A DNA stretch of 64,000 nt, taken from Holophagae bacterium. GTDB lineage: Bacteria; Acidobacteriota; Holophagae; Acanthopleuribacterales; Acanthopleuribacteraceae. Made by a program: the position numbers and the translations under genes. Shown here one piece after another: positions 1 to 64,000 of the stretch (positions within the stretch are counted from its first letter, which is position 1; every line of letters begins with the position of its first letter). The notes beneath the pieces were generated by a model. It was not told the origin of the DNA and did no database searches. It saw only the letters and a list, made by a program, of their open reading frames with translations. Location: contig JAJCXM010000003.1 of NCBI GenBank assembly GCA_029263455.1, forward strand, positions 248,001 to 312,000, in the 5' to 3' direction.

Positions 1-1
1 T

Positions 2-1510
2 TCATTTTACGACCGCAACGGGGAGCTGCTACTGCGCGACTCCGACAGGTTGCGTGACTTGTCTTCAATGCGGCCCTTTGCAGCAGTCGTCAATCAGCTC
101 GTAAACACCTCTCAGGGCGACGTTTACGTCACCGCCTCATCGCCAGGAAATCTCATAACAGGCGTCAGTTTTGTTTTCAACCAGGGCTCGGAACCTGCCA
201 TAGGCAATGTAACCGCTTTTGAGCCAACAACCACTCAGAACGAAAATGTGCAATGGCTGATCACCGATGGCAAGGAGCTGAGAAACGCCGACCCCGCCGA
301 CGAAGACTTTTCAGACCTCGAAGCACTAAGGTCGAAAATCGGGGATGCGAAGCTAGTCATGTTAGGCGAACAAACCCACGGCGATGGCACCACCTTCCTC
401 ATGAAAACGAGGCTTATCAAGTTCCTACATCAAGAGATGGGATTTGAAGTGATCGCCTTCGAAAGTGGGCTCTATGATTGCCGAAAGGCTTGGCAGCAAT
501 TCGTCGATGGCGAACAAGCAGAAACAGCATTTGCCCGTGGCGTCTTACCCATTTGGTCCTGGAGCCAACAGCTCATTCCGTTGGCCAATTACCTGGCCGA
601 AAACGCACACAGCGAATCGCCTCTGGAACTGGCTGGCTTCGACCTGCAATTCACAGCCAGCGCATCACAAGGCCTCCTACAAGATCTAAATACGTATCTG
701 GCTGCCATCGGATCTCAGGTACGGTTCGACAGTGACTGGGACACATTCGACGATGTGGCCGTTGGTCTTTCAGAGAATAGATACTTCAACGCGCCCGGTC
801 CTTCGAACTTAGAGTTAGAGGGGTTCACTTCCATTTTGGCTCAAATCAGAGCCGATATTTTTTCCAAGGGCGGTGGTCATGTAGACACGCCTTTTTGGTC
901 GCAAATGATGCTCAGTTTTCAGGTTTACGCCAACCGTGTCTGGAGTCGTGACATCCAAGGAGCACCACCATCAAGTCGGCAGGTCAGCGATCTACGCGAT
1001 ATCACCATGGGCCACAATCTGGTGGCCTTGGTTGAAAAGATCCACGCCGGCAAAAAGGTGATTGCTTGGGCAGCCTCCCGCCATACTGCAACTCAACTTG
1101 CTGCCCAATTCAAGGATCCCAGTGATGGCAACCTCGTTTTCGAAAGTGATTTGATCGCCATGGGCGACATCGTCAAAACGGAGCTGGGCGATCAATGTTA
1201 TTCAATCGGCTTCACTGCCCGCGACGGAACCGGTGGAACCGTATTTGGATCCCCCTTCGATATTGCACTGCCGCAGCCTGGCGATTTGGAAGAGCTGATC
1301 CATAGGATTGGCGCCGAATATCTGTTTCTAGATTTTCGTCAGCGATCACAGGGTGGACTGTGGCTTAGCGATGAAATGGTTAGTCGGCCATTAGGGTACG
1401 CGCGCATCCAAGCGGATTGGACGCAAGTCTTCGATGCCATGATCTACACTAGGACCATGGTACCAAGCGACCTCAATCCAGCTTTTGCCAAGGGGAAGCA
1501 AGACGAATAG
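2..1510 (+). CDS. Erythromycin esterase family protein (5' end outside window)
   Basis: The reading frame is open to the first base of the window, so the true start lies upstream; a TTG at 50 is only an internal candidate. The first ~60 visible residues look like the end of a beta-rich extracellular domain. From about residue 100 (counting from position 50) the protein matches the erythromycin esterase (EreA/EreB, PF05139) family: LGEQTHGDG at 105-113, where the His is the family's catalytic base, FESG at 137-140, and a later WAASRHTAT segment resembling the second conserved His region. Known members hydrolyse the macrolide lactone ring, but most family members are of unknown substrate, so a resistance role is not proven. 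No operon partner is visible; the next gene is convergent. Confidence 0.85.
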   Translation, partial: SFYDRNGELLLRDSDRLRDLSSMRPFAAVVNQLVNTSQGDVYVTASSPGNLITGVSFVFNQGSEPAIGNVTAFEPTTTQNENVQWLITDGKELRNADPADEDFSDLEALRSKIGDAKLVMLGEQTHGDGTTFLMKTRLIKFLHQEMGFEVIAFESGLYDCRKAWQQFVDGEQAETAFARGVLPIWSWSQQLIPLANYLAENAHSESPLELAGFDLQFTASASQGLLQDLNTYLAAIGSQVRFDSDWDTFDDVAVGLSENRYFNAPGPSNLELEGFTSILAQIRADIFSKGGGHVDTPFWSQMMLSFQVYANRVWSRDIQGAPPSSRQVSDLRDITMGHNLVALVEKIHAGKKVIAWAASRHTATQLAAQFKDPSDGNLVFESDLIAMGDIVKTELGDQCYSIGFTARDGTGGTVFGSPFDIALPQPGDLEELIHRIGAEYLFLDFRQRSQGGLWLSDEMVSRPLGYARIQADWTQVFDAMIYTRTMVPSDLNPAFAKGKQDE

Positions 1511-1540
1511 AGTTGCAATGGATAGAAACGGGGTATATTC

Positions 1541-2563
1541 CTATTTGTCTATGTTGCTCAAAAAGTCCTGCACAAGGTCCAATGTGACCGCATGTAATGG
1601 CCTTGTGCCATTCAGGTAGCTGGGCAAATAACGCTCCAGCACAGCATGATAATATTCAAACACTTTGCCTCGCTTCATATAGGTCACGTAGCCCGGCACC
1701 TTGTCGACGCTTAAGACTTCTTGAACGGCAGCTCCTGAAAAGTAAAAAAGATAGGCATGCCACAAGTCTCGCAACGACTTCCCATGGATATCCTGTACCT
1801 CGCGAATGGTTCCACCAACAAAGCCAGTGCTGACTGATATCAGGTGATGGGCGGCCTCATGAAAGAGCAACTCGATCCAATTGCCAGCAGGTAGCGCATT
1901 GGTGCCACTATCCATGACGATATGGGTTGTGGGTCCCAGCGTGGTGTAAGGGCGGTTCCTTTTTGAGTGGTAGGAGATATCCACCCGAATCGGCTCCGAC
2001 TGCCAACGCTGACGACACAGGCTTTGCATTCGATTCACCACCGGCTCTTCGAGTTCGCGCACCCACTGTATATTGGTTTCGAACACCGCTCGATTGTGGT
2101 CCTTATGTTTAGGCCATATATGTTTTTGATAAATTGGTTTACAGGTATTTAGAGCCTCAATTAGCTCAGGATCCACTTGCAAGCCTGCCGTTACCCGCAA
2201 GTCCTGATCCTCTGGAACCGTGACCAGCCATCGTTTTAGAGTATACATTTCCGCACTTCTGCGAAGGTCCAACTCGATAGCTTTTCGGGCGTAGACTTCC
2301 AAAACGCGCGAAAATTGTGCCTGTTCCGATTCGGGCAAAGACACAACATCCGCTAGTTTTTCACCGCGTGCAACGGACTTTGCACTTAGGTAGACAAAAT
2401 GATGATAGTTAACCCAAAACACATTGTAGAAACGAAAATACCGAGACTCGCCGAGATAACCAGGATCTGTGGTCTGGGGATGTACGTAGGTCAAATCGCT
2501 AGTCAGATTCAAAATCGACCATATCAAAGCAAAGCTGATCATTTGTTCAGTCCTTTTGCGCAT
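1541..2563 (-). CDS. Secreted/membrane-anchored protein with HExxH motif
   Basis: A 340-residue protein with a basic start (RKR), a hydrophobic stretch at about 8-20 that could be a signal peptide, and a mainly charged remainder. The only strong motif is HEAAH at 235-239, preceded by hydrophobic residues (ELLF), as in zinc metallopeptidase active-site helices. A conserved-looking VMDSGTNALPAGNW segment lies just before it. No third zinc ligand could be assigned by eye. I do not recognise the family; a gluzincin-like peptidase is the best guess. An ATG at 2542 with AAGGA upstream is an alternative start, but it would remove the basic n-region. It is convergent with the Ere-like gene (31 bp gap), and the next gene on its strand is 100 bp upstream. 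Confidence 0.6.
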   Translation of the reverse strand: MRKRTEQMISFALIWSILNLTSDLTYVHPQTTDPGYLGESRYFRFYNVFWVNYHHFVYLSAKSVARGEKLADVVSLPESEQAQFSRVLEVYARKAIELDLRRSAEMYTLKRWLVTVPEDQDLRVTAGLQVDPELIEALNTCKPIYQKHIWPKHKDHNRAVFETNIQWVRELEEPVVNRMQSLCRQRWQSEPIRVDISYHSKRNRPYTTLGPTTHIVMDSGTNALPAGNWIELLFHEAAHHLISVSTGFVGGTIREVQDIHGKSLRDLWHAYLFYFSGAAVQEVLSVDKVPGYVTYMKRGKVFEYYHAVLERYLPSYLNGTRPLHAVTLDLVQDFLSNIDK

Positions 2564-2664
2564 CCTCTGGTTCGTTAAACAGAACTTTATATTAGCTTAG
2601 GAACCCTGTTAGAAGTCAACGGGAAAAGAGAACAAAATGAGACTTGGTCAGGGTTTACCGGTGC

Positions 2665-3630
2665 CTAGTGATTCTCAATTTGGCGATCACCCTCATGGCT
2701 TTGTTTGCGCCGTTTTTCTTGGTACATCAATTCGTCTGCCTTAGCCCATGCGCCTGAGATCCCGTCGGCATGGTGCCTTAAAGACAAGCCTATGGATCCC
2801 TTCAATTGAGCCTCTTGCAGTGCTTTTTGCACGCGTGTCAACAGCGATTGACTACAAGCGTGATTACATTCGATGCTTAAGATGCCAAATTCGTCACCTC
2901 CTAGGCGAGCCACAATATCCGACGAACGAGCTGCACTACTTAATGCGGCAGCGACGCGTTTAATCAGTTCATCGCCAGCTGCATGACCTTCAAGGTCGTT
3001 GACCTGTTTTAGGCCATCCAAATCAACAATCAACACAGCGGCTGGGTGCCCATAACGGTGACAGCGCTCCTCTTCGCTATCCAGCAAGCGTTGCCAACCG
3101 CGTCGATTATATAGCTGTGTCATTTCATCAGTCAGAATTTCAGCCTCAAGTCGCTCAACGCGGCGCGCCTCCTGTTGCGCCCTAAGTTCACCCTGCAAGA
3201 TCGTACTCAGCATGGCAGCTAGGATTTGGACTAACGACGCCTCGTCGACGATCACGTCCGGCTGCGGATCTGGATCGATGGCACACAGCGTACCGAAAAG
3301 CGTGCCGTCTTCGCGCAGCAGTGGCTCCCCAATATAAGCCTTGATGGGTACCTGTCTCCCGATTGGCGCGTTGGCATAGGCTGGAACGGCATCCGAGCGC
3401 GGAACGATTCGTGGCCCATTGCCTTGCACCATTTCACAACAGAAAGAATCCGCCCAACTAAATACCTTGCCGGGCGCAACACCGTAACCATGATCCTCGC
3501 TCTGCAGCACGATCCAGTCGTCGCCTTCCGTACGCGTGATCATCCACAGGTCGAATCCGATTTTGCTGTACAGGTGCCTTAGTACTTCGGCCCCGGCATC
3601 TTCAAAATTGAGCAGGAGCATATCATCCAT
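2665..3630 (-). CDS. GAF-domain diguanylate cyclase (GGDEF)
   Basis: It is predicted to make cyclic di-GMP from two GTP. The N-terminal ~145 residues form a GAF-like sensor with the usual GEPLL...GTLFGTLCAID core, followed by a short helical linker and a GGDEF domain. The active-site GGDEF motif is intact (244-248 with this start). An RSSD sequence five residues earlier (235-238) is the RxxD inhibitory I-site, so product feedback is likely. No transmembrane segment is visible, so it should be cytoplasmic. I chose the ATG at 3630 because AGGGA lies at good distance before it; a GTG at 3648 would add six residues but has no SD sequence. It appears monocistronic. Confidence 0.9.
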   Translation of the reverse strand: MDDMLLLNFEDAGAEVLRHLYSKIGFDLWMITRTEGDDWIVLQSEDHGYGVAPGKVFSWADSFCCEMVQGNGPRIVPRSDAVPAYANAPIGRQVPIKAYIGEPLLREDGTLFGTLCAIDPDPQPDVIVDEASLVQILAAMLSTILQGELRAQQEARRVERLEAEILTDEMTQLYNRRGWQRLLDSEEERCHRYGHPAAVLIVDLDGLKQVNDLEGHAAGDELIKRVAAALSSAARSSDIVARLGGDEFGILSIECNHACSQSLLTRVQKALQEAQLKGSIGLSLRHHADGISGAWAKADELMYQEKRRKQSHEGDRQIENH

Positions 3631-3648
3631 GGCTAGTTCCCTAGCCAC

Positions 3649-4110
3649 TTGCAGGTTGAACCAAAATACAAATCGATCATGATCATTAATTATACTACGA
3701 CTGACCTGTTCGGATTGGATTCGTTAAATAATGCTGCCTAGGGAGACGGATGGTCTAGAAATCGCTGAGCCATCATCGACGCGCGTTCGAAGTAATGCCC
3801 GCCCTGATTCAAGAGGCGAATTTCCGGTTTGAATTACGACTCGATCTTTTTACAAGTGTGCGGCAGCACATTGAAACTGTACGCGTAAACCCTGATAGGG
3901 ATCACGATCGACAGCGCCTTGGAATCAATATCCGTAAAAAGCCGGTCCACGACACCATAATCACTCCTTTCACGAGCGGTCCCAATCAAAAAAATGCACT
4001 CGAAACCATCATCCTTCGTCACCTTAACCCTTTGTTTTGTTGTTTAGGTTATGTGTTAATCTGCCGTTCGAGAGCTCGGGACATACGCGACATGAACGAA
4101 GGAGATATGC
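3649..4110. other. Non-coding gap between divergent genes
   Basis: This 460-bp divergent intergenic region separates the diguanylate cyclase from the LACTB-like hydrolase. Open frames within it have no SD sequence and no recognisable protein similarity. An A+T-rich stretch around 3660-3700 probably holds the cyclase promoter. A GAAGGAGAT SD directly before 4111 serves the downstream gene. No convincing repeat or terminator was seen. Confidence 0.5.
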
Positions 4111-5370
4111 ATGACAATCGTCAAAAAGGTTGGCCTAGGATTCGGAATTCTAGTCGCGCTGGCTGCAATAGGAAGCGGCGTTATTTACGTTTGGCTTTCG
4201 TCCAACATGGTCGAAGTACCAGAGTTAGGTGACGTAACTCATGTAGATAGTGAGATATACGATGATGCGTACTTGCCTGCCATAGAAGAGGCCCAGGCTG
4301 GTCTAGTATCTGCTCGCGAGATTTTAGTCACTCCCGCCCTTTCCCTTGCGGTCAGCATCAACGGTTCGCTCGTGTGGGCCGAGGCCCAAGGCTACACGAA
4401 TCTAACCACGCTGGAGCCTGTCAATTTAAAGTCACGATTTGCCATCGGTAGTGTATCAAAAACGATGACGGCTACTGCCGCAGCGCTGCTCTGGGAATCT
4501 GGGCGACTTGATCTCGACCAAGACATTCACGCCTATTTGCCTACCTACCCCGAATTGCCTTACCAGCTGACGATGAGGCAACTGCTCTCCCACCAAGGGG
4601 GTATCAGGCATTATGGATTCAAGTTGACACCTCCTACCTTTGATGAATCTGGATTGAACGTGCAATTTGACACAACCGCTGAGGCGCTGAGGCTCTTTTC
4701 CTCTGACCCACTGTTATTCGAACCCGACACGGATTTTAGTTACTCGACCTTTGGCTACACGCTAGCAAGTGCAGTCATTGAGCAAGCTGGCGATGATGAT
4801 TTCCTGACGGTCATGCAAGATTTGATCATTGAGCCTCTAGGCATGACAGACACCTCTGGTGATTTCGACCATAAGCCCGTTAGCAATCGTGTCAGCGACT
4901 ATGTGAGATTGTTTGACAATGGTGAGGTTTTACCGGCGCCAGCGACAAATTCCAGTTACAAATGGGCCGGCGGCGGCATCGCCTCGACGCCTATTGACCT
5001 TGTCCGATTTGGCGGTGCACTTGTGCGGGGCGATTTTCTCGCTCAGAGTACCTTTGAGACGATGATGACGCCGCGTACGCTCACAAATGGCGAAGTTAAC
5101 CCTCAGCACTACGGTCTGGGCTGGCGCATCGGAGGCATGTCCTACCCACGAGGAAGTGACACCATCGTTGAGATGTTCAACCATGGCGGAACTGCCATTG
5201 GTGGCGTTGCCATCCTCGCCATATACCCCGAAAGCGGACTTGTCATCGCTATGGTTGCCAACTCGATGGGTCGCGGCGGGTCCGGTGCCATCACGGCCGA
5301 AGCGGTCGCTATCGCTAACATTTTTCTGGATTTCATCATGGCCGAAGAATCAAATCTACCACCAGCTTGA
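4111..5370 (+). CDS. Serine hydrolase, class C beta-lactamase fold (LACTB-like)
   Basis: A 419-residue protein with one N-terminal membrane segment (about 7-29), so it is probably periplasmic and anchored. It has the serine beta-lactamase-like (PF00144) fold: nucleophile motif SVSK at 114-117, the second motif YST within YSTFGY (about 211-216), and NHGG near the C-terminus in place of KTG. The YSTFGY form is the one found in LACTB-type peptidases rather than in true AmpC enzymes (YAN). The reaction is therefore more likely peptide or ester hydrolysis than drug resistance. The start is firm: GAAGGAGAT precedes the ATG. It stands alone, with 168 bp to the next gene. Confidence 0.85.
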   Translation: MTIVKKVGLGFGILVALAAIGSGVIYVWLSSNMVEVPELGDVTHVDSEIYDDAYLPAIEEAQAGLVSAREILVTPALSLAVSINGSLVWAEAQGYTNLTTLEPVNLKSRFAIGSVSKTMTATAAALLWESGRLDLDQDIHAYLPTYPELPYQLTMRQLLSHQGGIRHYGFKLTPPTFDESGLNVQFDTTAEALRLFSSDPLLFEPDTDFSYSTFGYTLASAVIEQAGDDDFLTVMQDLIIEPLGMTDTSGDFDHKPVSNRVSDYVRLFDNGEVLPAPATNSSYKWAGGGIASTPIDLVRFGGALVRGDFLAQSTFETMMTPRTLTNGEVNPQHYGLGWRIGGMSYPRGSDTIVEMFNHGGTAIGGVAILAIYPESGLVIAMVANSMGRGGSGAITAEAVAIANIFLDFIMAEESNLPPA

Positions 5371-5538
5371 CCTACGATCTCACCAACAGCCAAATACCAT
5401 CAAGACGAGATAGCAGGTCGAACAGCACCCAAAAAACCTACATGACCGCATGCTAGACTCCAATTAGTAATAAACGTAAAAACTTCTCCAAAAGACGCTC
5501 AACAAACCCTCAGGCATCCAAGCAGAGGACCTACAACC

Positions 5539-5889
5539 ATGTTGTATAAGAAAGTCGTAACCTCAAGTGTCTCGATCGTCTTGACTTCTATCCTAGCCGT
5601 CGGCTTCGCGGCTATGCGGGGGTTTGGCACCATTGGCCCAGCCCACCTGCGATGGTTACTGCCATTGAGCTTTTGCTTGATGACACTGCTGCCTTGGATT
5701 CTGCTGACCGCGAACGGAAGAACGGAGATCGACCTTAGAAAACCGATCAAGTATTCCAGTCTTGGCTGGGCGATCATGCTCGGTGCGGCGGCTGCACTTA
5801 TGTGCTTTCTGCTGAACAGCTTGTTGTTCGGTAAGAGTCAGGACAACGCATTCATCAAAACTCTAGCATTGTTAACGGCACCCGAATAG
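5539..5889 (+). CDS. Small membrane protein, possibly truncated CPBP-type protein
   Basis: A 116-residue protein with about three hydrophobic segments (10-27, 37-57, 74-95) joined by short basic loops (ANGRTEIDLRKP). The overall pattern resembles the first part of CPBP (Abi, CAAX-protease-like) membrane proteins, which run about 250-300 residues: membrane pair, a GR-EIGL-type loop, another membrane helix, then a DN motif. Here the frame stops just after the DN-containing stretch, and the catalytic EE..R region is absent. The 3' end lies 35 bp from the end of the convergent TacAT-type cassette, so truncation by arrival of that cassette is possible. CPBP kinship is inference from pattern only; it may equally be an intact small membrane protein. 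Confidence 0.5.
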   Translation: MLYKKVVTSSVSIVLTSILAVGFAAMRGFGTIGPAHLRWLLPLSFCLMTLLPWILLTANGRTEIDLRKPIKYSSLGWAIMLGAAAALMCFLLNSLLFGKSQDNAFIKTLALLTAPE

Positions 5890-5924
5890 TCAGGCTGCAT
5901 CCAATCTGAGCCTTTCTTAATCTA

Positions 5925-6724
<800 letters not shown>

Positions 6725-6740
6725 AGACTTACCTCCCTTT

Positions 6741-6805
6741 TGTACACATTCAAATAGTACGCCAAAACGGGCAAAGACGCAATATGTACTATTTAAAAGT
6801 GTACA
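6741..6805 (-). promoter_or_regulatory. TacAT promoter with two inverted operator copies
   Basis: Two 20-bp sequences, 6741-6760 (TGTACACATTCAAATAGTAC) and 6786-6805, are inverted copies of each other with 18 of 20 bases identical. Each is also an imperfect palindrome of the form GTAC-N3-TT-N-AA-N3-GTAC. On the minus strand a promoter fits between them: -35 TTGCGT (6777-6782), a 17-bp spacer, and -10 TACTAT (6754-6759). One operator covers the -10 and the other lies just upstream of the -35. This is what one expects for a ribbon-helix-helix repressor controlling its own operon. Confidence 0.7.
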
Positions 6806-6900
6806 AATGGATCAGCCAAAGGCACTTACTACATCGTAATATTTGAACTGGAACTAGTATGCTACCTTTCTTAGTACGATCTAATGCGAGGAGAAATAGC

Positions 6901-8103
6901 TTGTTGGTAATGCGGGTTTGGATTTGGATCATGGCAACCAACGCGTGTTTGTGCCTTTCGGCTTCGGCACAGACGAATCCAGCAATTGACGCCGATGCGC
7001 TCGAGGCACTTAAGACTGCGGCCGAGGCAGCGCATAGCGATGCTGTGATCGCACTTCGGGACGGCGACGTGATCGCGGATTGGAATTTCGGGGTCGAACG
7101 ACATCCTATTGAGACGATGTCGGTGCTCAAATCGGTCGTAGCTGTTGCCATGGGCCGTCTCGTTGCGCTTGGCAAAATCGAAGGGTTGGATCAGCCAGTC
7201 CACGAGCTCTATCCCGAATGGAAACAAGGACAAAAGAAACTCATTACTATCAGGCAGTTAATGAACCACACTTCTGGGCTGCAGGACAATCCCAACGCGG
7301 GAGCCGAGATCTATCCCAGCCCGAATGCGGTTAGTCTCGCATTAGCCGCGGAACTGACAGAAGAGCCAGGCTCGACCTTCCGTTACAACAATAAGGCGAC
7401 CAATTTGCTTTCAGGAGTGATTGAGGTTGCGGATGGCCGTCGTATGGATCGATTCATGGTCGACGAGCTGTTTGCCCCTATGGGAATTGAAAAATACGAG
7501 TGGTATTACGACAAATCTGGAACACCACACGCCATGGCGGGACTACAATTACTGGCCCACGACTTGGCCAAATTTGGACGACTAATGCTCGACGACGGTG
7601 TTTGGGAGGGCAATCGTCTCCTGCCTGAAGGATTCGTTGATCAGCTAATAGACCAGAGCCAGCCCCATTACGCGCCATATGGGCTGCTTTGGTGGAGGCT
7701 GCCCGAATCAACTAAGTTCATATTGGACGATGCGCGCATGTCGCAATTGGAGTCAGCCGACGTAGATCCAAGCGAGTTGGCTCGCTTGCGCCCATTGGTG
7801 GGGCGCGCATTTGACAGCCGTCTCGACCGTGACCAGGCGCTAGAGGCAATCTACGGTTCGGATTGGCGGTCAATCGTCAGCAAGAATTTTGTGGGTACTG
7901 GCGTCGATCCCGTGTTTCGACGGCAATATGGCGAAATCGTTGCGTACTACGGCGATGGATACTTGGGACAGACCCTTTTGGTGATTCCACAGCATCGTAT
8001 CGTTGCCGTCCGTCAAGTTAAACGCGATGACGACTACGACTCTGAAACTGATCTATTTCCTGATTTCAAGAAGCTGGTCCTAAATTTGGTGACGGACCAA
8101 TGA
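6901..8103 (+). CDS. Secreted serine hydrolase, beta-lactamase family
   Basis: A PF00144-type serine hydrolase of about 400 residues with a signal peptide ending in SASAQ, so exported. The catalytic motifs are SVLK (about 74-77) and YNN (about 162-164), followed by the usual GLLWW region. The C-terminal part contains an insertion (about residues 275-345) before the YLGQTLLVIPQHRIVAVRQ end, a pattern common in 6-aminohexanoate-dimer-hydrolase-like members. The substrate is unknown. Start choice: AGGAG at 6889-6893 sits seven bases before the TTG at 6901. An in-frame ATG at 6910 also preserves the signal peptide, while the ATG at 6859 has no SD sequence. Confidence 0.85.
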   Translation: MLVMRVWIWIMATNACLCLSASAQTNPAIDADALEALKTAAEAAHSDAVIALRDGDVIADWNFGVERHPIETMSVLKSVVAVAMGRLVALGKIEGLDQPVHELYPEWKQGQKKLITIRQLMNHTSGLQDNPNAGAEIYPSPNAVSLALAAELTEEPGSTFRYNNKATNLLSGVIEVADGRRMDRFMVDELFAPMGIEKYEWYYDKSGTPHAMAGLQLLAHDLAKFGRLMLDDGVWEGNRLLPEGFVDQLIDQSQPHYAPYGLLWWRLPESTKFILDDARMSQLESADVDPSELARLRPLVGRAFDSRLDRDQALEAIYGSDWRSIVSKNFVGTGVDPVFRRQYGEIVAYYGDGYLGQTLLVIPQHRIVAVRQVKRDDDYDSETDLFPDFKKLVLNLVTDQ

Positions 8104-8436
8104 CTGCGACAACCATCCGCCCAGTGAGGGTTTTACACAACTTATTGCACTGTTCAGTGTGAGCTGCAGACTGATCATGACCCAACTTTGGTCCGAAGGG
8201 CCGTGGACATCTTAGATCCAATAATCGTTTACCTCTCCACATTCTATACTCCTAGTGACATTTGAAGCGGGGAATGCCACGGGCCACTCTCATGTTATTA
8301 ATCTAACCATTCCAGTTAAGGACCAGTGGATCGTTTGCGTTATTATATCTGTTGAGTATTTTGTATCCCATTTCGCCGGCTGCCTCAGCACAAGAACTCC
8401 CGGCCCTATAGGGTCCTGAACACAAAAGTTCATCAA
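8104..8436 (+). other. Upstream region holding an out-of-frame signal-peptide-like reading
   Basis: This 333-bp gap before the esterase contains, in a frame one base off the esterase, a reading from about 8334 to a TAG at 8409. It encodes a hydrophobic core followed by SPAASAQELPAL, a textbook signal-peptide end. No good ATG begins it; a GTG at 8326 with AAGGA upstream lies in the esterase frame but meets TGA at 8353. The region looks like the decayed or mis-sequenced 5' end of the esterase gene. Nothing else was seen here. Confidence 0.45.
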
Positions 8437-9126
8437 GTGCATTCGACCGTCATTGCGCAAGATTTCGAAATTTTCATCGGATTACCGTTTGGCTATGATC
8501 CGACAAAAAGTTACCCGCTCGTTGTTGTTTTGGACGCTGATGTGATGTTTGGATTAATCACACATTATGCCCAACTAATCGCTTTTGAGCCCACTGAAAC
8601 ACCCTGTATCACGGTGGGTGTCGGTTACGGTGGATTCAACCAATGGTTGCAAGGCCGCAATCGTGTTTATCATCCGGCTAAAGACGGACAAGCCAACGCT
8701 GGGGCTGAAGGTTATTTAAGTTTTTTGGAAACTGAATTGCTGCTATTCGTTTTTGAGCATTACAGCGTCAATCAATCTCAGAAAATACTTTATGGGCATT
8801 CTTCTGGTGGTCTGTTCGCGGTTTATGCTGCACTAACAAATCCGGCACTTTTCTCCTCCATTATCGCCACGAGCCCATCGCTTGAATGGCAAGATGAAGA
8901 ATTTTCTAAACATATTCAGCTTGCTGAAAAAGAGACATTGCCAAACCTGTATATATCAGCCAGCAAGCTAGAGACAAGAACGATGGCGTCGATCAATAAA
9001 CTAATTGAGAACCAACCATTTGAAACGGGTCGCTTTGAGTATCAGATTTTCGATAGTCAAACTCATATGGGCGTTATACCTGAGGCTTATGAACAAGCTA
9101 TCAAATGGGTTTTTGAGTCCAAGTAG
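8437..9126 (+). CDS. Alpha/beta hydrolase, esterase D / Fes-BES-like (PF00756)
   Basis: A 229-residue esterase-type alpha/beta hydrolase. The opening IFIGLPFGYDP...YPLVVVLDAD strand, the nucleophile elbow GHSSGG (Ser about residue 129), the following PALFSSIIATSPSLEW, and a terminal SQTHMGVIPEA containing the catalytic His are typical of siderophore and S-formylglutathione-type esterases. Relatives are usually about 270 residues with a signal peptide. Here the first in-frame start is a GTG inside what should be the mature protein, and a signal-peptide-like reading exists upstream in another frame. The gene may therefore be frameshifted or the base call wrong; otherwise it is a cytoplasmic variant. 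Confidence 0.75.
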   Translation: MHSTVIAQDFEIFIGLPFGYDPTKSYPLVVVLDADVMFGLITHYAQLIAFEPTETPCITVGVGYGGFNQWLQGRNRVYHPAKDGQANAGAEGYLSFLETELLLFVFEHYSVNQSQKILYGHSSGGLFAVYAALTNPALFSSIIATSPSLEWQDEEFSKHIQLAEKETLPNLYISASKLETRTMASINKLIENQPFETGRFEYQIFDSQTHMGVIPEAYEQAIKWVFESK

Positions 9127-9145
9127 TGATTAGCAACAGTTGGTA

Positions 9146-9170
9146 GTGTCTCAGTTTAAAACTGAAACAC
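9146..9170. terminator. Dyad between convergent genes, possible bidirectional terminator
   Basis: Arms GTGTCTCAGTTT (9146-9157) and AAACTGAAACAC (9159-9170) are complementary with one mismatch around a single central base. The site sits between the ends of the esterase and the converging large transglutaminase-like gene. There is no classic T-run, so the terminator role is inferred from position and symmetry. Confidence 0.4.
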
Positions 9171-9238
9171 GACCCAAAGGTTGAATGATTTGACTGCACG
9201 TTCTTACCGCCACCTATCCATCATCCATCGTTTCCCTA

Positions 9239-12200
9239 TCATTGGGTGGTTGCAGGATCCGCATCTAGGCGTTTCAGTCGGGTCATGATGCGCTGCTCCA
9301 GCTCGTCATCGTAGAGACCCAATTCGATGGCTTTCAGGTAGCAGGATCGAGCCAGGTCATTGGCCTGCTCACGGGAACTAGATTCATAGGCTTCGGCGAG
9401 CATCACGTACAAGAGTTGCTCTGCAGAGTGTTTCTCGATCGCAGACCACAGTTCGCTTATCGCTTGCTCACTTTTCTGGTTATGCAAGTAGGCGCGCGCT
9501 AGTTGAATACTGTCAAAGGCTTCCCGTTCCTCCAAATCTGGTAGTGCGGACTCAGCGAGTTCAACAAACATGGTTAGATTGCCCGACCAGTTCAATGAGG
9601 CAAAAACCTGTTGCCGAATCGTTGTATTGCTTTGATTCTCCAGGATCAATCGGCCAAGGGTAGCTACATCACCTGAAGCCAGCACATCGTTGATCTCGAT
9701 TTGTCGGGACGCCATATGATGCTCGAGCTTTTGGCGGTCGAAAGAAAAAACGAGTTCGCGTTTTGTATCCAAAAGGGTACTGGCAGGCCGCCACCAACCC
9801 TCGTCATCAAAGAATACCGACCAAACTATTGCATACGGCGAATAACAGGATGACCATCCTTGCGCATCATAGTCGCCGAATTGAGCCAGATCCGTTAGCT
9901 CACCATCGAGCCAAATACCGCCTTGCTGCAAAGCGATGTTGGTTAGCAGCGATGACATGAGCAGGAGTCCTTGATGGCTTAAGGGTTGATCACCATAGAG
10001 ATCCGAGCAAAGCCGATCGTAGTCATGGGCATAAGCAGGAAACGGGACAGAAAACTCTTCCTGGGCAATCCTATTTGCCGCAACCAGCAGCGCTTGATGA
10101 TTTGCCCATCTTCCCATATCGTTTGTCGTTAAACCCGCTTGATCAAAAGACTGCTGTGCGATTTGATTTATGTTATTGCTGTGGAAGGGTTGCGTCTTCG
10201 CACCTTTCGCCATAACCACCTGCGGTGGAACATTCACCATGGACCCGTTGAATCTGTCTACCAAGACCAGGCCGCGAGCCGAGTCGTAGTCAGCCCCGAA
10301 AAAAGCATGCCCACTAACCAAAAGACTTGGTGGCTGGTTTGACCGCCAAAGATAAACGCCGTGACCCCCTTTCTTCGGTTTCCCCGTGAGCAGCCATCCC
10401 TGATCGGTGGCAACGGCGGATTCCATCACGCTCCAATCCAAACTCATCTCCCTTTGTAAAGACTTCGAGTTCCAAACCTGGATTTTGTCGCTGCCTTTGT
10501 CAATACATGCGCTAAGCACCTGTTTCCGGTCATGTGAAACAATCAAATGTGTCGGTTCGATTATGACTAGTTCATATTTGTGCTTCTTGACGTGTGAGGT
10601 GATACATAGCCGGGATTGAGTATGAGAACCGTAAACGGAGTAGCCATTACCCCACTCAAAAGTAGGATTCAGGTATTCCAAGCTCAACTGGTGGCTTCGT
10701 CCAAGTTGGATTGTGGTGGCGTTACCATCTTGTTCATGGTCGTCTTGCAATGCGATCGCTTCCGCTCCTTCGGACAGCAATCGGACTCCGTCTCGAGAAA
10801 CGACGACCAGCTGTGGAGTCCAGGTTTCTGATTCATGGAGCGTCGAAAATTCCTTGGTTTTGGGGTCGAACGCAGTAACTTTGCGAGGATTGTAAGCAAT
10901 CAAGCGTGATTGTGTTTTGAACATGCGCGTGGGCACGAAGCCAACGCTTCCCAAAACCGTTGATTCATCGATTAAAGCCTTTTCGGCTGTGGTCAGTTGA
11001 TCTTCGATTTCTTCCGGAATTGAAGAGGTCGGAAAGGCGTCAACCTGTTCAGGAACCTCGATCGCAAAATGTTCGAACGTATGGTGAAAATCGCGGTTAT
11101 CCGAAATTTCTGGATCATAGTTAGTGCGAAACTCAAGGATGTCGTCGCGGTAGGCAACAATCAGCGATTCGTAATGGGTATCGGAAGATTTGTATGAAGC
11201 AATAAGACCCGGAAAACCCGATACCGTAGTGGGACGTGATCCAATGCGTTCTAGGCCCTCAATTTCACCTTGGAGGTAGGTATTGAGTGTCTGCTCAAAT
11301 TCCTCAACGCTCTCATAACCACTCGACATAAAAATACGACCATCGGAAAGACCGTCCTTAGACGTAAGGGTAACGGCTGCGTCAGAGCCCTCGGTTGAAT
11401 GCACGTCGTAACGGGTGGCGGCGTAGGGAAAACGAATGGTTATGCCTCGATGAATCAATTTGTAGTCTTGCGGTTTGTTAAGCGCTACCCAGGCCGAATC
11501 TTCAGATGGAAAACTCATATTGTCAATCAAGTCACCGATTTCTCGATGGAGTTCGGATTTATCACCTACCTTGCTCCAAGCTAGGATGGTGTATGTCAGA
11601 TTGTCCTTGCTGACCATATCGATGGTGTACGTGAGATCAATTCCCGAAACGCTGGCATCGAATGCAGCGCGTACCACCGTCATGCCATCAGTTGTATTCG
11701 CTTCGCTTATCGTAATGGCTTGTGTTTTGGCACGAGCGGACATGCTGTTGTACATGGCCTTTATTTGTAGATCCATGCCGAATTCCAACGCCATACTTGG
11801 ATCTTCAAAAACAGCGAGAAACATGTCGCGACTGCTTTTGAACTGGTTATCCCCAAGGTCCGGAGTTAGGTTGGCTTTTGTCCAATGAGGTCCCAAGGAT
11901 AGAGTCGTTCCGTGGTCGCCGACTTGGTGAATCTCTTTTGGAGACGCGATTACCTTAATCAAGCGGTTAGATCGTTCGCCTAGCTTATTGGGCAAACTAC
12001 CATCGATCTCGATGTAGTGGCTTTCGGTGATGAACCTACCCGAGGTTGTTTCAACAGAATGCCAGCGATCATTGATCTTAACTTTGCACCAAGCATGACC
12101 GGCAAACGCCTGCTCTTCGTCCCCGGCATATACATAACCATAGGAAATCTTGGTGGGGATATCCAAAGCATTGGCTACGCTGTGAAAGAGTTCGGAATAT

Positions 12201-13324
12201 TGGCTGCAGTCACCCTTTCTTGTTTTGAGGATGTCGGCCACGGTCAACGGCTCATTTTCCTGGTCGCCATCGTAAGTTAGATAGGACGACACGTAGTTAA
12301 GTAGACGTTGTACTTTTTCCATCGGCTCAACAGCATCACCAATGGCCTCGCGAGCGTGTTTTAATACATCCGGCTGTGGTTCGTTGTCGTCACGGCGTGT
12401 AATCTCAGTCGGATTAGGCTTGACCTCGCTTGGATCAAAGCCGTTGACCTGAAGGGTGAGCAGATAAACATCATTGTCCTTGTCGTAAACAATGTTTTGG
12501 TTTTGATTGTTGCTAACCGATGTCCCTATAAACGGGGGCACCTGTAAGCGAACGCCTTTCGAGCCCTCTCCCAGAGGCTGATCAACTTTTATCCTGACCC
12601 AAGGGTCGATATTCAAACTGCCAAGATCCTCAGCTTCCACGCCGCCGTGGTTCGGTGCGGCATGGAAATCACCCAAGTCATAACGCATCAGATTGCCTTC
12701 GAAGTCGTGGACGTAGACCTCTGGCTCATGTTCGTCCAAAACCTTAATAGCAACACCGCGCGTGCCCCCTTCAGATGTCAACTCCGCAATCTCCGCGCTG
12801 TCAATAAACTCTAGTAAAGTGCTGACCGAGTATTGCCTAACGCGAACTTTGTCTCCCACCTTGGGAGATTGCTTGGCCCAAAGGCTCCGCCAGCGTTCAT
12901 CACCCAGTCTGTAATCAATATTTTCAATGGTGAGTTTACGGGTATCGCCGCCTTCCGTGATTGAGGCTTCGTACGTGGTGCCTTCAACGCGTGTGAGTTC
13001 GACGATCTTCTCAAATGCGCCAGAAGTCGAAACCTCTCGGCTCCGTTCTAAGTCATAAGGGGGCGTGGTTGAAAACCAGACACTGGTTTTTCTGTAGAAT
13101 TCCTTGGCTTTTCCATCTGCGTTGCCCTTACCAACAACTTCAAGTGAGTATCTGATGAGGTCGTTTTCAAGGATCTGTTGCTCTTTCATCAATCCGAACA
13201 TGTCATTACTAAGATGAAGCGTGAATTCGTTCTCGAATTCATGCTTGGCAAATTCGGAGCTCGCCTCAAAGCGAACCAGCTCTGGCTCACCGTAACAGAG
13301 CGCAATCCAAATCAAAAAACACAT
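9239..13324 (-). CDS. Large secreted transglutaminase-like protein with propeller and TPR-like tail
   Basis: A 1361-residue exported protein with a short signal peptide (MCFLIWIALCYG). Residues ~20-315 form a beta-rich region as in proteins that precede transglutaminase cores. A transglutaminase-like core (about 320-440) has the catalytic Cys in KGDCSQYSE (C373), His in AGHAW (H410), and Glu425 in VETTSG where Asp is usual. A beta-strand-rich segment (about 770-1060) looks like a degenerate propeller, and the last ~140 residues are helical TPR-like repeats. The role is unknown; bacterial homologues of the core are thought to act as peptidases or structural domains. The ATG at 13324 was chosen for the GGGAGGGG SD before it; a TTG at 13339 is the alternative. 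Confidence 0.75.
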   Translation of the reverse strand: MCFLIWIALCYGEPELVRFEASSEFAKHEFENEFTLHLSNDMFGLMKEQQILENDLIRYSLEVVGKGNADGKAKEFYRKTSVWFSTTPPYDLERSREVSTSGAFEKIVELTRVEGTTYEASITEGGDTRKLTIENIDYRLGDERWRSLWAKQSPKVGDKVRVRQYSVSTLLEFIDSAEIAELTSEGGTRGVAIKVLDEHEPEVYVHDFEGNLMRYDLGDFHAAPNHGGVEAEDLGSLNIDPWVRIKVDQPLGEGSKGVRLQVPPFIGTSVSNNQNQNIVYDKDNDVYLLTLQVNGFDPSEVKPNPTEITRRDDNEPQPDVLKHAREAIGDAVEPMEKVQRLLNYVSSYLTYDGDQENEPLTVADILKTRKGDCSQYSELFHSVANALDIPTKISYGYVYAGDEEQAFAGHAWCKVKINDRWHSVETTSGRFITESHYIEIDGSLPNKLGERSNRLIKVIASPKEIHQVGDHGTTLSLGPHWTKANLTPDLGDNQFKSSRDMFLAVFEDPSMALEFGMDLQIKAMYNSMSARAKTQAITISEANTTDGMTVVRAAFDASVSGIDLTYTIDMVSKDNLTYTILAWSKVGDKSELHREIGDLIDNMSFPSEDSAWVALNKPQDYKLIHRGITIRFPYAATRYDVHSTEGSDAAVTLTSKDGLSDGRIFMSSGYESVEEFEQTLNTYLQGEIEGLERIGSRPTTVSGFPGLIASYKSSDTHYESLIVAYRDDILEFRTNYDPEISDNRDFHHTFEHFAIEVPEQVDAFPTSSIPEEIEDQLTTAEKALIDESTVLGSVGFVPTRMFKTQSRLIAYNPRKVTAFDPKTKEFSTLHESETWTPQLVVVSRDGVRLLSEGAEAIALQDDHEQDGNATTIQLGRSHQLSLEYLNPTFEWGNGYSVYGSHTQSRLCITSHVKKHKYELVIIEPTHLIVSHDRKQVLSACIDKGSDKIQVWNSKSLQREMSLDWSVMESAVATDQGWLLTGKPKKGGHGVYLWRSNQPPSLLVSGHAFFGADYDSARGLVLVDRFNGSMVNVPPQVVMAKGAKTQPFHSNNINQIAQQSFDQAGLTTNDMGRWANHQALLVAANRIAQEEFSVPFPAYAHDYDRLCSDLYGDQPLSHQGLLLMSSLLTNIALQQGGIWLDGELTDLAQFGDYDAQGWSSCYSPYAIVWSVFFDDEGWWRPASTLLDTKRELVFSFDRQKLEHHMASRQIEINDVLASGDVATLGRLILENQSNTTIRQQVFASLNWSGNLTMFVELAESALPDLEEREAFDSIQLARAYLHNQKSEQAISELWSAIEKHSAEQLLYVMLAEAYESSSREQANDLARSCYLKAIELGLYDDELEQRIMTRLKRLDADPATTQ

Positions 13325-13675
13325 AAAACCCCTCCCCAACTCATAACCGCGTCGCGATTATACGAAATTTTTGAGCCTGACGCATATAGGGGTTTCCACG
13401 TGACTTCAATTCTTTGACATTGGCCCGTTTCGATGGAGGATTGAAGATAGAGTTGGTAAAACAGCTATCATAAAGGCCGAGGAGCGAGACAAAACGACGT
13501 ATTCAGGGCGAAGTTGAGCCAATCACGGGAATCGTTGCTTGATGATGACGAATCCACGATTCGTTGTGTCTTCGTCCAACGATGGCGAAGAAACAATCCG
13601 ATGGTAGTTAGGCAAAAACTTCCACTGACTTTTGATTCAGGGTAGAGTCAACTCTTTGACTCGGGATAGGGCCCA
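13325..13675. other. Divergent intergenic region with small hairpins
   Basis: No supported gene. Two small dyads were seen: CGAATC/GATTCG (13549-13554 and 13558-13563, 3-nt loop) and GAGTCAA/TTGACTC (13645-13651 and 13656-13662, 4-nt loop). The second ends 13 bases before the ATG of the DUF3667 gene and could fold in its leader RNA. Both divergent promoters should lie here, but none could be fixed with confidence. Confidence 0.45.
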
Positions 13676-14521
13676 ATGTCAGCACAAGAAACGATATGTT
13701 TAAACTGTAGTACCAAACATCAGGGTAGGTTTTGCTCGTTCTGCGGACAAAAAGTAATCGAAGCCCATGAGCGCACCATCCCATATTTCATCTACCAATT
13801 TTTTGGATCCGCATTTTTTCTTGAGAATAATTTTCTGAAGAACCTATGGAATCTGCTTGCCCGTCCAGGTAGACTCCCGCTTGATTTTATTGAAGGACGA
13901 AGAAAACGATGGATGACCCCGTTTTCGCTGTTCTTGTTAATCAATCTGTTCTACTTCTGGTATTCGCCGCTTACAGATTTGAACCTTAGTCTTGGCGAAC
14001 AACTTAACCAACCCCATCACCAGAGTCTTGCAAATCATTTGGTTAATCATAAGCTAGCCAAAGAGCGTATTTCTCTGGAAGAGTATATGGAGCGATACAA
14101 CCAAAAGAGTACCAACTACGCCAACAGCCTTTTCATTCTACAAGTCCCAATCTTCGCGGCTTTTCTAGCGCTAATCTTTATGCGGAAGAAACTTTTCTAC
14201 GCAGACCACTTTATTTACGCGCTTTACTTTTCTGCATTCATTCTGCTTGCCGCACTGCTTCAAGTGGCCATTTTCTATCTACTACATAGCATTCACAACA
14301 GTTTCTATACTTCCGACGTAGAGATCAACGCTACGTGGAAAATAACCGGTGCTATTTATGGACTATGGATCCTAGCCCACACGTTCTTTTCTCTAAAGAG
14401 GACCTATTCGCAGAAGACGTGGCAAGCGTGTGTGGCCCTACTGCCTGTTCTTTTAGCATTTGTTTTGACTCATTTTTTATATCGAACGATTTTGTTCCTG
14501 ATCATCTTTCTTGTTACCTGA
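13676..14521 (+). CDS. DUF3667 membrane protein with zinc-ribbon start
   Basis: A 281-residue protein. The N-terminus carries a CX2C-X8-CX2C zinc ribbon (Cys 8, 11, 20, 23; ending FCGQK). Next comes the DUF3667 signature, with LLARPG, then FIEGRRKRW and a proline-led first membrane helix. About five hydrophobic segments follow, the last three near the C-terminus. It should be an inner-membrane protein with the zinc ribbon in the cytoplasm. The family has no established function. A weak G-rich SD (GGATAGGG) precedes the ATG. The gene stands alone between two opposite-strand secreted-protein genes. Confidence 0.85.
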   Translation: MSAQETICLNCSTKHQGRFCSFCGQKVIEAHERTIPYFIYQFFGSAFFLENNFLKNLWNLLARPGRLPLDFIEGRRKRWMTPFSLFLLINLFYFWYSPLTDLNLSLGEQLNQPHHQSLANHLVNHKLAKERISLEEYMERYNQKSTNYANSLFILQVPIFAAFLALIFMRKKLFYADHFIYALYFSAFILLAALLQVAIFYLLHSIHNSFYTSDVEINATWKITGAIYGLWILAHTFFSLKRTYSQKTWQACVALLPVLLAFVLTHFLYRTILFLIIFLVT

Positions 14522-14626
14522 TCTTCTAAAACCGTTATTAATGAAACGAGCTATTCTCACTAGGACGATCGCTCATATGCGGCTCTAACGCGTTGTGGGC
14601 TCAGCAGCCAAAAGGATCTACCGTGC

Positions 14627-15580
14627 CTAATCCACCGAGAATGACGTGAGTTCAACAGGTACCGCGTTCACAAAACCGATATCTCTAAGCATTCCGGTCG
14701 CTATGGCACTCAGAGTGCGAGGGCCAGGACCAAAAACGGGGTTAGCCTCCATGAGCAAATCTTGCGTGGTGAAAAAATCGTCATCTAAATGGGATATGGA
14801 TGATCCATCGTTGTACGTGGTCGGCGTATACAGAGGGACAGGGTTGCCGCCATTTGCGGCCGTAGCGTTGGGGCCAAGCCACAAAATTCCAGAGTTGCCC
14901 GTTCCGCCAATCACTGCGACGTCCCAACTAGCTGTGTCCATCACCCAGCTCCCATTAATGAAGTTACCCACGGTGTTGGCAAGGAATTCGTCAAATGGAT
15001 TCCAGCCGCCTGCCATCGGTTCAGTGTTGCCACAACGGTCGGCTCCAGCCTCGGTCACCGAGCTAGCGAAGCCTACGGCGTGCAAAAACTGGTGGAGCAT
15101 TATTGACTTAAAATCGAGCTGGGCAGGATCAACTACATCGTCAAGATCCCAAATAAAGTCTTCGAAATTCACTGATATGGTGCCGTCCGCTATTCCAGGA
15201 GATGGGTCCGTGCCACCTAAGATCTTGATGCCTATGTCACCTCGGTTATAACCGGCCGTGCAAGCCACTGCCTCGGTTGAGGTGAACGCCGATGCGGCTG
15301 TCGCCACCGTCGAGTCGTCCGATTCTGTGCCGTCAACCAACATGGTGATCGTCGCTGTATAGGTTGGGAAGAGGTCGGATAGCAACACCCCGGCTTGCGC
15401 CAATGCCGCTTTTCGATCAACACCAAGTTGGCCGGAACTATTGAATCCGGTACCTGCAGCGTCAGTGTAAATAAACGTAAAGGTGATCTGTGCAGGCGCC
15501 GCCAAACTGGACATGAAAACGGCAAGAAAAACTGCCATCACCCATTTATTTCGCAAATTCTTTGTCGTAGTGGATAGCAT
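14627..15580 (-). CDS. Secreted zincin-like protein with HQxxH in place of HExxH
   Basis: A 317-residue exported protein (signal peptide ending SSLAAPAQ). The segment IMLHQFLHAVGF (His163, His167) has the layout of the zincin signature HExxHxxGF, but Gln (codon CAG) replaces the catalytic Glu, so zinc could bind while peptidase activity should be low or absent. The rest resembles secreted NF038122-like metalloproteases: an N-terminal FTFIYTD strand and a MLRDIGF helix after the third-ligand region. The protein ends with PVELTSFSVD. PVELTSF normally opens a further C-terminal beta domain, so it looks cut short. The ATG at 15580 was picked for GGAGG nine bases upstream; 15601 is the longer alternative. 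Confidence 0.7.
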   Translation of the reverse strand: MLSTTTKNLRNKWVMAVFLAVFMSSLAAPAQITFTFIYTDAAGTGFNSSGQLGVDRKAALAQAGVLLSDLFPTYTATITMLVDGTESDDSTVATAASAFTSTEAVACTAGYNRGDIGIKILGGTDPSPGIADGTISVNFEDFIWDLDDVVDPAQLDFKSIMLHQFLHAVGFASSVTEAGADRCGNTEPMAGGWNPFDEFLANTVGNFINGSWVMDTASWDVAVIGGTGNSGILWLGPNATAANGGNPVPLYTPTTYNDGSSISHLDDDFFTTQDLLMEANPVFGPGPRTLSAIATGMLRDIGFVNAVPVELTSFSVD

Positions 15581-16001
15581 CTCTTCAAACCTCCAAGTCA
15601 ATCATTGGCGAAACGATTTCACCCACATCGGCAAACCAGGAATTGTGATACCAAGTTGCGTTAGCATCGTGTCTCCAGCCGTCTGCCCCTGGGTCGGTTG
15701 CCAAGGTACGGCACAGTAACCAGAATCTCGATTCTACGCATCAAAATGCCTGAATGGAAACCATAAACTGAGCATTTCTGATACTTTGATGAGCCCTATC
15801 ACCTTTTGCGCCAAGTGTTTCGGTTCAAGGCGACCATGGCTGGTAAGCATTGTGCTCGCTCTCTTAGACAAGTCTTTGAAGATGCGCTTCTGGGTCACCG
15901 TGAACATCAATTGAATGCTGAGTGGGAGGCTCAACCCTCTGGAAATCTTATGTCAAGGGCCCGATAAAGGCTCGACTGATGACCCATTTGGATCCCAGAA
16001 G
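15581..16001. other. Gap without a supported gene
   Basis: This 420-bp stretch upstream of the zincin-like gene holds only short frames. One plus-strand frame, 15782-15967 (61 codons, stop to stop), is rich in Arg, His and Leu and has no SD sequence; it may be a decayed gene piece. No terminator or repeat was found. Together with the broken genes on its right it gives the impression of a degraded region. Confidence 0.4.
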
Positions 16002-16277
16002 TCAGGGTTTTTCAGCTACCAGAATGTCCTCAAACATGCTCCAACCATTTTGCTCAACAAATTTGGCTTCATTTTCCTGTAAAGGTAGGTGCCAAACCAT
16101 CACAGTTGGCGGCGTGGACTCTTCGTAAGTTGCGAAATCCTCACCAAAAACAACAGGAATGGCAGCATAAACACAGTTAACGCTTTCTCCAGGAATCAAC
16201 GGAATACTCGATCCAATCACGTCTCCCCTTCTTAAGGCTTGCTCTTTTGAAGCAATAGACTCGGCGAAAGTGATCAT
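16002..16277 (-). CDS. SUFU-like domain fragment
   Basis: The 91 residues from the first ATG include a GDVIGSSIPLIPG loop, FATY followed by PPTVMVWHLPL, and NEAKFVEQNGWSMFEDIL. These match the C-terminal half of bacterial suppressor-of-fused (SUFU, PF05076-like) proteins, which are usually about 170-200 residues and often act as immunity or adaptor proteins. The same frame stays open upstream of the ATG to 16343, and those extra codons still look like the family (YPSEEVGSF then MITFAES). The 5' half is therefore missing and the boundary lies near 16340, next to a transposase-like scrap. It is probably a non-functional remnant. The family call is from pattern memory only. Confidence 0.45.
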   Translation of the reverse strand: MITFAESIASKEQALRRGDVIGSSIPLIPGESVNCVYAAIPVVFGEDFATYEESTPPTVMVWHLPLQENEAKFVEQNGWSMFEDILVAEKP

Positions 16278-16339
16278 AAAGGACCCTACTTCTTCGGATG
16301 GATATTTTTCGTAGCAGCTAAATACAATTCCTGCCTGAC

Positions 16340-16560
16340 ATTCTTACCTTCAACAAGCCACAATGGACGATCGTGTTTTCTTGCCCGGTAGGGCAACCGG
16401 ACACAGCCCAGGGTGAGGAGTCCGCGAGGAAGCCTGGGAAGGTAGATAGAACGACCTTGAGCAAGGCAGGGTGACCGGAATTTGTAATGCGTGAACCACT
16501 TCAGCTGGTCCCGGGATTGTATACCAGGGAAAGGTAGTGGAAATAGATTTGTCCGTTCCG
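16340..16560 (-). mobile_element. Possible transposase remnant
   Basis: A minus-strand frame here reads through RGLLTLGCVRLPYRARK and HDRPLWLVEGKN. This is reminiscent of the core of IS4-like DDE transposases, which have a VRLP...LWLVVV strand pair before a LLTN segment. The frame has no start signal and no inverted repeats were found. It sits exactly where the neighbouring SUFU-like gene loses its 5' half. The assignment is tentative. Confidence 0.25.
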
Positions 16561-16631
16561 CCCATCCGGGCTTTCGATTGCGGCCAATAAAAACGGATTT
16601 GAAATTTTGGCCAAGGTGCTGCAAGGGCAAG

Positions 16632-17147
16632 TTAAAGCAATGGATCCTTCCTAATATCAATTTCAGTAAACATTACACCGATTACACTTCCTGTTTCCTC
16701 GGGTTCCATCAGACGGACGACCCATATCCGACCAGGAAACTCTGATACCAACATAGCGTCAATCGAATATCTAAGACATTCAGCCAATACGCGGTCATCG
16801 TCATCGGACAGAGAGCGATCGCTAATCAAATATGGCACCTCAAACCACCTGTAGCCTTCAAGAATCTGCTGTACGTCACTTGGCGACGAAGCAATCAATT
16901 CCTTTAATTTGTCCACATCGGATGTGTCACACCTCCACCCAAAAACAGGGTGCCGATCAACCATAACGAGATCTGGGAAAAAGAGTTTAAACATGAGTAG
17001 CGCTTGTTGAGGCTGACCGTAAGCATGCAAATAGTCTTCGGATTCAAACCCACCAGCATCGATAAATAATCGGCTCAACACTTTCTCAATTTCAACCATA
17101 AAACCGCCCGGACCTTGAAAGACGTCACTGTTTGATGCAACTTGCAT
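16632..17147 (-). CDS. Uncharacterised acidic cytoplasmic protein
   Basis: A 171-residue acidic protein without signal peptide or membrane helix. Features seen: HPVFGWRCDTSDVDKL, a long helix LASSPSD-like, EGYRWFEVPYLIS, and a C-terminal segment IWVVRLMEPEETGSVIGVMF. That last segment recalls the PSEEVGSFMITF stretch of the SUFU-like fragment downstream, so the two may be paralogous or parts of one family. I do not recognise the function. The start at 17147 lacks a clear SD; an ATG at 17099 preceded by GGGCGG is possible. It lies 28 bp downstream of the carboxylase operon but on the same strand, so co-transcription is possible. Confidence 0.55.
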   Translation of the reverse strand: MQVASNSDVFQGPGGFMVEIEKVLSRLFIDAGGFESEDYLHAYGQPQQALLMFKLFFPDLVMVDRHPVFGWRCDTSDVDKLKELIASSPSDVQQILEGYRWFEVPYLISDRSLSDDDDRVLAECLRYSIDAMLVSEFPGRIWVVRLMEPEETGSVIGVMFTEIDIRKDPLL

Positions 17148-17174
17148 CGTCCATTTTTGTTGGTTACAGAAACC

Positions 17175-17672
17175 CTACACCTCGGTTTTGGGTTCGAAAT
17201 CTAGTAGCGCGTAACCTTGTTCGACGAGTTCGCCTTCGGCGCACCTTAACGTAACAACCACACCCGCGCTGGGGGCTTCGATGCGGTGCTCCATTTTCAT
17301 GGCTTCCATAATGACTAAAACCGTACCCTTCTCTACCTCATCGCCTTCCGCCACCGCGACCTGGATAATCTTTCCTGGCATGGGTGCAGCAAAGTTGGCT
17401 TCGCGATCATCGCTGGCGGCCGCTCGACCGTGGTCCTTGTCAAATACGAGCACCGAGCCGTCCAACGTCACCCAAAATGAACTATGGGTTTCGGTCACGA
17501 AAAAAGTTAGCAAACGATCCGCTACTCGAATGCGGCCCGTGCGCTTGTATGTCGCTACTGAAAGATCGATCTGTTGCTCACTGTCAGCATGCGCGACCGT
17601 AACGGTCATTGGATCCTTCTGAGTTAAGGTCACCGTCATCGGCGTTCCAGCCAATACCAACTTGTGTTTCAT
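17175..17672 (-). CDS. Biotin carboxyl carrier protein subunit of acyl-CoA carboxylase
   Basis: This 165-residue protein carries the biotin shuttled between carboxylase and carboxyltransferase. Residues ~1-85 form the beta-strand linker region found between BC and BCCP in fused MccA/PccA chains. The C-terminal ~75 residues are a biotinyl domain with the target lysine in EAMKMEH and the usual GEL..G end. I start it at the ATG at 17672, whose ATGA overlaps the stop of the upstream biotin carboxylase and which has GGAG upstream; an ATG at 17687 would overlap by 19 bp. It is the last gene of the three-gene carboxylase operon. In most bacteria this domain is fused to the biotin carboxylase; here it is free. 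Confidence 0.9.
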   Translation of the reverse strand: MKHKLVLAGTPMTVTLTQKDPMTVTVAHADSEQQIDLSVATYKRTGRIRVADRLLTFFVTETHSSFWVTLDGSVLVFDKDHGRAAASDDREANFAAPMPGKIIQVAVAEGDEVEKGTVLVIMEAMKMEHRIEAPSAGVVVTLRCAEGELVEQGYALLDFEPKTEV

Positions 17673-19158
17673 GGCATCAGTCTCCATTCACCTAACTGTT
17701 GCCAGGGACCCAACTCAGCTGAAGCCGAGGCCGACTGCTGCGGTTTTGCTGCTTTTTGGGCAAAAGCGGTGAGTGCTGCGGCCAATTGTTGGAGATCATC
17801 AGAGGCCGCACCTGTAATGGCATTCTGCTCCAAGAATCGGGTGGTGGTTTTACCGTCCACAAATTGTGGGTGGTCGACCAGCTCAACTAGAAACGACAAA
17901 TTAGTCTTCACGCCGTGGATGACGGTTTCACACAATGCCTGCCTTAGCTTTTGGCGTGCCTCTTCTCTTGTTGATGCATAAGAAATCAGCTTGGCGAGCA
18001 TCGGGTCATAATGAACACCAATCACGCTTCCAGCCCTAATGCCACTATCCATGCGCACGCCCAACAGTTCGGGTTCCCGATAGCAGGCAACCGTGCCCGT
18101 TTGTGGCATGAAACCGTTGGCGGGATCCTCGGCATAGATGCGAGTCTCAATGGCATGACCCCGCTGCTGAATTTGCGCTTGCTCGACCGGTAAACCTTCA
18201 CCGCGCGCAATACTGATTTGCCAACGAACTAGATCAAATCCGGTCACCATCTCAGTGATCGGGTGTTCCACTTGCAATCGTGTATTCATCTCCAGGAAAT
18301 AGAAGGATTTGTCGGCATCCAACATGAACTCAACTGTGCCGGCATTGAGGTAATCCACACTGGCTGCGGCTGCCACAGCTGCTTGCGCCATAGCAGTGCG
18401 CAAAGAGTCATCCATGGCAGGAGAAGGCGACTCTTCTAAGACTTTTTGGTGACGGCGTTGTATGGAACATTCTCTTTCAAAAAGGTGGACAACATTACCC
18501 TTGCCATCGCCAAACACTTGGAACTCGATATGCCGTGGATCCGCTAAATAACGTTCAAGAATGACGGTTTCATCGCCAAAGGCGCCAGCGGCCTCGCGTT
18601 TAGCGGTCGCCAATTCAGTTAAGAACGCGTTGGACTCGCGCACCACGCGCATGCCTTTGCCTCCACCGCCAGCAGAGGCCTTAATTAACAGAGGGAAGCC
18701 GATACGTTCGGCTTCTTGCCGTAAGGCATTTGGATCTTGTTCTTGACCGCTATAGCCAGGAACGACGGGTACACCCGCCTCAATCATATGGACTTTAGAA
18801 GCCAATTTAGAACCCATCAATTCGATGGTTTGCCATCTAGGCCCAATAAAGATAAGGCCAGCTTCTTCCACTCGCTTTGCAAACTTGGGGTTCTCTGACA
18901 AGAAGCCATAGCCAGGATGGATGGCGTCACTACCACTCTGTTTGGCGATATCGAGGAGCAGGTCTTGGTTGAGGTAGGTTTCGAGTGCGGTGCCCGGACC
19001 TAACTCATAAATTTGATCGGCGAACTGTGCGTGGGGCGCTTGCATGTCGTAGTCACTGGCAACGGCCGCCACTTCCAAGCCCATTTCGCGACAGGTGCGC
19101 ATCACACGCAGAGCAATCTCGCCTCGATTCACGATCAGTACGCGTTTCATGGTTGCGC

Positions 19159-19162
<4 letters not shown>
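17669..19162 (-). CDS. Biotin carboxylase subunit of 3-methylcrotonyl-CoA carboxylase type enzyme
   Basis: This 497-residue ATP-grasp enzyme carboxylates biotin using ATP and bicarbonate. Motifs include RGEIA near the start, GYGFLSEN, the ATP-binding glycine loop [24 protein letters not shown], and [14 protein letters not shown] (all typical of AccC/MccA/PccA). The length matches a stand-alone biotin carboxylase plus a short tail; there is no biotinyl domain. Start GTG at 19162 overlaps the stop of the carboxyltransferase gene (GTGA). It is the middle gene of the operon, and its partner types point to leucine catabolism. Confidence 0.93.
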
Positions 19163-20766
<1,604 letters not shown>

Positions 20767-20889
20767 GCGCTCCTCCGAATGATTTATTCATGTCAACGGT
20801 CACTAAGTGTAGCGAATGTAAGAACTCGGAGCTAGAGCATAGCTGCCGATAGCGATGCATTTTTTGCTTTATCAATGAGAAATTGCGGT

Positions 20890-23679
20890 CTAGCGCGACT
20901 TGGCTTGTTGACCGAGCAGCTTAACGACGGTCAGTAGCTCACCGGCATTCTGATAGCGCTCATTGGGGTCACCGTGCATGCATTTGAGAATAGTTTCAGA
21001 GACTTCAAATGCCACTTCAGGCACCAATTCATGCGGTGGCGTCGGCAGTCCTGCCCCAATAAACTTGTTGGCCATCGTATCTTTGTCAAAGGGGACTTGG
21101 CCTGTCAGCAACAAATAAAACGTCACACCGACAGAATAGATGTCACTGGCAAAAGTCGCCTTGGAACCTTGCATCACTTCTGGTGCCATAAACACAGGCG
21201 TGCCCCAAATCTGGAGGGTCTTGCTGGGGTCAGATATTTTCTTGGCCAGGCCAAAATCCATGATTTTGACGCGACCGTCTTTGGTTACCATCAAATTGGA
21301 GGGTTTTAAGTCGCGATGCAAAACCCCTTTTTCGTGGGCAACTTTTAGACCCATACAGGTTTCGTATAAGAGTCCCAAGAAATTCTGGTTCACGTATTTG
21401 GGGTATTTGCTGCGTAGCTTTTCCAAAGTCATGCCTTCGACTAATTCCATCACCATAAAAAAGCAATTCTTCTCAGAACCCACATCAAAAAGGGTCACAA
21501 TATTGGGGTGGTTTAGTTGGGCAATGGCTCGCGCTTCCCGTTTAAAGAACAGCAGCACTTTTGGGTCTTTGTAATATTCAGGGTGCAACATTTTGAACGC
21601 AACCAGCCGATCTAAACGGCGATCACGGGCTTTGTAGACAACGCCCATGCCCCCTCGACCAATTTCCTGGATCATCTCGTAACGGCTGAGTGTTCCTTCT
21701 TCGGCCAGGTCAAACACCATGCTCTCGTCAATCTCGTTCATGGTGTGAGTATCATCGGAAGGCGTCGATTTGGCTTCTGACGTCTCCGGTTTTACATCGG
21801 ATGTCGATTGATTTTTATCTAAAGCATCCGAGACCGCGGCGCTAACATTGGTGCGCGCCTGAACTATGGTCTCGGCCATAATATTCTCGAACGGCAAACC
21901 TGCTTCGGTTGCCACTTGCTTAGCCTTCATAACGTACATTTTATTACTGGGCTGCAGGGCAGCCGCTTGTATGTAGAGATCAGCTGCATGGGCCGCATAG
22001 CCAAGTTTCTCTTTGACGGCGGCAAAGACAAAAAAGAGTTGTGATGTCGTCTGTGTTGGTCTTGTTTGTTCAAGAATCGCTTCACCTACAATCAAAGCGT
22101 CCTTAATACGGCCTTGCCTCATGAGGATCTGTAAGATTTGCGAACAGGCATAAACTTGTTCCGCAGAATCGAAGGTGAGTACTTTGAAGCATTTGACCGC
22201 CATTTTGAGGTTTTGAATCATCAAATACGATCGGGCCGCTGCCATATAGTTTCCGGCCTTCTCGTAGTACATTGCTTGCTTGTCTTGTAAGCCTAAATGA
22301 GACGCTAACTGCGCAGCTTTACTGTAGTCTTCAATCTCAATGTAACAATTGAGGGCCTCTTCGGTTGCACCTGCTTCCAAAAACAGCTCGGCCGCCTTTT
22401 CCCAAGATCCGTCTTTCTTGTAGGCCCCGGCCGCTTGCAGTGATTCGCCGCCGCGGATAAATGCCAATGCGGCATCGGAGAAACGCTCAATGGCATAAAA
22501 CTCTTTTGCTGCTTTCAGAAAATCACCGCGAACCATGCAGGCGCGGCCCCGTTCCAGACCCGCCAGATCCAATCGTCCACTCTGTTCGAATATTTTGGCC
22601 GAGGCTTCGGAATCGCCAGCGCGTGCATACGATTCACCCGCTTCTGCACCGAGACCCGCCTTTTCGAAACACTCCCCTGCTAATCGATGTAATCCATAAT
22701 CGCGGTACAAATTAGCGGCTTCCTCAAAACGAGCCTCATGGGCGTAAGCATCACCTAAATTGCGTACCATATCTTCGAGTTGATTTCCGCTGAGGTGATG
22801 AGGTTTGCCCAAAGTGAGGCTGTACTGTTCAGCCGCGTCTGACCACCGTCTTGCGGCATAAAAGGCATCACCTGCGCGCTTGTTGCTAGCTTCTTTGGCA
22901 AAGTGATGCCCGGCCACTTCAAATGATCGAACCGCGCGATCGTCTTCTCCAAGCCGGTCATATAGTTTGCCGGCGCGGTAAGCGTATAGGTCGCCTACTT
23001 TTTCAAACAACCTTGCCGCCCGTCCAATGCGACCTTTTTCAAGCGCAGCCTCGGCTTTACGCAGAATGCGTTGTTGTTTAGGTGTCAACACGACACGTTG
23101 CGCACTGGTATCTTTACTGGAACGCTTCCTATCCTTGCCTTCCAGCCGCTCCCACGCTGGTCTCTTCGAATTGCCTAACAGAATCAACGCCGTAATCAGC
23201 ACAAAATAGGTCGCATTCAATAACATCAATCTCAGACCAAACAAGACGACGCTTATGTGGCGAGAAACAATACGTTCATAACCTTGAGCAGCTGATTCCG
23301 AAAAGGCACCTACCAGCCATTCGATGGCGAAATCTGCATTAACGATCGCCACCATAACTGAGACCATGACAAAAAATTGTTTGGCGATGACAGGCACGAA
23401 CTTCCAACACTTCCGCAACTCATCGAAGAATCCCCAGCGCAAGCCGATGAAGTGGTTGAGCACGATCAGCGCGATCATTAGAACTAACAGTAATCGCAGG
23501 TATGGAACGCCGGTATCGTCTAAGAATCGGGCTAGTCCCGCCGTATTCGGGTTGCCGGCAAGTTTATCTATAAGACCGCCGAATATACCGTGGACAACCG
23601 GTAAAGACACCAAGACAGACAACGCCAAAAGGGCCGAAAAAAGCCACAGTATTGAGATCATCCATCTATATTTACCCAT
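20890..23679 (-). CDS. Membrane-anchored TPR / Ser-Thr protein kinase fusion
   Basis: A 929-residue protein with three parts. Residues 1-170 hold about four membrane helices (7-29, 60-80, 97-118, 145-168). Residues ~200-600 are a long run of TPR-like helical repeats with the GD-Y-A-AG rhythm. A short linker follows, then a C-terminal Hanks-type kinase (about 668-925). The kinase looks active: glycine loop GRGGMGVVY (674-682), Lys696, HRDLKPSN (788-795), DFG (808-810) and APE (832-834). The usual bacterial order is kinase first and TPR last; here it is reversed and tethered to the membrane at the other end. Substrates are unknown. Confidence 0.9.
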   Translation of the reverse strand: MGKYRWMISILWLFSALLALSVLVSLPVVHGIFGGLIDKLAGNPNTAGLARFLDDTGVPYLRLLLVLMIALIVLNHFIGLRWGFFDELRKCWKFVPVIAKQFFVMVSVMVAIVNADFAIEWLVGAFSESAAQGYERIVSRHISVVLFGLRLMLLNATYFVLITALILLGNSKRPAWERLEGKDRKRSSKDTSAQRVVLTPKQQRILRKAEAALEKGRIGRAARLFEKVGDLYAYRAGKLYDRLGEDDRAVRSFEVAGHHFAKEASNKRAGDAFYAARRWSDAAEQYSLTLGKPHHLSGNQLEDMVRNLGDAYAHEARFEEAANLYRDYGLHRLAGECFEKAGLGAEAGESYARAGDSEASAKIFEQSGRLDLAGLERGRACMVRGDFLKAAKEFYAIERFSDAALAFIRGGESLQAAGAYKKDGSWEKAAELFLEAGATEEALNCYIEIEDYSKAAQLASHLGLQDKQAMYYEKAGNYMAAARSYLMIQNLKMAVKCFKVLTFDSAEQVYACSQILQILMRQGRIKDALIVGEAILEQTRPTQTTSQLFFVFAAVKEKLGYAAHAADLYIQAAALQPSNKMYVMKAKQVATEAGLPFENIMAETIVQARTNVSAAVSDALDKNQSTSDVKPETSEAKSTPSDDTHTMNEIDESMVFDLAEEGTLSRYEMIQEIGRGGMGVVYKARDRRLDRLVAFKMLHPEYYKDPKVLLFFKREARAIAQLNHPNIVTLFDVGSEKNCFFMVMELVEGMTLEKLRSKYPKYVNQNFLGLLYETCMGLKVAHEKGVLHRDLKPSNLMVTKDGRVKIMDFGLAKKISDPSKTLQIWGTPVFMAPEVMQGSKATFASDIYSVGVTFYLLLTGQVPFDKDTMANKFIGAGLPTPPHELVPEVAFEVSETILKCMHGDPNERYQNAGELLTVVKLLGQQAKSR

Positions 23680-23715
23680 GCTACTGAACCATCTTATCTG
23701 TTTTTGAGCGCTTCG

Positions 23716-24546
23716 TCATCGTGTCGTCCAACGCGCAAACGCGCCGCTTGGCAACGCGAGCCTTGAGTTTGATTCGGGAACCAACATTTCACCAGCCTCG
23801 ATTTGATTATCCGCAATACCATCCATCATTTTGGCCAGACGAGTCATGACCTGCGGACTAAATCCGGGCGTATGGCAACTCAAACACACAAAATGGCGGG
23901 GCCTTAGGATGGTTTTTAAGCTTTCAAGGAGAGGCACCAAATCCTGCTCTATTCGAAAAGTTTCTCCGCGATTCCCGCGACCATATGATGGTGGATCGAG
24001 AACAACCGCGTCGTACAACGAACCTCGCCGTTGTTCTCGTGCCACAAATTTTAAAACGTCGTCAATCAACCAGCGAATGGGCGCTTTTGAAAGATCATTG
24101 AGATCAGCGTTTTCGCGAGCCCAACTGACGACTCCTTTTGAGGCATCGACATGAGTCACATGACCACCTGCCGACGCAGCCGCCAAACTGCTGCCCCCTG
24201 TATAACCAAAAAGGTTGAGGACGTCTTTGTATCCTTGAGTGACGCGTTCACGTATCCAGGACCAGTTATCTTGCTGTTCGGGAAATAGACCAATATGACC
24301 GAATTCGGTTAGCTTGATCTTAAACGTCAGGTCACCCCATGCAATCGCTGTCTCCGATGGCATGGATTTATTGAATTCCCAGTGTCCGCCACCCTTTGTG
24401 GAACGATGGTGGACAGCATCGGCTGCGGGCCAAGGTTTTTTGCCAGGCGGCCAGAAAGCTTGCGATGCTTGCCTGGTAACAACGTAGCCACCCAAACTCT
24501 CCAGTTTTGACCCGTCTCCACAATCCACTAACTGATAACTGTCCAT
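23716..24546 (-). CDS. RlmI/RlmK-type SAM-dependent methyltransferase
   Basis: A 276-residue class I methyltransferase (PF10672-like), probably acting on rRNA. The SAM-binding motif NLFGYTGGSSLAA spans 111-123, VDAS (133-136) is the ribose-binding acidic turn, and the catalytic-type DPPSYGRG is at 184-191. The N-terminal ~70 residues are not a PUA domain, unlike RlmI, so the target may differ from C1962 of 23S rRNA. AAGGAG sits before the ATG. The gene is 36 bp from the kinase gene on the same strand and divergent from the DUF2062 gene. Confidence 0.85.
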   Translation of the reverse strand: MDSYQLVDCGDGSKLESLGGYVVTRQASQAFWPPGKKPWPAADAVHHRSTKGGGHWEFNKSMPSETAIAWGDLTFKIKLTEFGHIGLFPEQQDNWSWIRERVTQGYKDVLNLFGYTGGSSLAAASAGGHVTHVDASKGVVSWARENADLNDLSKAPIRWLIDDVLKFVAREQRRGSLYDAVVLDPPSYGRGNRGETFRIEQDLVPLLESLKTILRPRHFVCLSCHTPGFSPQVMTRLAKMMDGIADNQIEAGEMLVPESNSRLALPSGAFARWTTR

Positions 24547-24671
24547 GTAGGACTCCTTGGCCCGAAAGTTCTATTTTACCTATCATTTTGCTTTCGCAGT
24601 GAATTTCGCTCGTCAGCATTTGAAAAGGGTTGATAAGATGAACACCCTTTGCTGGCGGACGTTAACCTACC

Positions 24672-25163
24672 ATGTCTTTTTCGATTCGAAGTCTTAGTCA
24701 AATATTTCACGGTGCCAAAACCACCCCAAAAGTGACCGCCATGTCCTTTGCGGGAGGCATTGCGCTTGCGTTTAGTCCGCTCGTTGGTCTGCATTTGCTA
24801 CTGGTGGTAGTCATATCACGCATATTTAAGTTAAATGCGCTTTTGTTGCTTGCAGGCTCGCTGTTCCATAACCCCTGGACGATGCTGCCCATCCATGCGC
24901 TGGGCTTAGTTACGGGGGACCTGTTGGTTCATGGTCGCATCGTTAGTTTGGAACTTGTGCACCAACTTCCTTGGGGCGAGATTGGTTTTACCACCATTTT
25001 CAACGGCCAATTCTGGGCCCAGAATCGAGAGTTTGTACACCAAATAATAGGACCCTTTGTGGTTGGTTCACTGTTTTGGTCGATGGTTATGGGCGTCACT
25101 GCCTACGCCTTGAGTTTGCGTTTCGTTACCGCTCGCCGAAATCGAAATAACCCAAGTGATTAG
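24672..25163 (+). CDS. DUF2062 membrane protein
   Basis: A 163-residue protein with three or four hydrophobic segments. The DUF2062 signature is present: a P-x-x-A-x-x-FA-x-G-ALAFSP-x-x-G-H-like stretch (about 17-40), then a helix rich in Leu/Val and LFHNPWTMLPIHALG. It should sit in the inner membrane. The family's function is not established; members often flank glycosyltransferases or tetraacyldisaccharide kinases. The last eight bases overlap the GTG start of the next gene, so the two are translationally coupled. Confidence 0.85.
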   Translation: MSFSIRSLSQIFHGAKTTPKVTAMSFAGGIALAFSPLVGLHLLLVVVISRIFKLNALLLLAGSLFHNPWTMLPIHALGLVTGDLLVHGRIVSLELVHQLPWGEIGFTTIFNGQFWAQNREFVHQIIGPFVVGSLFWSMVMGVTAYALSLRFVTARRNRNNPSD

Positions 25164-25893
25164 CAAATGTCTTGATGAGCTGACGATTGAAGGGCACGAT
25201 TCGTTTTTCGAAGCAGGTATAGAAGTCTATGATGCCTGTTTAGATCTCATCCGAGCGCGCAAAATACGCTTCATTTCCCTTCCTGGCGTTGGCTTGTCAC
25301 GGCTCTGGCAGCTGGTTCATTGGGACTTAGATGAACGTGTCGAGTACATCGATAACGATCAGGTCGGTGCCGATCAACTCATGCATTTGGGGCTGCACCT
25401 AGCGCTCGACACTTACATCGACAAGTCTCAGCCGACTCAGTGGTTGTGGGCTGAATGTGCTGCCTCTGCGGTTGATCTATTTGTCTTGGGGCACCTGCTG
25501 CGCCATCAACAAGAACCTGCTTTTGTGCAATCGACGCTGGAAAGCATTGCCTTCTATGACGAAAGTTATGCTCATGAGCCTGATGACGGTCAGCGAATCG
25601 TGCAGTTATGTATGGATGCTCCGATGGATGCCATGGGAGAAACAGTTGATTATTTGTATCAACTTGGACTGGCGTTGTTGTCGGGGACACCTTCGCTTGA
25701 ACGTGCCGATTCATCCAAAATGAGTCAACATTATCTGTACCCACTCGCCCACCACTTTAACCTTGCGAACTGGGTTCTGTTCCTGAAGGCTCGATTTCCC
25801 TCAATAGAGTTCGGAGCGCATGGCCTGAAGGAACAAATACTTAAGGACGATTCAAGCTTGCTGCAAAGCGTGATTGACGCAATTGATCGCTGA
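25156..25893 (+). CDS. Uncharacterised cytoplasmic protein coupled to DUF2062 gene
   Basis: A 245-residue acidic helical protein without signal peptide or membrane helices. It opens at a GTG inside the end of the DUF2062 gene (8-bp overlap). I see no catalytic motif. A repeated pattern of LGLHLALDTYID, DLFVLGHLLRH and YPLAHHFNLANWVLFLKARFP suggests an all-helical fold. Several His residues (HLGLHL, HLLRHQQ, LAHHFN) might bind a metal, but spacing does not match any family I know. Its tight coupling to the membrane gene suggests a shared process. Confidence 0.65.
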   Translation: MISKCLDELTIEGHDSFFEAGIEVYDACLDLIRARKIRFISLPGVGLSRLWQLVHWDLDERVEYIDNDQVGADQLMHLGLHLALDTYIDKSQPTQWLWAECAASAVDLFVLGHLLRHQQEPAFVQSTLESIAFYDESYAHEPDDGQRIVQLCMDAPMDAMGETVDYLYQLGLALLSGTPSLERADSSKMSQHYLYPLAHHFNLANWVLFLKARFPSIEFGAHGLKEQILKDDSSLLQSVIDAIDR

Positions 25894-25973
25894 TTGTGAC
25901 AGCAAGCTTTAAGAGAAGCTTGGCTTAAGGCATAATGGCACATCGTATTGCATGGGGCACAAGGAGTTAATCG

Positions 25974-26798
25974 ATGTTCATGCCTTTGATCTATTTGCTT
26001 ATGCTGCCAAATACGCAGGGCGAAGTGCAGCCAAAACAACAAGAAGCCACGATTACGTTCGCTGACGACCGCGAAATCAAAGTACTGATTAGTGGCAGGT
26101 CCGGAAATCTGGAACTCAAATCAGCTGACACTGAAACCGGCCACGCGCACATGGAATTTCAGAAAGGTAGTGGCTTCTTGGCGTACGACCGCCAAGGCCA
26201 AGCCTTAACTTGTGTGAGTAAAAAACGATTCTCACTCAATCACATGTCCAAGAGCATTACGCGCTTAGCCCCCTATATCAAAATGAATCTACCTCGAGAA
26301 TGTGAGCTTGATTTTTCGCTCGATCTCACAGATTTAGGCTACGGCTCGTTGAATTTTACTGGTCTGCACGTCAAGAAACTCCATTTTGACGTGAACTATG
26401 GCGATGTAGATTTGTCTTTTCCTACTGAAAACAAGAGTATTATAAGAGAACGAGTATTCATTCATTTAATGATGGGTGACCTAGAGATCTATGAACTAGG
26501 GAACTTAAAAGCCTCTGATGTCTTCATCAACGCCGGAATTGGAGAGGTAACGATAGATATGGGTCCCAAGATCTTTGTGGATACAATGGTTACTCTGGAC
26601 CATGATATTGGAGCGAGTGAAATCCAAATTCCAAAAGGTACATTTGTTGTCATTCAAGGGACTGGTCGGGATCTGGCACCCTTTGGTTTCAAAAATGAAG
26701 GCAAGATATGGAAGTCGAAAGATCATTCATCGGAGTTTCCGATGTTGACATTAGACATTCAAGGTCCAATGGGAGAGTTAGATATCGTCTGGAAGTAG
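25974..26798 (+). CDS. Secreted beta-helix-like protein (DUF4097/LiaF-like)
   Basis: A 274-residue protein with a short hydrophobic leader (MFMPLIYLLMLPN) and then alternating short beta strands. The repeated strand pattern (LDFSLDLTDLGYGSLNFTGL, VNYGDVDLSF, MMGDLEIYELG, NAGIGEVTIDMG, IGASEIQIPKG) is the toast-rack arrangement of DUF4097/LiaF C-terminal domains. It probably functions in the envelope. AAGGAG sits well before the ATG. It is followed after 21 bp by the pseudo-receiver gene on the same strand, so the two may be co-transcribed. Confidence 0.6.
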   Translation: MFMPLIYLLMLPNTQGEVQPKQQEATITFADDREIKVLISGRSGNLELKSADTETGHAHMEFQKGSGFLAYDRQGQALTCVSKKRFSLNHMSKSITRLAPYIKMNLPRECELDFSLDLTDLGYGSLNFTGLHVKKLHFDVNYGDVDLSFPTENKSIIRERVFIHLMMGDLEIYELGNLKASDVFINAGIGEVTIDMGPKIFVDTMVTLDHDIGASEIQIPKGTFVVIQGTGRDLAPFGFKNEGKIWKSKDHSSEFPMLTLDIQGPMGELDIVWK

Positions 26799-26819
26799 AA
26801 CTGAGGAGGCAAATACGAC

Positions 26820-28583
26820 ATGGCTGTCCATCGGATTATCTATCTGAATAATGCCGTTGAAACAAAGCAACGCGATATCCTCGCCCTTATGGAAAAGGGT
26901 TGGGAAATCATTCCAGCCTCAAGTATCAAGCACGCCATTGGATTTATGCGTGTCGTTCGTCCAGATGTCGTTATAACAGCCCATCAATTGCCAGACGGCG
27001 ATGCCGACCACCTGCTACAAACCATTCGCTCAAGTAATGAATTTGAAGCGATTCCAGTTGTTGTACTCATTGGTCAGAACGATTCAAACCAAGAAGCCCA
27101 TATGCGCCAATTAGGCGCTGTTGACGTCGTTAGTCAGGATCAAGATCGATCGGAGCTGGTGGACATCGTCAACAACCAGATAGAACTGCATAGTGCGACC
27201 AAAGAGGAAAGCGCCATGGGCATAACGGGCCAACTCGCGCGGCTTGGCATTATTGAGTTGATCTCTGCGATGGTCAATGAACACGGAACCGGCGTCATCT
27301 CCATTGATGGCAGCACGACCATGGAGATCCATCTAAAAAACGGACAAATTGTCCATTCACGACACGGCATCACAGTCGGCAAAAAAGCACTTTATCGTTG
27401 TCTGAGAATTGCCGAGGCAGCCTACCATTTTTCGAAACAGCCAGTCGACGTCGAGGCAACCATTTCAGGCGACTTAACGGCTTTAATCGAAACAGCGCGT
27501 GAAAGTAATCAACGACTGATGGCCAATTCTCACCTGTTACCTCAGCCGCATCATCGCATTCGCATTAACTTTACGGATGAACTCAAGAGCACCAATTTGA
27601 AAGCGGAAGCTAGGGCTGCGCTCGAAGTGATCAAACGATTTCCAAGGGTCAAGGACTACGTCGATCGATTCAATGTACCAGACACCATATGTTACGAATA
27701 CTTGATGACCTTTACTGAGCGCGGTTTTATCACCATTTCTGACGAAAAACGGCCCGTTGTCGTCATAACCGATAGCAGCGCAGACTTGGCGGATAGTCTA
27801 CGCCGGGAGGGCGTGCAGCAGATCTTGCTTCGCTTGGATTTAGATAATGGCCAGCACTTAACAGACAGCGTTGAAAACAATAGCAAGCTATTAGGCTACA
27901 AAGTTAAGCAACTCACCAACGCCACCATCAAGACAGCCACCAATGACGCTTTTCTGGAACGCAACCTAACCCACGTCCGAACACACGATTGTTTGTCATT
28001 GTTCCCGGCTACCGAGTTGGTGCCTACGCAGGTACCCGCGATGCGTAACTTGGTCAAACTTCGCCAAGTTGGCTTCCAAGGCCAACCCCTTTTAGCTAGC
28101 GAGCTGATGTACGTTGAAACCAAGACTTTCTCGATTGGGCTGGGGTTGGCCGCCTATCAAGCCGCCATCATGGCAAAACGGCAGCAGCCGGTGGAAGCCA
28201 TACACGACTACTTGAACGAGCTCGTTAGTCGCATATATGTCGTTGTCGCGGTCCAGAGTGGACGGAGCCCAATGGCCCCCAAAGGCACTTCAACGATGAT
28301 ATCAACTTGGGATAAGGACCACTTCAAGGCGCTCGAAGAGATACCTAAGGGCCAGTCGATTATCGAGTCTATGTCCGACATTGTGCGACAACGAATCGAT
28401 GTTAAAAGTCAGATCAGAATGGCGGTTGGTCACATCAACGCCGCAAAAGTGGCAGATAAGTTGCACGAGACGCTACAGGAAAGGTTTCACGCGAGTCACC
28501 GCTTTGAAATTGCCGAACTTGGGCCCGTCACCACATCTATTGTGGGCGACGGAGCAATCGTGTTGGCCTTCCATCAATTGTGA
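26820..28583 (+). CDS. Pseudo-receiver / PATAN (DUF4388) / DegV-like fusion
   Basis: A 587-residue cytoplasmic protein. Residues 1-122 have the receiver fold (VRPDVVIT, QLPDGDADHLL, IPVVVLIG), but the phosphorylated Asp is replaced by Ala in ITAHQLPDG, the acidic pair is NN, and the Lys is missing, so it cannot be phosphorylated in the usual way. Residues ~140-235 fit PATAN/DUF4388 (LIELISAMV, GVISIDG, GQIVHSRHG, KALYRCL). Residues ~310-587 fit a DegV fatty-acid-binding fold (VITDSSADL, then VETKTFSIGLGLAAYQAAIMAK and VVAVQSGRSP). The DegV link suggests lipid sensing; that is inference. A GAGGAGG SD lies ten bases before the ATG. Confidence 0.75.
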   Translation: MAVHRIIYLNNAVETKQRDILALMEKGWEIIPASSIKHAIGFMRVVRPDVVITAHQLPDGDADHLLQTIRSSNEFEAIPVVVLIGQNDSNQEAHMRQLGAVDVVSQDQDRSELVDIVNNQIELHSATKEESAMGITGQLARLGIIELISAMVNEHGTGVISIDGSTTMEIHLKNGQIVHSRHGITVGKKALYRCLRIAEAAYHFSKQPVDVEATISGDLTALIETARESNQRLMANSHLLPQPHHRIRINFTDELKSTNLKAEARAALEVIKRFPRVKDYVDRFNVPDTICYEYLMTFTERGFITISDEKRPVVVITDSSADLADSLRREGVQQILLRLDLDNGQHLTDSVENNSKLLGYKVKQLTNATIKTATNDAFLERNLTHVRTHDCLSLFPATELVPTQVPAMRNLVKLRQVGFQGQPLLASELMYVETKTFSIGLGLAAYQAAIMAKRQQPVEAIHDYLNELVSRIYVVVAVQSGRSPMAPKGTSTMISTWDKDHFKALEEIPKGQSIIESMSDIVRQRIDVKSQIRMAVGHINAAKVADKLHETLQERFHASHRFEIAELGPVTTSIVGDGAIVLAFHQL

Positions 28584-28746
28584 TGGCGACCCACTTTTTT
28601 GCGAAAGGATCTAGAAATGAAGATATGTAACCCTCATGTAAATTTCTGGTATATCCTTGTCTGAAATGCTTAAGTCGGCTAAAAAAGAGACTCTAAACCA
28701 ATCAATTCATGCTGGTGAAGCCGGTTCTGAAACTCAGGGGGTAAAG

Positions 28747-29829
28747 ATGCACATGCGAACCATGATGCTCCTAATTGGGGCCCAAATGATGGCCTTAGCG
28801 CAGATGCCGGATCGCGAGGTCTTAGTTGAACAACTAAAAGACCCTGCGACAAGTCAACAGGCGTTTGCTGATCTTGTAGTCCACTATCAGTTAGGTGGCG
28901 TTCGCAGTATTTTGCGAAACCTAAACGAATTGCCCAATCCTACGCGTCTGGCTTATGGTCAAGCCCTTTTATCATTGGACCTGTTTCGTTTTCGTAACGA
29001 TCTCAATGCGAACTTAACAGAAGCTACAGATCCCGAAGCCAAGGCGTTGTTTCTACAAATGCTGGCAACCTGTGGTCGTCAACTCGATTCCGCAGTATTT
29101 GACCCCTACATCGACAATGAAGATGAAGACATCCGGGTTCGCCTTGCCGCCGTATCGGGACCCATCAAGATACAAAATCCAACCTACTACGATAAGTTTT
29201 TTGAAGTGGCAAAAAAGGCCAGCTTTGATCCCAGCACTGGCCGTGATGACTTCAAGTACGCCGATATCGATATGAGCAATCAGGGTTTCTACTATTACAC
29301 CCGAGGAAAAATTGCCAGTGATGGTGTGAGCGACGTGCACGTGTACACCGCCATACGTATGGCGGGGCCAGCGAGTGGCGAGCTTTTCACGACGATCCTC
29401 GACCTCAAATGGAAAAAGTTCGTGCCCTTGATGATTGACCGTGCTGTTAGAGTGGGCGCGCCTGCGCTGCTAGACGTCATGGCCGATCACAAAACAGCCA
29501 AAAAATTTAAGGACGAGATCGCCAAAGCTAGACCTGCTGCCGCGACCATCGCAACCTATCTCAATCGTGGACCTGACTTCAACAGTAAGGACCAGTATCC
29601 CATCGCAGCCGCTTTGCCGCGTAACCTAAAGGGGACAGGCGATGATGGCTTGGCTGCCGGATACGGCATCGTTAAGATTGCTGCGGACGGAAGTTCGACC
29701 TTAGTCGAACACATGGCACCTTTTGCCGGAAACGAAAGTTTAAAGGCGGATTTCAGCAATTACCATGCAATTCCTGCCTTCGTGAATTTTTCGCCGGTTG
29801 AATCGTTCGCTTGGGTAACTTCGCCCTAA
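28747..29829 (+). CDS. Secreted HEAT-like protein of unknown function
   Basis: A 360-residue protein with a signal peptide (MHMRTMMLLIGAQMMALAQ). The next ~130 residues look like short HEAT-type helical repeats (DREVLVEQLKDPATSQQAF, SILRNLNELPNPTRLAYGQA, DPEAKALFLQMLAT, DEDIRVRLAAVSG). The rest has no recognisable domain. The start was moved to the ATG at 28747 because AGGGGG lies five bases before it and it begins a signal peptide; a TTG at 28657 would add 30 polar residues. It is a single gene; a 20-bp palindrome lies downstream. Confidence 0.65.
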   Translation: MHMRTMMLLIGAQMMALAQMPDREVLVEQLKDPATSQQAFADLVVHYQLGGVRSILRNLNELPNPTRLAYGQALLSLDLFRFRNDLNANLTEATDPEAKALFLQMLATCGRQLDSAVFDPYIDNEDEDIRVRLAAVSGPIKIQNPTYYDKFFEVAKKASFDPSTGRDDFKYADIDMSNQGFYYYTRGKIASDGVSDVHVYTAIRMAGPASGELFTTILDLKWKKFVPLMIDRAVRVGAPALLDVMADHKTAKKFKDEIAKARPAAATIATYLNRGPDFNSKDQYPIAAALPRNLKGTGDDGLAAGYGIVKIAADGSSTLVEHMAPFAGNESLKADFSNYHAIPAFVNFSPVESFAWVTSP

Positions 29830-29889
29830 CAAAGATGTCATCGGAAACGATGGCATATTAGCTGAGAGCAACAGGTAAGGCTATTCAAT

Positions 29890-29909
29890 ATAGCGGCCAT
29901 GGCCGCTAT
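29890..29909. repeat. Perfect 20-bp palindrome in convergent gap
   Basis: ATAGCGGCCATGGCCGCTAT is a perfect palindrome located 60 bp after the HEAT-like gene and 92 bp beyond the small peptide gene that converges on it. There is no T-run on either side. It could be a bidirectional terminator cruciform, a protein-binding site or chance. Confidence 0.5.
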
Positions 29910-30001
29910 CAAGGCAAAATCTGGCGGCCTGTCGGTGCCTCCATCGTTCACGAATCTGTGGACACCGACATGCCGTATGATACTTAAGTTCCACAATTTA
30001 G

Positions 30002-30091
30002 CTATTGATCTTCAGCAAACGCGCAAGCATAAGCTGCAATTGTGAAACTGATAATCATGATTAACGCACAAGCTGCAAGTTGAGTGAGCAT
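30002..30091 (-). CDS. 29-residue membrane peptide downstream of hmgA
   Basis: A short frame of 29 codons (MLTQLAACALIMIISFTIAA, then YACAFAEDQ). The SD is nearly ideal: AAAGGAGAT lies six bases before the ATG (minus strand). The peptide is one hydrophobic helix of about 20 residues with two Cys and an acidic C-terminal tail (EDQ), so a single-pass inner-membrane microprotein is likely. It begins 58 bp after the hmgA stop on the same strand and may be part of the lrp-hpd-hmgA transcript. I know of no such gene in this pathway. The function is unknown; toxin-like hydrophobic peptide or membrane regulator are both possible. Confidence 0.6.
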   Translation of the reverse strand: MLTQLAACALIMIISFTIAAYACAFAEDQ

Positions 30092-30148
30092 GTCGTATCT
30101 CCTTTGTTGGTCTCCCTACAAAGTAGATGACTTCCTGGACAGCCTCTG

Positions 30149-31303
30149 TCAGTCCAGCCAAGATCGGTGGTATTTTTTATCCATTACCCTTGCGACCTGT
30201 TGCGTTACTTGCAGAGGTTTAAAGGTATCCACCATGACGGCGAATTCGTAGACCTCTTTTTTACCGATACTGGCTTCAATTTTGCCCGGTTGCGGGCCAT
30301 GAGGAACATCGCCTGGATGCAGGGTAATAGAGCCAGGCTCAATCCCCTTCCGACTCATAAAATCACCATCGACGTAATAGAGCACCTCATCACTGTCGAC
30401 GTTCTGATGGAAATAGGGTGCCGGAATAGCGTCCTTATGCCAATCAAATAGTCTGGGAACAAAGTTACACACAACAAAGCCCGCCGACTGAAAGACCTGG
30501 TGGACCGGAGGCGGTAAATGGATTTTTCCAACCGTTGGCATGTATTCATGGATACTGAGCGCCCATGGGTATAGGTAACCGTCCCAACCCACGACATCAA
30601 ACGGGTGATGATCGAGTTCGTACTCAAAAAAGCGGTTCCGCCTTTTGATGACTAACTTGCACGGATCCTTCTGAATCACAGGCTCGCGATGTTCAGGTCG
30701 CCTTATGTCTCGTTCACAAAAAGGCGCGTGCTCAAGCAGTTGGCCAAACTCATTGCGAAATCGCTTAGGCGTTTCGATGGGATGAAAGGATTCGATAATG
30801 AAGAAGCGGTTGTCCTCGCTCAGTTGCTCAATGCGATACATGACACCACGAGGGACAACAAGATAGTCGCCTTGTCGAAACCTAATCAGCCCGTGTTCCG
30901 TGTGCAACTCCCCTTCCCCGCGATGGACAAACAGGATTTCGTCGGCCTGGGAGTTACGATAAAAACGGTCATCCAGCTCTGTGAATGACGCGGTCGATAA
31001 AGTCACATCATCATTGAAGAGGAAACAGCGTCGTCCCGACACAATGTCACCTGAATGCTCTACATGGTTGGTGAAAAAATGATAAGGCTGTACGGGCGCA
31101 TCACCCCACTCTTCCACAAAGGCTTGAGGAATTTCGCAAATCTCGCGCACACGAGTAGGCGGCAAGCAATGGTAAAGCGTTGAATAAATGCCCGAAAAGC
31201 CTAGCGTACTGTATAGCTGTTCCCAGTACATATCACCTTCTTCAGACTTAAAAACAACATGCTTTTTGCTGGGGATCTGCCCCAACTGATGATAAATCGG
31301 CAT
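30149..31303 (-). CDS. hmgA: Homogentisate 1,2-dioxygenase
   Basis: This 384-residue non-haem iron enzyme opens the ring of homogentisate to maleylacetoacetate in tyrosine and phenylalanine catabolism. The family pattern is clear: RGEGELHTEHG cupin strand, FDVVGWDGYLYPWALSI, and the iron ligands His299, Glu306 (YFHQNVDSDEVLYY) and His335 (PGDVPHGPQPG). It lacks the N-terminal extension of the ~440-residue animal and Pseudomonas enzymes, as in many other bacteria. It is the third gene after lrp and hpd, with an 18-bp gap after hpd. No maleylacetoacetate isomerase or fumarylacetoacetase gene is in the window. Confidence 0.95.
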   Translation of the reverse strand: MPIYHQLGQIPSKKHVVFKSEEGDMYWEQLYSTLGFSGIYSTLYHCLPPTRVREICEIPQAFVEEWGDAPVQPYHFFTNHVEHSGDIVSGRRCFLFNDDVTLSTASFTELDDRFYRNSQADEILFVHRGEGELHTEHGLIRFRQGDYLVVPRGVMYRIEQLSEDNRFFIIESFHPIETPKRFRNEFGQLLEHAPFCERDIRRPEHREPVIQKDPCKLVIKRRNRFFEYELDHHPFDVVGWDGYLYPWALSIHEYMPTVGKIHLPPPVHQVFQSAGFVVCNFVPRLFDWHKDAIPAPYFHQNVDSDEVLYYVDGDFMSRKGIEPGSITLHPGDVPHGPQPGKIEASIGKKEVYEFAVMVDTFKPLQVTQQVARVMDKKYHRSWLD

Positions 31304-31321
31304 GGTTAACTCCCTGTCGTT

Positions 31322-32416
31322 TTATAGGTTGCCGCGTTTCGCTTGCTCGCGTTCTATCGACTCAAACAACGATTGGAAATTGTTCTGGCCAAAGCCCTCA
31401 CAACCCTTCCGTTGGATGATTTCGTAAAACAGAGTTGGTCGGTCATTGACGGGCTGGGTAAACAGTTGCAGTAAATAGCCGCGTTCATCGCGATCGATGA
31501 GGATATCCAACTCCTCCAACTCGGCCAAGCTCTCGTCAATGCCATCGCCACGCGCCCCAATCACTTCATAGTAGCTGGCTGGCGTGGATATGAACTCGAC
31601 GCCGTTGGCGCGCATTGCTCGAATGCTTGAAACGATATCGTCAGTCTCAATGGCGATGTGTTGCACGCCAGCGCCGTAATTGACGTCCAAATACTCTTCG
31701 ATCTGGCTCTTCTTCAAACCATCCGCTGGTTCGTTGATCGGTAACCGCACCGAGGTATTTTTAGATCTAACAACCTTTGAAACCAGCGAACTGAATTTTG
31801 TTGAGATATCGCCTTTGTCGAAGTGGATGAAGGTTTCCAGGTCGGTTGCGTTCTCAAAAAAGGAAGCCCAAAAATCCATGCGGCCTTCTTCGACGTTGCC
31901 AACGATATGATCAACGGCTTTCAGACCCGTATCCTGTAATTTGGTCTGCGGGCCTTCATATGCTTGATATCCTGGTAGCAAACCTTGGTACTTAGAGCGG
32001 TCGACAAACGTCAGGATGGTGTCGCCATAAATCTTGACGGAACCACGAATCATGATGCCGTGCTCGTCCTTGTCGGTAAAGGGTTTCTTAAATCCTTCTG
32101 CACCTTTAGATACGGCGTGTTCAAATGCCGAGTAGACATCAACGACTTCAAAGGTGATTTCTCGAATACCATCACCATGTTGACTGATAAATTGGTGGAT
32201 CTCGTGGTCAGGCACAATCGCCGCAGTCACAGTAAAAGTCAAAGACTCGCGATTCAATAAATATGAAACACGGTCTCGAACCCCTGTTTCAGGTCCCATA
32301 TAGCCGACAATGTCAAACCCGTAAAGTCTGGCGTAATAATACGCAGAATGACGGGCATTACCCACGTAATGCTGAACATAATCAAACCCCTTAATATCTA
32401 ACGACGAAAAAGCCAC
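31322..32416 (-). CDS. hpd: 4-hydroxyphenylpyruvate dioxygenase
   Basis: This 364-residue enzyme converts 4-hydroxyphenylpyruvate to homogentisate, feeding the next gene. The two vicinal-oxygen-chelate halves are visible, with iron ligands His170 (AVDHIVGNV), His253 (GVQHIAIET) and Glu332 (LFYEIIQRKG). The conserved C-terminal helix GFGQNNFQSLFESIEREQ is present. The start is corrected here: GTG at 32416 has AAGGAGG five bases upstream and gives the normal N-terminus (FDYVQHYVGNA). A longer frame from TTG at 32473 would overlap the lrp stop and add 19 unlike residues. The intergenic distance to lrp is then 34 bp. Confidence 0.95.
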   Translation of the reverse strand: MAFSSLDIKGFDYVQHYVGNARHSAYYYARLYGFDIVGYMGPETGVRDRVSYLLNRESLTFTVTAAIVPDHEIHQFISQHGDGIREITFEVVDVYSAFEHAVSKGAEGFKKPFTDKDEHGIMIRGSVKIYGDTILTFVDRSKYQGLLPGYQAYEGPQTKLQDTGLKAVDHIVGNVEEGRMDFWASFFENATDLETFIHFDKGDISTKFSSLVSKVVRSKNTSVRLPINEPADGLKKSQIEEYLDVNYGAGVQHIAIETDDIVSSIRAMRANGVEFISTPASYYEVIGARGDGIDESLAELEELDILIDRDERGYLLQLFTQPVNDRPTLFYEIIQRKGCEGFGQNNFQSLFESIEREQAKRGNL

Positions 32417-32450
32417 CCTATCCTCCTTGAACTGTAAGACAAATATTCGT

Positions 32451-32933
32451 TTATGGTTCCTCTTCAGGAACAACAGGTATTGCGACCGATTCTTTTACGG
32501 TACTTAAAACAACCCATGTGTGTATTTTGTTGAGGCCTTCAATACGAGATAAACCTTCTACAACAAATTGTTTATATCGTTCTTGACTCTCGACTTGAAC
32601 TTTCAAAAGAAAATCAATTTCACCAGCAATGTGGTAACACTCCACCACTTCCGGCAAGTCTCTGAGGTTTTGCTCAAGCTGCTCGACTTTGTTGAGTCGC
32701 TTGACGTCAACGCTGATCGCCACATAAGCGCTAAAGTTTTGCCCCAAGGCGCCATGATCGACGATGGCCCGATAGCCCTTTATCAGCCCGCTACGTTCTA
32801 ACTTTCGCACCCGCTCTGACATTGGCGGAGCAGACAGACCCACCCTAGACGCGAGCTTCGCATTTGTGATCCGTCCATCTTCCTGCAGTATGTTGAGGAT
32901 TTGATAATCGAGTCCATCTAACTTAGGTCGCAA
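32451..32933 (-). CDS. Lrp/AsnC family transcriptional regulator
   Basis: A 160-residue protein with an N-terminal helix-turn-helix (LDYQILNILQEDGRITNAKLASRVGLSAPPMSERVRKLE, about 6-44) and a C-terminal RAM ligand-binding domain (about 65-145). As first gene before hpd and hmgA it most likely senses an aromatic amino acid or related keto acid and controls this operon. The start is TTG at 32933 with AAGGAG six bases upstream, and the promoter lies directly before it. Confidence 0.9.
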   Translation of the reverse strand: MRPKLDGLDYQILNILQEDGRITNAKLASRVGLSAPPMSERVRKLERSGLIKGYRAIVDHGALGQNFSAYVAISVDVKRLNKVEQLEQNLRDLPEVVECYHIAGEIDFLLKVQVESQERYKQFVVEGLSRIEGLNKIHTWVVLSTVKESVAIPVVPEEEP

Positions 32934-32956
32934 AGCGGGCTCCTTCCAGAACCTTC

Positions 32957-32985
32957 ATTAAACGCAAGAAAGCCGCAGATGTCAA
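32957..32985 (-). promoter_or_regulatory. Promoter of the lrp-hpd-hmgA operon
   Basis: On the minus strand, TTGACA (32980-32985), a 17-bp spacer and TTTAAT (32957-32962) form a near-consensus sigma-70 promoter. Transcription would begin about 32950, leaving a 5' leader of only ~17 bases before the TTG of lrp. Confidence 0.65.
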
Positions 32986-33051
32986 AAGAAAATTACGTAT
33001 CTAAAGCCATTACATTAGATATTAACGATATTTCTGCCATGTGCCTTACAT

Positions 33052-33077
33052 AAAAAGGTCGCTTAGGCGCGACTTTT
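33052..33077 (-). terminator. Terminator of the RND exporter gene
   Basis: On the minus strand GTCGC and GCGAC (33069-33073 and 33058-33062) pair around a six-base loop that contains the exporter's stop codon. The stem extends by a G-T and A-T pairs and is followed by five Ts. This fits a short intrinsic terminator. Confidence 0.5.
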
Positions 33078-35375
33078 GGCCATCAAAGGGATGAAAAAGA
33101 CCGTTGAAAAGAGGCAAGCCACTAAGCCAATATCAACGAGCAAACCCATTTGTTGTAACGCCGGATAAGGTGCCAATACCAGCGCACCAAATCCGATCAT
33201 GGTCGATAAGGTGGTCATCAATATGCCACGCGCGCTGCCTTGCCAATGTGACATGCGATCCCGGTTATCGAGCCACACGGCCATGTGAATGGCGTCATCA
33301 ATCCCAATACCCAATAACAAAGGAACAACGGCTAAATTAGCCAAACTGATAGCCCCGCCGGCTAGTTGCAGTAGGCCTAGTGTCAAACCGACAGCTAATA
33401 GCAAGGCAACGGCAACCATGGCCACATGTTTCAGTCGTCGTAGTCCTATCCACAAAACCAGGAACAGAACTGGTGCCAATACCTGCAAAGCATGCTTGGA
33501 ACTGGACTTTAGAAGTTCAGTCAAGGATTGTTGTAACGCCGGCACCGAAGTCAGCTCGCCATGATCTAGCTCAACCTCACGCATGTCGCCTGTCAAGGTG
33601 AACCGCTGGCCAAACACACAACGATTAGGTTGCCTGATTAACATCGACGATACCAGTTGCTGATAGCCAGGAATAGACCAAACATCTTCATTTCCAGACG
33701 TTTGAGAAGGCCACTCAAATGCTTCTCGGTTGAGGGCTTGGGGCCAATCTTGCCAGGGCACTTCAAGGACCATGGATTCGGCCTCAGGATTAGGTAAAAC
33801 CGCCAAGGGGTTGGGTGACAAGCGATACCCTGCGTCTACAAGCCTTGCATAATCAGAGGCAATATTCTTGTACAGTTCATTGTAATCTTCGGCTTCGATG
33901 TACCAATAAAGTGTTTCAGGTAGTGATGCGAAATCACGTGCGAAGTTTTGTTCGGCATTTTCCAAAGCCAGTGATTTGTGGCGCAGCTGACGTAAATCGG
34001 CTTCGTAGGGCAGCTTCAGTATGCGCGAAGCGATCAAAAGGCCAACAAGGAACACAGCGAGTGCAATGATTCGGGGTGCATTTCCGGCCCACTCCATCAA
34101 ACGTGTGATCAAACTAGTGCGATTTTTTATGTCTGGCTTGATTGAAAAGGTCAATTGACCGGCAGGCACGAGCACAAGGCTCATGATCTGAGCAACGGCA
34201 ACGCCGATCCCACAAAGTAAGCCCATTTCGCGCATAACGGGCACATCCACGAGCATCAAGCTAAAGAAAGCACCCACGGTCGTGGTCATGGCCGCCAAGA
34301 GCGGGCGCAACAGTCCCAACAATCGTTCGATGGCTTGATCGGAACGCCAATCAACCACGCTCATGACATGTACGGCCACATCAACGCCAAGCCCCATCAC
34401 TACACTTGCGAAGGATGCCGTTAGGATGTTCAGTGCCGAGCCACGCGCGATCATCACAGCTGCTGCCGTGACAACGCCCCATAAGACAGCCGGAAGCGGA
34501 ACAAAAAATGCAGCCCAATGACCATAGGCGAAGCGAAATAGGATGATCAAGAGTATGAGGCTGACAAAGAGCGTACGCGTGATGCCAGAGCGAATGCCTT
34601 GTGCATCGGAAACAGCATAAAGGTGACCGCTAAAATAATAGGCTTCGTTTTTATCGTCTAAGGACGCAATAGCGCGATCTAAGGAGTCAATAAAGCGTTT
34701 CGCAAAAGCGCCGTCGAAGGCCGGTTCTTCAGGCGTGATCAGCAAGACTCGTCGTTGCAGATCCGGCGTCCAATAGGCACTGTCGCGAACAACTAGTGGC
34801 CCTTCACCCACATCCATTTCAAAGTCAACAAATTGCAGGACCCCGGTCGGATCAAGCCGCAGCAGGGTTCGCTCCTCTTCAACATTGATCGAACCCAGAC
34901 GATCCCGAATGGTTTGAAAACGAGCACTAGAATCCTGTCGCAGGGCTTGCAAATAGGCGTCTCGGTTCGAACCTTGTAAGAACGATGCAGGATAGCGTGT
35001 GATCGCCTTAATCGCTGGCAACATCAACTGCAGATCTGGACCAGACACGACTTGCCGGACGCCTTCTACGCTGGTAAACAAGTCCACTAGGTCGTCAATA
35101 TCTAAGACTTCATCTTCGTCCTTGATGACGACAAAGGTCGGTTCTGCTTGACCAAAGTCGGAAATGAACCCGCGAAAAGCATCCACTTCAGGCCGGCCAT
35201 CAGGAAAGACAGCGGCTACATCGGCCTCTATACGTATGAAAGGCATGAGGCCGGCCAAACACGCCAGCGGCAACGCCATGTTCACCCAGAAAATGAATCT
35301 GGGTCGCTTGACAACCCATTCAAGCATGCGACGGTAGGCCGCGACAAACGTTTGCATCAGGCGAGCATAGAACAT
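33063..35375 (-). CDS. RND superfamily exporter, MMPL/HAE3 type
   Basis: A 770-residue transporter with the internal duplication of RND proteins. Each half has one membrane helix, a large periplasmic loop, then five or six helices. Transmembrane motifs GLGVDVAVHV and GIGIDDAIHMAV occur in equivalent places in the two halves and are typical of HAE3/MMPL members, which move lipids, hopanoids or other hydrophobic cargo. The first loop begins IEADVAAVFPDGRPEVDAF as in this subgroup. No membrane-fusion or outer-membrane partner gene is adjacent, which is usual for HAE3 members. It is divergent from the radical-SAM gene. Confidence 0.9.
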   Translation of the reverse strand: MFYARLMQTFVAAYRRMLEWVVKRPRFIFWVNMALPLACLAGLMPFIRIEADVAAVFPDGRPEVDAFRGFISDFGQAEPTFVVIKDEDEVLDIDDLVDLFTSVEGVRQVVSGPDLQLMLPAIKAITRYPASFLQGSNRDAYLQALRQDSSARFQTIRDRLGSINVEEERTLLRLDPTGVLQFVDFEMDVGEGPLVVRDSAYWTPDLQRRVLLITPEEPAFDGAFAKRFIDSLDRAIASLDDKNEAYYFSGHLYAVSDAQGIRSGITRTLFVSLILLIILFRFAYGHWAAFFVPLPAVLWGVVTAAAVMIARGSALNILTASFASVVMGLGVDVAVHVMSVVDWRSDQAIERLLGLLRPLLAAMTTTVGAFFSLMLVDVPVMREMGLLCGIGVAVAQIMSLVLVPAGQLTFSIKPDIKNRTSLITRLMEWAGNAPRIIALAVFLVGLLIASRILKLPYEADLRQLRHKSLALENAEQNFARDFASLPETLYWYIEAEDYNELYKNIASDYARLVDAGYRLSPNPLAVLPNPEAESMVLEVPWQDWPQALNREAFEWPSQTSGNEDVWSIPGYQQLVSSMLIRQPNRCVFGQRFTLTGDMREVELDHGELTSVPALQQSLTELLKSSSKHALQVLAPVLFLVLWIGLRRLKHVAMVAVALLLAVGLTLGLLQLAGGAISLANLAVVPLLLGIGIDDAIHMAVWLDNRDRMSHWQGSARGILMTTLSTMIGFGALVLAPYPALQQMGLLVDIGLVACLFSTVFFIPLMAKSRA

Positions 35376-35469
35376 GGCGTCCAGATATGGGAACCAGAAT
35401 CATCTGAAGCGGCAATCACATCATCATTCATGATAGAATGGCGGGTTCTGCGTCTATTTCGGAGTAGTT

Positions 35470-36867
35470 ATGAGACAAGAGATGGCAACCACGCACCGAC
35501 GTAAGGGTGGCGTGACCGTAAAATCAGTCGAGCCAGAGTCGCTAGCCAGCGAGTGCGGTCTTGCTCCTGGCGATGTGATTTATTCGATCAACGGCGTCAC
35601 CATTCCGGATAGTTTGTCATTCCAGTTCAACATAGCTTTTCCCAACTTAGACATGACGGTGAACAAAGCGGACGGCGAACAGTGGCAACTTGATATCGAG
35701 AATGACTTAAGCGAGCCATTTGGTGTTGACCTTGAGGACGATGCCATCATGCTGTGTCGCAACAAATGTATTTTCTGTTTTGTTGACCAGAATCCGAAAG
35801 GCTACCGACGATCGCTCTTGATTAAGGATGAGGATATTAGGCTCTCCTTCATGTACGGTAACTACACGACACTGTCGTCGACTGATGAAGCAGAAGAAGA
35901 GCGCATCATCCGCGAACGAATATCACCGCTCTACGTTTCCGTCCATGCCACTGATCCTGAAACCCGAGTTTTCATGCTGAAGAGCAAGAAGCAAGGTCAC
36001 ATCATGCCACGCCTCAAGCGCTTCGCTGCAGGCGGCATCGATATCCACGCGCAGATCGTGCTTTGCCCGGGTGTCAACGATGGAGAGATCCTCGATCAAA
36101 CCATTGCAGAACTGTCGACTTTACGACCTTATTTGAAGTCCATCGCTGTGGTTCCGTTAGGAATCACCAAACATCGTTTGGGACTTGTTCATTTGACCCC
36201 CATCACTGACGAATACTGTCGCGAAATCGTGAAATTGATGGCGCCAGTTCGCGAGCGATTTATCGAAGAAACCGGCTACCCGATTGTCTTTTTGGGGGAC
36301 GAGTTTTATTTGCGGGCAGGAGAACCGATCCCGGATGCAGAGAGCTATCGAGACTTCCCTCAATTCGAGAACGGGATCGGCATGATACGTCGATTCGTCG
36401 ACAGCTTTGACGAGGAACTGCCTCAGGCTAGGCTAGAAAAAGGCCTTTCCGGCACGATGGTTACAGGCACGCTTTTTGGACCCACGCTCAATAAGCTAAT
36501 CGAGCAAACCAATAGCCAACATCAAACTTCGTTGAAAGTTCGCGCCGTCGTTAATGATTCGTTTGGAGCAGAGCTGATCACCGTAGCTGGACTTGTCCAT
36601 GGTCGCGACACCATAGACCAACTTGAAGGTCAGGATTTAGGTGATTTCCTTCTCATCCCGCAAGTGATGTTACGTGATGGCGATGATCAAATCATGGTCG
36701 ATAATTTTGCGCCCCACCATCTGGCGCAAAAACTTGGTGTTCCGGTTGTCCTTTCAGGAAATACGGCCGATGAGTTGTTAAGCACATTGAGCCACTGGCA
36801 ATCACATGTAGTTGCGACACCCGACTCCGTCAAAGGAAGCGTTCGTGGTATCAAGGTAGAAGCATGA
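35470..36867 (+). CDS. DUF512 radical-SAM-like protein with N-terminal PDZ
   Basis: This 465-residue protein begins with a short PDZ-like domain (about 13-60, VKSVEPESLASECGLAPGDVIYSING). It continues with a radical-SAM-like core whose cluster motif is CRNKCIFC (Cys96, Cys100, Cys103; the classical CX3CX2C), followed by FVDQNPKGYR and LSFMYGNYTTLS. The C-terminal half is DUF512 (GDEFYLRAG, TGTLFGP). The family is widespread in Clostridia, cyanobacteria and some Gram-negatives, and no reaction is assigned. The start at 35470 has GGAG upstream. Its stop overlaps the ATG of a tiny lipoprotein gene (ATGA). Confidence 0.9.
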   Translation: MRQEMATTHRRKGGVTVKSVEPESLASECGLAPGDVIYSINGVTIPDSLSFQFNIAFPNLDMTVNKADGEQWQLDIENDLSEPFGVDLEDDAIMLCRNKCIFCFVDQNPKGYRRSLLIKDEDIRLSFMYGNYTTLSSTDEAEEERIIRERISPLYVSVHATDPETRVFMLKSKKQGHIMPRLKRFAAGGIDIHAQIVLCPGVNDGEILDQTIAELSTLRPYLKSIAVVPLGITKHRLGLVHLTPITDEYCREIVKLMAPVRERFIEETGYPIVFLGDEFYLRAGEPIPDAESYRDFPQFENGIGMIRRFVDSFDEELPQARLEKGLSGTMVTGTLFGPTLNKLIEQTNSQHQTSLKVRAVVNDSFGAELITVAGLVHGRDTIDQLEGQDLGDFLLIPQVMLRDGDDQIMVDNFAPHHLAQKLGVPVVLSGNTADELLSTLSHWQSHVVATPDSVKGSVRGIKVEA

Positions 36868-36980
36868 GGCGTTCATTCTTCGCATTGGCGCTACTCTCAA
36901 TCCTGTGTTTAGCGTTCACACAAGCCTGCGGCAAAAAGTCACCTCCAAAACCACAAGTTCAAACTAGCGTTTCGGTGTGA
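36864..36980 (+). CDS. 38-residue lipoprotein (LptM-like)
   Basis: A very short gene whose ATG overlaps the DUF512 stop (ATGA) and whose stop is 4 bp before the next gene. It reads MRRSFFALALLSILCLAFTQ followed by ACGKKSPPKPQ. This is a basic n-region, a hydrophobic core and a lipobox-like TQAC with CGKK. The tail is short and Pro/Lys-rich. Size and form resemble LptM (YifL), a ~60-residue lipoprotein that assists LptDE assembly, but the identity is not shown. The overlap on both sides means it is translated as part of a three-gene unit. Confidence 0.65.
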   Translation: MRRSFFALALLSILCLAFTQACGKKSPPKPQVQTSVSV

Positions 36981-36984
36981 AGAA

Positions 36985-37638
36985 ATGCTCGTTCGAGCAT
37001 GTTTAGCTACAAGCCTGGATGGCAAGATAAGTGATGGTTTATCAACCACGCCCAATTTCACGTCACGAGAAGATCGAGCGCGTTTATTTAACCTGAGGTC
37101 GGTGTCTGACGTGTTGCTGGTTGGTGCTCAGACGGTGCGCCATGAATCACTTGCGCCCCTCATCCGTAACCCAAAATTGGTGGAGCAAAGGCGTCAACGA
37201 AGGCAAAATGATCATCCCGATGTGGCCATTTTCACGCGAACAGGTGAGCTGCCTTGGCAAAACGCGTACTTTCAAGCGGCAAAACAAAAGATATCGATCT
37301 TTAGCCCTGGACCACTATCCGATTCAAACGCAAGGCAAGCGCAGGAATTGGATATCCAATTGTTTACCTACGGCGACACGATGAATGTCGCTTTCGATCA
37401 GTTGCGTGCGCTGAGGTACAAAAATGTCTTATGTGAAGGTGGTGGCAGTTTAATCCACAGCCTATTGGCTGAACGCCTCGTCGACGAACTTCACCTGACC
37501 ATAGCTCCCACCGTGATAGGACAGGGAGACTCAGTGTGTTTGGTTCGGGGCCCATTACTGGACCCCAGACCGGAGTTTCGATTAAAGTCCGTCAACCAGG
37601 TTGGTGACGAACTTCACCTCGTCTATTCTTTGTCCTGA
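36985..37638 (+). CDS. RibD C-terminal / dihydrofolate-reductase-like reductase
   Basis: A 217-residue NADPH-dependent reductase of the RibD_C (PF01872) fold. The typical parts are present: ACLATSLDGKIS at the start, SDVLLVGAQTVRHE, VLCEGGGSLIHSLLAERLVDELHLTIAPTVIG, and a final hydrophobic strand. In riboflavin synthesis this domain reduces the ribosyl moiety of 5-amino-6-ribosylaminouracil phosphate. It lacks a deaminase domain here, so it could be a stand-alone RibD2-type enzyme or an unrelated reductase. The 3' end overlaps the convergent GYF_2 gene by 16 bp. Confidence 0.85.
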   Translation: MLVRACLATSLDGKISDGLSTTPNFTSREDRARLFNLRSVSDVLLVGAQTVRHESLAPLIRNPKLVEQRRQRRQNDHPDVAIFTRTGELPWQNAYFQAAKQKISIFSPGPLSDSNARQAQELDIQLFTYGDTMNVAFDQLRALRYKNVLCEGGGSLIHSLLAERLVDELHLTIAPTVIGQGDSVCLVRGPLLDPRPEFRLKSVNQVGDELHLVYSLS

Positions 37639-38795
37639 TTTGCCAGGCGGTCGAGTTTGCCTGGAATGACAAGAATCGCACGTAACACGTCAAGAGACAG
37701 GTAGTAGAGCAGAAAGACAAGGTAAGTGGCAAAGGGTAGCAACGTGACACCAAAAACCATCATCAGCACAGTTTGTCCTTGACCATAGACCATGCCCGGA
37801 TATTCGGCGAAAACTAACCAGCCCAAGAACCCAATGGCGGCCAAAGCACCTACCGTACTAATGACACCAAAAATGAAGGGAACCAAACGAAGCAATAACT
37901 TCATACCAAACGAAAACACGCCAATCGCTTCCTGCCCTGCCGAAGCTTCATCAGAAACTTCCAGATTCAGGCAATGTGAGTTAAGTGCAGCGCCTGCCCC
38001 ATACAAGAAAATGGCAGTTGTTCCCAAACTAACCACAAAGCCTATGATTCCCTGCATATTGAATTGAGAGATCAAAGCGAAAAATGCAGCGGCAAAAGTC
38101 CCGACAGCCATAATCAGCGCAATCAAACCACAGCAATCGAGGAATGCCTTGGAAGATAGCTTGCTGGGTGATTTCTTGATCAAATCGGCGCCAGCATTCA
38201 GAAACTTGAAGGCGATGTAATGGGCAATGACAGCCGCGGGGATGATGACTAACGCCATGCCAGCCAACATACCGCTCTTCATTCGCCCGCCAGCAATCAA
38301 GCCAAACAAAACGAAAACCAAGGCAGCGATCGGGAACGCAAGGTGGCCTATCTTTTTCGCCATCGCGTCCACGCCATCAAGCCGTTCCTCACTAATAAGG
38401 CCACGAGCAAAACCAAGTAATTTATCCACCAATTTCAGGTGGATCAAGTATCCTTCGCTGTCGCCCGATTCCTTGTATTTCTTTAACTGTTCGGCTGCGC
38501 CGCCTAACAGCTCCTTACCGCCCTGTTTCATACGATCCATACTAGGCGCCGGAGCAGGTGCCGCAGCCGGCATAGGCGCTGCTGGCGGTGGCGCTGCTGG
38601 TGGAGCCTGTCGCGGTGCCGGTGGCGCCGCCGTCTGAAACTCAGGCATCGTTGTGGGATTAGCCCATTGAGCCATTCCAGCTCGCCAAACCATGAAACTA
38701 GAGCCAGGATTACCCTGAATCAATTCATTCACCTGTTCATCTGTATGTTGTCCCTGTAATTGAGCTCCGTCCTTGACGACCATCCATGCGGACAT
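37623..38795 (-). CDS. GYF_2-domain multi-pass membrane protein
   Basis: A 390-residue protein with an N-terminal GYF_2/DUF4339 domain (about 1-55, containing FMVWRAGMAQWANP), then an Ala/Pro-rich linker (about 60-90), a short amphipathic helix and about six hydrophobic segments to the C-terminus. GYF_2 domains bind proline-rich or signalling partners; the membrane part is unrecognised. The start was moved to ATG 38795 because GGAGGAG lies before it; ATG 38810 is the alternative. It is convergent with the RibD-type gene. Confidence 0.75.
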   Translation of the reverse strand: MSAWMVVKDGAQLQGQHTDEQVNELIQGNPGSSFMVWRAGMAQWANPTTMPEFQTAAPPAPRQAPPAAPPPAAPMPAAAPAPAPSMDRMKQGGKELLGGAAEQLKKYKESGDSEGYLIHLKLVDKLLGFARGLISEERLDGVDAMAKKIGHLAFPIAALVFVLFGLIAGGRMKSGMLAGMALVIIPAAVIAHYIAFKFLNAGADLIKKSPSKLSSKAFLDCCGLIALIMAVGTFAAAFFALISQFNMQGIIGFVVSLGTTAIFLYGAGAALNSHCLNLEVSDEASAGQEAIGVFSFGMKLLLRLVPFIFGVISTVGALAAIGFLGWLVFAEYPGMVYGQGQTVLMMVFGVTLLPFATYLVFLLYYLSLDVLRAILVIPGKLDRLANQDKE

Positions 38796-39290
38796 GTCTC
38801 CTCCAATCACCGCGCCGACAGCGCAAAAGTTTTAGTACTGAATTATGTAACACCATGATAGCAGCGAACCTGCACCTAATCCACAAAAGCATATGTGCAT
38901 CTTAGGTTTGGTAGACACCTTCGCAATTGAGCATTGACGCTTGGCGCAGGGTGCCGTGATTTTGGTCTGGTAGCGCATCGAGGGTCCGGCACCCGTAACA
39001 AACAAGATTCCTCAAAAAATCTGTCCGCCGCCAAAACAACATTTCCATGGCATAGCACGCAAGTAATCCCTGGACTCCCGTATACGCCGATGAATTTGTG
39101 CTTAAATTCGCTCAACAAATTGCATTTCCTGCAGCCCTTTCGCGGCCTTAATCCATCCATACTGCCCGTGATTTCAAAAAACTTTTATTGACCCAGCAAG
39201 CTAACCACAATCCATTGGCCTGTCTTACTTAGCGCCAAAATTAATGTAATCAATTCACACACTTTTATGATCATTCCCAAAAAATAATGT
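38796..39290. other. Gap upstream of the ilv promoter
   Basis: About 500 bp with no supported gene. Frames here lack SD sequences; one minus-strand frame has a CVLCH sequence resembling a haem site but no other cytochrome features. A+T-rich DNA at 39225-39290 leads up to the ilv promoter. The GYF_2 gene's own promoter should lie at the left end. No repeat or hairpin of note was found. Confidence 0.45.
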
Positions 39291-39319
39291 TTGACAGGCA
39301 CCCACCACTCCTGTAGCTT
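39291..39319 (+). promoter_or_regulatory. Predicted promoter of the ilv-leu operon
   Basis: TTGACA (39291-39296, perfect -35), 17-bp spacer, then TAGCTT (39314-39319) as a weak -10. Transcription would start near 39326, giving a leader of about 140 bases before the leader-peptide ATG and about 325 bases before ilvD. It is the best match between the upstream A+T-rich zone and the leader. Confidence 0.45.
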
Positions 39320-39466
39320 CGGGCCTCAATTCCAGAGGTTGAATCGGTTTCATACTATCGACCTCGGCGTTCATTAAATTATTTGAGGTTGATGTCGGGT
39401 TACCTAAACCCATGTCAACAAGGAGATTACGCAAATATCCGCACGGATACTGCGCCCACTAATACT

Positions 39467-39550
39467 ATGTTTAACGCTAGCCAACTCACTCTTATTATTG
39501 TGCTCGTCCTTATTATCCTCGTCATTACGAGGTTGGGGGCACTGGTGTAG
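39467..39550 (+). CDS. ilvL: ilv operon leader peptide (attenuator)
   Basis: A 27-residue frame rich in branched-chain codons. Codons 9-20 (39491-39526) are uninterrupted Leu, Ile, Ile, Val, Leu, Val, Leu, Ile, Ile, Leu, Val, Ile; further Leu/Val codons flank them. This is the hallmark of ilv attenuator peptides. A ribosome starved of any of the three charged tRNAs would stall in this run. The leader ATG has no SD of its own; a 16-codon frame (39412-39462) ends four bases before it and may couple translation. The next elements are the antiterminator and terminator. Confidence 0.85.
   Translation: MFNASQLTLIIVLVLIILVITRLGALV
39529..39540 (+). promoter_or_regulatory. Antiterminator strand of the ilv attenuator
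   Basis: GAGGTTGGGGGC, at the end of the leader-peptide frame, is complementary to GCCCCGAACCTC (39578-39589) with one mismatch. That second segment is the left arm of the terminator hairpin. Pairing here therefore excludes the terminator. A ribosome stalled in the codon run leaves this strand free (read-through), and a ribosome reaching the stop at 39548 covers it (termination). Confidence 0.75.
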
Positions 39551-39576
39551 TTAGACCACAAGCATTTTCGCTTAAG

Positions 39577-39612
39577 AGCCCCGAACCTCATACGAGATTC
39601 GGGGCTTTTTTT
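39577..39612 (+). terminator. Attenuator terminator before ilvD
   Basis: AGCCCCGAA (39577-39585) pairs with TTCGGGGCT (39598-39606). An inner CTC/GAG (39587-39589, 39594-39596) lengthens the stem, and a run of Ts follows at 39606-39612. This is a strong intrinsic terminator placed 38 bases before the ilvD start, where an operon attenuator is expected. Confidence 0.9.
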
Positions 39613-39650
39613 ATTTTCAGACCAATTTTTTTGAAATCAAGAGGAACCGC

Positions 39651-41291
39651 ATGACAACCAGACCTAGCCAAAAACTTCTAAGCGGCATTTCAAGAGCTCC
39701 TGCGCGCGCCATGCTCAAGGCAACGGGACTTACACAAGCCCAGCTGGATCGACCTCTGATCGGCATCGCCAATACCTGGATCGAAGTCACGCCCTGCAAT
39801 ATGCATCTCAGGGAGTTGGCCAAATACGTAAAAGCCGGGATTCGTCAAGCTGGTGGAACGCCTATCGAGTTCAATACCATCGCCGTCTCAGATGGCATCA
39901 CCATGGGGACTGAAGGTATGAAGGCTTCACTCATTTCTCGTGAAGTGATTGCCGACTCCATCGAACTCTGCGCCGGAGCACACGGTTTTGACGCCGTTAT
40001 CGCGCTTGTTGGTTGCGACAAAACCATTCCTGGCGCCATCTTGGGTCTGGCCCGACTGAATCTGCCCGCACTTGTTTTTTACGGCGGATCGATCATGGCT
40101 GGTAACTTTCGTGGTCTCGACGTCACGGTTCAAGATGTTTTTGAAGCTGTCGGAGCCTGCGGAGCTGGCAAGATGAGCGAAGCAGAACTTATCGAACTCG
40201 AAGAAAAGGCATGCCCAGGTGCTGGTGCTTGCGGCGGTCAATTCACTGCCAACACGATGGCTTCAGCCTGCGCGTTGATGGGCATCTCACCCATCCACCT
40301 GAATGAGATCCCTGCTCGTCATCCCGATAAAAACAAGGCGGCACGTGAACTTGGACCCATGATTATGGCGTTACTCCAAGAGAACATAGGTTTTCGTGAG
40401 TTTATTACACGGCCATCGCTCTTAAACGCGATCACCGGCGTCGCTGCCACGGGCGGCTCCACCAATGCCATTCTCCACTTGTTGGCGATTGCCAACGAGT
40501 CTGACGTTAAATTATCGCTCAAAGATTTTGACAAGATTTCAGCAAAGACACCTGTAATCGCGGACCTCAAGCCAGCCGGTCGCTTCACCGCCCCCGATTT
40601 TACGGAAGCAGGTGGCATCAGACTATTAGCTCAGCGGCTGTTCACCGAGCAACGGCTAGCAGACGTCGCAACCGTCTCTGGCCGAACGCTAAAACAAGAG
40701 TCCGATTTGGCTGCTGAAGCTCAAGACCAAACGGTGATTCTTTCATTCAATAACCCAATGAAGAGTCGCGGCGGATTTGCAGTGCTATTTGGAGCCTTGG
40801 CGCCCGACGGCTGCATCATTAAGCTGTGCGGACATGATCGTCAGCTTCACCGGGGCCCAGCACGTGTGTTCGACGATGAAGCGAATGCTTTCGCGGCGAT
40901 CCAAAACGGCGACATCCGTTCTGGCGATGTCCTAGTTATCCGTGGAGTAGGCCCCAAGGGCGGACCGGGCATGCCCGAAATGCTTGCCGTAACGGCAGCG
41001 CTTATAGGCGCGGGTTTAGGTGATTCGGTCGCTCTGATCACCGACGGCCGTTTCAGCGGAGCTACCCACGGATTCATGGTTGGGCACGTGGCACCCGAAT
41101 GCGCGGCCGATGGACCCATCGCCTATTTACAAGATGGCGATGATATCGCGATCGATGTAAACAACCGCCGTCTTGATGTCCACAACGATCTCAGGCACCG
41201 GCAAGCATCTGTAACCAATCAACCAAGAGGACGCGTGTATGCCAAATACGCTCAACTCGTCCAATGCGCGTCTCGTGGCGCAATAGTTTAA
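39651..41291 (+). CDS. ilvD: Dihydroxy-acid dehydratase
   Basis: This 546-residue enzyme dehydrates dihydroxyisovalerate and dihydroxymethylvalerate, a step shared by valine/leucine and isoleucine synthesis. Its iron-sulfur cysteines are in place: TPCN (C49), VGCDKT (C122) and PGAGACGG (C194). The [15 protein letters not shown] motif near 475 is typical. AAGAGGA precedes the ATG. It is the first structural gene after the attenuator; ilvC follows after 15 bp with AAGGAG. Confidence 0.97.
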
Positions 41292-41306
41292 TCAAGGAGC
41301 AATTTC

Positions 41307-42317
41307 ATGACAAAAATGTACTGGCAAAATGATGTGGATCCGACCCTACTCCCGCAACTGAATGTCGCTATTATTGGCTACGGTAGTCAGGGTAGAGCCC
41401 ATGCGCTTAATCTTCGCGATTCTGGTGCTCGCGTTCAAGTTGGGCTCCGAGAAGGTGGAAAGAGTTGGAAGGCCGCTCAAAATGACGGTTTCGAACCCGT
41501 CACGCCAAAAGCAGCTGTCAAAGGCGCTGATATCGTGGCCATCCTGGTGCCCGATCTAGCTCAACCAGAACTCCTGAGTCTTGAAATTCTGCCCTTTGCG
41601 CAGTCCAACACATCCCTACTCTTCGCCCATGGTTTCAATATCCATTTCGAATTCGTCGATGTACCTAAGCATTTTGACGTCATGATGGTCGCACCCAAAG
41701 GACCAGGACAATTGGTTAGGCGGCAATTCGTGGAAGGACGCGGCGTGCCCAGCCTGTTTGCGATCCACCAAGATCACAGCGGTCGCGCCAAGGACAGGGC
41801 ACTCGCTTATGCCCACGGGATCGGTGGCACACGCGCCGGTGTCATTGAAACCAGCTTCGCCGAAGAAACCAACACAGACTTGTTTGGAGAACAAGCGGTC
41901 TTGTGCGGTGGCGTAACTGAATTAGTTACAGCCGGCTTTGAGACACTGGTCGATGCAGGTTATGCGGCCGAAGTTGCTTACTTCGAATGTCTACACGAGC
42001 TCAAGCTCATTGTCGACTTGCTTTATGAAGGCGGGCTCGAAAAGATGCACGAGACCATCAGCGACACCGCCAAATACGGGGACCTCACAAGAGGACCTCG
42101 TGTGGTTGACGAGAATGTCAGAGCGCGCATGAAGACCATCCTGAGTGAAATCGAAAGCGGCCAATTCGCACGTGAGTGGCAGGCCGAATACCAGGCTGGC
42201 GGCAATCACTACGATGAACTCATGCAAAAGGATCTGGCTCATCCAATAGAAGACGTTGGACGCAGTTTGCGATCTCAAATGAGTTGGCTCAAACAGCCCC
42301 AGGCGGCTCACACATGA
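41307..42317 (+). CDS. ilvC: Ketol-acid reductoisomerase, class I
   Basis: This 336-residue enzyme isomerises and reduces acetolactate and acetohydroxybutyrate with NAD(P)H. The nucleotide-binding GYGSQGRAHALNLRDSG motif is followed by GLREGGKSW, the loop that sets NADPH or NADH preference; this loop differs from the usual RxGSxSW form, so cofactor choice is uncertain. The active-site region FAHGFNIHF, MMVAPKGPG and the C-terminal FGEQAVLCGG with SDTAKYGDL are all conserved. The length is that of short class I enzymes. The stop overlaps the ilvG start (ATGA). Confidence 0.96.
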   Translation: MTKMYWQNDVDPTLLPQLNVAIIGYGSQGRAHALNLRDSGARVQVGLREGGKSWKAAQNDGFEPVTPKAAVKGADIVAILVPDLAQPELLSLEILPFAQSNTSLLFAHGFNIHFEFVDVPKHFDVMMVAPKGPGQLVRRQFVEGRGVPSLFAIHQDHSGRAKDRALAYAHGIGGTRAGVIETSFAEETNTDLFGEQAVLCGGVTELVTAGFETLVDAGYAAEVAYFECLHELKLIVDLLYEGGLEKMHETISDTAKYGDLTRGPRVVDENVRARMKTILSEIESGQFAREWQAEYQAGGNHYDELMQKDLAHPIEDVGRSLRSQMSWLKQPQAAHT

Positions 42318-43963
42318 ACGGCGCCGGCGTAATCGTTCAAGCCATCGCACGCGAAGGCGTAGACACCGTATTCGGATATCCAGGTGGCGCCATCATGCCC
42401 CTGTATGATGCGCTGATCGATGCGCCTTTTCGCCATGTCCTAACCCGCCACGAACAAGCTGCCGCACTGGCAGCTGACGCCTATGCACGCGCCCGTGGCG
42501 ACGTAGGCGTCTGTTTAGCCACATCTGGACCGGGTGCGACCAACCTCATCACAGGCATCGCTAATGCTTACCTAGACTCGGTACCCTTGGTCAGTATCAC
42601 CGGTCAAGTGGGTACCTCCGTCATGGGGACGGATGCTTTTCAAGAAGTGGATGTCTTTGGCCTGACCTTACCAGTGGTGAAGCACAGTTTCTTACCGCAA
42701 AACGGCGAGCAACTGACCTATGCCCTTGAACAGGCATTCGACATTGCCCGCGAAGGTCGGCCCGGGCCTGTGGTTATTGATGTGCCAAAGGATGTGATGC
42801 TTGCCGAGGCACCACCGCTAAGAGCCAAACAACAACCTCAACCAGAACAACGGATGGATAGTCAGTACATTGCTGATGCCAACGAGTACCTTAAATCTTG
42901 TCGGCGACCACTCATTTATGCCGGAGGTGGCGTGGCTATGGCCAACGCCATCGACGCATTTCGTGACTTCGTGGCACGTACCCAAATCCCCGTGGTGACG
43001 ACGCTCAAGGGCATTGGTAACCTTGCCAGCGATCATGCTTTGTGCCTCGGCATGCTAGGTATGCATGGACTAAGATCAGCAAATCTCGCCGTTCAAGAAT
43101 GTGATTTGTTGATCGTCATCGGTGCTCGCTTCGACGATCGGGCAACCGGAAAACTAGCCGAATTTGCGCCCAAAGCTAAGGTCATCCACTGCGATGTTGA
43201 TCCGGCTGAACTGGGTAAGTTAAGGGCACCAACCGTGTCTTTATGCGGCTCTCTAGCACAAACACTCAACGCACTCCGGCTAGACACGATCAATCCCCAT
43301 TGGTCAAAACGCTGTCTCAAAAGACGCCAACAACTCACGGACAAAGGCTACCCCCGTACAACCGATATCTATGCGCCTCGCCTACTTAACGCACTCAGTG
43401 GCGCGCTTGACAAAGACGTTCCCGTTACTTGCGATGTGGGCCAACATCAGATGTGGGTCGCTCAACATATGGTGTTTCATCACCCCAAATTCCATTTGAG
43501 TAGTGGCGGTCTTGGCACAATGGGATTTGGGCTACCTGCCGCTATCGGTACTGCCTTTGCTAATCCTGGGAAACCGGTTGTGTGCGTTACGGGTGACGGC
43601 TCGTTAATGATGAATATCCAAGAGCTAACCACCATCGCACGCGAGAAACTGCCCATCAAGATTCTCTTGTTCGACAACAGCAGTCTTGGCCTGGTGCGGC
43701 AGTGGCAAGAGCTCTTCTTCGACAAGCGTTTCAGTCAAATTGACCTGTCAGATAATCCCGATTTCGCCAATCTTGCCCGGGCATTTGGCCTCCCGGCTAT
43801 GAGTTTCCACCTCGCCGCCCACGAACCTCAGATTATCGAGGCTATCACCCAGTCGGGCGGACCACTCTTTGTGCATGTCCACATAAACCCACATACCAAA
43901 GTATGGCCGCTCGTCCCGCCGGGCAAACCCAATCACGAAATGATGGAAGGAGCTTCACGATGA
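42314..43963 (+). CDS. ilvG: Acetolactate synthase large subunit
   Basis: A 549-residue ThDP enzyme making acetolactate from pyruvate, or acetohydroxybutyrate from pyruvate and 2-ketobutyrate. Conserved parts: FGYPGGAIMPLYDAL, the catalytic Glu in RHEQAAALAADAYARA, and the ThDP/metal motif GDGSLMMNIQELTTI ending in LLFDN. The start is the ATG at 42314 (MNGAGVIVQAI), giving the normal N-terminus and a four-base ATGA overlap with ilvC; the upstream TTG at 42284 is not needed. It is most like IlvG of the IlvGM (AHAS II) type, since the small subunit that follows is IlvM-like. Confidence 0.95.
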   Translation: MNGAGVIVQAIAREGVDTVFGYPGGAIMPLYDALIDAPFRHVLTRHEQAAALAADAYARARGDVGVCLATSGPGATNLITGIANAYLDSVPLVSITGQVGTSVMGTDAFQEVDVFGLTLPVVKHSFLPQNGEQLTYALEQAFDIAREGRPGPVVIDVPKDVMLAEAPPLRAKQQPQPEQRMDSQYIADANEYLKSCRRPLIYAGGGVAMANAIDAFRDFVARTQIPVVTTLKGIGNLASDHALCLGMLGMHGLRSANLAVQECDLLIVIGARFDDRATGKLAEFAPKAKVIHCDVDPAELGKLRAPTVSLCGSLAQTLNALRLDTINPHWSKRCLKRRQQLTDKGYPRTTDIYAPRLLNALSGALDKDVPVTCDVGQHQMWVAQHMVFHHPKFHLSSGGLGTMGFGLPAAIGTAFANPGKPVVCVTGDGSLMMNIQELTTIAREKLPIKILLFDNSSLGLVRQWQELFFDKRFSQIDLSDNPDFANLARAFGLPAMSFHLAAHEPQIIEAITQSGGPLFVHVHINPHTKVWPLVPPGKPNHEMMEGASR

Positions 43964-44217
43964 ATATGACTCTTAATCTCTCAACCAATAATGGCTATGG
44001 GGCTCTCGAACGCATTCTCGCCGTCGTCCGCTACCGAGGCTATCAGCTCTTAAACGTACAGGCTGATTCCAGCGACACCAAAAACATGGCGGTCGCAATG
44101 ACTGTTTCCCACCCCAGTGGAAACGAGCATTTACTTCATCATCTGCGCAAGCTTCGCGACGTCCAAAGCGCAGAAATGAAAGCCGCTCCCCCAATTCGTA
44201 TCAAGGAGGCCTCCTAA
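43960..44217 (+). CDS. ilvM: Acetolactate synthase small (IlvM-like) subunit
   Basis: This 85-residue ACT-domain protein is the short regulatory subunit type (IlvM), not the ~160-residue IlvN/IlvH. The core LERILAVVRYRGYQLLNVQ...AVAMTVSH is typical of IlvM. It starts at ATG 43960, overlapping the ilvG stop (ATGA), and its stop overlaps the leuA start (TAATG). In enterobacteria the IlvGM enzyme is valine-insensitive; whether that holds here is unknown. Confidence 0.88.
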   Translation: MNMTLNLSTNNGYGALERILAVVRYRGYQLLNVQADSSDTKNMAVAMTVSHPSGNEHLLHHLRKLRDVQSAEMKAAPPIRIKEAS

Positions 44218-45764
44218 TGAATTCATCTATGGTCACCATATTTGACACCACCCTTCGCGATGGCGAACAATCGCCTGGCGCCTCCATGACCGTTGAAGAG
44301 AAGGTAGCCATTGCACGCGCGCTCGAAGATCTGGGGGTGAACGTTATTGAAGCCGGTTTTCCAATCGCTTCCGATGGCGACTTCGAAGCAGTCCGTCGTG
44401 TCGCCGCCCACGTCAAAACCTGTACCGTGGCCGCCTTAGCCCGTTGCCACGAGAAAGACATTGAACGCGCCTTGCAAGCGTTGGCACCAGCCAAGAACCC
44501 GCGCCTTCACGTCTTCTTAGCAACCAGCCCCATTCATCGAGAACACAAACTCAAAATGAGCCGAAATGAAGTCATTGATCGTATCGGCCACGCGGTGCGC
44601 CTCGCTTATAGCTACTGTGATGATGTGGAGTTCTCTGCGGAAGACGCTGCCCGAACTGAACCCGACTTCCTCGTGCAAGTCGCACACACCGCCTTAGAGG
44701 CAGGCGCCCGGACCTTCAATGTTCCCGACACAGTAGGCTACACAACGCCTGATCAGTTTGGAGACTTGGTTTGTAGGCTTATCGCCGAAACGCCTGCTTT
44801 CGCTCAAGCCGTCTTAAGCGTGCACTGTCACAATGATTTGGGTTTGGCAGTTGCCAATAGTCTCGCCGCCGTTCAGGCTGGTGCACGACAAGTGGAATGC
44901 ACCATCAATGGAATTGGTGAGCGGGCTGGAAACTGCGCGCTCGAAGAAATAGTGATGGCGTTAAAGACACGCCATGATCTATTCCACCTAGACACGTCGA
45001 TCCACACGCCAAAGATATTTGCTACCAGTCAGTTAGTTTCGCGCATCACTGGATTACACGTTCAACGCAACAAAGCGATTGTGGGTCAAAATGCCTTTGC
45101 CCATGAAGCTGGAATCCATCAACACGGCGTGCTGCAATGCCAAGAAACTTACGAGATCATGAAGCCCGAAGACGTCGGCGTGCAAGGTAACCAACTGGTA
45201 TTGGGAAAACATAGTGGTCGACACGCTTTCCGAAAGTGGCTTGATGACCGCGGTTTTGAACTCACTGATGAACGCTTTGAGCAAGCGTTCAAAAGGTTCA
45301 AAACACTAGCGGATAAGAAGAAGAACCTATTTGAAGCAGACCTCATCGCCTTAGTTGAGGGTGAACTACAAACAGCCGATGGTCCTTGGACAATCGTATC
45401 TGCCCACACGAGTGCGGGTACAGGTGTTACGCCTTCCGCATCCGTCTGTTTGGTGGATGAATCCGGCGTTCAAGTGGAAGAAGCAGCATGCGGTGACGGT
45501 CCCATCGACGCACTTTTTAAGGCCATTGAACGCGCCACAGGCGTTCGCGCCCTACTCAAATCTTACGAGATACGTAGTGTCAGTGGAGGGCGTGACGCCC
45601 AAGGCGAAGTTGCCGTGGAGGTCGAATGCCAGGGCCGCATTCATCGTGGTCGTGCCTACTCCACCGACATCGTTGAAGGCAGCGGCCAAGCACTCCTACA
45701 TGTCATAAACCGTGTCTTACGGGCCGCCGACCAACAGGCGGCGGTAGCCACAGGCCAGGTGTAA
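44217..45764 (+). CDS. leuA: 2-isopropylmalate synthase
   Basis: This 515-residue enzyme condenses acetyl-CoA with 2-ketoisovalerate, the first committed step to leucine. Features: FDTTLRDGEQSPGASM at the start, the HxH metal site in SVHCHNDLGLAVANS, NGIGERAGNCALEE, and a C-terminal ~140-residue LeuA dimer (allosteric) domain, so leucine feedback is likely. A very strong SD (AAGGAGG) lies just before its ATG. The stop is followed three bases later by cimA. Confidence 0.96.
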   Translation: MNSSMVTIFDTTLRDGEQSPGASMTVEEKVAIARALEDLGVNVIEAGFPIASDGDFEAVRRVAAHVKTCTVAALARCHEKDIERALQALAPAKNPRLHVFLATSPIHREHKLKMSRNEVIDRIGHAVRLAYSYCDDVEFSAEDAARTEPDFLVQVAHTALEAGARTFNVPDTVGYTTPDQFGDLVCRLIAETPAFAQAVLSVHCHNDLGLAVANSLAAVQAGARQVECTINGIGERAGNCALEEIVMALKTRHDLFHLDTSIHTPKIFATSQLVSRITGLHVQRNKAIVGQNAFAHEAGIHQHGVLQCQETYEIMKPEDVGVQGNQLVLGKHSGRHAFRKWLDDRGFELTDERFEQAFKRFKTLADKKKNLFEADLIALVEGELQTADGPWTIVSAHTSAGTGVTPSASVCLVDESGVQVEEAACGDGPIDALFKAIERATGVRALLKSYEIRSVSGGRDAQGEVAVEVECQGRIHRGRAYSTDIVEGSGQALLHVINRVLRAADQQAAVATGQV

Positions 45765-45767
45765 AAC

Positions 45768-47345
45768 ATGGAATTGAAACTCTACGACACAACACTGCGG
45801 GACGGCGCCCAAGGTCTTGGTGTGAACTTCTCTTTGGAAGACAAGCTACGCGTTACTTCCATGCTAGCCGATTTCGGTATCCCCTATATCGAAGGAGGCT
45901 GGCCGGGATCTAACCCGAAAGATAGCAACTATTTCCAGAGAGTAAAGCAGTTGTCGCTGGGGAAAACTAAGGTGGTTGCTTTTGGCAGCACCCGTCGTGC
46001 CGATCGAGATGTTAACAAGGATCGTCAATTGATGACTCTACTTGAAGCCGACACCGAAACCGTCGCTCTCGTTGGCAAGAGCTGGGATTTACATGTGGAA
46101 CACGTGCTCGAGACAGACCTAGACCAGAACCTGGAAATGGTGTGGGACAGCGTTCGTTTTATGAAGAAGCGCGGAAAAGAAGTCGTATTCGATGCAGAAC
46201 ATTTCTTCGACGGTTATAAGGGCAACCCCGACTACGCGCTCCGCGTGCTGCAAGCGGCAGAGGATGCAGGTGCAGATTGGCTCGTTCTGTGTGATACCAA
46301 TGGCGGTTGTCTACCTAACGAAATTCGGCAAATGGTGTGTGCCGTGCGCGACTTGTCCACGACGCCATTGGGCGTGCATACACACAACGACAGTGAACTA
46401 GCCGTCGCAAATGCGCTTGTCGCCTTTCAAGCTGGTGCTCTCATGATCCAGGGCACTATAAACGGATATGGAGAGCGCTGCGGTAATGCCAACTTGGTTA
46501 GTCTCATTCCAACCTTGCAACTGAAGCTTCAGGTCAACTGCGTTGCCGATGATAAGCTACCGAAACTAACGAATTTGGCCCATGCAATCAGTGAAATCGC
46601 CAACCTAAAACCGCAAATCCACGCGGCCTTCGTCGGTGATGGCGCATTTGCCCACAAAGGTGGCATCCATGTCTCTGCCGTGCAAAAACTGCCCGCCAGT
46701 TATGAACACATCAACCCAGATCTGGTCGGTAACCATCGTCGCGTCTCCGTTTCTGAATTGTCGGGTCGCGGTAACATCCGCCATTTGATTGCAGACCAGC
46801 CATGTAATAGCCACGAATTGTTGAAGCGCATAAAGGAACTAGAATCTAAGGGTTATCACTATGAGGCTGCGGACGCGAGCTTGCGTCTATTGGCAGACCG
46901 CATGGGCGGTACTTTCAATGAACCTTTCAGGCTCGACCAAGTTCGTGTCTATTCCGAACGCAGCCAGGAAATTTCGGAATCACAAGCTGTTGTCAAAGTG
47001 ATGGCCGGAAAAAGGCTTCTGCACACCGCAGCTTCAGGAATCGGACCAGTGCACGCGCTTGACGCCGCATTTCGCAAGGCCCTGCTCGACGAATTCCCCC
47101 AACTCAAAGATATGCGATTACTGGACTACAAAGTTCGAATTCTGGATCCCGAGAATGCGACTCGAGCCGTTACACGCGTCCTCATTGAGGCTGGCAACGA
47201 AACGCAACGCTGGTGCACGGTCGGTTGTGGACCCAATATTATTGACGCAAGCGGTGAAGCACTCATTGAAAGCTTCGTCTATTACATTAAATACATTAAA
47301 CAAAACACGACACAAGGAGCTCAACATGTCTCTCACGCCAGTTAA
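45768..47345 (+). CDS. cimA: Citramalate synthase
   Basis: This 525-residue LeuA relative condenses pyruvate with acetyl-CoA to (R)-citramalate, the entry to isoleucine without threonine. The start DTTLRDGAQGLGVNFSLEDKL and IEGGWPGSNPKDSNYF are the TIGR00977-type CimA signature. The metal site is THNDSELAVANAL, and a C-terminal LeuA-dimer-like domain suggests isoleucine feedback. It lies in the place of ilvA in ilvGMEDA-like operons. It overlaps ilvE by 20 bp. Confidence 0.93.
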   Translation: MELKLYDTTLRDGAQGLGVNFSLEDKLRVTSMLADFGIPYIEGGWPGSNPKDSNYFQRVKQLSLGKTKVVAFGSTRRADRDVNKDRQLMTLLEADTETVALVGKSWDLHVEHVLETDLDQNLEMVWDSVRFMKKRGKEVVFDAEHFFDGYKGNPDYALRVLQAAEDAGADWLVLCDTNGGCLPNEIRQMVCAVRDLSTTPLGVHTHNDSELAVANALVAFQAGALMIQGTINGYGERCGNANLVSLIPTLQLKLQVNCVADDKLPKLTNLAHAISEIANLKPQIHAAFVGDGAFAHKGGIHVSAVQKLPASYEHINPDLVGNHRRVSVSELSGRGNIRHLIADQPCNSHELLKRIKELESKGYHYEAADASLRLLADRMGGTFNEPFRLDQVRVYSERSQEISESQAVVKVMAGKRLLHTAASGIGPVHALDAAFRKALLDEFPQLKDMRLLDYKVRILDPENATRAVTRVLIEAGNETQRWCTVGCGPNIIDASGEALIESFVYYIKYIKQNTTQGAQHVSHAS

Positions 47346-48270
47346 CTTTATTTGGCATAACGGAAACTGGATCCCATGGCAAGACGCACAAGTGCATGTG
47401 CTCTCTCATGCGCTCCACTACGGAACCTCCGTTTTCGAAGGAATTCGAGCATATGAAACCCCACTAGGCGTGGCTATTTTTAGACTGGACGACCACATCA
47501 AGCGATTGTTCGAGTCCGCGCATATTTACGGATTCGACGTACAGGTCGACCACCAAGAAATAATGGACGCTTGCAAAGACGCGGTCACCAAAAATGACCT
47601 AAAGTCTGCCTATATTCGTCCGATCATTTTTTACGGATATGGAGGGATGGGTTTGTTGCCACCGGCCGATGCAAAGGCTGAAGTTTACGTGGCAGCATTC
47701 CCTTGGGGCGCCTATCTCGGGGCTGACAGCCTAAAACAAGGCGTCGATGCCGGTGTATCCTCTTGGCGAAGACCCGCACCAGGAACCATTCCAACCTCCG
47801 CCAAAGCGGGCGGTCATTATCTTTCGTCACGCTTGATTGCCAGCGAAGCCAAACGCCTCGGCTACCACGAAGGCATCGCGCTAGATGCGGCTGGTTACTT
47901 GAGCGAAGGACCAGGTGAAAACTTGTTCCTAGTTCGCGACAACGTTCTCTACACACCTTCACCTGCTCATGCCCTGCTGCCTGGACTGACGCGCGATACG
48001 TTGATGACCCTTGCGCGGCAAGCCAGCTTCGAAGTTCGCGAACAATCAATCCCACGGGAGTTTCTCTACTTAGCAGACGAGCTCTTCTTCACCGGCACAG
48101 CGGCCGAGGTTGTCCCTATTCGCTCCATCGATGGAAAACGGGTCGGGTCGGGTGAACCCGGTCCCGTCACGCGTCAACTACAAGATCTGTTTTTTGGTCT
48201 TTTCAACGGAAGAACCGTCGACCAATGGGGCTGGATGGACTATGTCACACACAATTCGGAGGTTTCCTGA
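47326..48270 (+). CDS. ilvE: Branched-chain amino acid aminotransferase
   Basis: A 314-residue class IV PLP aminotransferase that performs the last step of valine, leucine and isoleucine synthesis. [18 protein letters not shown] is at the start, the PLP lysine lies in [12 protein letters not shown], and [16 protein letters not shown] is the canonical family motif. The start is ATG 47326 with AAGGAG before it, inside the end of cimA; longer readings starting at 47059 are not supported. leuC follows two bases after the stop. Confidence 0.95.
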
Positions 48271-48272
48271 AC

Positions 48273-49661
48273 ATGACACAAACTCTATTTGACAAATTAT
48301 GGGACCAACACCTCGTAGTCCCTGAGACAATCGACCACCCAGGTGTCATGTACATCGATCTTCATTTGGTGCACGAAGTCACCTCGCCTCAAGCCTTCGC
48401 TGAACTTGAAAGACGGGCACTCAAAGTAAGGTGCCCCGCCCGAACCTTAGCCACAGCCGACCATTCCATTCCCACGATGCCCGGTCGGCCCTTCCGCGAT
48501 CAGCTCGCAAAAAAACAAGTCGATCGGCTCGTTGAGAACTGTCAAAGACACGGCGTTCGCTGTTACGGCGTTAACGACCCCAACCAAGGTATTGTCCACG
48601 TCATCGGTCCAGAATTGGGCCGCACCCAACCTGGCATGACCATTGTCTGTGGCGATAGCCACACCAGCACACACGGCGCATTTGGGGCGTTGGCATTTGG
48701 CATTGGGACCAGTGAAGTCACTGGCGTTTTGGCTACGCAATGCCTGCTGCAACGTAAACCTAAAACCTGTGCGATATACCTAGAAGGTGAGTTGCAAGCA
48801 GGTGTTTCTGCCAAGGATGTTGCCCTGTTTGTGATCAGTCAAATTGGAGCTAGCGGAGGGACTGGACATGTCCTGGAATACAAAGGATCTGCCGTTCGCG
48901 CCATGAATATGGCCGAACGAATGACGCTATGTAATATGTCCATTGAAGCCGGTGCACGAGCGGGCATGATCGCGGCCGACGATACGACGATTAAATATTT
49001 GAAAGAGCGAGTCTCAACCGCATCTGCCTCCGAATGGCAAAAGCTGGAAACGAAATGGCGTGCGGCCAAGAGCGACAGCGATGCAATTTACGATCGCACG
49101 GTCCACTTGGATGTAACGAACCTACAACCGATGATCACTTATGGCACTTCACCTGATGCAGCTATCGCGGTTACGGACCCCATCCCTCTAGACGCTGATC
49201 CGCGCGCACTTGACTATATGGGATTCACGGCTGGCATGATATTGCAAGGTACGCCCGTTGACATGGTGTTCTTGGGTAGCTGCACGAACTCTCGCATTGA
49301 GGATTTGAGAATCGCGGCTGACGCACTCAAAGGCCGAAAGGTGAACCCCAAAACTAAGCTTTTAGTGGTTCCTGGCTCCGGTGCCGTTAAGCGCCAAGCC
49401 GAAGACGAAGGTCTAGTTCAGATTTTCAAGGATGCTGGCGCGGATTGGCGCGAGCCAGGCTGTTCGATGTGCATTGCCATGAACGGTGATCAACTGCAGC
49501 CGGGGCAACTAGCAGTAAGCACAAGTAACCGTAACTTTGAAGGCCGCCAGGGACCAGGGGGGCGCACACTGCTGGCTAGCCCGTTAACGGCAATGGCGGC
49601 GGCGATCAACGGAGTGGTGAGTGATTGCCGGACATTGATGAATCAGGAGGTTTGTTCATGA
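48273..49661 (+). CDS. leuC: 3-isopropylmalate dehydratase large subunit
   Basis: This 462-residue aconitase-family protein carries the 4Fe-4S cluster; the ligands are Cys in [12 protein letters not shown] and the CSMC pair in [15 protein letters not shown]. With LeuD it isomerises isopropylmalate, and in an organism using CimA it must also turn citramalate into methylmalate. The start is ATG 48273 ([13 protein letters not shown]) with GGAGG ten bases upstream. Its stop overlaps leuD (ATGA). Confidence 0.96.
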
Positions 49662-50233
49662 AAGCTATGACCCAATTCAGCGGCAAAGCGGTGGCATTAC
49701 CACGTCGAGATGTGGACACAGACCAGATTATTCCGGCTCGATTCCTAAAGGTCACCAGCCAGAAAGGTCTCGGGAAACACGCCTTTTCGGATTGGCGTTA
49801 CTTAAATGATGGCCCCCTCAATCCGGAGTTCAGCCTTAATCGACCCGAACACCAAAACGCTCAGGTTCTGGTTGTCGGCGAAAATTTTGGTTGTGGTTCG
49901 TCGCGAGAACATGCGCCTTGGTCACTCTTGGACTACGGATTCCGTGCCGTAGTCGGCACAAGCTTCGCCGATATCTTCAAGAGCAATGCCCTACGAAATG
50001 GGCTCTTAATTGTGGAGGTGGACAAAGCATTCCATCAAACATTGATCTCGGCTTGTCCTACCACTCTAGCTATAGATGTGGATCAGCAAACATTATGCGG
50101 ACCTGATAACAGAACCGCGAAATTCGAACTCGAACCCTTTGCGCGCCATTGCCTACTAAACGGCATTGACACGCTGGAATTCTTACTGGCGCAACAACCG
50201 CAAATCCAGTCTTATGAGGAGAAGATGTCATGA
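49658..50233 (+). CDS. leuD: 3-isopropylmalate dehydratase small subunit
   Basis: The 191-residue swivel-domain partner of LeuC. Typical features: [13 protein letters not shown] near the start and [15 protein letters not shown], which shapes the substrate pocket. The start is ATG 49658, overlapping the leuC stop (ATGA), with AGGAGG upstream. The stop overlaps the leuB start (ATGA). It works in both leucine and citramalate-based isoleucine synthesis. Confidence 0.96.
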
Positions 50234-51309
50234 AAGCAAAGATAGTCGTTTTACCGGGCGATGGGATCGGACCAGAAGTTACTACGGAAGCGATGCGTGT
50301 TCTAAAAGCCATTGGCGAATTCTACAAGCATGAGTTCCAGTTGAATTACGCGCGCCTAGGCGGAGAAGCCATTGATTTTTGTGGTGAGCCCTTGCCTGAC
50401 GAAACCAAAACGCATTGTCAGGAAGCGGATACGGTCTTCTTAGGTGCGATCGGAGGTCCCAAATGGGACAACCCCAAAGCCAAAGTCCGGCCAGAACAAG
50501 GATTATTGGGCTTGAGAAAGATTCTCAATGTCTTTGCTAATTTGAGACCCGTGCGTGCAATCCCGGCTCTGTCAGCGGTTTCTCCGCTTAAAGAGGATCG
50601 CATTCAAGGGGTTGATATCGCTGTGGTACGTGAACTTACAGGTGGCATCTATTTCGGTAAAAAGACGCGTTCTGCCTCCGAAGCAACCGACTTGTGTGTC
50701 TATTCGAAGGCGGAAATCGAACGCGTTGCGCGGTTTGCTTGTGAATTGGCACGACACCGCTCGGGCCATATCGTCTCAGTTGACAAAGCCAATGTGCTAG
50801 AGACATCCAGGTTATGGCGTGAAACCGTCACTGATCTGGTGGAAAAAGAATACCCGACACTGCATTTAGATCATATGTTGGTGGACGCGGCTGCCATGAA
50901 ATTGATTCAGCAACCCACCTACTTCGACGTCATCCTAACCGAGAATATGTTTGGTGACATTCTTACCGACGAAGCCAGCGTCTTGAGTGGTTCGATGGGT
51001 TTATTGCCGTCAGCTTCATTGGGAGTTGGCTCCAAGGGCTTGTATGAACCCATCCACGGATCGGCTCCCGATATCGCTGGACAAGGCGTTGCCAATCCGA
51101 TCGGCGCGATCTTGAGTGTGGCCATGATGTTGCGCCATTCGTTTGCCTTAGAAACGGAAGCGACAGCCATCGAATCTGCCGTTGATGAAGTATTGAGCGC
51201 TGGTATGTGGACGCCCGATCTGGCTTTTGGCGACCACAAACCCGTCTCAACTCGCCAAGTCGGAGAAGCGGTGGTAGCGGCCATCACCGCCAACGAAATC
51301 TGGTATTAA
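50230..51309 (+). CDS. leuB: 3-isopropylmalate dehydrogenase
   Basis: A 359-residue NAD-dependent decarboxylating dehydrogenase, last gene of the operon. It carries VLPGDGIGPEVT at the start, the catalytic region VVRELTGGIYFG, VDKANVLETSRLWRE, and TENMFGDILTDEASVLSGSMGLLPSASLG, all typical of LeuB. It oxidises isopropylmalate, and methylmalate for isoleucine. It is translationally coupled to leuD by an ATGA overlap. A hairpin follows the stop. Confidence 0.96.
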   Translation: MKAKIVVLPGDGIGPEVTTEAMRVLKAIGEFYKHEFQLNYARLGGEAIDFCGEPLPDETKTHCQEADTVFLGAIGGPKWDNPKAKVRPEQGLLGLRKILNVFANLRPVRAIPALSAVSPLKEDRIQGVDIAVVRELTGGIYFGKKTRSASEATDLCVYSKAEIERVARFACELARHRSGHIVSVDKANVLETSRLWRETVTDLVEKEYPTLHLDHMLVDAAAMKLIQQPTYFDVILTENMFGDILTDEASVLSGSMGLLPSASLGVGSKGLYEPIHGSAPDIAGQGVANPIGAILSVAMMLRHSFALETEATAIESAVDEVLSAGMWTPDLAFGDHKPVSTRQVGEAVVAAITANEIWY

Positions 51310-51315
51310 GGATTA

Positions 51316-51335
51316 GGCCCTCTCAAATGAGGGCC
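51316..51335 (+). terminator. Hairpin after leuB
   Basis: GGCCCTC (51316-51322) and GAGGGCC (51329-51335) form a 7-bp stem with a six-base loop, seven bases after the leuB stop. No T-run follows, so it may be a factor-dependent terminator or an mRNA-end stabiliser rather than a classic intrinsic terminator. Confidence 0.45.
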
Positions 51336-51455
51336 CCACGCCGTGTTGCATTAGCCCTCTAAGATCGTTTGGGAGGTTTCCAAACGCTGTCCCAAGTTTC
51401 GCAGGGTTCTGACCATAATGTGCGTCGTTTGATTAGTTGCACTCAAATTCAAGCA

Positions 51456-53675
51456 TTAAAGGTTGCAATCGAGATTGTATCGAGGCACGTAGATGCCGGA
51501 CACAAATTTGGTCACACTGTTTACGGGCCAGGTATCCCAGTCTGGACGAACCGTAAGATCACCTTGAATATCGTAATAAATATAGGTTGTGTGGGGTGCG
51601 ACTTCCTCAATAATGGGGCAATCGTCCGGCCCAAGAAGATTATATCGTAAACTAAGATACAGGTTGAGTTTCGGATAACCACTAACAGTTTGCAACCAGT
51701 CAAGACTCGTCACCCGACACTGGTTAACTGAGATAAGCGAAAGTCCATTCAGGTTCGAGAGGTCGAGTGTATTAAATTCAACCGAATTAAGTCCTATCTC
51801 GGTGAGAAGCGGAAGTGAGGGAAATTGCAAGCTATCATAGAAATAATCGGCCAAATAGATTTGTGCTATTGGAGACGATGGCCCAAAATCGATAAATGCT
51901 GGAGGTTCACCTACGACCCCCAAAACCCTAAGGAACGGGAGGTTTAGTAATGACACGTCGGCGTCGATATTGCTTCCTATGGACAAGTAGTCAAGGGGAT
52001 ATCCCTGCGGAAAACCTATGTCGGAAATAGGCGTGTGGTTAATGACAAGTCCTTCAAGATTTGAGGCAGACAAATCCAGATTGGTAATTGTTGTATGAGA
52101 AATATCCAAATACTCTGTATCCGGATGAACAGAAATGGAGCTTAGCGGGTTATTCGATAGGTGGACATCAGAGACGCCGCTCGGAATGATGAAGTCGGTA
52201 AAAAGGTTATCCTCAAGATAAACATTAATAAGACTGGAAGGCAGGCTGATAGAACTCAGCTTGTTCGATCTAGCATACAAGAATCTCAAATTATTCAAAT
52301 GACTCACGTCTATGCTTGTCAAGCCACATGATCCGATATGAAGTTCGCTTAAACCTGGTGTATTTGTTATCTCTATGTGCGTAAAGGGATTTCCCCCAAC
52401 ATACAATTCATACAAAAAAGGGTAGCTATCCAATTCCAATCGGTTAAGCATATTGCCAGACAAAGAAAGACTTTCGATATTCGGCGAATTAACCAATTCG
52501 AATTGCGATAGGTTGTTAAGATTTAGATTTAATCGCTTAAGGCTTGGTAGGTTCGACAGGCAAGCTATATTTATGCCCGCACCAGTCAAATAAGTATACG
52601 TTAAGGAAGGTAAATCAACGAGTTCAAGATCGCTTAATTTTGACTTTGTAATTGTAAGAGACTGAAGCAAAGGTGCATTGGAAATTTCAAAGAGATTCAG
52701 ATTGGGCGTTTCGTCAAGGCGTATTTCTCGTAGGACAGGGCATCCGTTTAATGCCAGTTGCTGAATCAATGTCTCGCGAAGCAAAAGTAGCTCTAATGCT
52801 AAAACTTCTCCGAACTGTATATCCTGTATCGGGTTATACGACAAATTTACGACCTCTAGCGCCGGATTTGAAGTCAAATCTAGGGTTTCAATTCTATTGC
52901 CCAAGGCGCTCAACGTCTCCAAATTGGGAATGCCGGAAACATCAAGGCCCGATATCTCACAGTACCGCATACTCAGATAATACATATTCGGAAGACTGCC
53001 GAGCAGCAGTGTTTCAAGTGGATTCCGATCTATAAATAGGGCTAATAAATGATCATGATCAATGGGTCCAAGTTGTGTCAAGTTGTTTAAGCCAAGCTCA
53101 AGGACAGTTAGTACCGGGAAGTCTCCAATATTCCATGGAAATGTAGTCATACCGGTTTGAGACAGATTTAGAATTGAAAGACTTCCGACCGACGAGATAA
53201 CGACTTCATCATAATTAAGTGGGCAACCTATAAGACTGAGACTATCAAGTGATGGCGCGTTGGTTATGGTAAAAGCACTCAAAAAGTATTGCTGTCTAAT
53301 CGTCAATCCTTCGAGACGATTCCAGTTAACAAAGCTTGCTTGCTCGAATTGGTTTCCGTCTATAACCAATTGTTTAACGTTATTGAAATGCTCAAAGCCG
53401 CTGAGGTTTTGTATGCCAAATTCATTGATAGTCAAAAAACCAACAACGGCCTTTGCTTCGTCAAAGGTGATCAATCCATCGCCATTCACATCGACTGGGA
53501 GTGAAGCACCCGAATCCGTTACCCATGTGCTAGAGACAAGTGCATTCTGTAAAGCCGGGTCTTGGAACTCAATTATTTGAGCATAACCGTGGAATGTCAA
53601 AAAAGAAAATATAAGTATCAAGCTAACTCTCTGTACCCAGACATGCATTGTCGTGTATTTATTGCGGCGGTACAT
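51456..53675 (-). CDS. Secreted leucine-rich-repeat protein with EF-hand-like start
   Basis: A 739-residue protein with a signal peptide (hydrophobic stretch before FLTFHGYAQ). Just after it lies DVNGDGLITFDEAKA, an EF-hand/dockerin-type calcium loop. From about residue 90 to near the end it consists of irregular LRRs (L-x-x-L-x-L-x-x-N/C-x-L, with IETLDLTSNPALEVVNLS-type units), about 20-25 in number. Such proteins act as surface adhesins or binding scaffolds. No sorting or anchor motif ends the protein. The ATG at 53675 is preceded by GGGAGA; the ATG upstream at 53768 gives an implausible extension. Confidence 0.8.
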   Translation of the reverse strand: MYRRNKYTTMHVWVQRVSLILIFSFLTFHGYAQIIEFQDPALQNALVSSTWVTDSGASLPVDVNGDGLITFDEAKAVVGFLTINEFGIQNLSGFEHFNNVKQLVIDGNQFEQASFVNWNRLEGLTIRQQYFLSAFTITNAPSLDSLSLIGCPLNYDEVVISSVGSLSILNLSQTGMTTFPWNIGDFPVLTVLELGLNNLTQLGPIDHDHLLALFIDRNPLETLLLGSLPNMYYLSMRYCEISGLDVSGIPNLETLSALGNRIETLDLTSNPALEVVNLSYNPIQDIQFGEVLALELLLLRETLIQQLALNGCPVLREIRLDETPNLNLFEISNAPLLQSLTITKSKLSDLELVDLPSLTYTYLTGAGINIACLSNLPSLKRLNLNLNNLSQFELVNSPNIESLSLSGNMLNRLELDSYPFLYELYVGGNPFTHIEITNTPGLSELHIGSCGLTSIDVSHLNNLRFLYARSNKLSSISLPSSLINVYLEDNLFTDFIIPSGVSDVHLSNNPLSSISVHPDTEYLDISHTTITNLDLSASNLEGLVINHTPISDIGFPQGYPLDYLSIGSNIDADVSLLNLPFLRVLGVVGEPPAFIDFGPSSPIAQIYLADYFYDSLQFPSLPLLTEIGLNSVEFNTLDLSNLNGLSLISVNQCRVTSLDWLQTVSGYPKLNLYLSLRYNLLGPDDCPIIEEVAPHTTYIYYDIQGDLTVRPDWDTWPVNSVTKFVSGIYVPRYNLDCNL

Positions 53676-54032
53676 GTTTCTCCCTCGGATACAGCTCATC
53701 AATCGAGCAATAGGTGAATGCGCGGTTGCACGGCCCACCTTTGTTGCGGGCCGCTTGATCAGCAACATTGCACCTCAACCTAAGTCTTATATCACATGCA
53801 TACACCGATTCTCTTAAATTTTACGAAATGTGGATCCTGATGAATTAACGCAATGGGGTGATTGACGCACTGTTTAAACAGCCTTATCCATTTCTGAGTT
53901 AACCCGCCATTTTTAATCTAGATAGACGATATCGTCGGTTTGTACCTTCAACAGAAACACAAAGTCGTGGTTTGAACACTTGACAATGTAGAGGCGGCAA
54001 TTAGCCAGCTCAGAAAAGCCGCATCACCGATA
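53676..54032. other. Divergent gap before hipBA
   Basis: About 350 bp between the LRR gene and hipBA with no credible frame. The right half is A+T-rich (53810-53960) and ends in the hipBA promoter. A G+C-rich segment around 53710-53765 holds a loose inverted repeat (GCGGTTG...CGGGCCGC) of no clear meaning. Confidence 0.4.
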
Positions 54033-54075
54033 TTGACAAAATTGCCGACTTAAACCTATATTTTACAGTAAGTCG
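54033..54075 (+). promoter_or_regulatory. hipBA promoter and operator dyad
   Basis: TTGACA (54033-54038), 18-bp spacer, TATATT (54057-54062). A 7-bp dyad, CGACTTA (54046-54052) and TAAGTCG (54069-54075), lies across it: the left arm is in the spacer and the right arm just after the -10. Binding of HipB here would block RNA polymerase, as in other hipBA operons. Confidence 0.6.
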
Positions 54076-54091
54076 TCAATTATGGTGAATT

Positions 54092-54430
54092 ATGGAAAAA
54101 ATAGAATGGGTCGGGGATGAACAGATTTTGCTACGTATGGCGAGTGGGGTGCGGCGCAGTCGCGTGCGTGCACGGCTGACTCAAGCCCTATTGGCTCGCC
54201 AGGCTGGTGTATCGAAACGCACGGTCGAACGCTTAGAAGCAGGAAACTCAATCCAATTGGCCCATTGGCTACGGGTGTTGCGCGTTTTGGATTTGCTAAA
54301 TCCGCTGCTTGCCATCTGGCCGAACGATGAACCAAGCCCCTTGCAGTTGTTACGCGCAAAAACGAACGAGCCGCAGCGGGTGCGTTCATCTAATGAATCT
54401 GAATCAAAATGGACTTGGGGCGAAGAATGA
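54092..54430 (+). CDS. HipB-like antitoxin (XRE helix-turn-helix)
   Basis: A 112-residue DNA-binding antitoxin. The helix-turn-helix is clear: LLRMASGVRRSRVRARLTQALLARQAGVSKRTVERLEAG (about 12-50), followed by a conserved WPNDEPSPLQLLRAK segment seen in HipB-type partners of HipA-like toxins. It should bind the dyad just upstream. Its stop overlaps the start of the toxin gene (ATGA), so the pair is translated together. Confidence 0.87.
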   Translation: MEKIEWVGDEQILLRMASGVRRSRVRARLTQALLARQAGVSKRTVERLEAGNSIQLAHWLRVLRVLDLLNPLLAIWPNDEPSPLQLLRAKTNEPQRVRSSNESESKWTWGEE

Positions 54431-55722
54431 CTCAGGTCGCCGAGGTACGATTGTGGGGACGTGTTATCGGCGCGGTCGCCTTAAACACGGGGCAAAAGGT
54501 GGCGCAATTTGAATTTGATCGCAGCTTTGCAGGCAGTGGTATTCAAATCTCTCCGTTGACGATGCCCCTTTCGCAACGTATTTATCGTTTTCCCGAACTA
54601 GCCTCTCAAAGTTTTCATGGTCTTCCTGGCTTGCTGGCCGACTCGGTACCAGATCGATTTGGCAACGCGTTAATAGACGCTTGGCTGGCAAGGCAAGGAC
54701 GATCGCCTGATACCTTTAGCATCATCGAACGGCTTTGTTATATCGGAGAACGCGGGATGGGCGCGCTTGAGTATCAGCCAGCTATTGGGCCCAACCCCCG
54801 TTCCAGTGAGAAGGTCGATATTCAGCATCTAGTTATATTGGCCTCTCAAATACTCAGCCAGCGTGCCGATTTTGAAACGATCCTTGAAGATAGACCGCAT
54901 GCTTTTCGAGAGATTCTACGTGGCGGTACTTCTGCTGGGGGTGCACGAGCCAAAGCCGTTATAGCTTGGAACCCAGAAACTGACGAAGTCCGTTCAGACC
55001 AAGTTGATGTGGAAGAAGGGTTTGAACATTGGTTATTGAAGTTAGACGGAGTTGAAGGCAATCGCGACAAGGAATTGAATGACCCTCAGGGCTTTGGTGC
55101 CATCGAATATGCCTATGCCTTAATGGCCCTACAGGCGGGCGTTCAGATGACAGCATGCCGATTGATGATGGAAGGCGAACGCCGACATTTCATGACAAAA
55201 CGCTTTGACCGCACCCAACAGGGCGCCAAAATACACATGTTATCTTTAGCCGGCCTAGCGCATTATGACTTAAATCAGGCTGGCGCTTACAGTTACGAAC
55301 AGGCCATGCAGTGCATGCACCAGCTCGCCTTACCGATGTCTGATATTGAACAAATGTTTTTACGTATGATCTTTAATATTGTGGCGCGTAACCAAGACGA
55401 TCACGTAAAGAACATTTCATTCCTAATGGACCGCCATGGAACGTGGACTCTGGCACCTGCTTACGATGTTACATACAGTTTCAATCCAAACGGACAATGG
55501 ACCGCACAACACCAGATGACGATTAATGGGAAACGCAACGATTTTACGATCGATGACCTTAAAGCATGCGCACGTTCGGCATCATTGAGGCGTAACTGGG
55601 TTAATGAAGCTTTAGAACGGGTAACGGTTGCTTGTAATCGTTGGCGCGAATTCGCACATGAGGCTGGCGTTGATGGAGGTCAGCGTGAACAGATCGAAAA
55701 GACGTTCAGATTCATCAACTGA
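54427..55722 (+). CDS. HipA-like serine/threonine kinase toxin
   Basis: A 431-residue kinase-fold toxin. Conserved elements: the GGTSAGGARAK loop (166-176, which recalls the HipA P-loop/Lys region), MTKRFDR (256-262), the catalytic RNQDDHVKNI (321-330, Asp324/325) and the metal-binding DV in LAPAYDVT (Asp347). HipA phosphorylates glutamyl-tRNA synthetase in E. coli; relatives hit other synthetases, so the target here is unknown. The start is ATG 54427 (ATGA overlap with hipB); ATG 54409 is the alternative. Confidence 0.88.
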   Translation: MTQVAEVRLWGRVIGAVALNTGQKVAQFEFDRSFAGSGIQISPLTMPLSQRIYRFPELASQSFHGLPGLLADSVPDRFGNALIDAWLARQGRSPDTFSIIERLCYIGERGMGALEYQPAIGPNPRSSEKVDIQHLVILASQILSQRADFETILEDRPHAFREILRGGTSAGGARAKAVIAWNPETDEVRSDQVDVEEGFEHWLLKLDGVEGNRDKELNDPQGFGAIEYAYALMALQAGVQMTACRLMMEGERRHFMTKRFDRTQQGAKIHMLSLAGLAHYDLNQAGAYSYEQAMQCMHQLALPMSDIEQMFLRMIFNIVARNQDDHVKNISFLMDRHGTWTLAPAYDVTYSFNPNGQWTAQHQMTINGKRNDFTIDDLKACARSASLRRNWVNEALERVTVACNRWREFAHEAGVDGGQREQIEKTFRFIN

Positions 55723-55946
55723 TTGAGAATCAAGTCACCATCAGGTAATTGTAGCGACATCATTCAATGCGACCATGTGGTCAAGTGACAGGGGTGAGTT
55801 TACGTCAACACACGGTACCAAAGCATCGTTCGAATCGACCAGACCAGACGGTATTTGATTTGAACGATTTGTCACATTGGCTTGACCAAAATAATTGCTC
55901 GATCCATTATTTATTATTTAATGAAATGGACCCGTTGAGGTGACTC

Positions 55947-56762
55947 TTGAGCGAAATTCATCGCCTTCTTGATATGGATTTTGGGTCAGATGGACTGAGT
56001 AGGCTCAAATATTTGCTCGACAACGGCGCGGACATCGAGTCACGAGTGGGCACTATTGAGGAAACACCATTACACGTTGCCGCACGTCGTTTTCGCGTGG
56101 AAGCAAGCGAATACCTGCTTGATCGCGGAGCTCGGATCGACGCCTTGACGAAAGGTGGAAAGAGCGCTTTCGCCCATGCACGGCGACGTGGCTTCACACG
56201 TTTATTTGAATTTCTTGAAGCACGAGGCGCATCGACGGCCCTATCTCCTGCAGATGATTTCGCGGTTGCTGTCATCAATCACAACCTGGATCAGGCTCGC
56301 TCAGTTTTAGATGAATTTCCTGAGGTAGCATGCACGGGAAACCCCGAAGAAGATCGATTGTTGGCGGAAGTAAGCGGACAATCATCGACGCTCCCCGTCT
56401 CCTTCCTTATTCATTTAGGAGTCGACTTACAAGCGACGGGCGTTGACGACGGTTCACCATTACACATTGCCGCTTGGTTTGGTCAACCTGACAACGCGAA
56501 GCTGTTAATTGACGCAGGCGCACCTCTAAATGTTTTTGATCGCTGCCACGGAAGTACGCCACTTGGTTGGGCAGTACATGGATCCACTTATTCAGGCGAA
56601 TCAGAGTCCCGCCAGGAATCCTATGTACAACTTGTTGAAATGCTGATTGCGGCTGGTTCCAGCATGCGTTATCCAGATGAACAAGAAGGCAACCGGTACC
56701 TAAAAAGGCTGCTCGGGGACGCAAGCCCCTCCGTCCGATCAGTCTTAAAGAGGCATTGCTAG
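55947..56762 (+). CDS. Ankyrin-repeat protein
   Basis: A 271-residue soluble protein with about five ankyrin units. Clear ones are at 40-75 (ETPLHVAARRFRVEASEYLLDRGA) and 165-205 (DGSPLHIAAWFGQPDNAKLLIDAGA, then GSTPLGWAVHG); the units in between are degenerate. It has no signal peptide. The start is TTG at 55947, with GAGGTG five bases upstream; no ATG is placed better. The function is likely protein-protein interaction; no partner gene can be named from context. Confidence 0.8.
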   Translation: MSEIHRLLDMDFGSDGLSRLKYLLDNGADIESRVGTIEETPLHVAARRFRVEASEYLLDRGARIDALTKGGKSAFAHARRRGFTRLFEFLEARGASTALSPADDFAVAVINHNLDQARSVLDEFPEVACTGNPEEDRLLAEVSGQSSTLPVSFLIHLGVDLQATGVDDGSPLHIAAWFGQPDNAKLLIDAGAPLNVFDRCHGSTPLGWAVHGSTYSGESESRQESYVQLVEMLIAAGSSMRYPDEQEGNRYLKRLLGDASPSVRSVLKRHC

Positions 56763-57056
56763 ATCTCTTGAATGGCTTAACCGGCTATTGAGACATCGTG
56801 CGCGGCGAAGGTAGGATCGAACTGCCCGGGATGTAACTAGCAAGCATTTTACTGACCCAAATGCACGCTAGCTTGACCGTCAGGAGGGCAGATGTGTAAA
56901 CTCATCTGCTAGCGACCGATCCATTATTTAAGAATGGAGAGCGCCCGCTAAGGTTTAAGCCGCATCCACCTTAGTTGGTGCACAATTCCGGAGCCCTAGG
57001 GAAGACAACGGCCGTATCCACAAAAACAACCTCTGATGAGATGAAGGACATGCGAA

Positions 57057-57566
57057 ATGAATCTAAAAAAAATGAGTGCCGTAGTTGCGATTGCCATGTT
57101 GGCGTCGGTCGGGTTTAGTCAGAATAAGATCGGTGTGGTAGACGCCGACATGGTCATCCAAAACTCGGCCAAAGGCAAAGTCTTCTTTGAAGCCTATCAA
57201 GCCCTAGTGAAAACACGTCAAGATGAGATTGCTGCCATGATCGAAAACTACCGCAGCCAGGAGAAAGACGCACAAGCAAAAGCCGCCAGTATGAGCGAAG
57301 AAAAGAAGAGTGAAGTAGCGGCTCAACTGCAGCGCTCGCAGACCGAAATTAAACGTAAGCAAGAAGATGCTGAACGTGAAATGAAGTTGAAGCTTGACGA
57401 AAAACTTGAAGAATTCAGAAAGCAACTTGGGCCGCTCATCCGACAAATCGCCATCGACATGACACTCGACATGGTTTTGAATGTCGGTCCTAATTCGGAC
57501 TTGGTGTACTTCAGTGAACAAATCGATATTACGCCCGCGGTAATCCAAAAATTTGATGCCTTATAG
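57057..57566 (+). CDS. OmpH/Skp-family periplasmic chaperone
   Basis: A 169-residue exported protein with a signal peptide ending VGFSQ, then the OmpH/Skp pattern: KIGVVDADMVIQNSAKGK, a long charged coiled-coil (about 55-125), and a C-terminal strand segment. Skp holds unfolded outer-membrane proteins in the periplasm. It is not next to bamA or lpxD, the usual Skp neighbours, so it may serve a different cargo. The next gene on the strand is 40 bp away. Confidence 0.85.
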   Translation: MNLKKMSAVVAIAMLASVGFSQNKIGVVDADMVIQNSAKGKVFFEAYQALVKTRQDEIAAMIENYRSQEKDAQAKAASMSEEKKSEVAAQLQRSQTEIKRKQEDAEREMKLKLDEKLEEFRKQLGPLIRQIAIDMTLDMVLNVGPNSDLVYFSEQIDITPAVIQKFDAL

Positions 57567-57606
57567 TCACATCGCTGGCGACTTTATGTGATTTTGAGGT
57601 GTACGG

Positions 57607-57816
57607 ATGTACAAGAGTTTTTCGGCATGCTATTTAGCTCTTTGTATGCTCCAGGGCTGTGGATCATTTCCTGATCCACAGCCACAATCACCTATTGATC
57701 TAAGCAAGGTACCGGTGCCCACTTTCGGTGCCCTACCCGAGCCAACAGGGCATCCCGAGCGGCATCCGCTGGATGAAAGAGATCACAGAACAGCCAAAAG
57801 GATATTGATCACTTGA
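57607..57816 (+). CDS. Small lipoprotein upstream of class D beta-lactamase
   Basis: A 69-residue protein with a lipobox (CMLQGCGSF, lipid Cys about 18) and a short Pro-rich tail. GAGGTG precedes the ATG. The stop overlaps the TTG start of the beta-lactamase gene (TTGA), so the two are translationally coupled. Codons for the lipobox lie in a strong 12-bp perfect hairpin (57655-57683). I do not recognise the protein family. Confidence 0.65.
   Translation: MYKSFSACYLALCMLQGCGSFPDPQPQSPIDLSKVPVPTFGALPEPTGHPERHPLDERDHRTAKRILIT
57655..57683 (+). repeat. 12-bp perfect hairpin inside the lipoprotein gene
   Basis: GGCTGTGGATCA (57655-57666) and TGATCCACAGCC (57672-57683) are perfectly complementary with a five-base loop (TTTCC). 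It begins 49 bases after the start codon. In RNA it would be very stable and could slow or gate translation of the gene pair; there is no T-run, so it is not a normal terminator. Confidence 0.6.
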
Positions 57817-58604
57817 TTCTCTTGATCGCTACTCTACTTTCACTCAATGACGGGCAAAGCAATGAAGAAATTTGGCAAGTGCGTACAGCATTCAATCGTC
57901 ATTTTGAACAAGCGGGTGTAACCGGCGTCTTTGTCGCCTATGAGACAGAGACGCTTCGTTATTTAACCAACGACCCAGAGCGCTGTCGTCAGATGTTTAT
58001 TCCGGCCTCCACATTTAAGATCTTCCATTCGCTGGTGGCTTTGGAGTTGGGCGTTCTCGAAGATGAAGACGTCACTATCGACTGGGATGGCGTCGACCGC
58101 GGCTGGGATAAATGGAATATGGATCACAACATGCGTTCAGCCATCAAGGTTTCCGCCGTCTGGTTCTATCAAGAAGTAGCACGTCGAATCGGTGCAGCTC
58201 GCATGCTTCATTATCTAGAAATAGTTGGTTACGGTAATCGTGAACTCAGCGGCGGAATAGATCTCTTTTGGCTTGAAGGCGGACTGCGCATTTCGCCAGT
58301 CCAGCAAATTCAGTTTCTAAGGCGTCTCTATGATGGTGATTTACCATTCTCAGAGCGAAACATTGAGATCGTCAAGGACATCCTTAAGGTAGAACAAACG
58401 GATAAGTATGTGTTGAGCGCAAAAAGCGGTTTGGCTAGCCACTTTTCACCCCAAGTTGGTTGGTATGTTGGTTATATACAACGCGGTAGCAATTGTTTAT
58501 ATTTCGCCACGCAAATAGACATCGTGAATCGCGCTGATAGAGCCACACGAACCACGATCACAAGAAAGATTCTTAGCGACTTGGGGTACCTCGTTACACA
58601 ATGA
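57813..58604 (+). CDS. Class D (OXA-type) beta-lactamase
   Basis: A 263-residue serine beta-lactamase of class D. All signature motifs are present: PASTFKI (Ser66, Lys69), SAVWFYQ (114-120, the SxV motif), YGN (140-142), the Trp of FWLEG (153), KSG (204-206, in the place of KTG) and GWYVGY (216-221). The N-terminus (MILLIATLLSL) is hydrophobic but lacks the usual basic residue, so export is likely but not certain. TTG at 57813 overlaps the lipoprotein stop. The sequence fits an enzyme native to an environmental species rather than a known acquired OXA; substrate range cannot be told. Confidence 0.9.
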   Translation: MILLIATLLSLNDGQSNEEIWQVRTAFNRHFEQAGVTGVFVAYETETLRYLTNDPERCRQMFIPASTFKIFHSLVALELGVLEDEDVTIDWDGVDRGWDKWNMDHNMRSAIKVSAVWFYQEVARRIGAARMLHYLEIVGYGNRELSGGIDLFWLEGGLRISPVQQIQFLRRLYDGDLPFSERNIEIVKDILKVEQTDKYVLSAKSGLASHFSPQVGWYVGYIQRGSNCLYFATQIDIVNRADRATRTTITRKILSDLGYLVTQ

Positions 58605-58652
58605 TTCGCAGGTCTGCAATCAACTCAGAATTTCTCTCAAACGCGGCCTAAT

Positions 58653-60380
58653 TCAAGGCAAAGTCACACAACTAAAAGTCGATCCATTATCTAGAGACTC
58701 TACAAACAATTTATTTTCATAGATTTGGATGGGTCGTATTATGCCAGTAATGCCCCAATCCTCCAGATCCAACTCGCGGATAAGAGCTCCAGAATCGGAA
58801 TTCAGCACATAAAAAATTCCATTGGTCGCCACCAAATACAGGCTTCCCAAGCGTTCTGAGTATGCCGCCGAAGCGGGAAGAAAATCCGTTTGCTTCCATT
58901 TTTCCAGCCCTGTATCAGGATCTAACATGACTAAATCCCTCATTCCAGACGGCTTTCCCCAAATATAGGTAAACAAGCCGCTTTCCGTTAGCAGCGGATA
59001 TGTCTCATTGAAAGGGGTGTCGTACTCCCATATGACTTGCCCATTGAAATTGATCGCCACGACTCTATTCTCCCGATCCAGCGTTCCATACAGTCGACTC
59101 TCGTCGATGGCGACAAAGGACCCAGGCGAATCCCATGTCTTAATCACTTGCCCGCTATTTTGATTGATCAGCTGCATTTGATTGCCTTGCACACTTGACG
59201 TGCTAATGAAACTTCCAACATAAAAGTTGAGAGTACATGGAGCTGTCGGTAAATTCCAATTTACGTTTCCGGACATTGTATCTATCGAAATTATGCGGCC
59301 AATTGGATCGTCACAAAAACGATTTTGAGCAAACAGACTATTTCCAGATATGGCTCCGATTTGAGACAATCTGAAAGGCAACGTGTTAGTGATCTGATCT
59401 ATTTCGGTTGGTGTGTCCGCATTCCACTTTGCCAACGAAAGCGCACTGAAGTTTGCATATCCATCAGTGGGTTGTTGGTCCATGTCTGTAAGGAAGAACA
59501 CATCCCCATTTTGTTCCCTCACATCAGCTATGTCTCCATTTAACGGTAGTGTTTCAATCGCGCCGTTGTTGATATTAATGCGATGAGCTTTGGCTGGACC
59601 TTGCGTCACTATGTACCACCAAGAATCCGTAATTTGACCCCCTGCTCGAACTGAATCGCTCACTTCGGTCTGCCAGAGCAGGTTATAGGGTTCGGGTGTT
59701 ACGGCTACTGATTGCAAATCGAGAGGAACATTCTCCCAAAGAAATCGTTGATCTAACGATCCGCGTAAGGACGTTAATGCAAGCGGTCGATCACTGTGTA
59801 CTTCAAAATAAGACCCCTCAATATCCGAAAATAACGTTTCAAAAACAAATAACTGCTTGTGCCAAGAAGATAGGGCGAAGCTGTGAGACGCCTTTTCGGC
59901 GCCCGAAACATATTGTTTAACATCGACGGAAGCTTGTTGACCATTCGGATTCACCATCGCTACTCCATCCCATGCTGCAGACCAGTTACCTTGATAAATT
60001 CGCCACCTGGTCGATTGAATAGCTGACTCCGACACATGCACAGGGCTTGAATTAGAGACCGTTGACTGATAAATGATGGTTACTTTGACTTCTGGGTCGC
60101 CCGTAATAGCGATGTGAGATACGCTGTCAGAACTCGATAGATGTTCGGGCGAGGCAAAATTGGTTTCTCCTGCTTGCACATGAATGGTGTTCGCTAATAT
60201 GAATCCACCATTTTGATCGTAAAAACGTAGTTCAACATCATGTCCAGACAAGCCGTCGGTGTTGGCAATTAAGAGGGTTGGGATGAATCCGCCAGTTACC
60301 CTCGATACATGAGAAATGAGCCTTTGTTGCCCCAATGAACCAAGACAAAATATTGCCACAAGCCAAACACGACAATGCAT
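58653..60380 (-). CDS. Secreted beta-propeller (PQQ-like repeat) protein
   Basis: A 575-residue exported protein. The first ~200 residues are beta-rich (VTGGFIPTLLIANTDG, then MVNPNGQQASVDVKQYV). The rest has propeller-like blades: ISIDTMSGNVNWNLP, INQNSGQVIKTWD, VAINFNGQVIWEYD, LDPDTGLEKWKQTD, and LNSDSGALIRELDL. Those are PQQ-type repeats that usually form a beta-propeller. No PQQ-binding or catalytic residues are evident. The start is ATG 60380 with GGAGATG before it; ATG 60413 is the longer alternative. Confidence 0.7.
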   Translation of the reverse strand: MHCRVWLVAIFCLGSLGQQRLISHVSRVTGGFIPTLLIANTDGLSGHDVELRFYDQNGGFILANTIHVQAGETNFASPEHLSSSDSVSHIAITGDPEVKVTIIYQSTVSNSSPVHVSESAIQSTRWRIYQGNWSAAWDGVAMVNPNGQQASVDVKQYVSGAEKASHSFALSSWHKQLFVFETLFSDIEGSYFEVHSDRPLALTSLRGSLDQRFLWENVPLDLQSVAVTPEPYNLLWQTEVSDSVRAGGQITDSWWYIVTQGPAKAHRININNGAIETLPLNGDIADVREQNGDVFFLTDMDQQPTDGYANFSALSLAKWNADTPTEIDQITNTLPFRLSQIGAISGNSLFAQNRFCDDPIGRIISIDTMSGNVNWNLPTAPCTLNFYVGSFISTSSVQGNQMQLINQNSGQVIKTWDSPGSFVAIDESRLYGTLDRENRVVAINFNGQVIWEYDTPFNETYPLLTESGLFTYIWGKPSGMRDLVMLDPDTGLEKWKQTDFLPASAAYSERLGSLYLVATNGIFYVLNSDSGALIRELDLEDWGITGIIRPIQIYENKLFVESLDNGSTFSCVTLP

Positions 60381-60487
60381 GAGACATCTCCATAAATCAG
60401 ACTTTTCACCCAAAAATTATCTCCCAAAAGAATCCAGCCGCCAAGAAATTCTATACCTCCGCGTAGGATAGACGACTCGTATCAAAC

Positions 60488-61054
60488 CTAAAGTACCAGA
60501 TTGGAAAGAGCTTGATCGTATTCGCGTAACAGCTCGCGTTCTTTCCATACGAAGGTACTGATGACCTCTAATAAATGGCGACCCAAGACTGCGTTTCTAC
60601 CGCCATGGTACAGATCGTCGTAAAGGAGATTCCCTACGATTTCGCCTTGTTTCTGATAACGAAGCTGGAGTTCGTACATTTGATTGATGCTCAACGTATT
60701 CTCGTAGCTAAAAAATCGGCTTGCACCGGTATTTTTGGCCGTCTCCCAGGCCGATTCAAACAGACTTGACGGGTGTATAAACCCTTTGTGAAAAAGACTG
60801 ATATCGGGAACCTCACCCTTTCCTGCTAGCTCAAGCAATTGCTGATAGAGTTCTTGGTGGTAATGGTGCGAATCTTCTGTTTTGGCGCGATTGGCCTTCA
60901 ATTCCTCAATTATGCCGAGCAAAGCGCGGTTGGATTGTTGTTGATCGGCGCGATCTTGGCGCCATTCATTGACGGCGTAAGCGACCGCCACACCAAAGAC
61001 GACAAAAATAGCTTCAAAAAAGGCTTGGCGAACGACACCGGCAGTTTGACTCAT
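60488..61054 (-). CDS. Small protein with N-terminal membrane helix
   Basis: A 188-residue protein. One membrane segment is visible (about 12-29, FFEAIFVVFGVAVAYAVNEW), then a long helical soluble part containing RADQQQSNRALLGIIEELKANR, SLFESAWETAKNTGASRFFSYENTLSINQMYELQ, and a charged C-terminus. This layout (one helix, then SAWE..., YE...) resembles a family of uncharacterised membrane proteins of bacteria, but no function is known. It is monocistronic, with its promoter in the gap before the DUF5916 gene's end. Confidence 0.6.
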   Translation of the reverse strand: MSQTAGVVRQAFFEAIFVVFGVAVAYAVNEWRQDRADQQQSNRALLGIIEELKANRAKTEDSHHYHQELYQQLLELAGKGEVPDISLFHKGFIHPSSLFESAWETAKNTGASRFFSYENTLSINQMYELQLRYQKQGEIVGNLLYDDLYHGGRNAVLGRHLLEVISTFVWKERELLREYDQALSNLVL

Positions 61055-61128
61055 GGTCAGGTTTTACCACAAGCGGTCACTTAGTTGAAGCTGACAACAT
61101 GGCATGAGCAACGAGAACAAAATACGAG

Positions 61129-63345
61129 TTAACGTAACCAGGCATAGCCTAGTTTGAGGAAAACGGCGCGTTCAGTTTGGGTAAGACTGCTATTTTCCGA
61201 GCCCAGGTATTGGTCGGTATAACCAAGGTAGCCAACCGTTTGAGGATTCAATTTATACGAAAAAAGTAACTGGTTAAACCAGTCGCGGCTTTGGCTCGGC
61301 ACCTCAGTGGTATACAGATCTGGTCTGCGCTCTATTTCAAAATACTGGCCAATCCATCTTAAAAAGATGCGTTCATTGAAGTTATAAACCAAGCGTAGTT
61401 CGGGGACGCGGGTCACAAACAATCGACCTTCTGCCACATCTAACTGTGACTCACGGTAAGCCAGCGAAAAATTGACATGTCTACCTTGGCGTAAATGGGC
61501 AAAAACGTCCCAACTCCGTTGATCTGCTGGGCGATTGCTGGAAAAATCGATCCAGTCGGATAAATTGACACCGCCGCCAAGCTCCACCATACCCGTCGGT
61601 TGAAAACTACCATTGAACCATACAAAATCTTGATCATATTCCACTAATTCGAAGACACGATCGCGGGTGCCAAAACCGCCATTAAAAAAAGACTGCAAGG
61701 GTCCTTCTAGTGAGACCCAGGTCTCGTATTCACGCTCAATCAACGCGCCGTCATGGTCCGTGGTGATGTCCCAATCACCAGCCCAGGTTATTTTGTTGAT
61801 CTTCTCGAAATACCAGTTGCGACCGCCACCCGCAATCACTCGCTCAATGCCGACTTGTGGAATGAAACCAAGATCAGCGACAAAGTCTTCACCTGTATGT
61901 GCGTAACTTCCACTTGCCCACCAGTCGCGATTCTCATGCCGGTAAGAGACGTAATAGGCCTCGTCGGTGACAGGCTCGTTTGCAGAAACATCCAAGCGGT
62001 CAGCTATTTCTTGATTATATTCTGTGTCCGATGAGGCGATGTTCAAACTCAACTTGTCCGACTCTGAGAATCGCAGAAAAAGGTCTGCACTCAGGACTCG
62101 GTTTGTGTATCCGTCACCTTCGCGGCTGGTTGCCATAGCCCCGGCGGTGCTGTTCTTGCCAAAATCGTACCTATAGCGACCTACGAAACCAGTCGTTTTA
62201 AAATCAAACGAAGAATTACGAGATCCCTGATTACCAGGGACGACAATATTGGTCACGTCATCTTGAGTCAAGAAGGTCCCGAAAGAGTGGGAGCCAGATT
62301 TACCCGATAACTTCAGCGCCGCTGTAGGATTGGCCACGGTTCTGGTGTGTACCAGATTGAGAGGGGTTTGGTAAGTATCGGCACCTTCTTGAAAAAAGGG
62401 CCGAGTTTCCGAAAAGAACAAGGCAAACTGCTCGTTAATACCAAGGTTCACTGCGTCCGCTTCCACCTGCGAAAAATCTGGACTAACGGTGGCGTTAAGC
62501 GTCATGTTGGGAGTGACCCCCCAGCGCACGGTCGCGCCAGCATCGGACGAGCTATCTGAAACGTCAAAATCGTTGCCATTAAGCCCACTACGCCGTTCAC
62601 TCTTGAATGCCGTAACGGTGGGAACCACTTCCAAATTGGCACCTGGCGCAACTCCTTCAATGCCAGCTATTTTGTCAGCCTGACCTAAGTAGGTATTTGC
62701 GCCTCTCTTCCTTGGCCACAGGCCCATGTGATGACGGTAATCACGGGGATAACTTCGAAAGGCGTCAAAACCCCAAGTCTGCGGTCCTTGCTTATCTTGA
62801 AACCTCAATTGATTGAAAGGAATCAATATTTCTGTTTCCCAACCCGTATCTGTCATACGAGAAGCCGAACTCCAAATTGCGTTCCAGGCGGTGTCATAAC
62901 TGCCGCCGATTTCGTCATTGATGGCATCCATCTGAACGCCAACTGGGTTAACAATAAATTCATAGGCACGCCTTTGGTCATTAAAGGTGTCTAACATGAT
63001 GCCAACCCAATCGTCCTTGAACAGGTCATCGTGGTCGTTGTAGCGAGCCCTTATTTCTGATGGACGCGAATCGTGACAACGGAAGGCAGCCGCAAAGCCC
63101 CTTTCTGTCACTAATAGAAACAGTTCAGTGCGTACGGGAGGTGTCGTGTTATCTCCTGGTTGCACTTCGTAATCCAATTCTAGTCGAAGGGCATCGCGCC
63201 ACTCACTTTCATCCACGACACCGTCAACCACAACAGAGGAAGCGACCCCAATATCGTAGGTTTGAATGGACCTATTCTCCAACGCATCAGACGCCACCGA
63301 GAAGAAGCCCAGACAGATCGGAACCATAGCAGAGACACAGCGCAT
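61129..63345 (-). CDS. CBM9 / DUF5916 outer-membrane protein
   Basis: A 738-residue exported protein. After the signal peptide (MRCVSAMVPICLGFFSVAS) comes a CBM9-like carbohydrate-binding domain (about 30-215; VVVDGVVDESEWRDA, YEFIVNPVGVQMDA). The remaining ~500 residues are DUF5916: FSQVEADAVNLGINEQFALFFSETRPFFQEGAD and repeated amphipathic beta strands ending in an aromatic-rich C-terminus (YAWLR), as in outer-membrane barrels. It probably binds an external polymer; no enzyme function is known. The start is ATG 63345 with GAGG upstream; GTG 63363 is the alternative. Confidence 0.85.
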   Translation of the reverse strand: MRCVSAMVPICLGFFSVASDALENRSIQTYDIGVASSVVVDGVVDESEWRDALRLELDYEVQPGDNTTPPVRTELFLLVTERGFAAAFRCHDSRPSEIRARYNDHDDLFKDDWVGIMLDTFNDQRRAYEFIVNPVGVQMDAINDEIGGSYDTAWNAIWSSASRMTDTGWETEILIPFNQLRFQDKQGPQTWGFDAFRSYPRDYRHHMGLWPRKRGANTYLGQADKIAGIEGVAPGANLEVVPTVTAFKSERRSGLNGNDFDVSDSSSDAGATVRWGVTPNMTLNATVSPDFSQVEADAVNLGINEQFALFFSETRPFFQEGADTYQTPLNLVHTRTVANPTAALKLSGKSGSHSFGTFLTQDDVTNIVVPGNQGSRNSSFDFKTTGFVGRYRYDFGKNSTAGAMATSREGDGYTNRVLSADLFLRFSESDKLSLNIASSDTEYNQEIADRLDVSANEPVTDEAYYVSYRHENRDWWASGSYAHTGEDFVADLGFIPQVGIERVIAGGGRNWYFEKINKITWAGDWDITTDHDGALIEREYETWVSLEGPLQSFFNGGFGTRDRVFELVEYDQDFVWFNGSFQPTGMVELGGGVNLSDWIDFSSNRPADQRSWDVFAHLRQGRHVNFSLAYRESQLDVAEGRLFVTRVPELRLVYNFNERIFLRWIGQYFEIERRPDLYTTEVPSQSRDWFNQLLFSYKLNPQTVGYLGYTDQYLGSENSSLTQTERAVFLKLGYAWLR

Positions 63346-63622
63346 AATGACCTCAACAATCACATCGAAACGGATTTATGTGTTTATACGCAATTAGTGC
63401 CACCAAAGGTTTTCAACCAGTGTCATATTGCATCATCGCAAATGGCGCGAAAGATCGTGTTTTTTGCCAGCTATTTTAGCTTCTGTTATTCTTTCGCCAA
63501 TTTCGATTCTAGAGGACCGCTATAGTCCAATTCGTGCGCGATGTTTTGGTCGGAACCACATCGTGACTCCTTTGTTGCCACGTAAGGTCCATTCTGTGGC
63601 AATCGGTAACTATGACGATCGG

Positions 63623-64000
63623 TCACTTTGGAGTCCTGTTCACCAGCAAAAACAATGTTCGCGGTGACCCACTGATCTGCACCTTTTCCTTGATCGTAAA
63701 GTGCTTGGTAAAAACGGCTTCGAAATTTTCCAGGTCATAGTGATCAAAAATATCTTTTCTGCTTGCTAACAGGCTCTGCACCATTGGATCTTCCTTGGGC
63801 ACAAATTCGATCACGAGTTCGCGACACAGTGACGCAAAGAATTCGGCCAAGTAAGTAAGCGGCACATTGTTGGATATAGCCAGATGATGGATAAGCGCGA
63901 GCGCCAAAACCATGTCAACAGGTCCTCGTTGTAAGAGCGACATACGCTCTTGATTGGCCCAACCCAAGGCTGAACTAGGGTTGGCTAGGTCCATCAAAAG
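63623..64000 (-). CDS. SAM-dependent methyltransferase-like protein, 5' end cut by window edge
   Basis: The frame is open to the last base of the window, so only the C-terminal ~125 residues are seen. They read DLANPSSALGWANQERMSLLQRGPVDMVLALALIHHLAISNNVPL, then ELVIEFVPKEDPMVQSLLASR, and SGSPRTLFLL. That pattern is the end of class I methyltransferases related to nodulation-protein NoeA. Substrate and start cannot be judged. It is on the same strand as the DUF5916 gene with a 277-bp gap. Confidence 0.75.
   Translation of the reverse strand, partial: LLMDLANPSSALGWANQERMSLLQRGPVDMVLALALIHHLAISNNVPLTYLAEFFASLCRELVIEFVPKEDPMVQSLLASRKDIFDHYDLENFEAVFTKHFTIKEKVQISGSPRTLFLLVNRTPK

Follow-up and report, generated by a model that had tools for sequence, protein, structure and literature searches.

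The region upstream of ilvD in the stretch of DNA analyzed here (the window; 64 kb from a genome of the class Holophagae, Acidobacteriota, most probably of the family Acanthopleuribacteraceae) very probably forms a ribosome-mediated transcription attenuator, through which charged Leu, Ile and Val tRNAs are sensed jointly and a single operon for all three amino acids is controlled. Ribosome-mediated attenuation by Leu/Ile/Val had been put forward in an earlier note on this DNA, and the proposal is backed by the anatomy of the leader, by ribosome-position folding in comparison with E. coli ilvL and thrL, and by conservation in relatives. The leader peptide ORF (Table 1) carries 12 consecutive, uninterrupted Leu/Ile/Val codons (five Ile, four Leu and three Val), which lie exactly where that note had placed them. 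A search of the 64 kb window in all six frames for Leu/Ile/Val runs of at least nine codons found the leader run alone. Dinucleotide shuffling of the 64 kb, repeated 200 times, never gave 12 codons, the longest shuffled run being 11; the run exceeds what chance produces. Its codon class is that of the amino acids made by the downstream operon (Leu, Ile and Val). No clear Shine-Dalgarno sequence was seen ahead of the ATG at 39467, where translation of the leader would begin. An alternative in-frame start for a longer leader is present at ATG 39392, and in the sister species the frame upstream of the 27-codon leader is closed to longer starts. The candidate promoter given in Table 1 was not listed by the promoter scan; its TTGACA and the CTCCTGTAG block are identical in the sister species. 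By eye, TTGACA-type promoters were also seen very near the leader ATG upstream of ilvD at three other loci (L014, L016, and L031), and translation of these leaders may start on a leaderless transcript.

Folding of the region downstream of the control codons showed two alternative structures, as the earlier note had described. The two arms of the antiterminator (GAGGTTGGGGGC and GCCCCGAACCTC) form 11 pairs with one G.G mismatch, and pairing of 39527-39573 with strand 3 gave -24.8 kcal/mol, a value that three of 5000 shuffled versions of the same segment equalled. The right arm of the antiterminator doubles as the left arm of the terminator, whose hairpin extends from 39574/77 to 39606/09 with a run of seven T residues, and since strand 3 is common to both pairings the two structures are mutually exclusive. 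This T-run ends 38 bases upstream of ilvD. A simple terminator scan listed no site at the attenuator, and folding shows the hairpin clearly. In addition, we found a protector 1:2 hairpin (39506-39541, -14.9 kcal/mol), absent from the earlier note, in which part of the control codons pairs with strand 2, and strands 1-4 of a classical attenuator are therefore complete. The fold of the leader region was better than that of all 200 of 200 shuffles (z -3.7).

Table 1. Features of the attenuator and of the downstream operon, in window coordinates.
Feature	Coordinates	Strand	Details
Candidate promoter	39291..39319	+	TTGACA, 17-base spacer, weak second hexamer TAGCTT
Leader peptide ORF	39467..39550	+	27 codons, MFNASQLTLIIVLVLIILVITRLGALV; stop TAG 39548-39550
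Control codons	39491..39526	+	CTT ATT ATT GTG CTC GTC CTT ATT ATC CTC GTC ATT
Strand 1	39506..39522	+	inside control codons, partner of strand 2; fold 39506-39541; hairpin also in MFE
Strand 2	39527..39541	+	antiterminator left arm 39529-39540; also closes 1:2 hairpin
Strand 3	39574..39589	+	antiterminator right arm 39578-39589; terminator left arm 39574-39589
Strand 4 of intrinsic terminator and T-run	39594..39612	+	T-run 39606-39612; hairpin -22.6 kcal/mol
ilvD, dihydroxy-acid dehydratase	39651..41291	+	NCBIfam TIGR00110, above cut-off
ilvC, ketol-acid reductoisomerase (short form)	41307..42317	+	NF004017, TIGR00465
ilvG, acetolactate synthase II-type large subunit	42314..43963	+	NF006524, 816 bits vs cut-off 738
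ilvM-like small subunit	43903..44217	+	NF008362, E 4.9e-14, under curated cut-off (52 vs 68 bits)
leuA, 2-isopropylmalate synthase	44217..45764	+	TIGR00973
cimA, citramalate synthase	45768..47345	+	TIGR00977, 676 bits vs cut-off 450
ilvE, branched-chain aminotransferase	47341..48270	+	TIGR01122
leuC, isopropylmalate dehydratase large subunit	48225..49661	+	TIGR00170
leuD, isopropylmalate dehydratase small subunit	49625..50233	+	TIGR00171
leuB, 3-isopropylmalate dehydrogenase, last operon gene	50230..51309	+	TIGR00169

The transcript was then folded for each position of a ribosome, with 15 bases allowed between the start of the A-site codon and the downstream edge of the ribosome. The results showed that, before strand 4 exists, the antiterminator is predicted for each control codon in the A site through GTC 39521 (P 0.89-1.00), and that its probability drops to 0.10 when the A site reaches ATT 39524 and is largely lost beyond. 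Stalling of the ribosome at CTC 39503 is predicted to keep the antiterminator dominant until RNA polymerase reaches about 39603. At equilibrium, once the hairpin is complete, the terminator prevails over the antiterminator, and a stalled ribosome does not prevent this (P of 3:4 pairing about 0.98 or more). Folding that disfavors the antiterminator, which the earlier note would have counted against its reading, is seen here at equilibrium, and with a ribosome on the control codons the antiterminator is favored before strand 4 is made. The same script, applied to E. coli ilvL and thrL, gave the full antiterminator on the control codons with a drop afterwards, and a dominant terminator at equilibrium as in the Holophagae element; the distance from leader stop to terminator is likewise 22 nt in ilvL and 21 nt in thrL vs 23 nt here. 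Since the terminator wins at equilibrium both here and in the two E. coli leaders, we infer that the switch must be kinetic. For an untranslated leader the prediction is ambiguous; given free refolding, the antiterminator would be favored as long as strand 4 is missing. The predicted geometry is that a ribosome on the control codons frees strand 2 and a ribosome at the stop covers it. In the switch that we propose, transcription would begin upstream and a ribosome would start the leader ORF; when any one of the charged Leu, Ile or Val tRNAs is scarce, this ribosome would stall within 39491-39523 and open the 1:2 hairpin, leaving strand 2 free to pair with strand 3 as it emerges from RNA polymerase, and with strands 2 and 3 paired the terminator would form too late and the operon would be transcribed. 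With an ample supply, the ribosome would instead move past 39524 to the stop at 39548 and cover strand 2, upon which strands 3 and 4 would pair and transcription would end near 39612.

Ten co-directional genes in the order ilvD-ilvC-ilvG-ilvM-leuA-cimA-ilvE-leuC-leuD-leuB follow the attenuator at spacings of -61 to +15 bases, which confirms the ten-gene branched-chain operon that had been described earlier; the further claim of a valuable regulatory element in a non-enterobacterial genome with a different operon layout holds as to both layout and host, the latter belonging to class Holophagae. The class was assigned through L003, a named Holophagaceae MAG, among whose relatives is a genome with an ilvD match of the same place and score as that of the sister species (G069 = G001). 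The GTG start of ilvE at 47341 was picked from the profile match, and the true start of the ilvM-like gene may be ATG 43960. Citramalate synthase provides a threonine-independent route to isoleucine, and the ten genes, judged by their annotation, appear to suffice for making Leu, Ile and Val, in keeping with a leader that reads all three. In the window genome (G000, 6.2 Mb) and in the sister species, the best IlvA-like matches reached only 34-36% over about 300 residues. A search of genome contigs for cimA returned only distant, rearranged loci. Three other members of the family (G003, G005, and G006) carry a full-length biosynthetic IlvA, 58-60% to a Holophagaceae IlvA, and their ilvA sits close behind ilvD-C-G-M. 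It was also observed that cimA lies inside the operon in the window genome and that the place behind ilvM is taken by ilvA in the other family members.

Several other explanations of the leader were weighed against the attenuator. A Leu/Ile/Val-rich leader ORF would stall ribosomes equally if the stalling acted on Rho-dependent termination or on ilvD translation and not on the intrinsic terminator, and reinitiation has been suggested as a way in which gene-proximal leader ORFs raise translation (PMC4833913). However, the strong seven-T hairpin is both present and conserved, the leader stop lies 100 bases upstream of ilvD, beyond the short reinitiation distances discussed, and a separate GAGGAA motif precedes the ilvD start; we regard this explanation as very unlikely. 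Less likely still, in our estimate, is that the hairpin is a constitutive terminator which ends a transcript from upstream, with an incidental leader ORF. Intergenic terminators are indeed common, but no convincing plus-strand gene was found just upstream of the leader (the long flanking ORFs, 37623-38810 and 38876-39160, both lie on the minus strand), a Leu/Ile/Val run of this length did not arise in the shuffles, and the leader, strand 2 and the terminator are kept together before ilvD across the class.

T-boxes and riboswitches govern ilv/leu operons in other phyla, and the terminator could in principle be driven by such a metabolite- or tRNA-binding RNA, the ORF being fortuitous. Against this, an Rfam scan of the whole window returned no family at gathering score and no T-box or amino-acid riboswitch up to E 5, and what is conserved upstream is a codon content exchanged among Leu, Ile and Val and not a structured aptamer, which leaves this explanation with hardly any probability. 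An attenuator operated by the ribosome translating the leader is the reading that we retain.

The conservation of the element was followed into the sister species and through the class. In the sister species (L010/L039), a 27-codon leader starting MF (MFKTTLLALILVIVIISLVLLRLGPPV), both structures and all ten genes are kept in order. Leu, Ile or Val is still encoded at 11 of the 12 control positions, with several swaps between these residues, a pattern expected if what matters is the codon class and not the peptide. A pattern search for a GGGG...GGCCCC hairpin upstream of related ilvD genes of the class was positive in 22 of 23 regions (window included), nearly all of which have a Leu/Ile/Val leader together with an antiterminator predicted by duplex search. 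Branched-chain leaders with attenuators were seen upstream of ilvD in each of the other family members examined, and in most Holophagaceae whose ilvD is related; at five Holophagaceae loci (L017, L018, L021, L022, and L024) the leaders are poorer in Leu/Ile/Val codons and the T-tracts weaker. A covariance model, R1, built from 20 of the ilvD loci, some of them from genomes that were later searched, gave matches at E <= 0.01 in 57 of 93 class genomes, training sequences included, with the best matches at ilvD. At ilvD of G153 and G192, which belong to another family of the phylum, there is likewise a branched-chain leader with an attenuator. Further R1 matches in other families of the phylum (L095-L098, L100-L103, and L105) and at L087 looked like plain terminators or had no convincing leader, and were rejected. 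The terminator showed five pairs with double changes (reached in 5 of 500 shuffles) and a covariation score of 0.121 vs 0.070 when shuffled, and the antiterminator, in a fixed-column alignment, had 73.9% of cells paired and two pairs with double changes, the counts of such pairs being inflated by the relatedness of the sequences. The pair counts speak for the terminator and, less strongly, for the antiterminator, whose modest covariation is due in part to the position of its bulge, which varies between lineages. Strands 2, 3 and 4 have TT/AA/TT in the window's genus and jointly TG/CA/TG in most Holophagaceae.

The window and the sister species carry one attenuator, whereas four members of the window's family, namely G003 (L011), G005 (L012), G006 (L013) and G004 (L104), have two complete serial attenuators within 620 bases upstream of ilvD, each with its own branched-chain leader and its own terminator. 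Two serial attenuators upstream of ilvD were also found at six Holophagaceae loci (L020, L023, L025, L026, L028, and L029), where the first leader ends in the Leu-rich LPGLVLRL and the second in VLIIS; judging from these endings, the two leaders may sense different amino acids. The arrangement in G003-G006 and several Holophagaceae resembles that of Salmonella mgtCBR, in which one leader holds a pair of leader ORFs with an attenuator for each (PMC3641672), and which was termed by its authors a singular example of tandem attenuators responding to different signals (PMC3641672). It differs in that mgtCBR senses ATP and proline, whereas both leaders of the relatives are branched-chain. Leaders were also observed before other genes of amino acid synthesis. 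At L092 (3945-4049, minus strand of the locus), a leader with MTPRFHTYYWFPRADRAWHGEGPA (HTYYWF) and a terminator precede an aroG-type DAHP synthase gene, making a candidate Tyr/Trp/Phe attenuator in one genome, and at L093 (1384-1478) a leader ending NTTTTTTITGAHRMGSL (TTTTTTIT) and a terminator precede the homoserine kinase gene thrB, making a candidate threonine attenuator, again in one genome. Three Holophagaceae loci (L090, L091, and L107) have an Ile-containing leader, MSHAGSTLIIAAIAIIPSREGA, and a terminator before ilvA, and L109 has a VVVVII leader ahead of ilvE. At L084, L086 and L088, Leu/Ile/Val leaders were seen with no obvious cognate gene directly downstream; those of L086 and L088 come with attenuators, and the region of these two loci contains a LytS-type sensor kinase gene.

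Among known systems, the Holophagae element resembles E. coli ilvL of the ilvGMEDA operon in its Ile/Val/Leu control codons, in its strands 1-4 with a G/C-rich core, in its stop-to-terminator distance and in its ribosome-position profile. In contrast to ilvL, it belongs to another phylum, its leader has 12 uninterrupted control codons, and its operon adds leuABCD and cimA and is without ilvA. The IlvD and IlvC of the operon fit subfamily models other than PRK12448 and PRK05225, which we take to be the enterobacterial forms of the two enzymes. R1 scored E. coli thrL at 19.3 bits and ilvL at 16.9 bits, both weak matches, and common descent with ilvL/thrL, rather than convergence, is possible. 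The leuL leader of the enterobacterial leuABCD operon also controls leucine genes by leader-peptide attenuation; its control codons are Leu codons, whereas the Holophagae leader mixes Leu, Ile and Val. The ilvB-II uORF motif of the Corynebacterium ilvBNC operon, reported from that genus only (PMC11109978; PMC10272879), likewise combines an Ile/Leu/Val-rich uORF with an antiterminator and a terminator before acetolactate synthase genes (PMC11109978; PMC10272879), but in another phylum and a different operon.

The Holophagae element is a known mechanism in a phylum that is, as far as we found, new to it. Leader-peptide attenuation is known from Proteobacteria and Actinobacteria and was later described in some Firmicutes as well, and in the searchable literature, with subscription papers outside its scope, we found no report of it in Acidobacteria/Acidobacteriota. 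According to a survey from 2010, no leader peptides had been demonstrated beyond Proteobacteria and Actinobacteria, to which the survey itself then added Firmicutes; it also said that the attenuators predicted in Acidobacteria were almost all without associated function (PMC2965389). From the distribution described above we tentatively suggest, at somewhat less than even confidence, that leader-peptide attenuation is a general regime of amino acid operons in Acidobacteriota, at least in Holophagae and one other family, acting on branched-chain synthesis at ilvD, sometimes through two serial attenuators that read different branched-chain codons, with ilvA (Ile), thrB (Thr) and aroG-type (aromatic) genes as further candidates, and that its core possibly shares descent with gammaproteobacterial ilvL/thrL. 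The serial attenuators of the relatives are the more unusual part of the finding. Together, the elements make up a conserved, testable Acidobacteriota family that extends the known range of leader-peptide attenuation and offers a handle on amino acid sensing in bacteria that are hard to grow.
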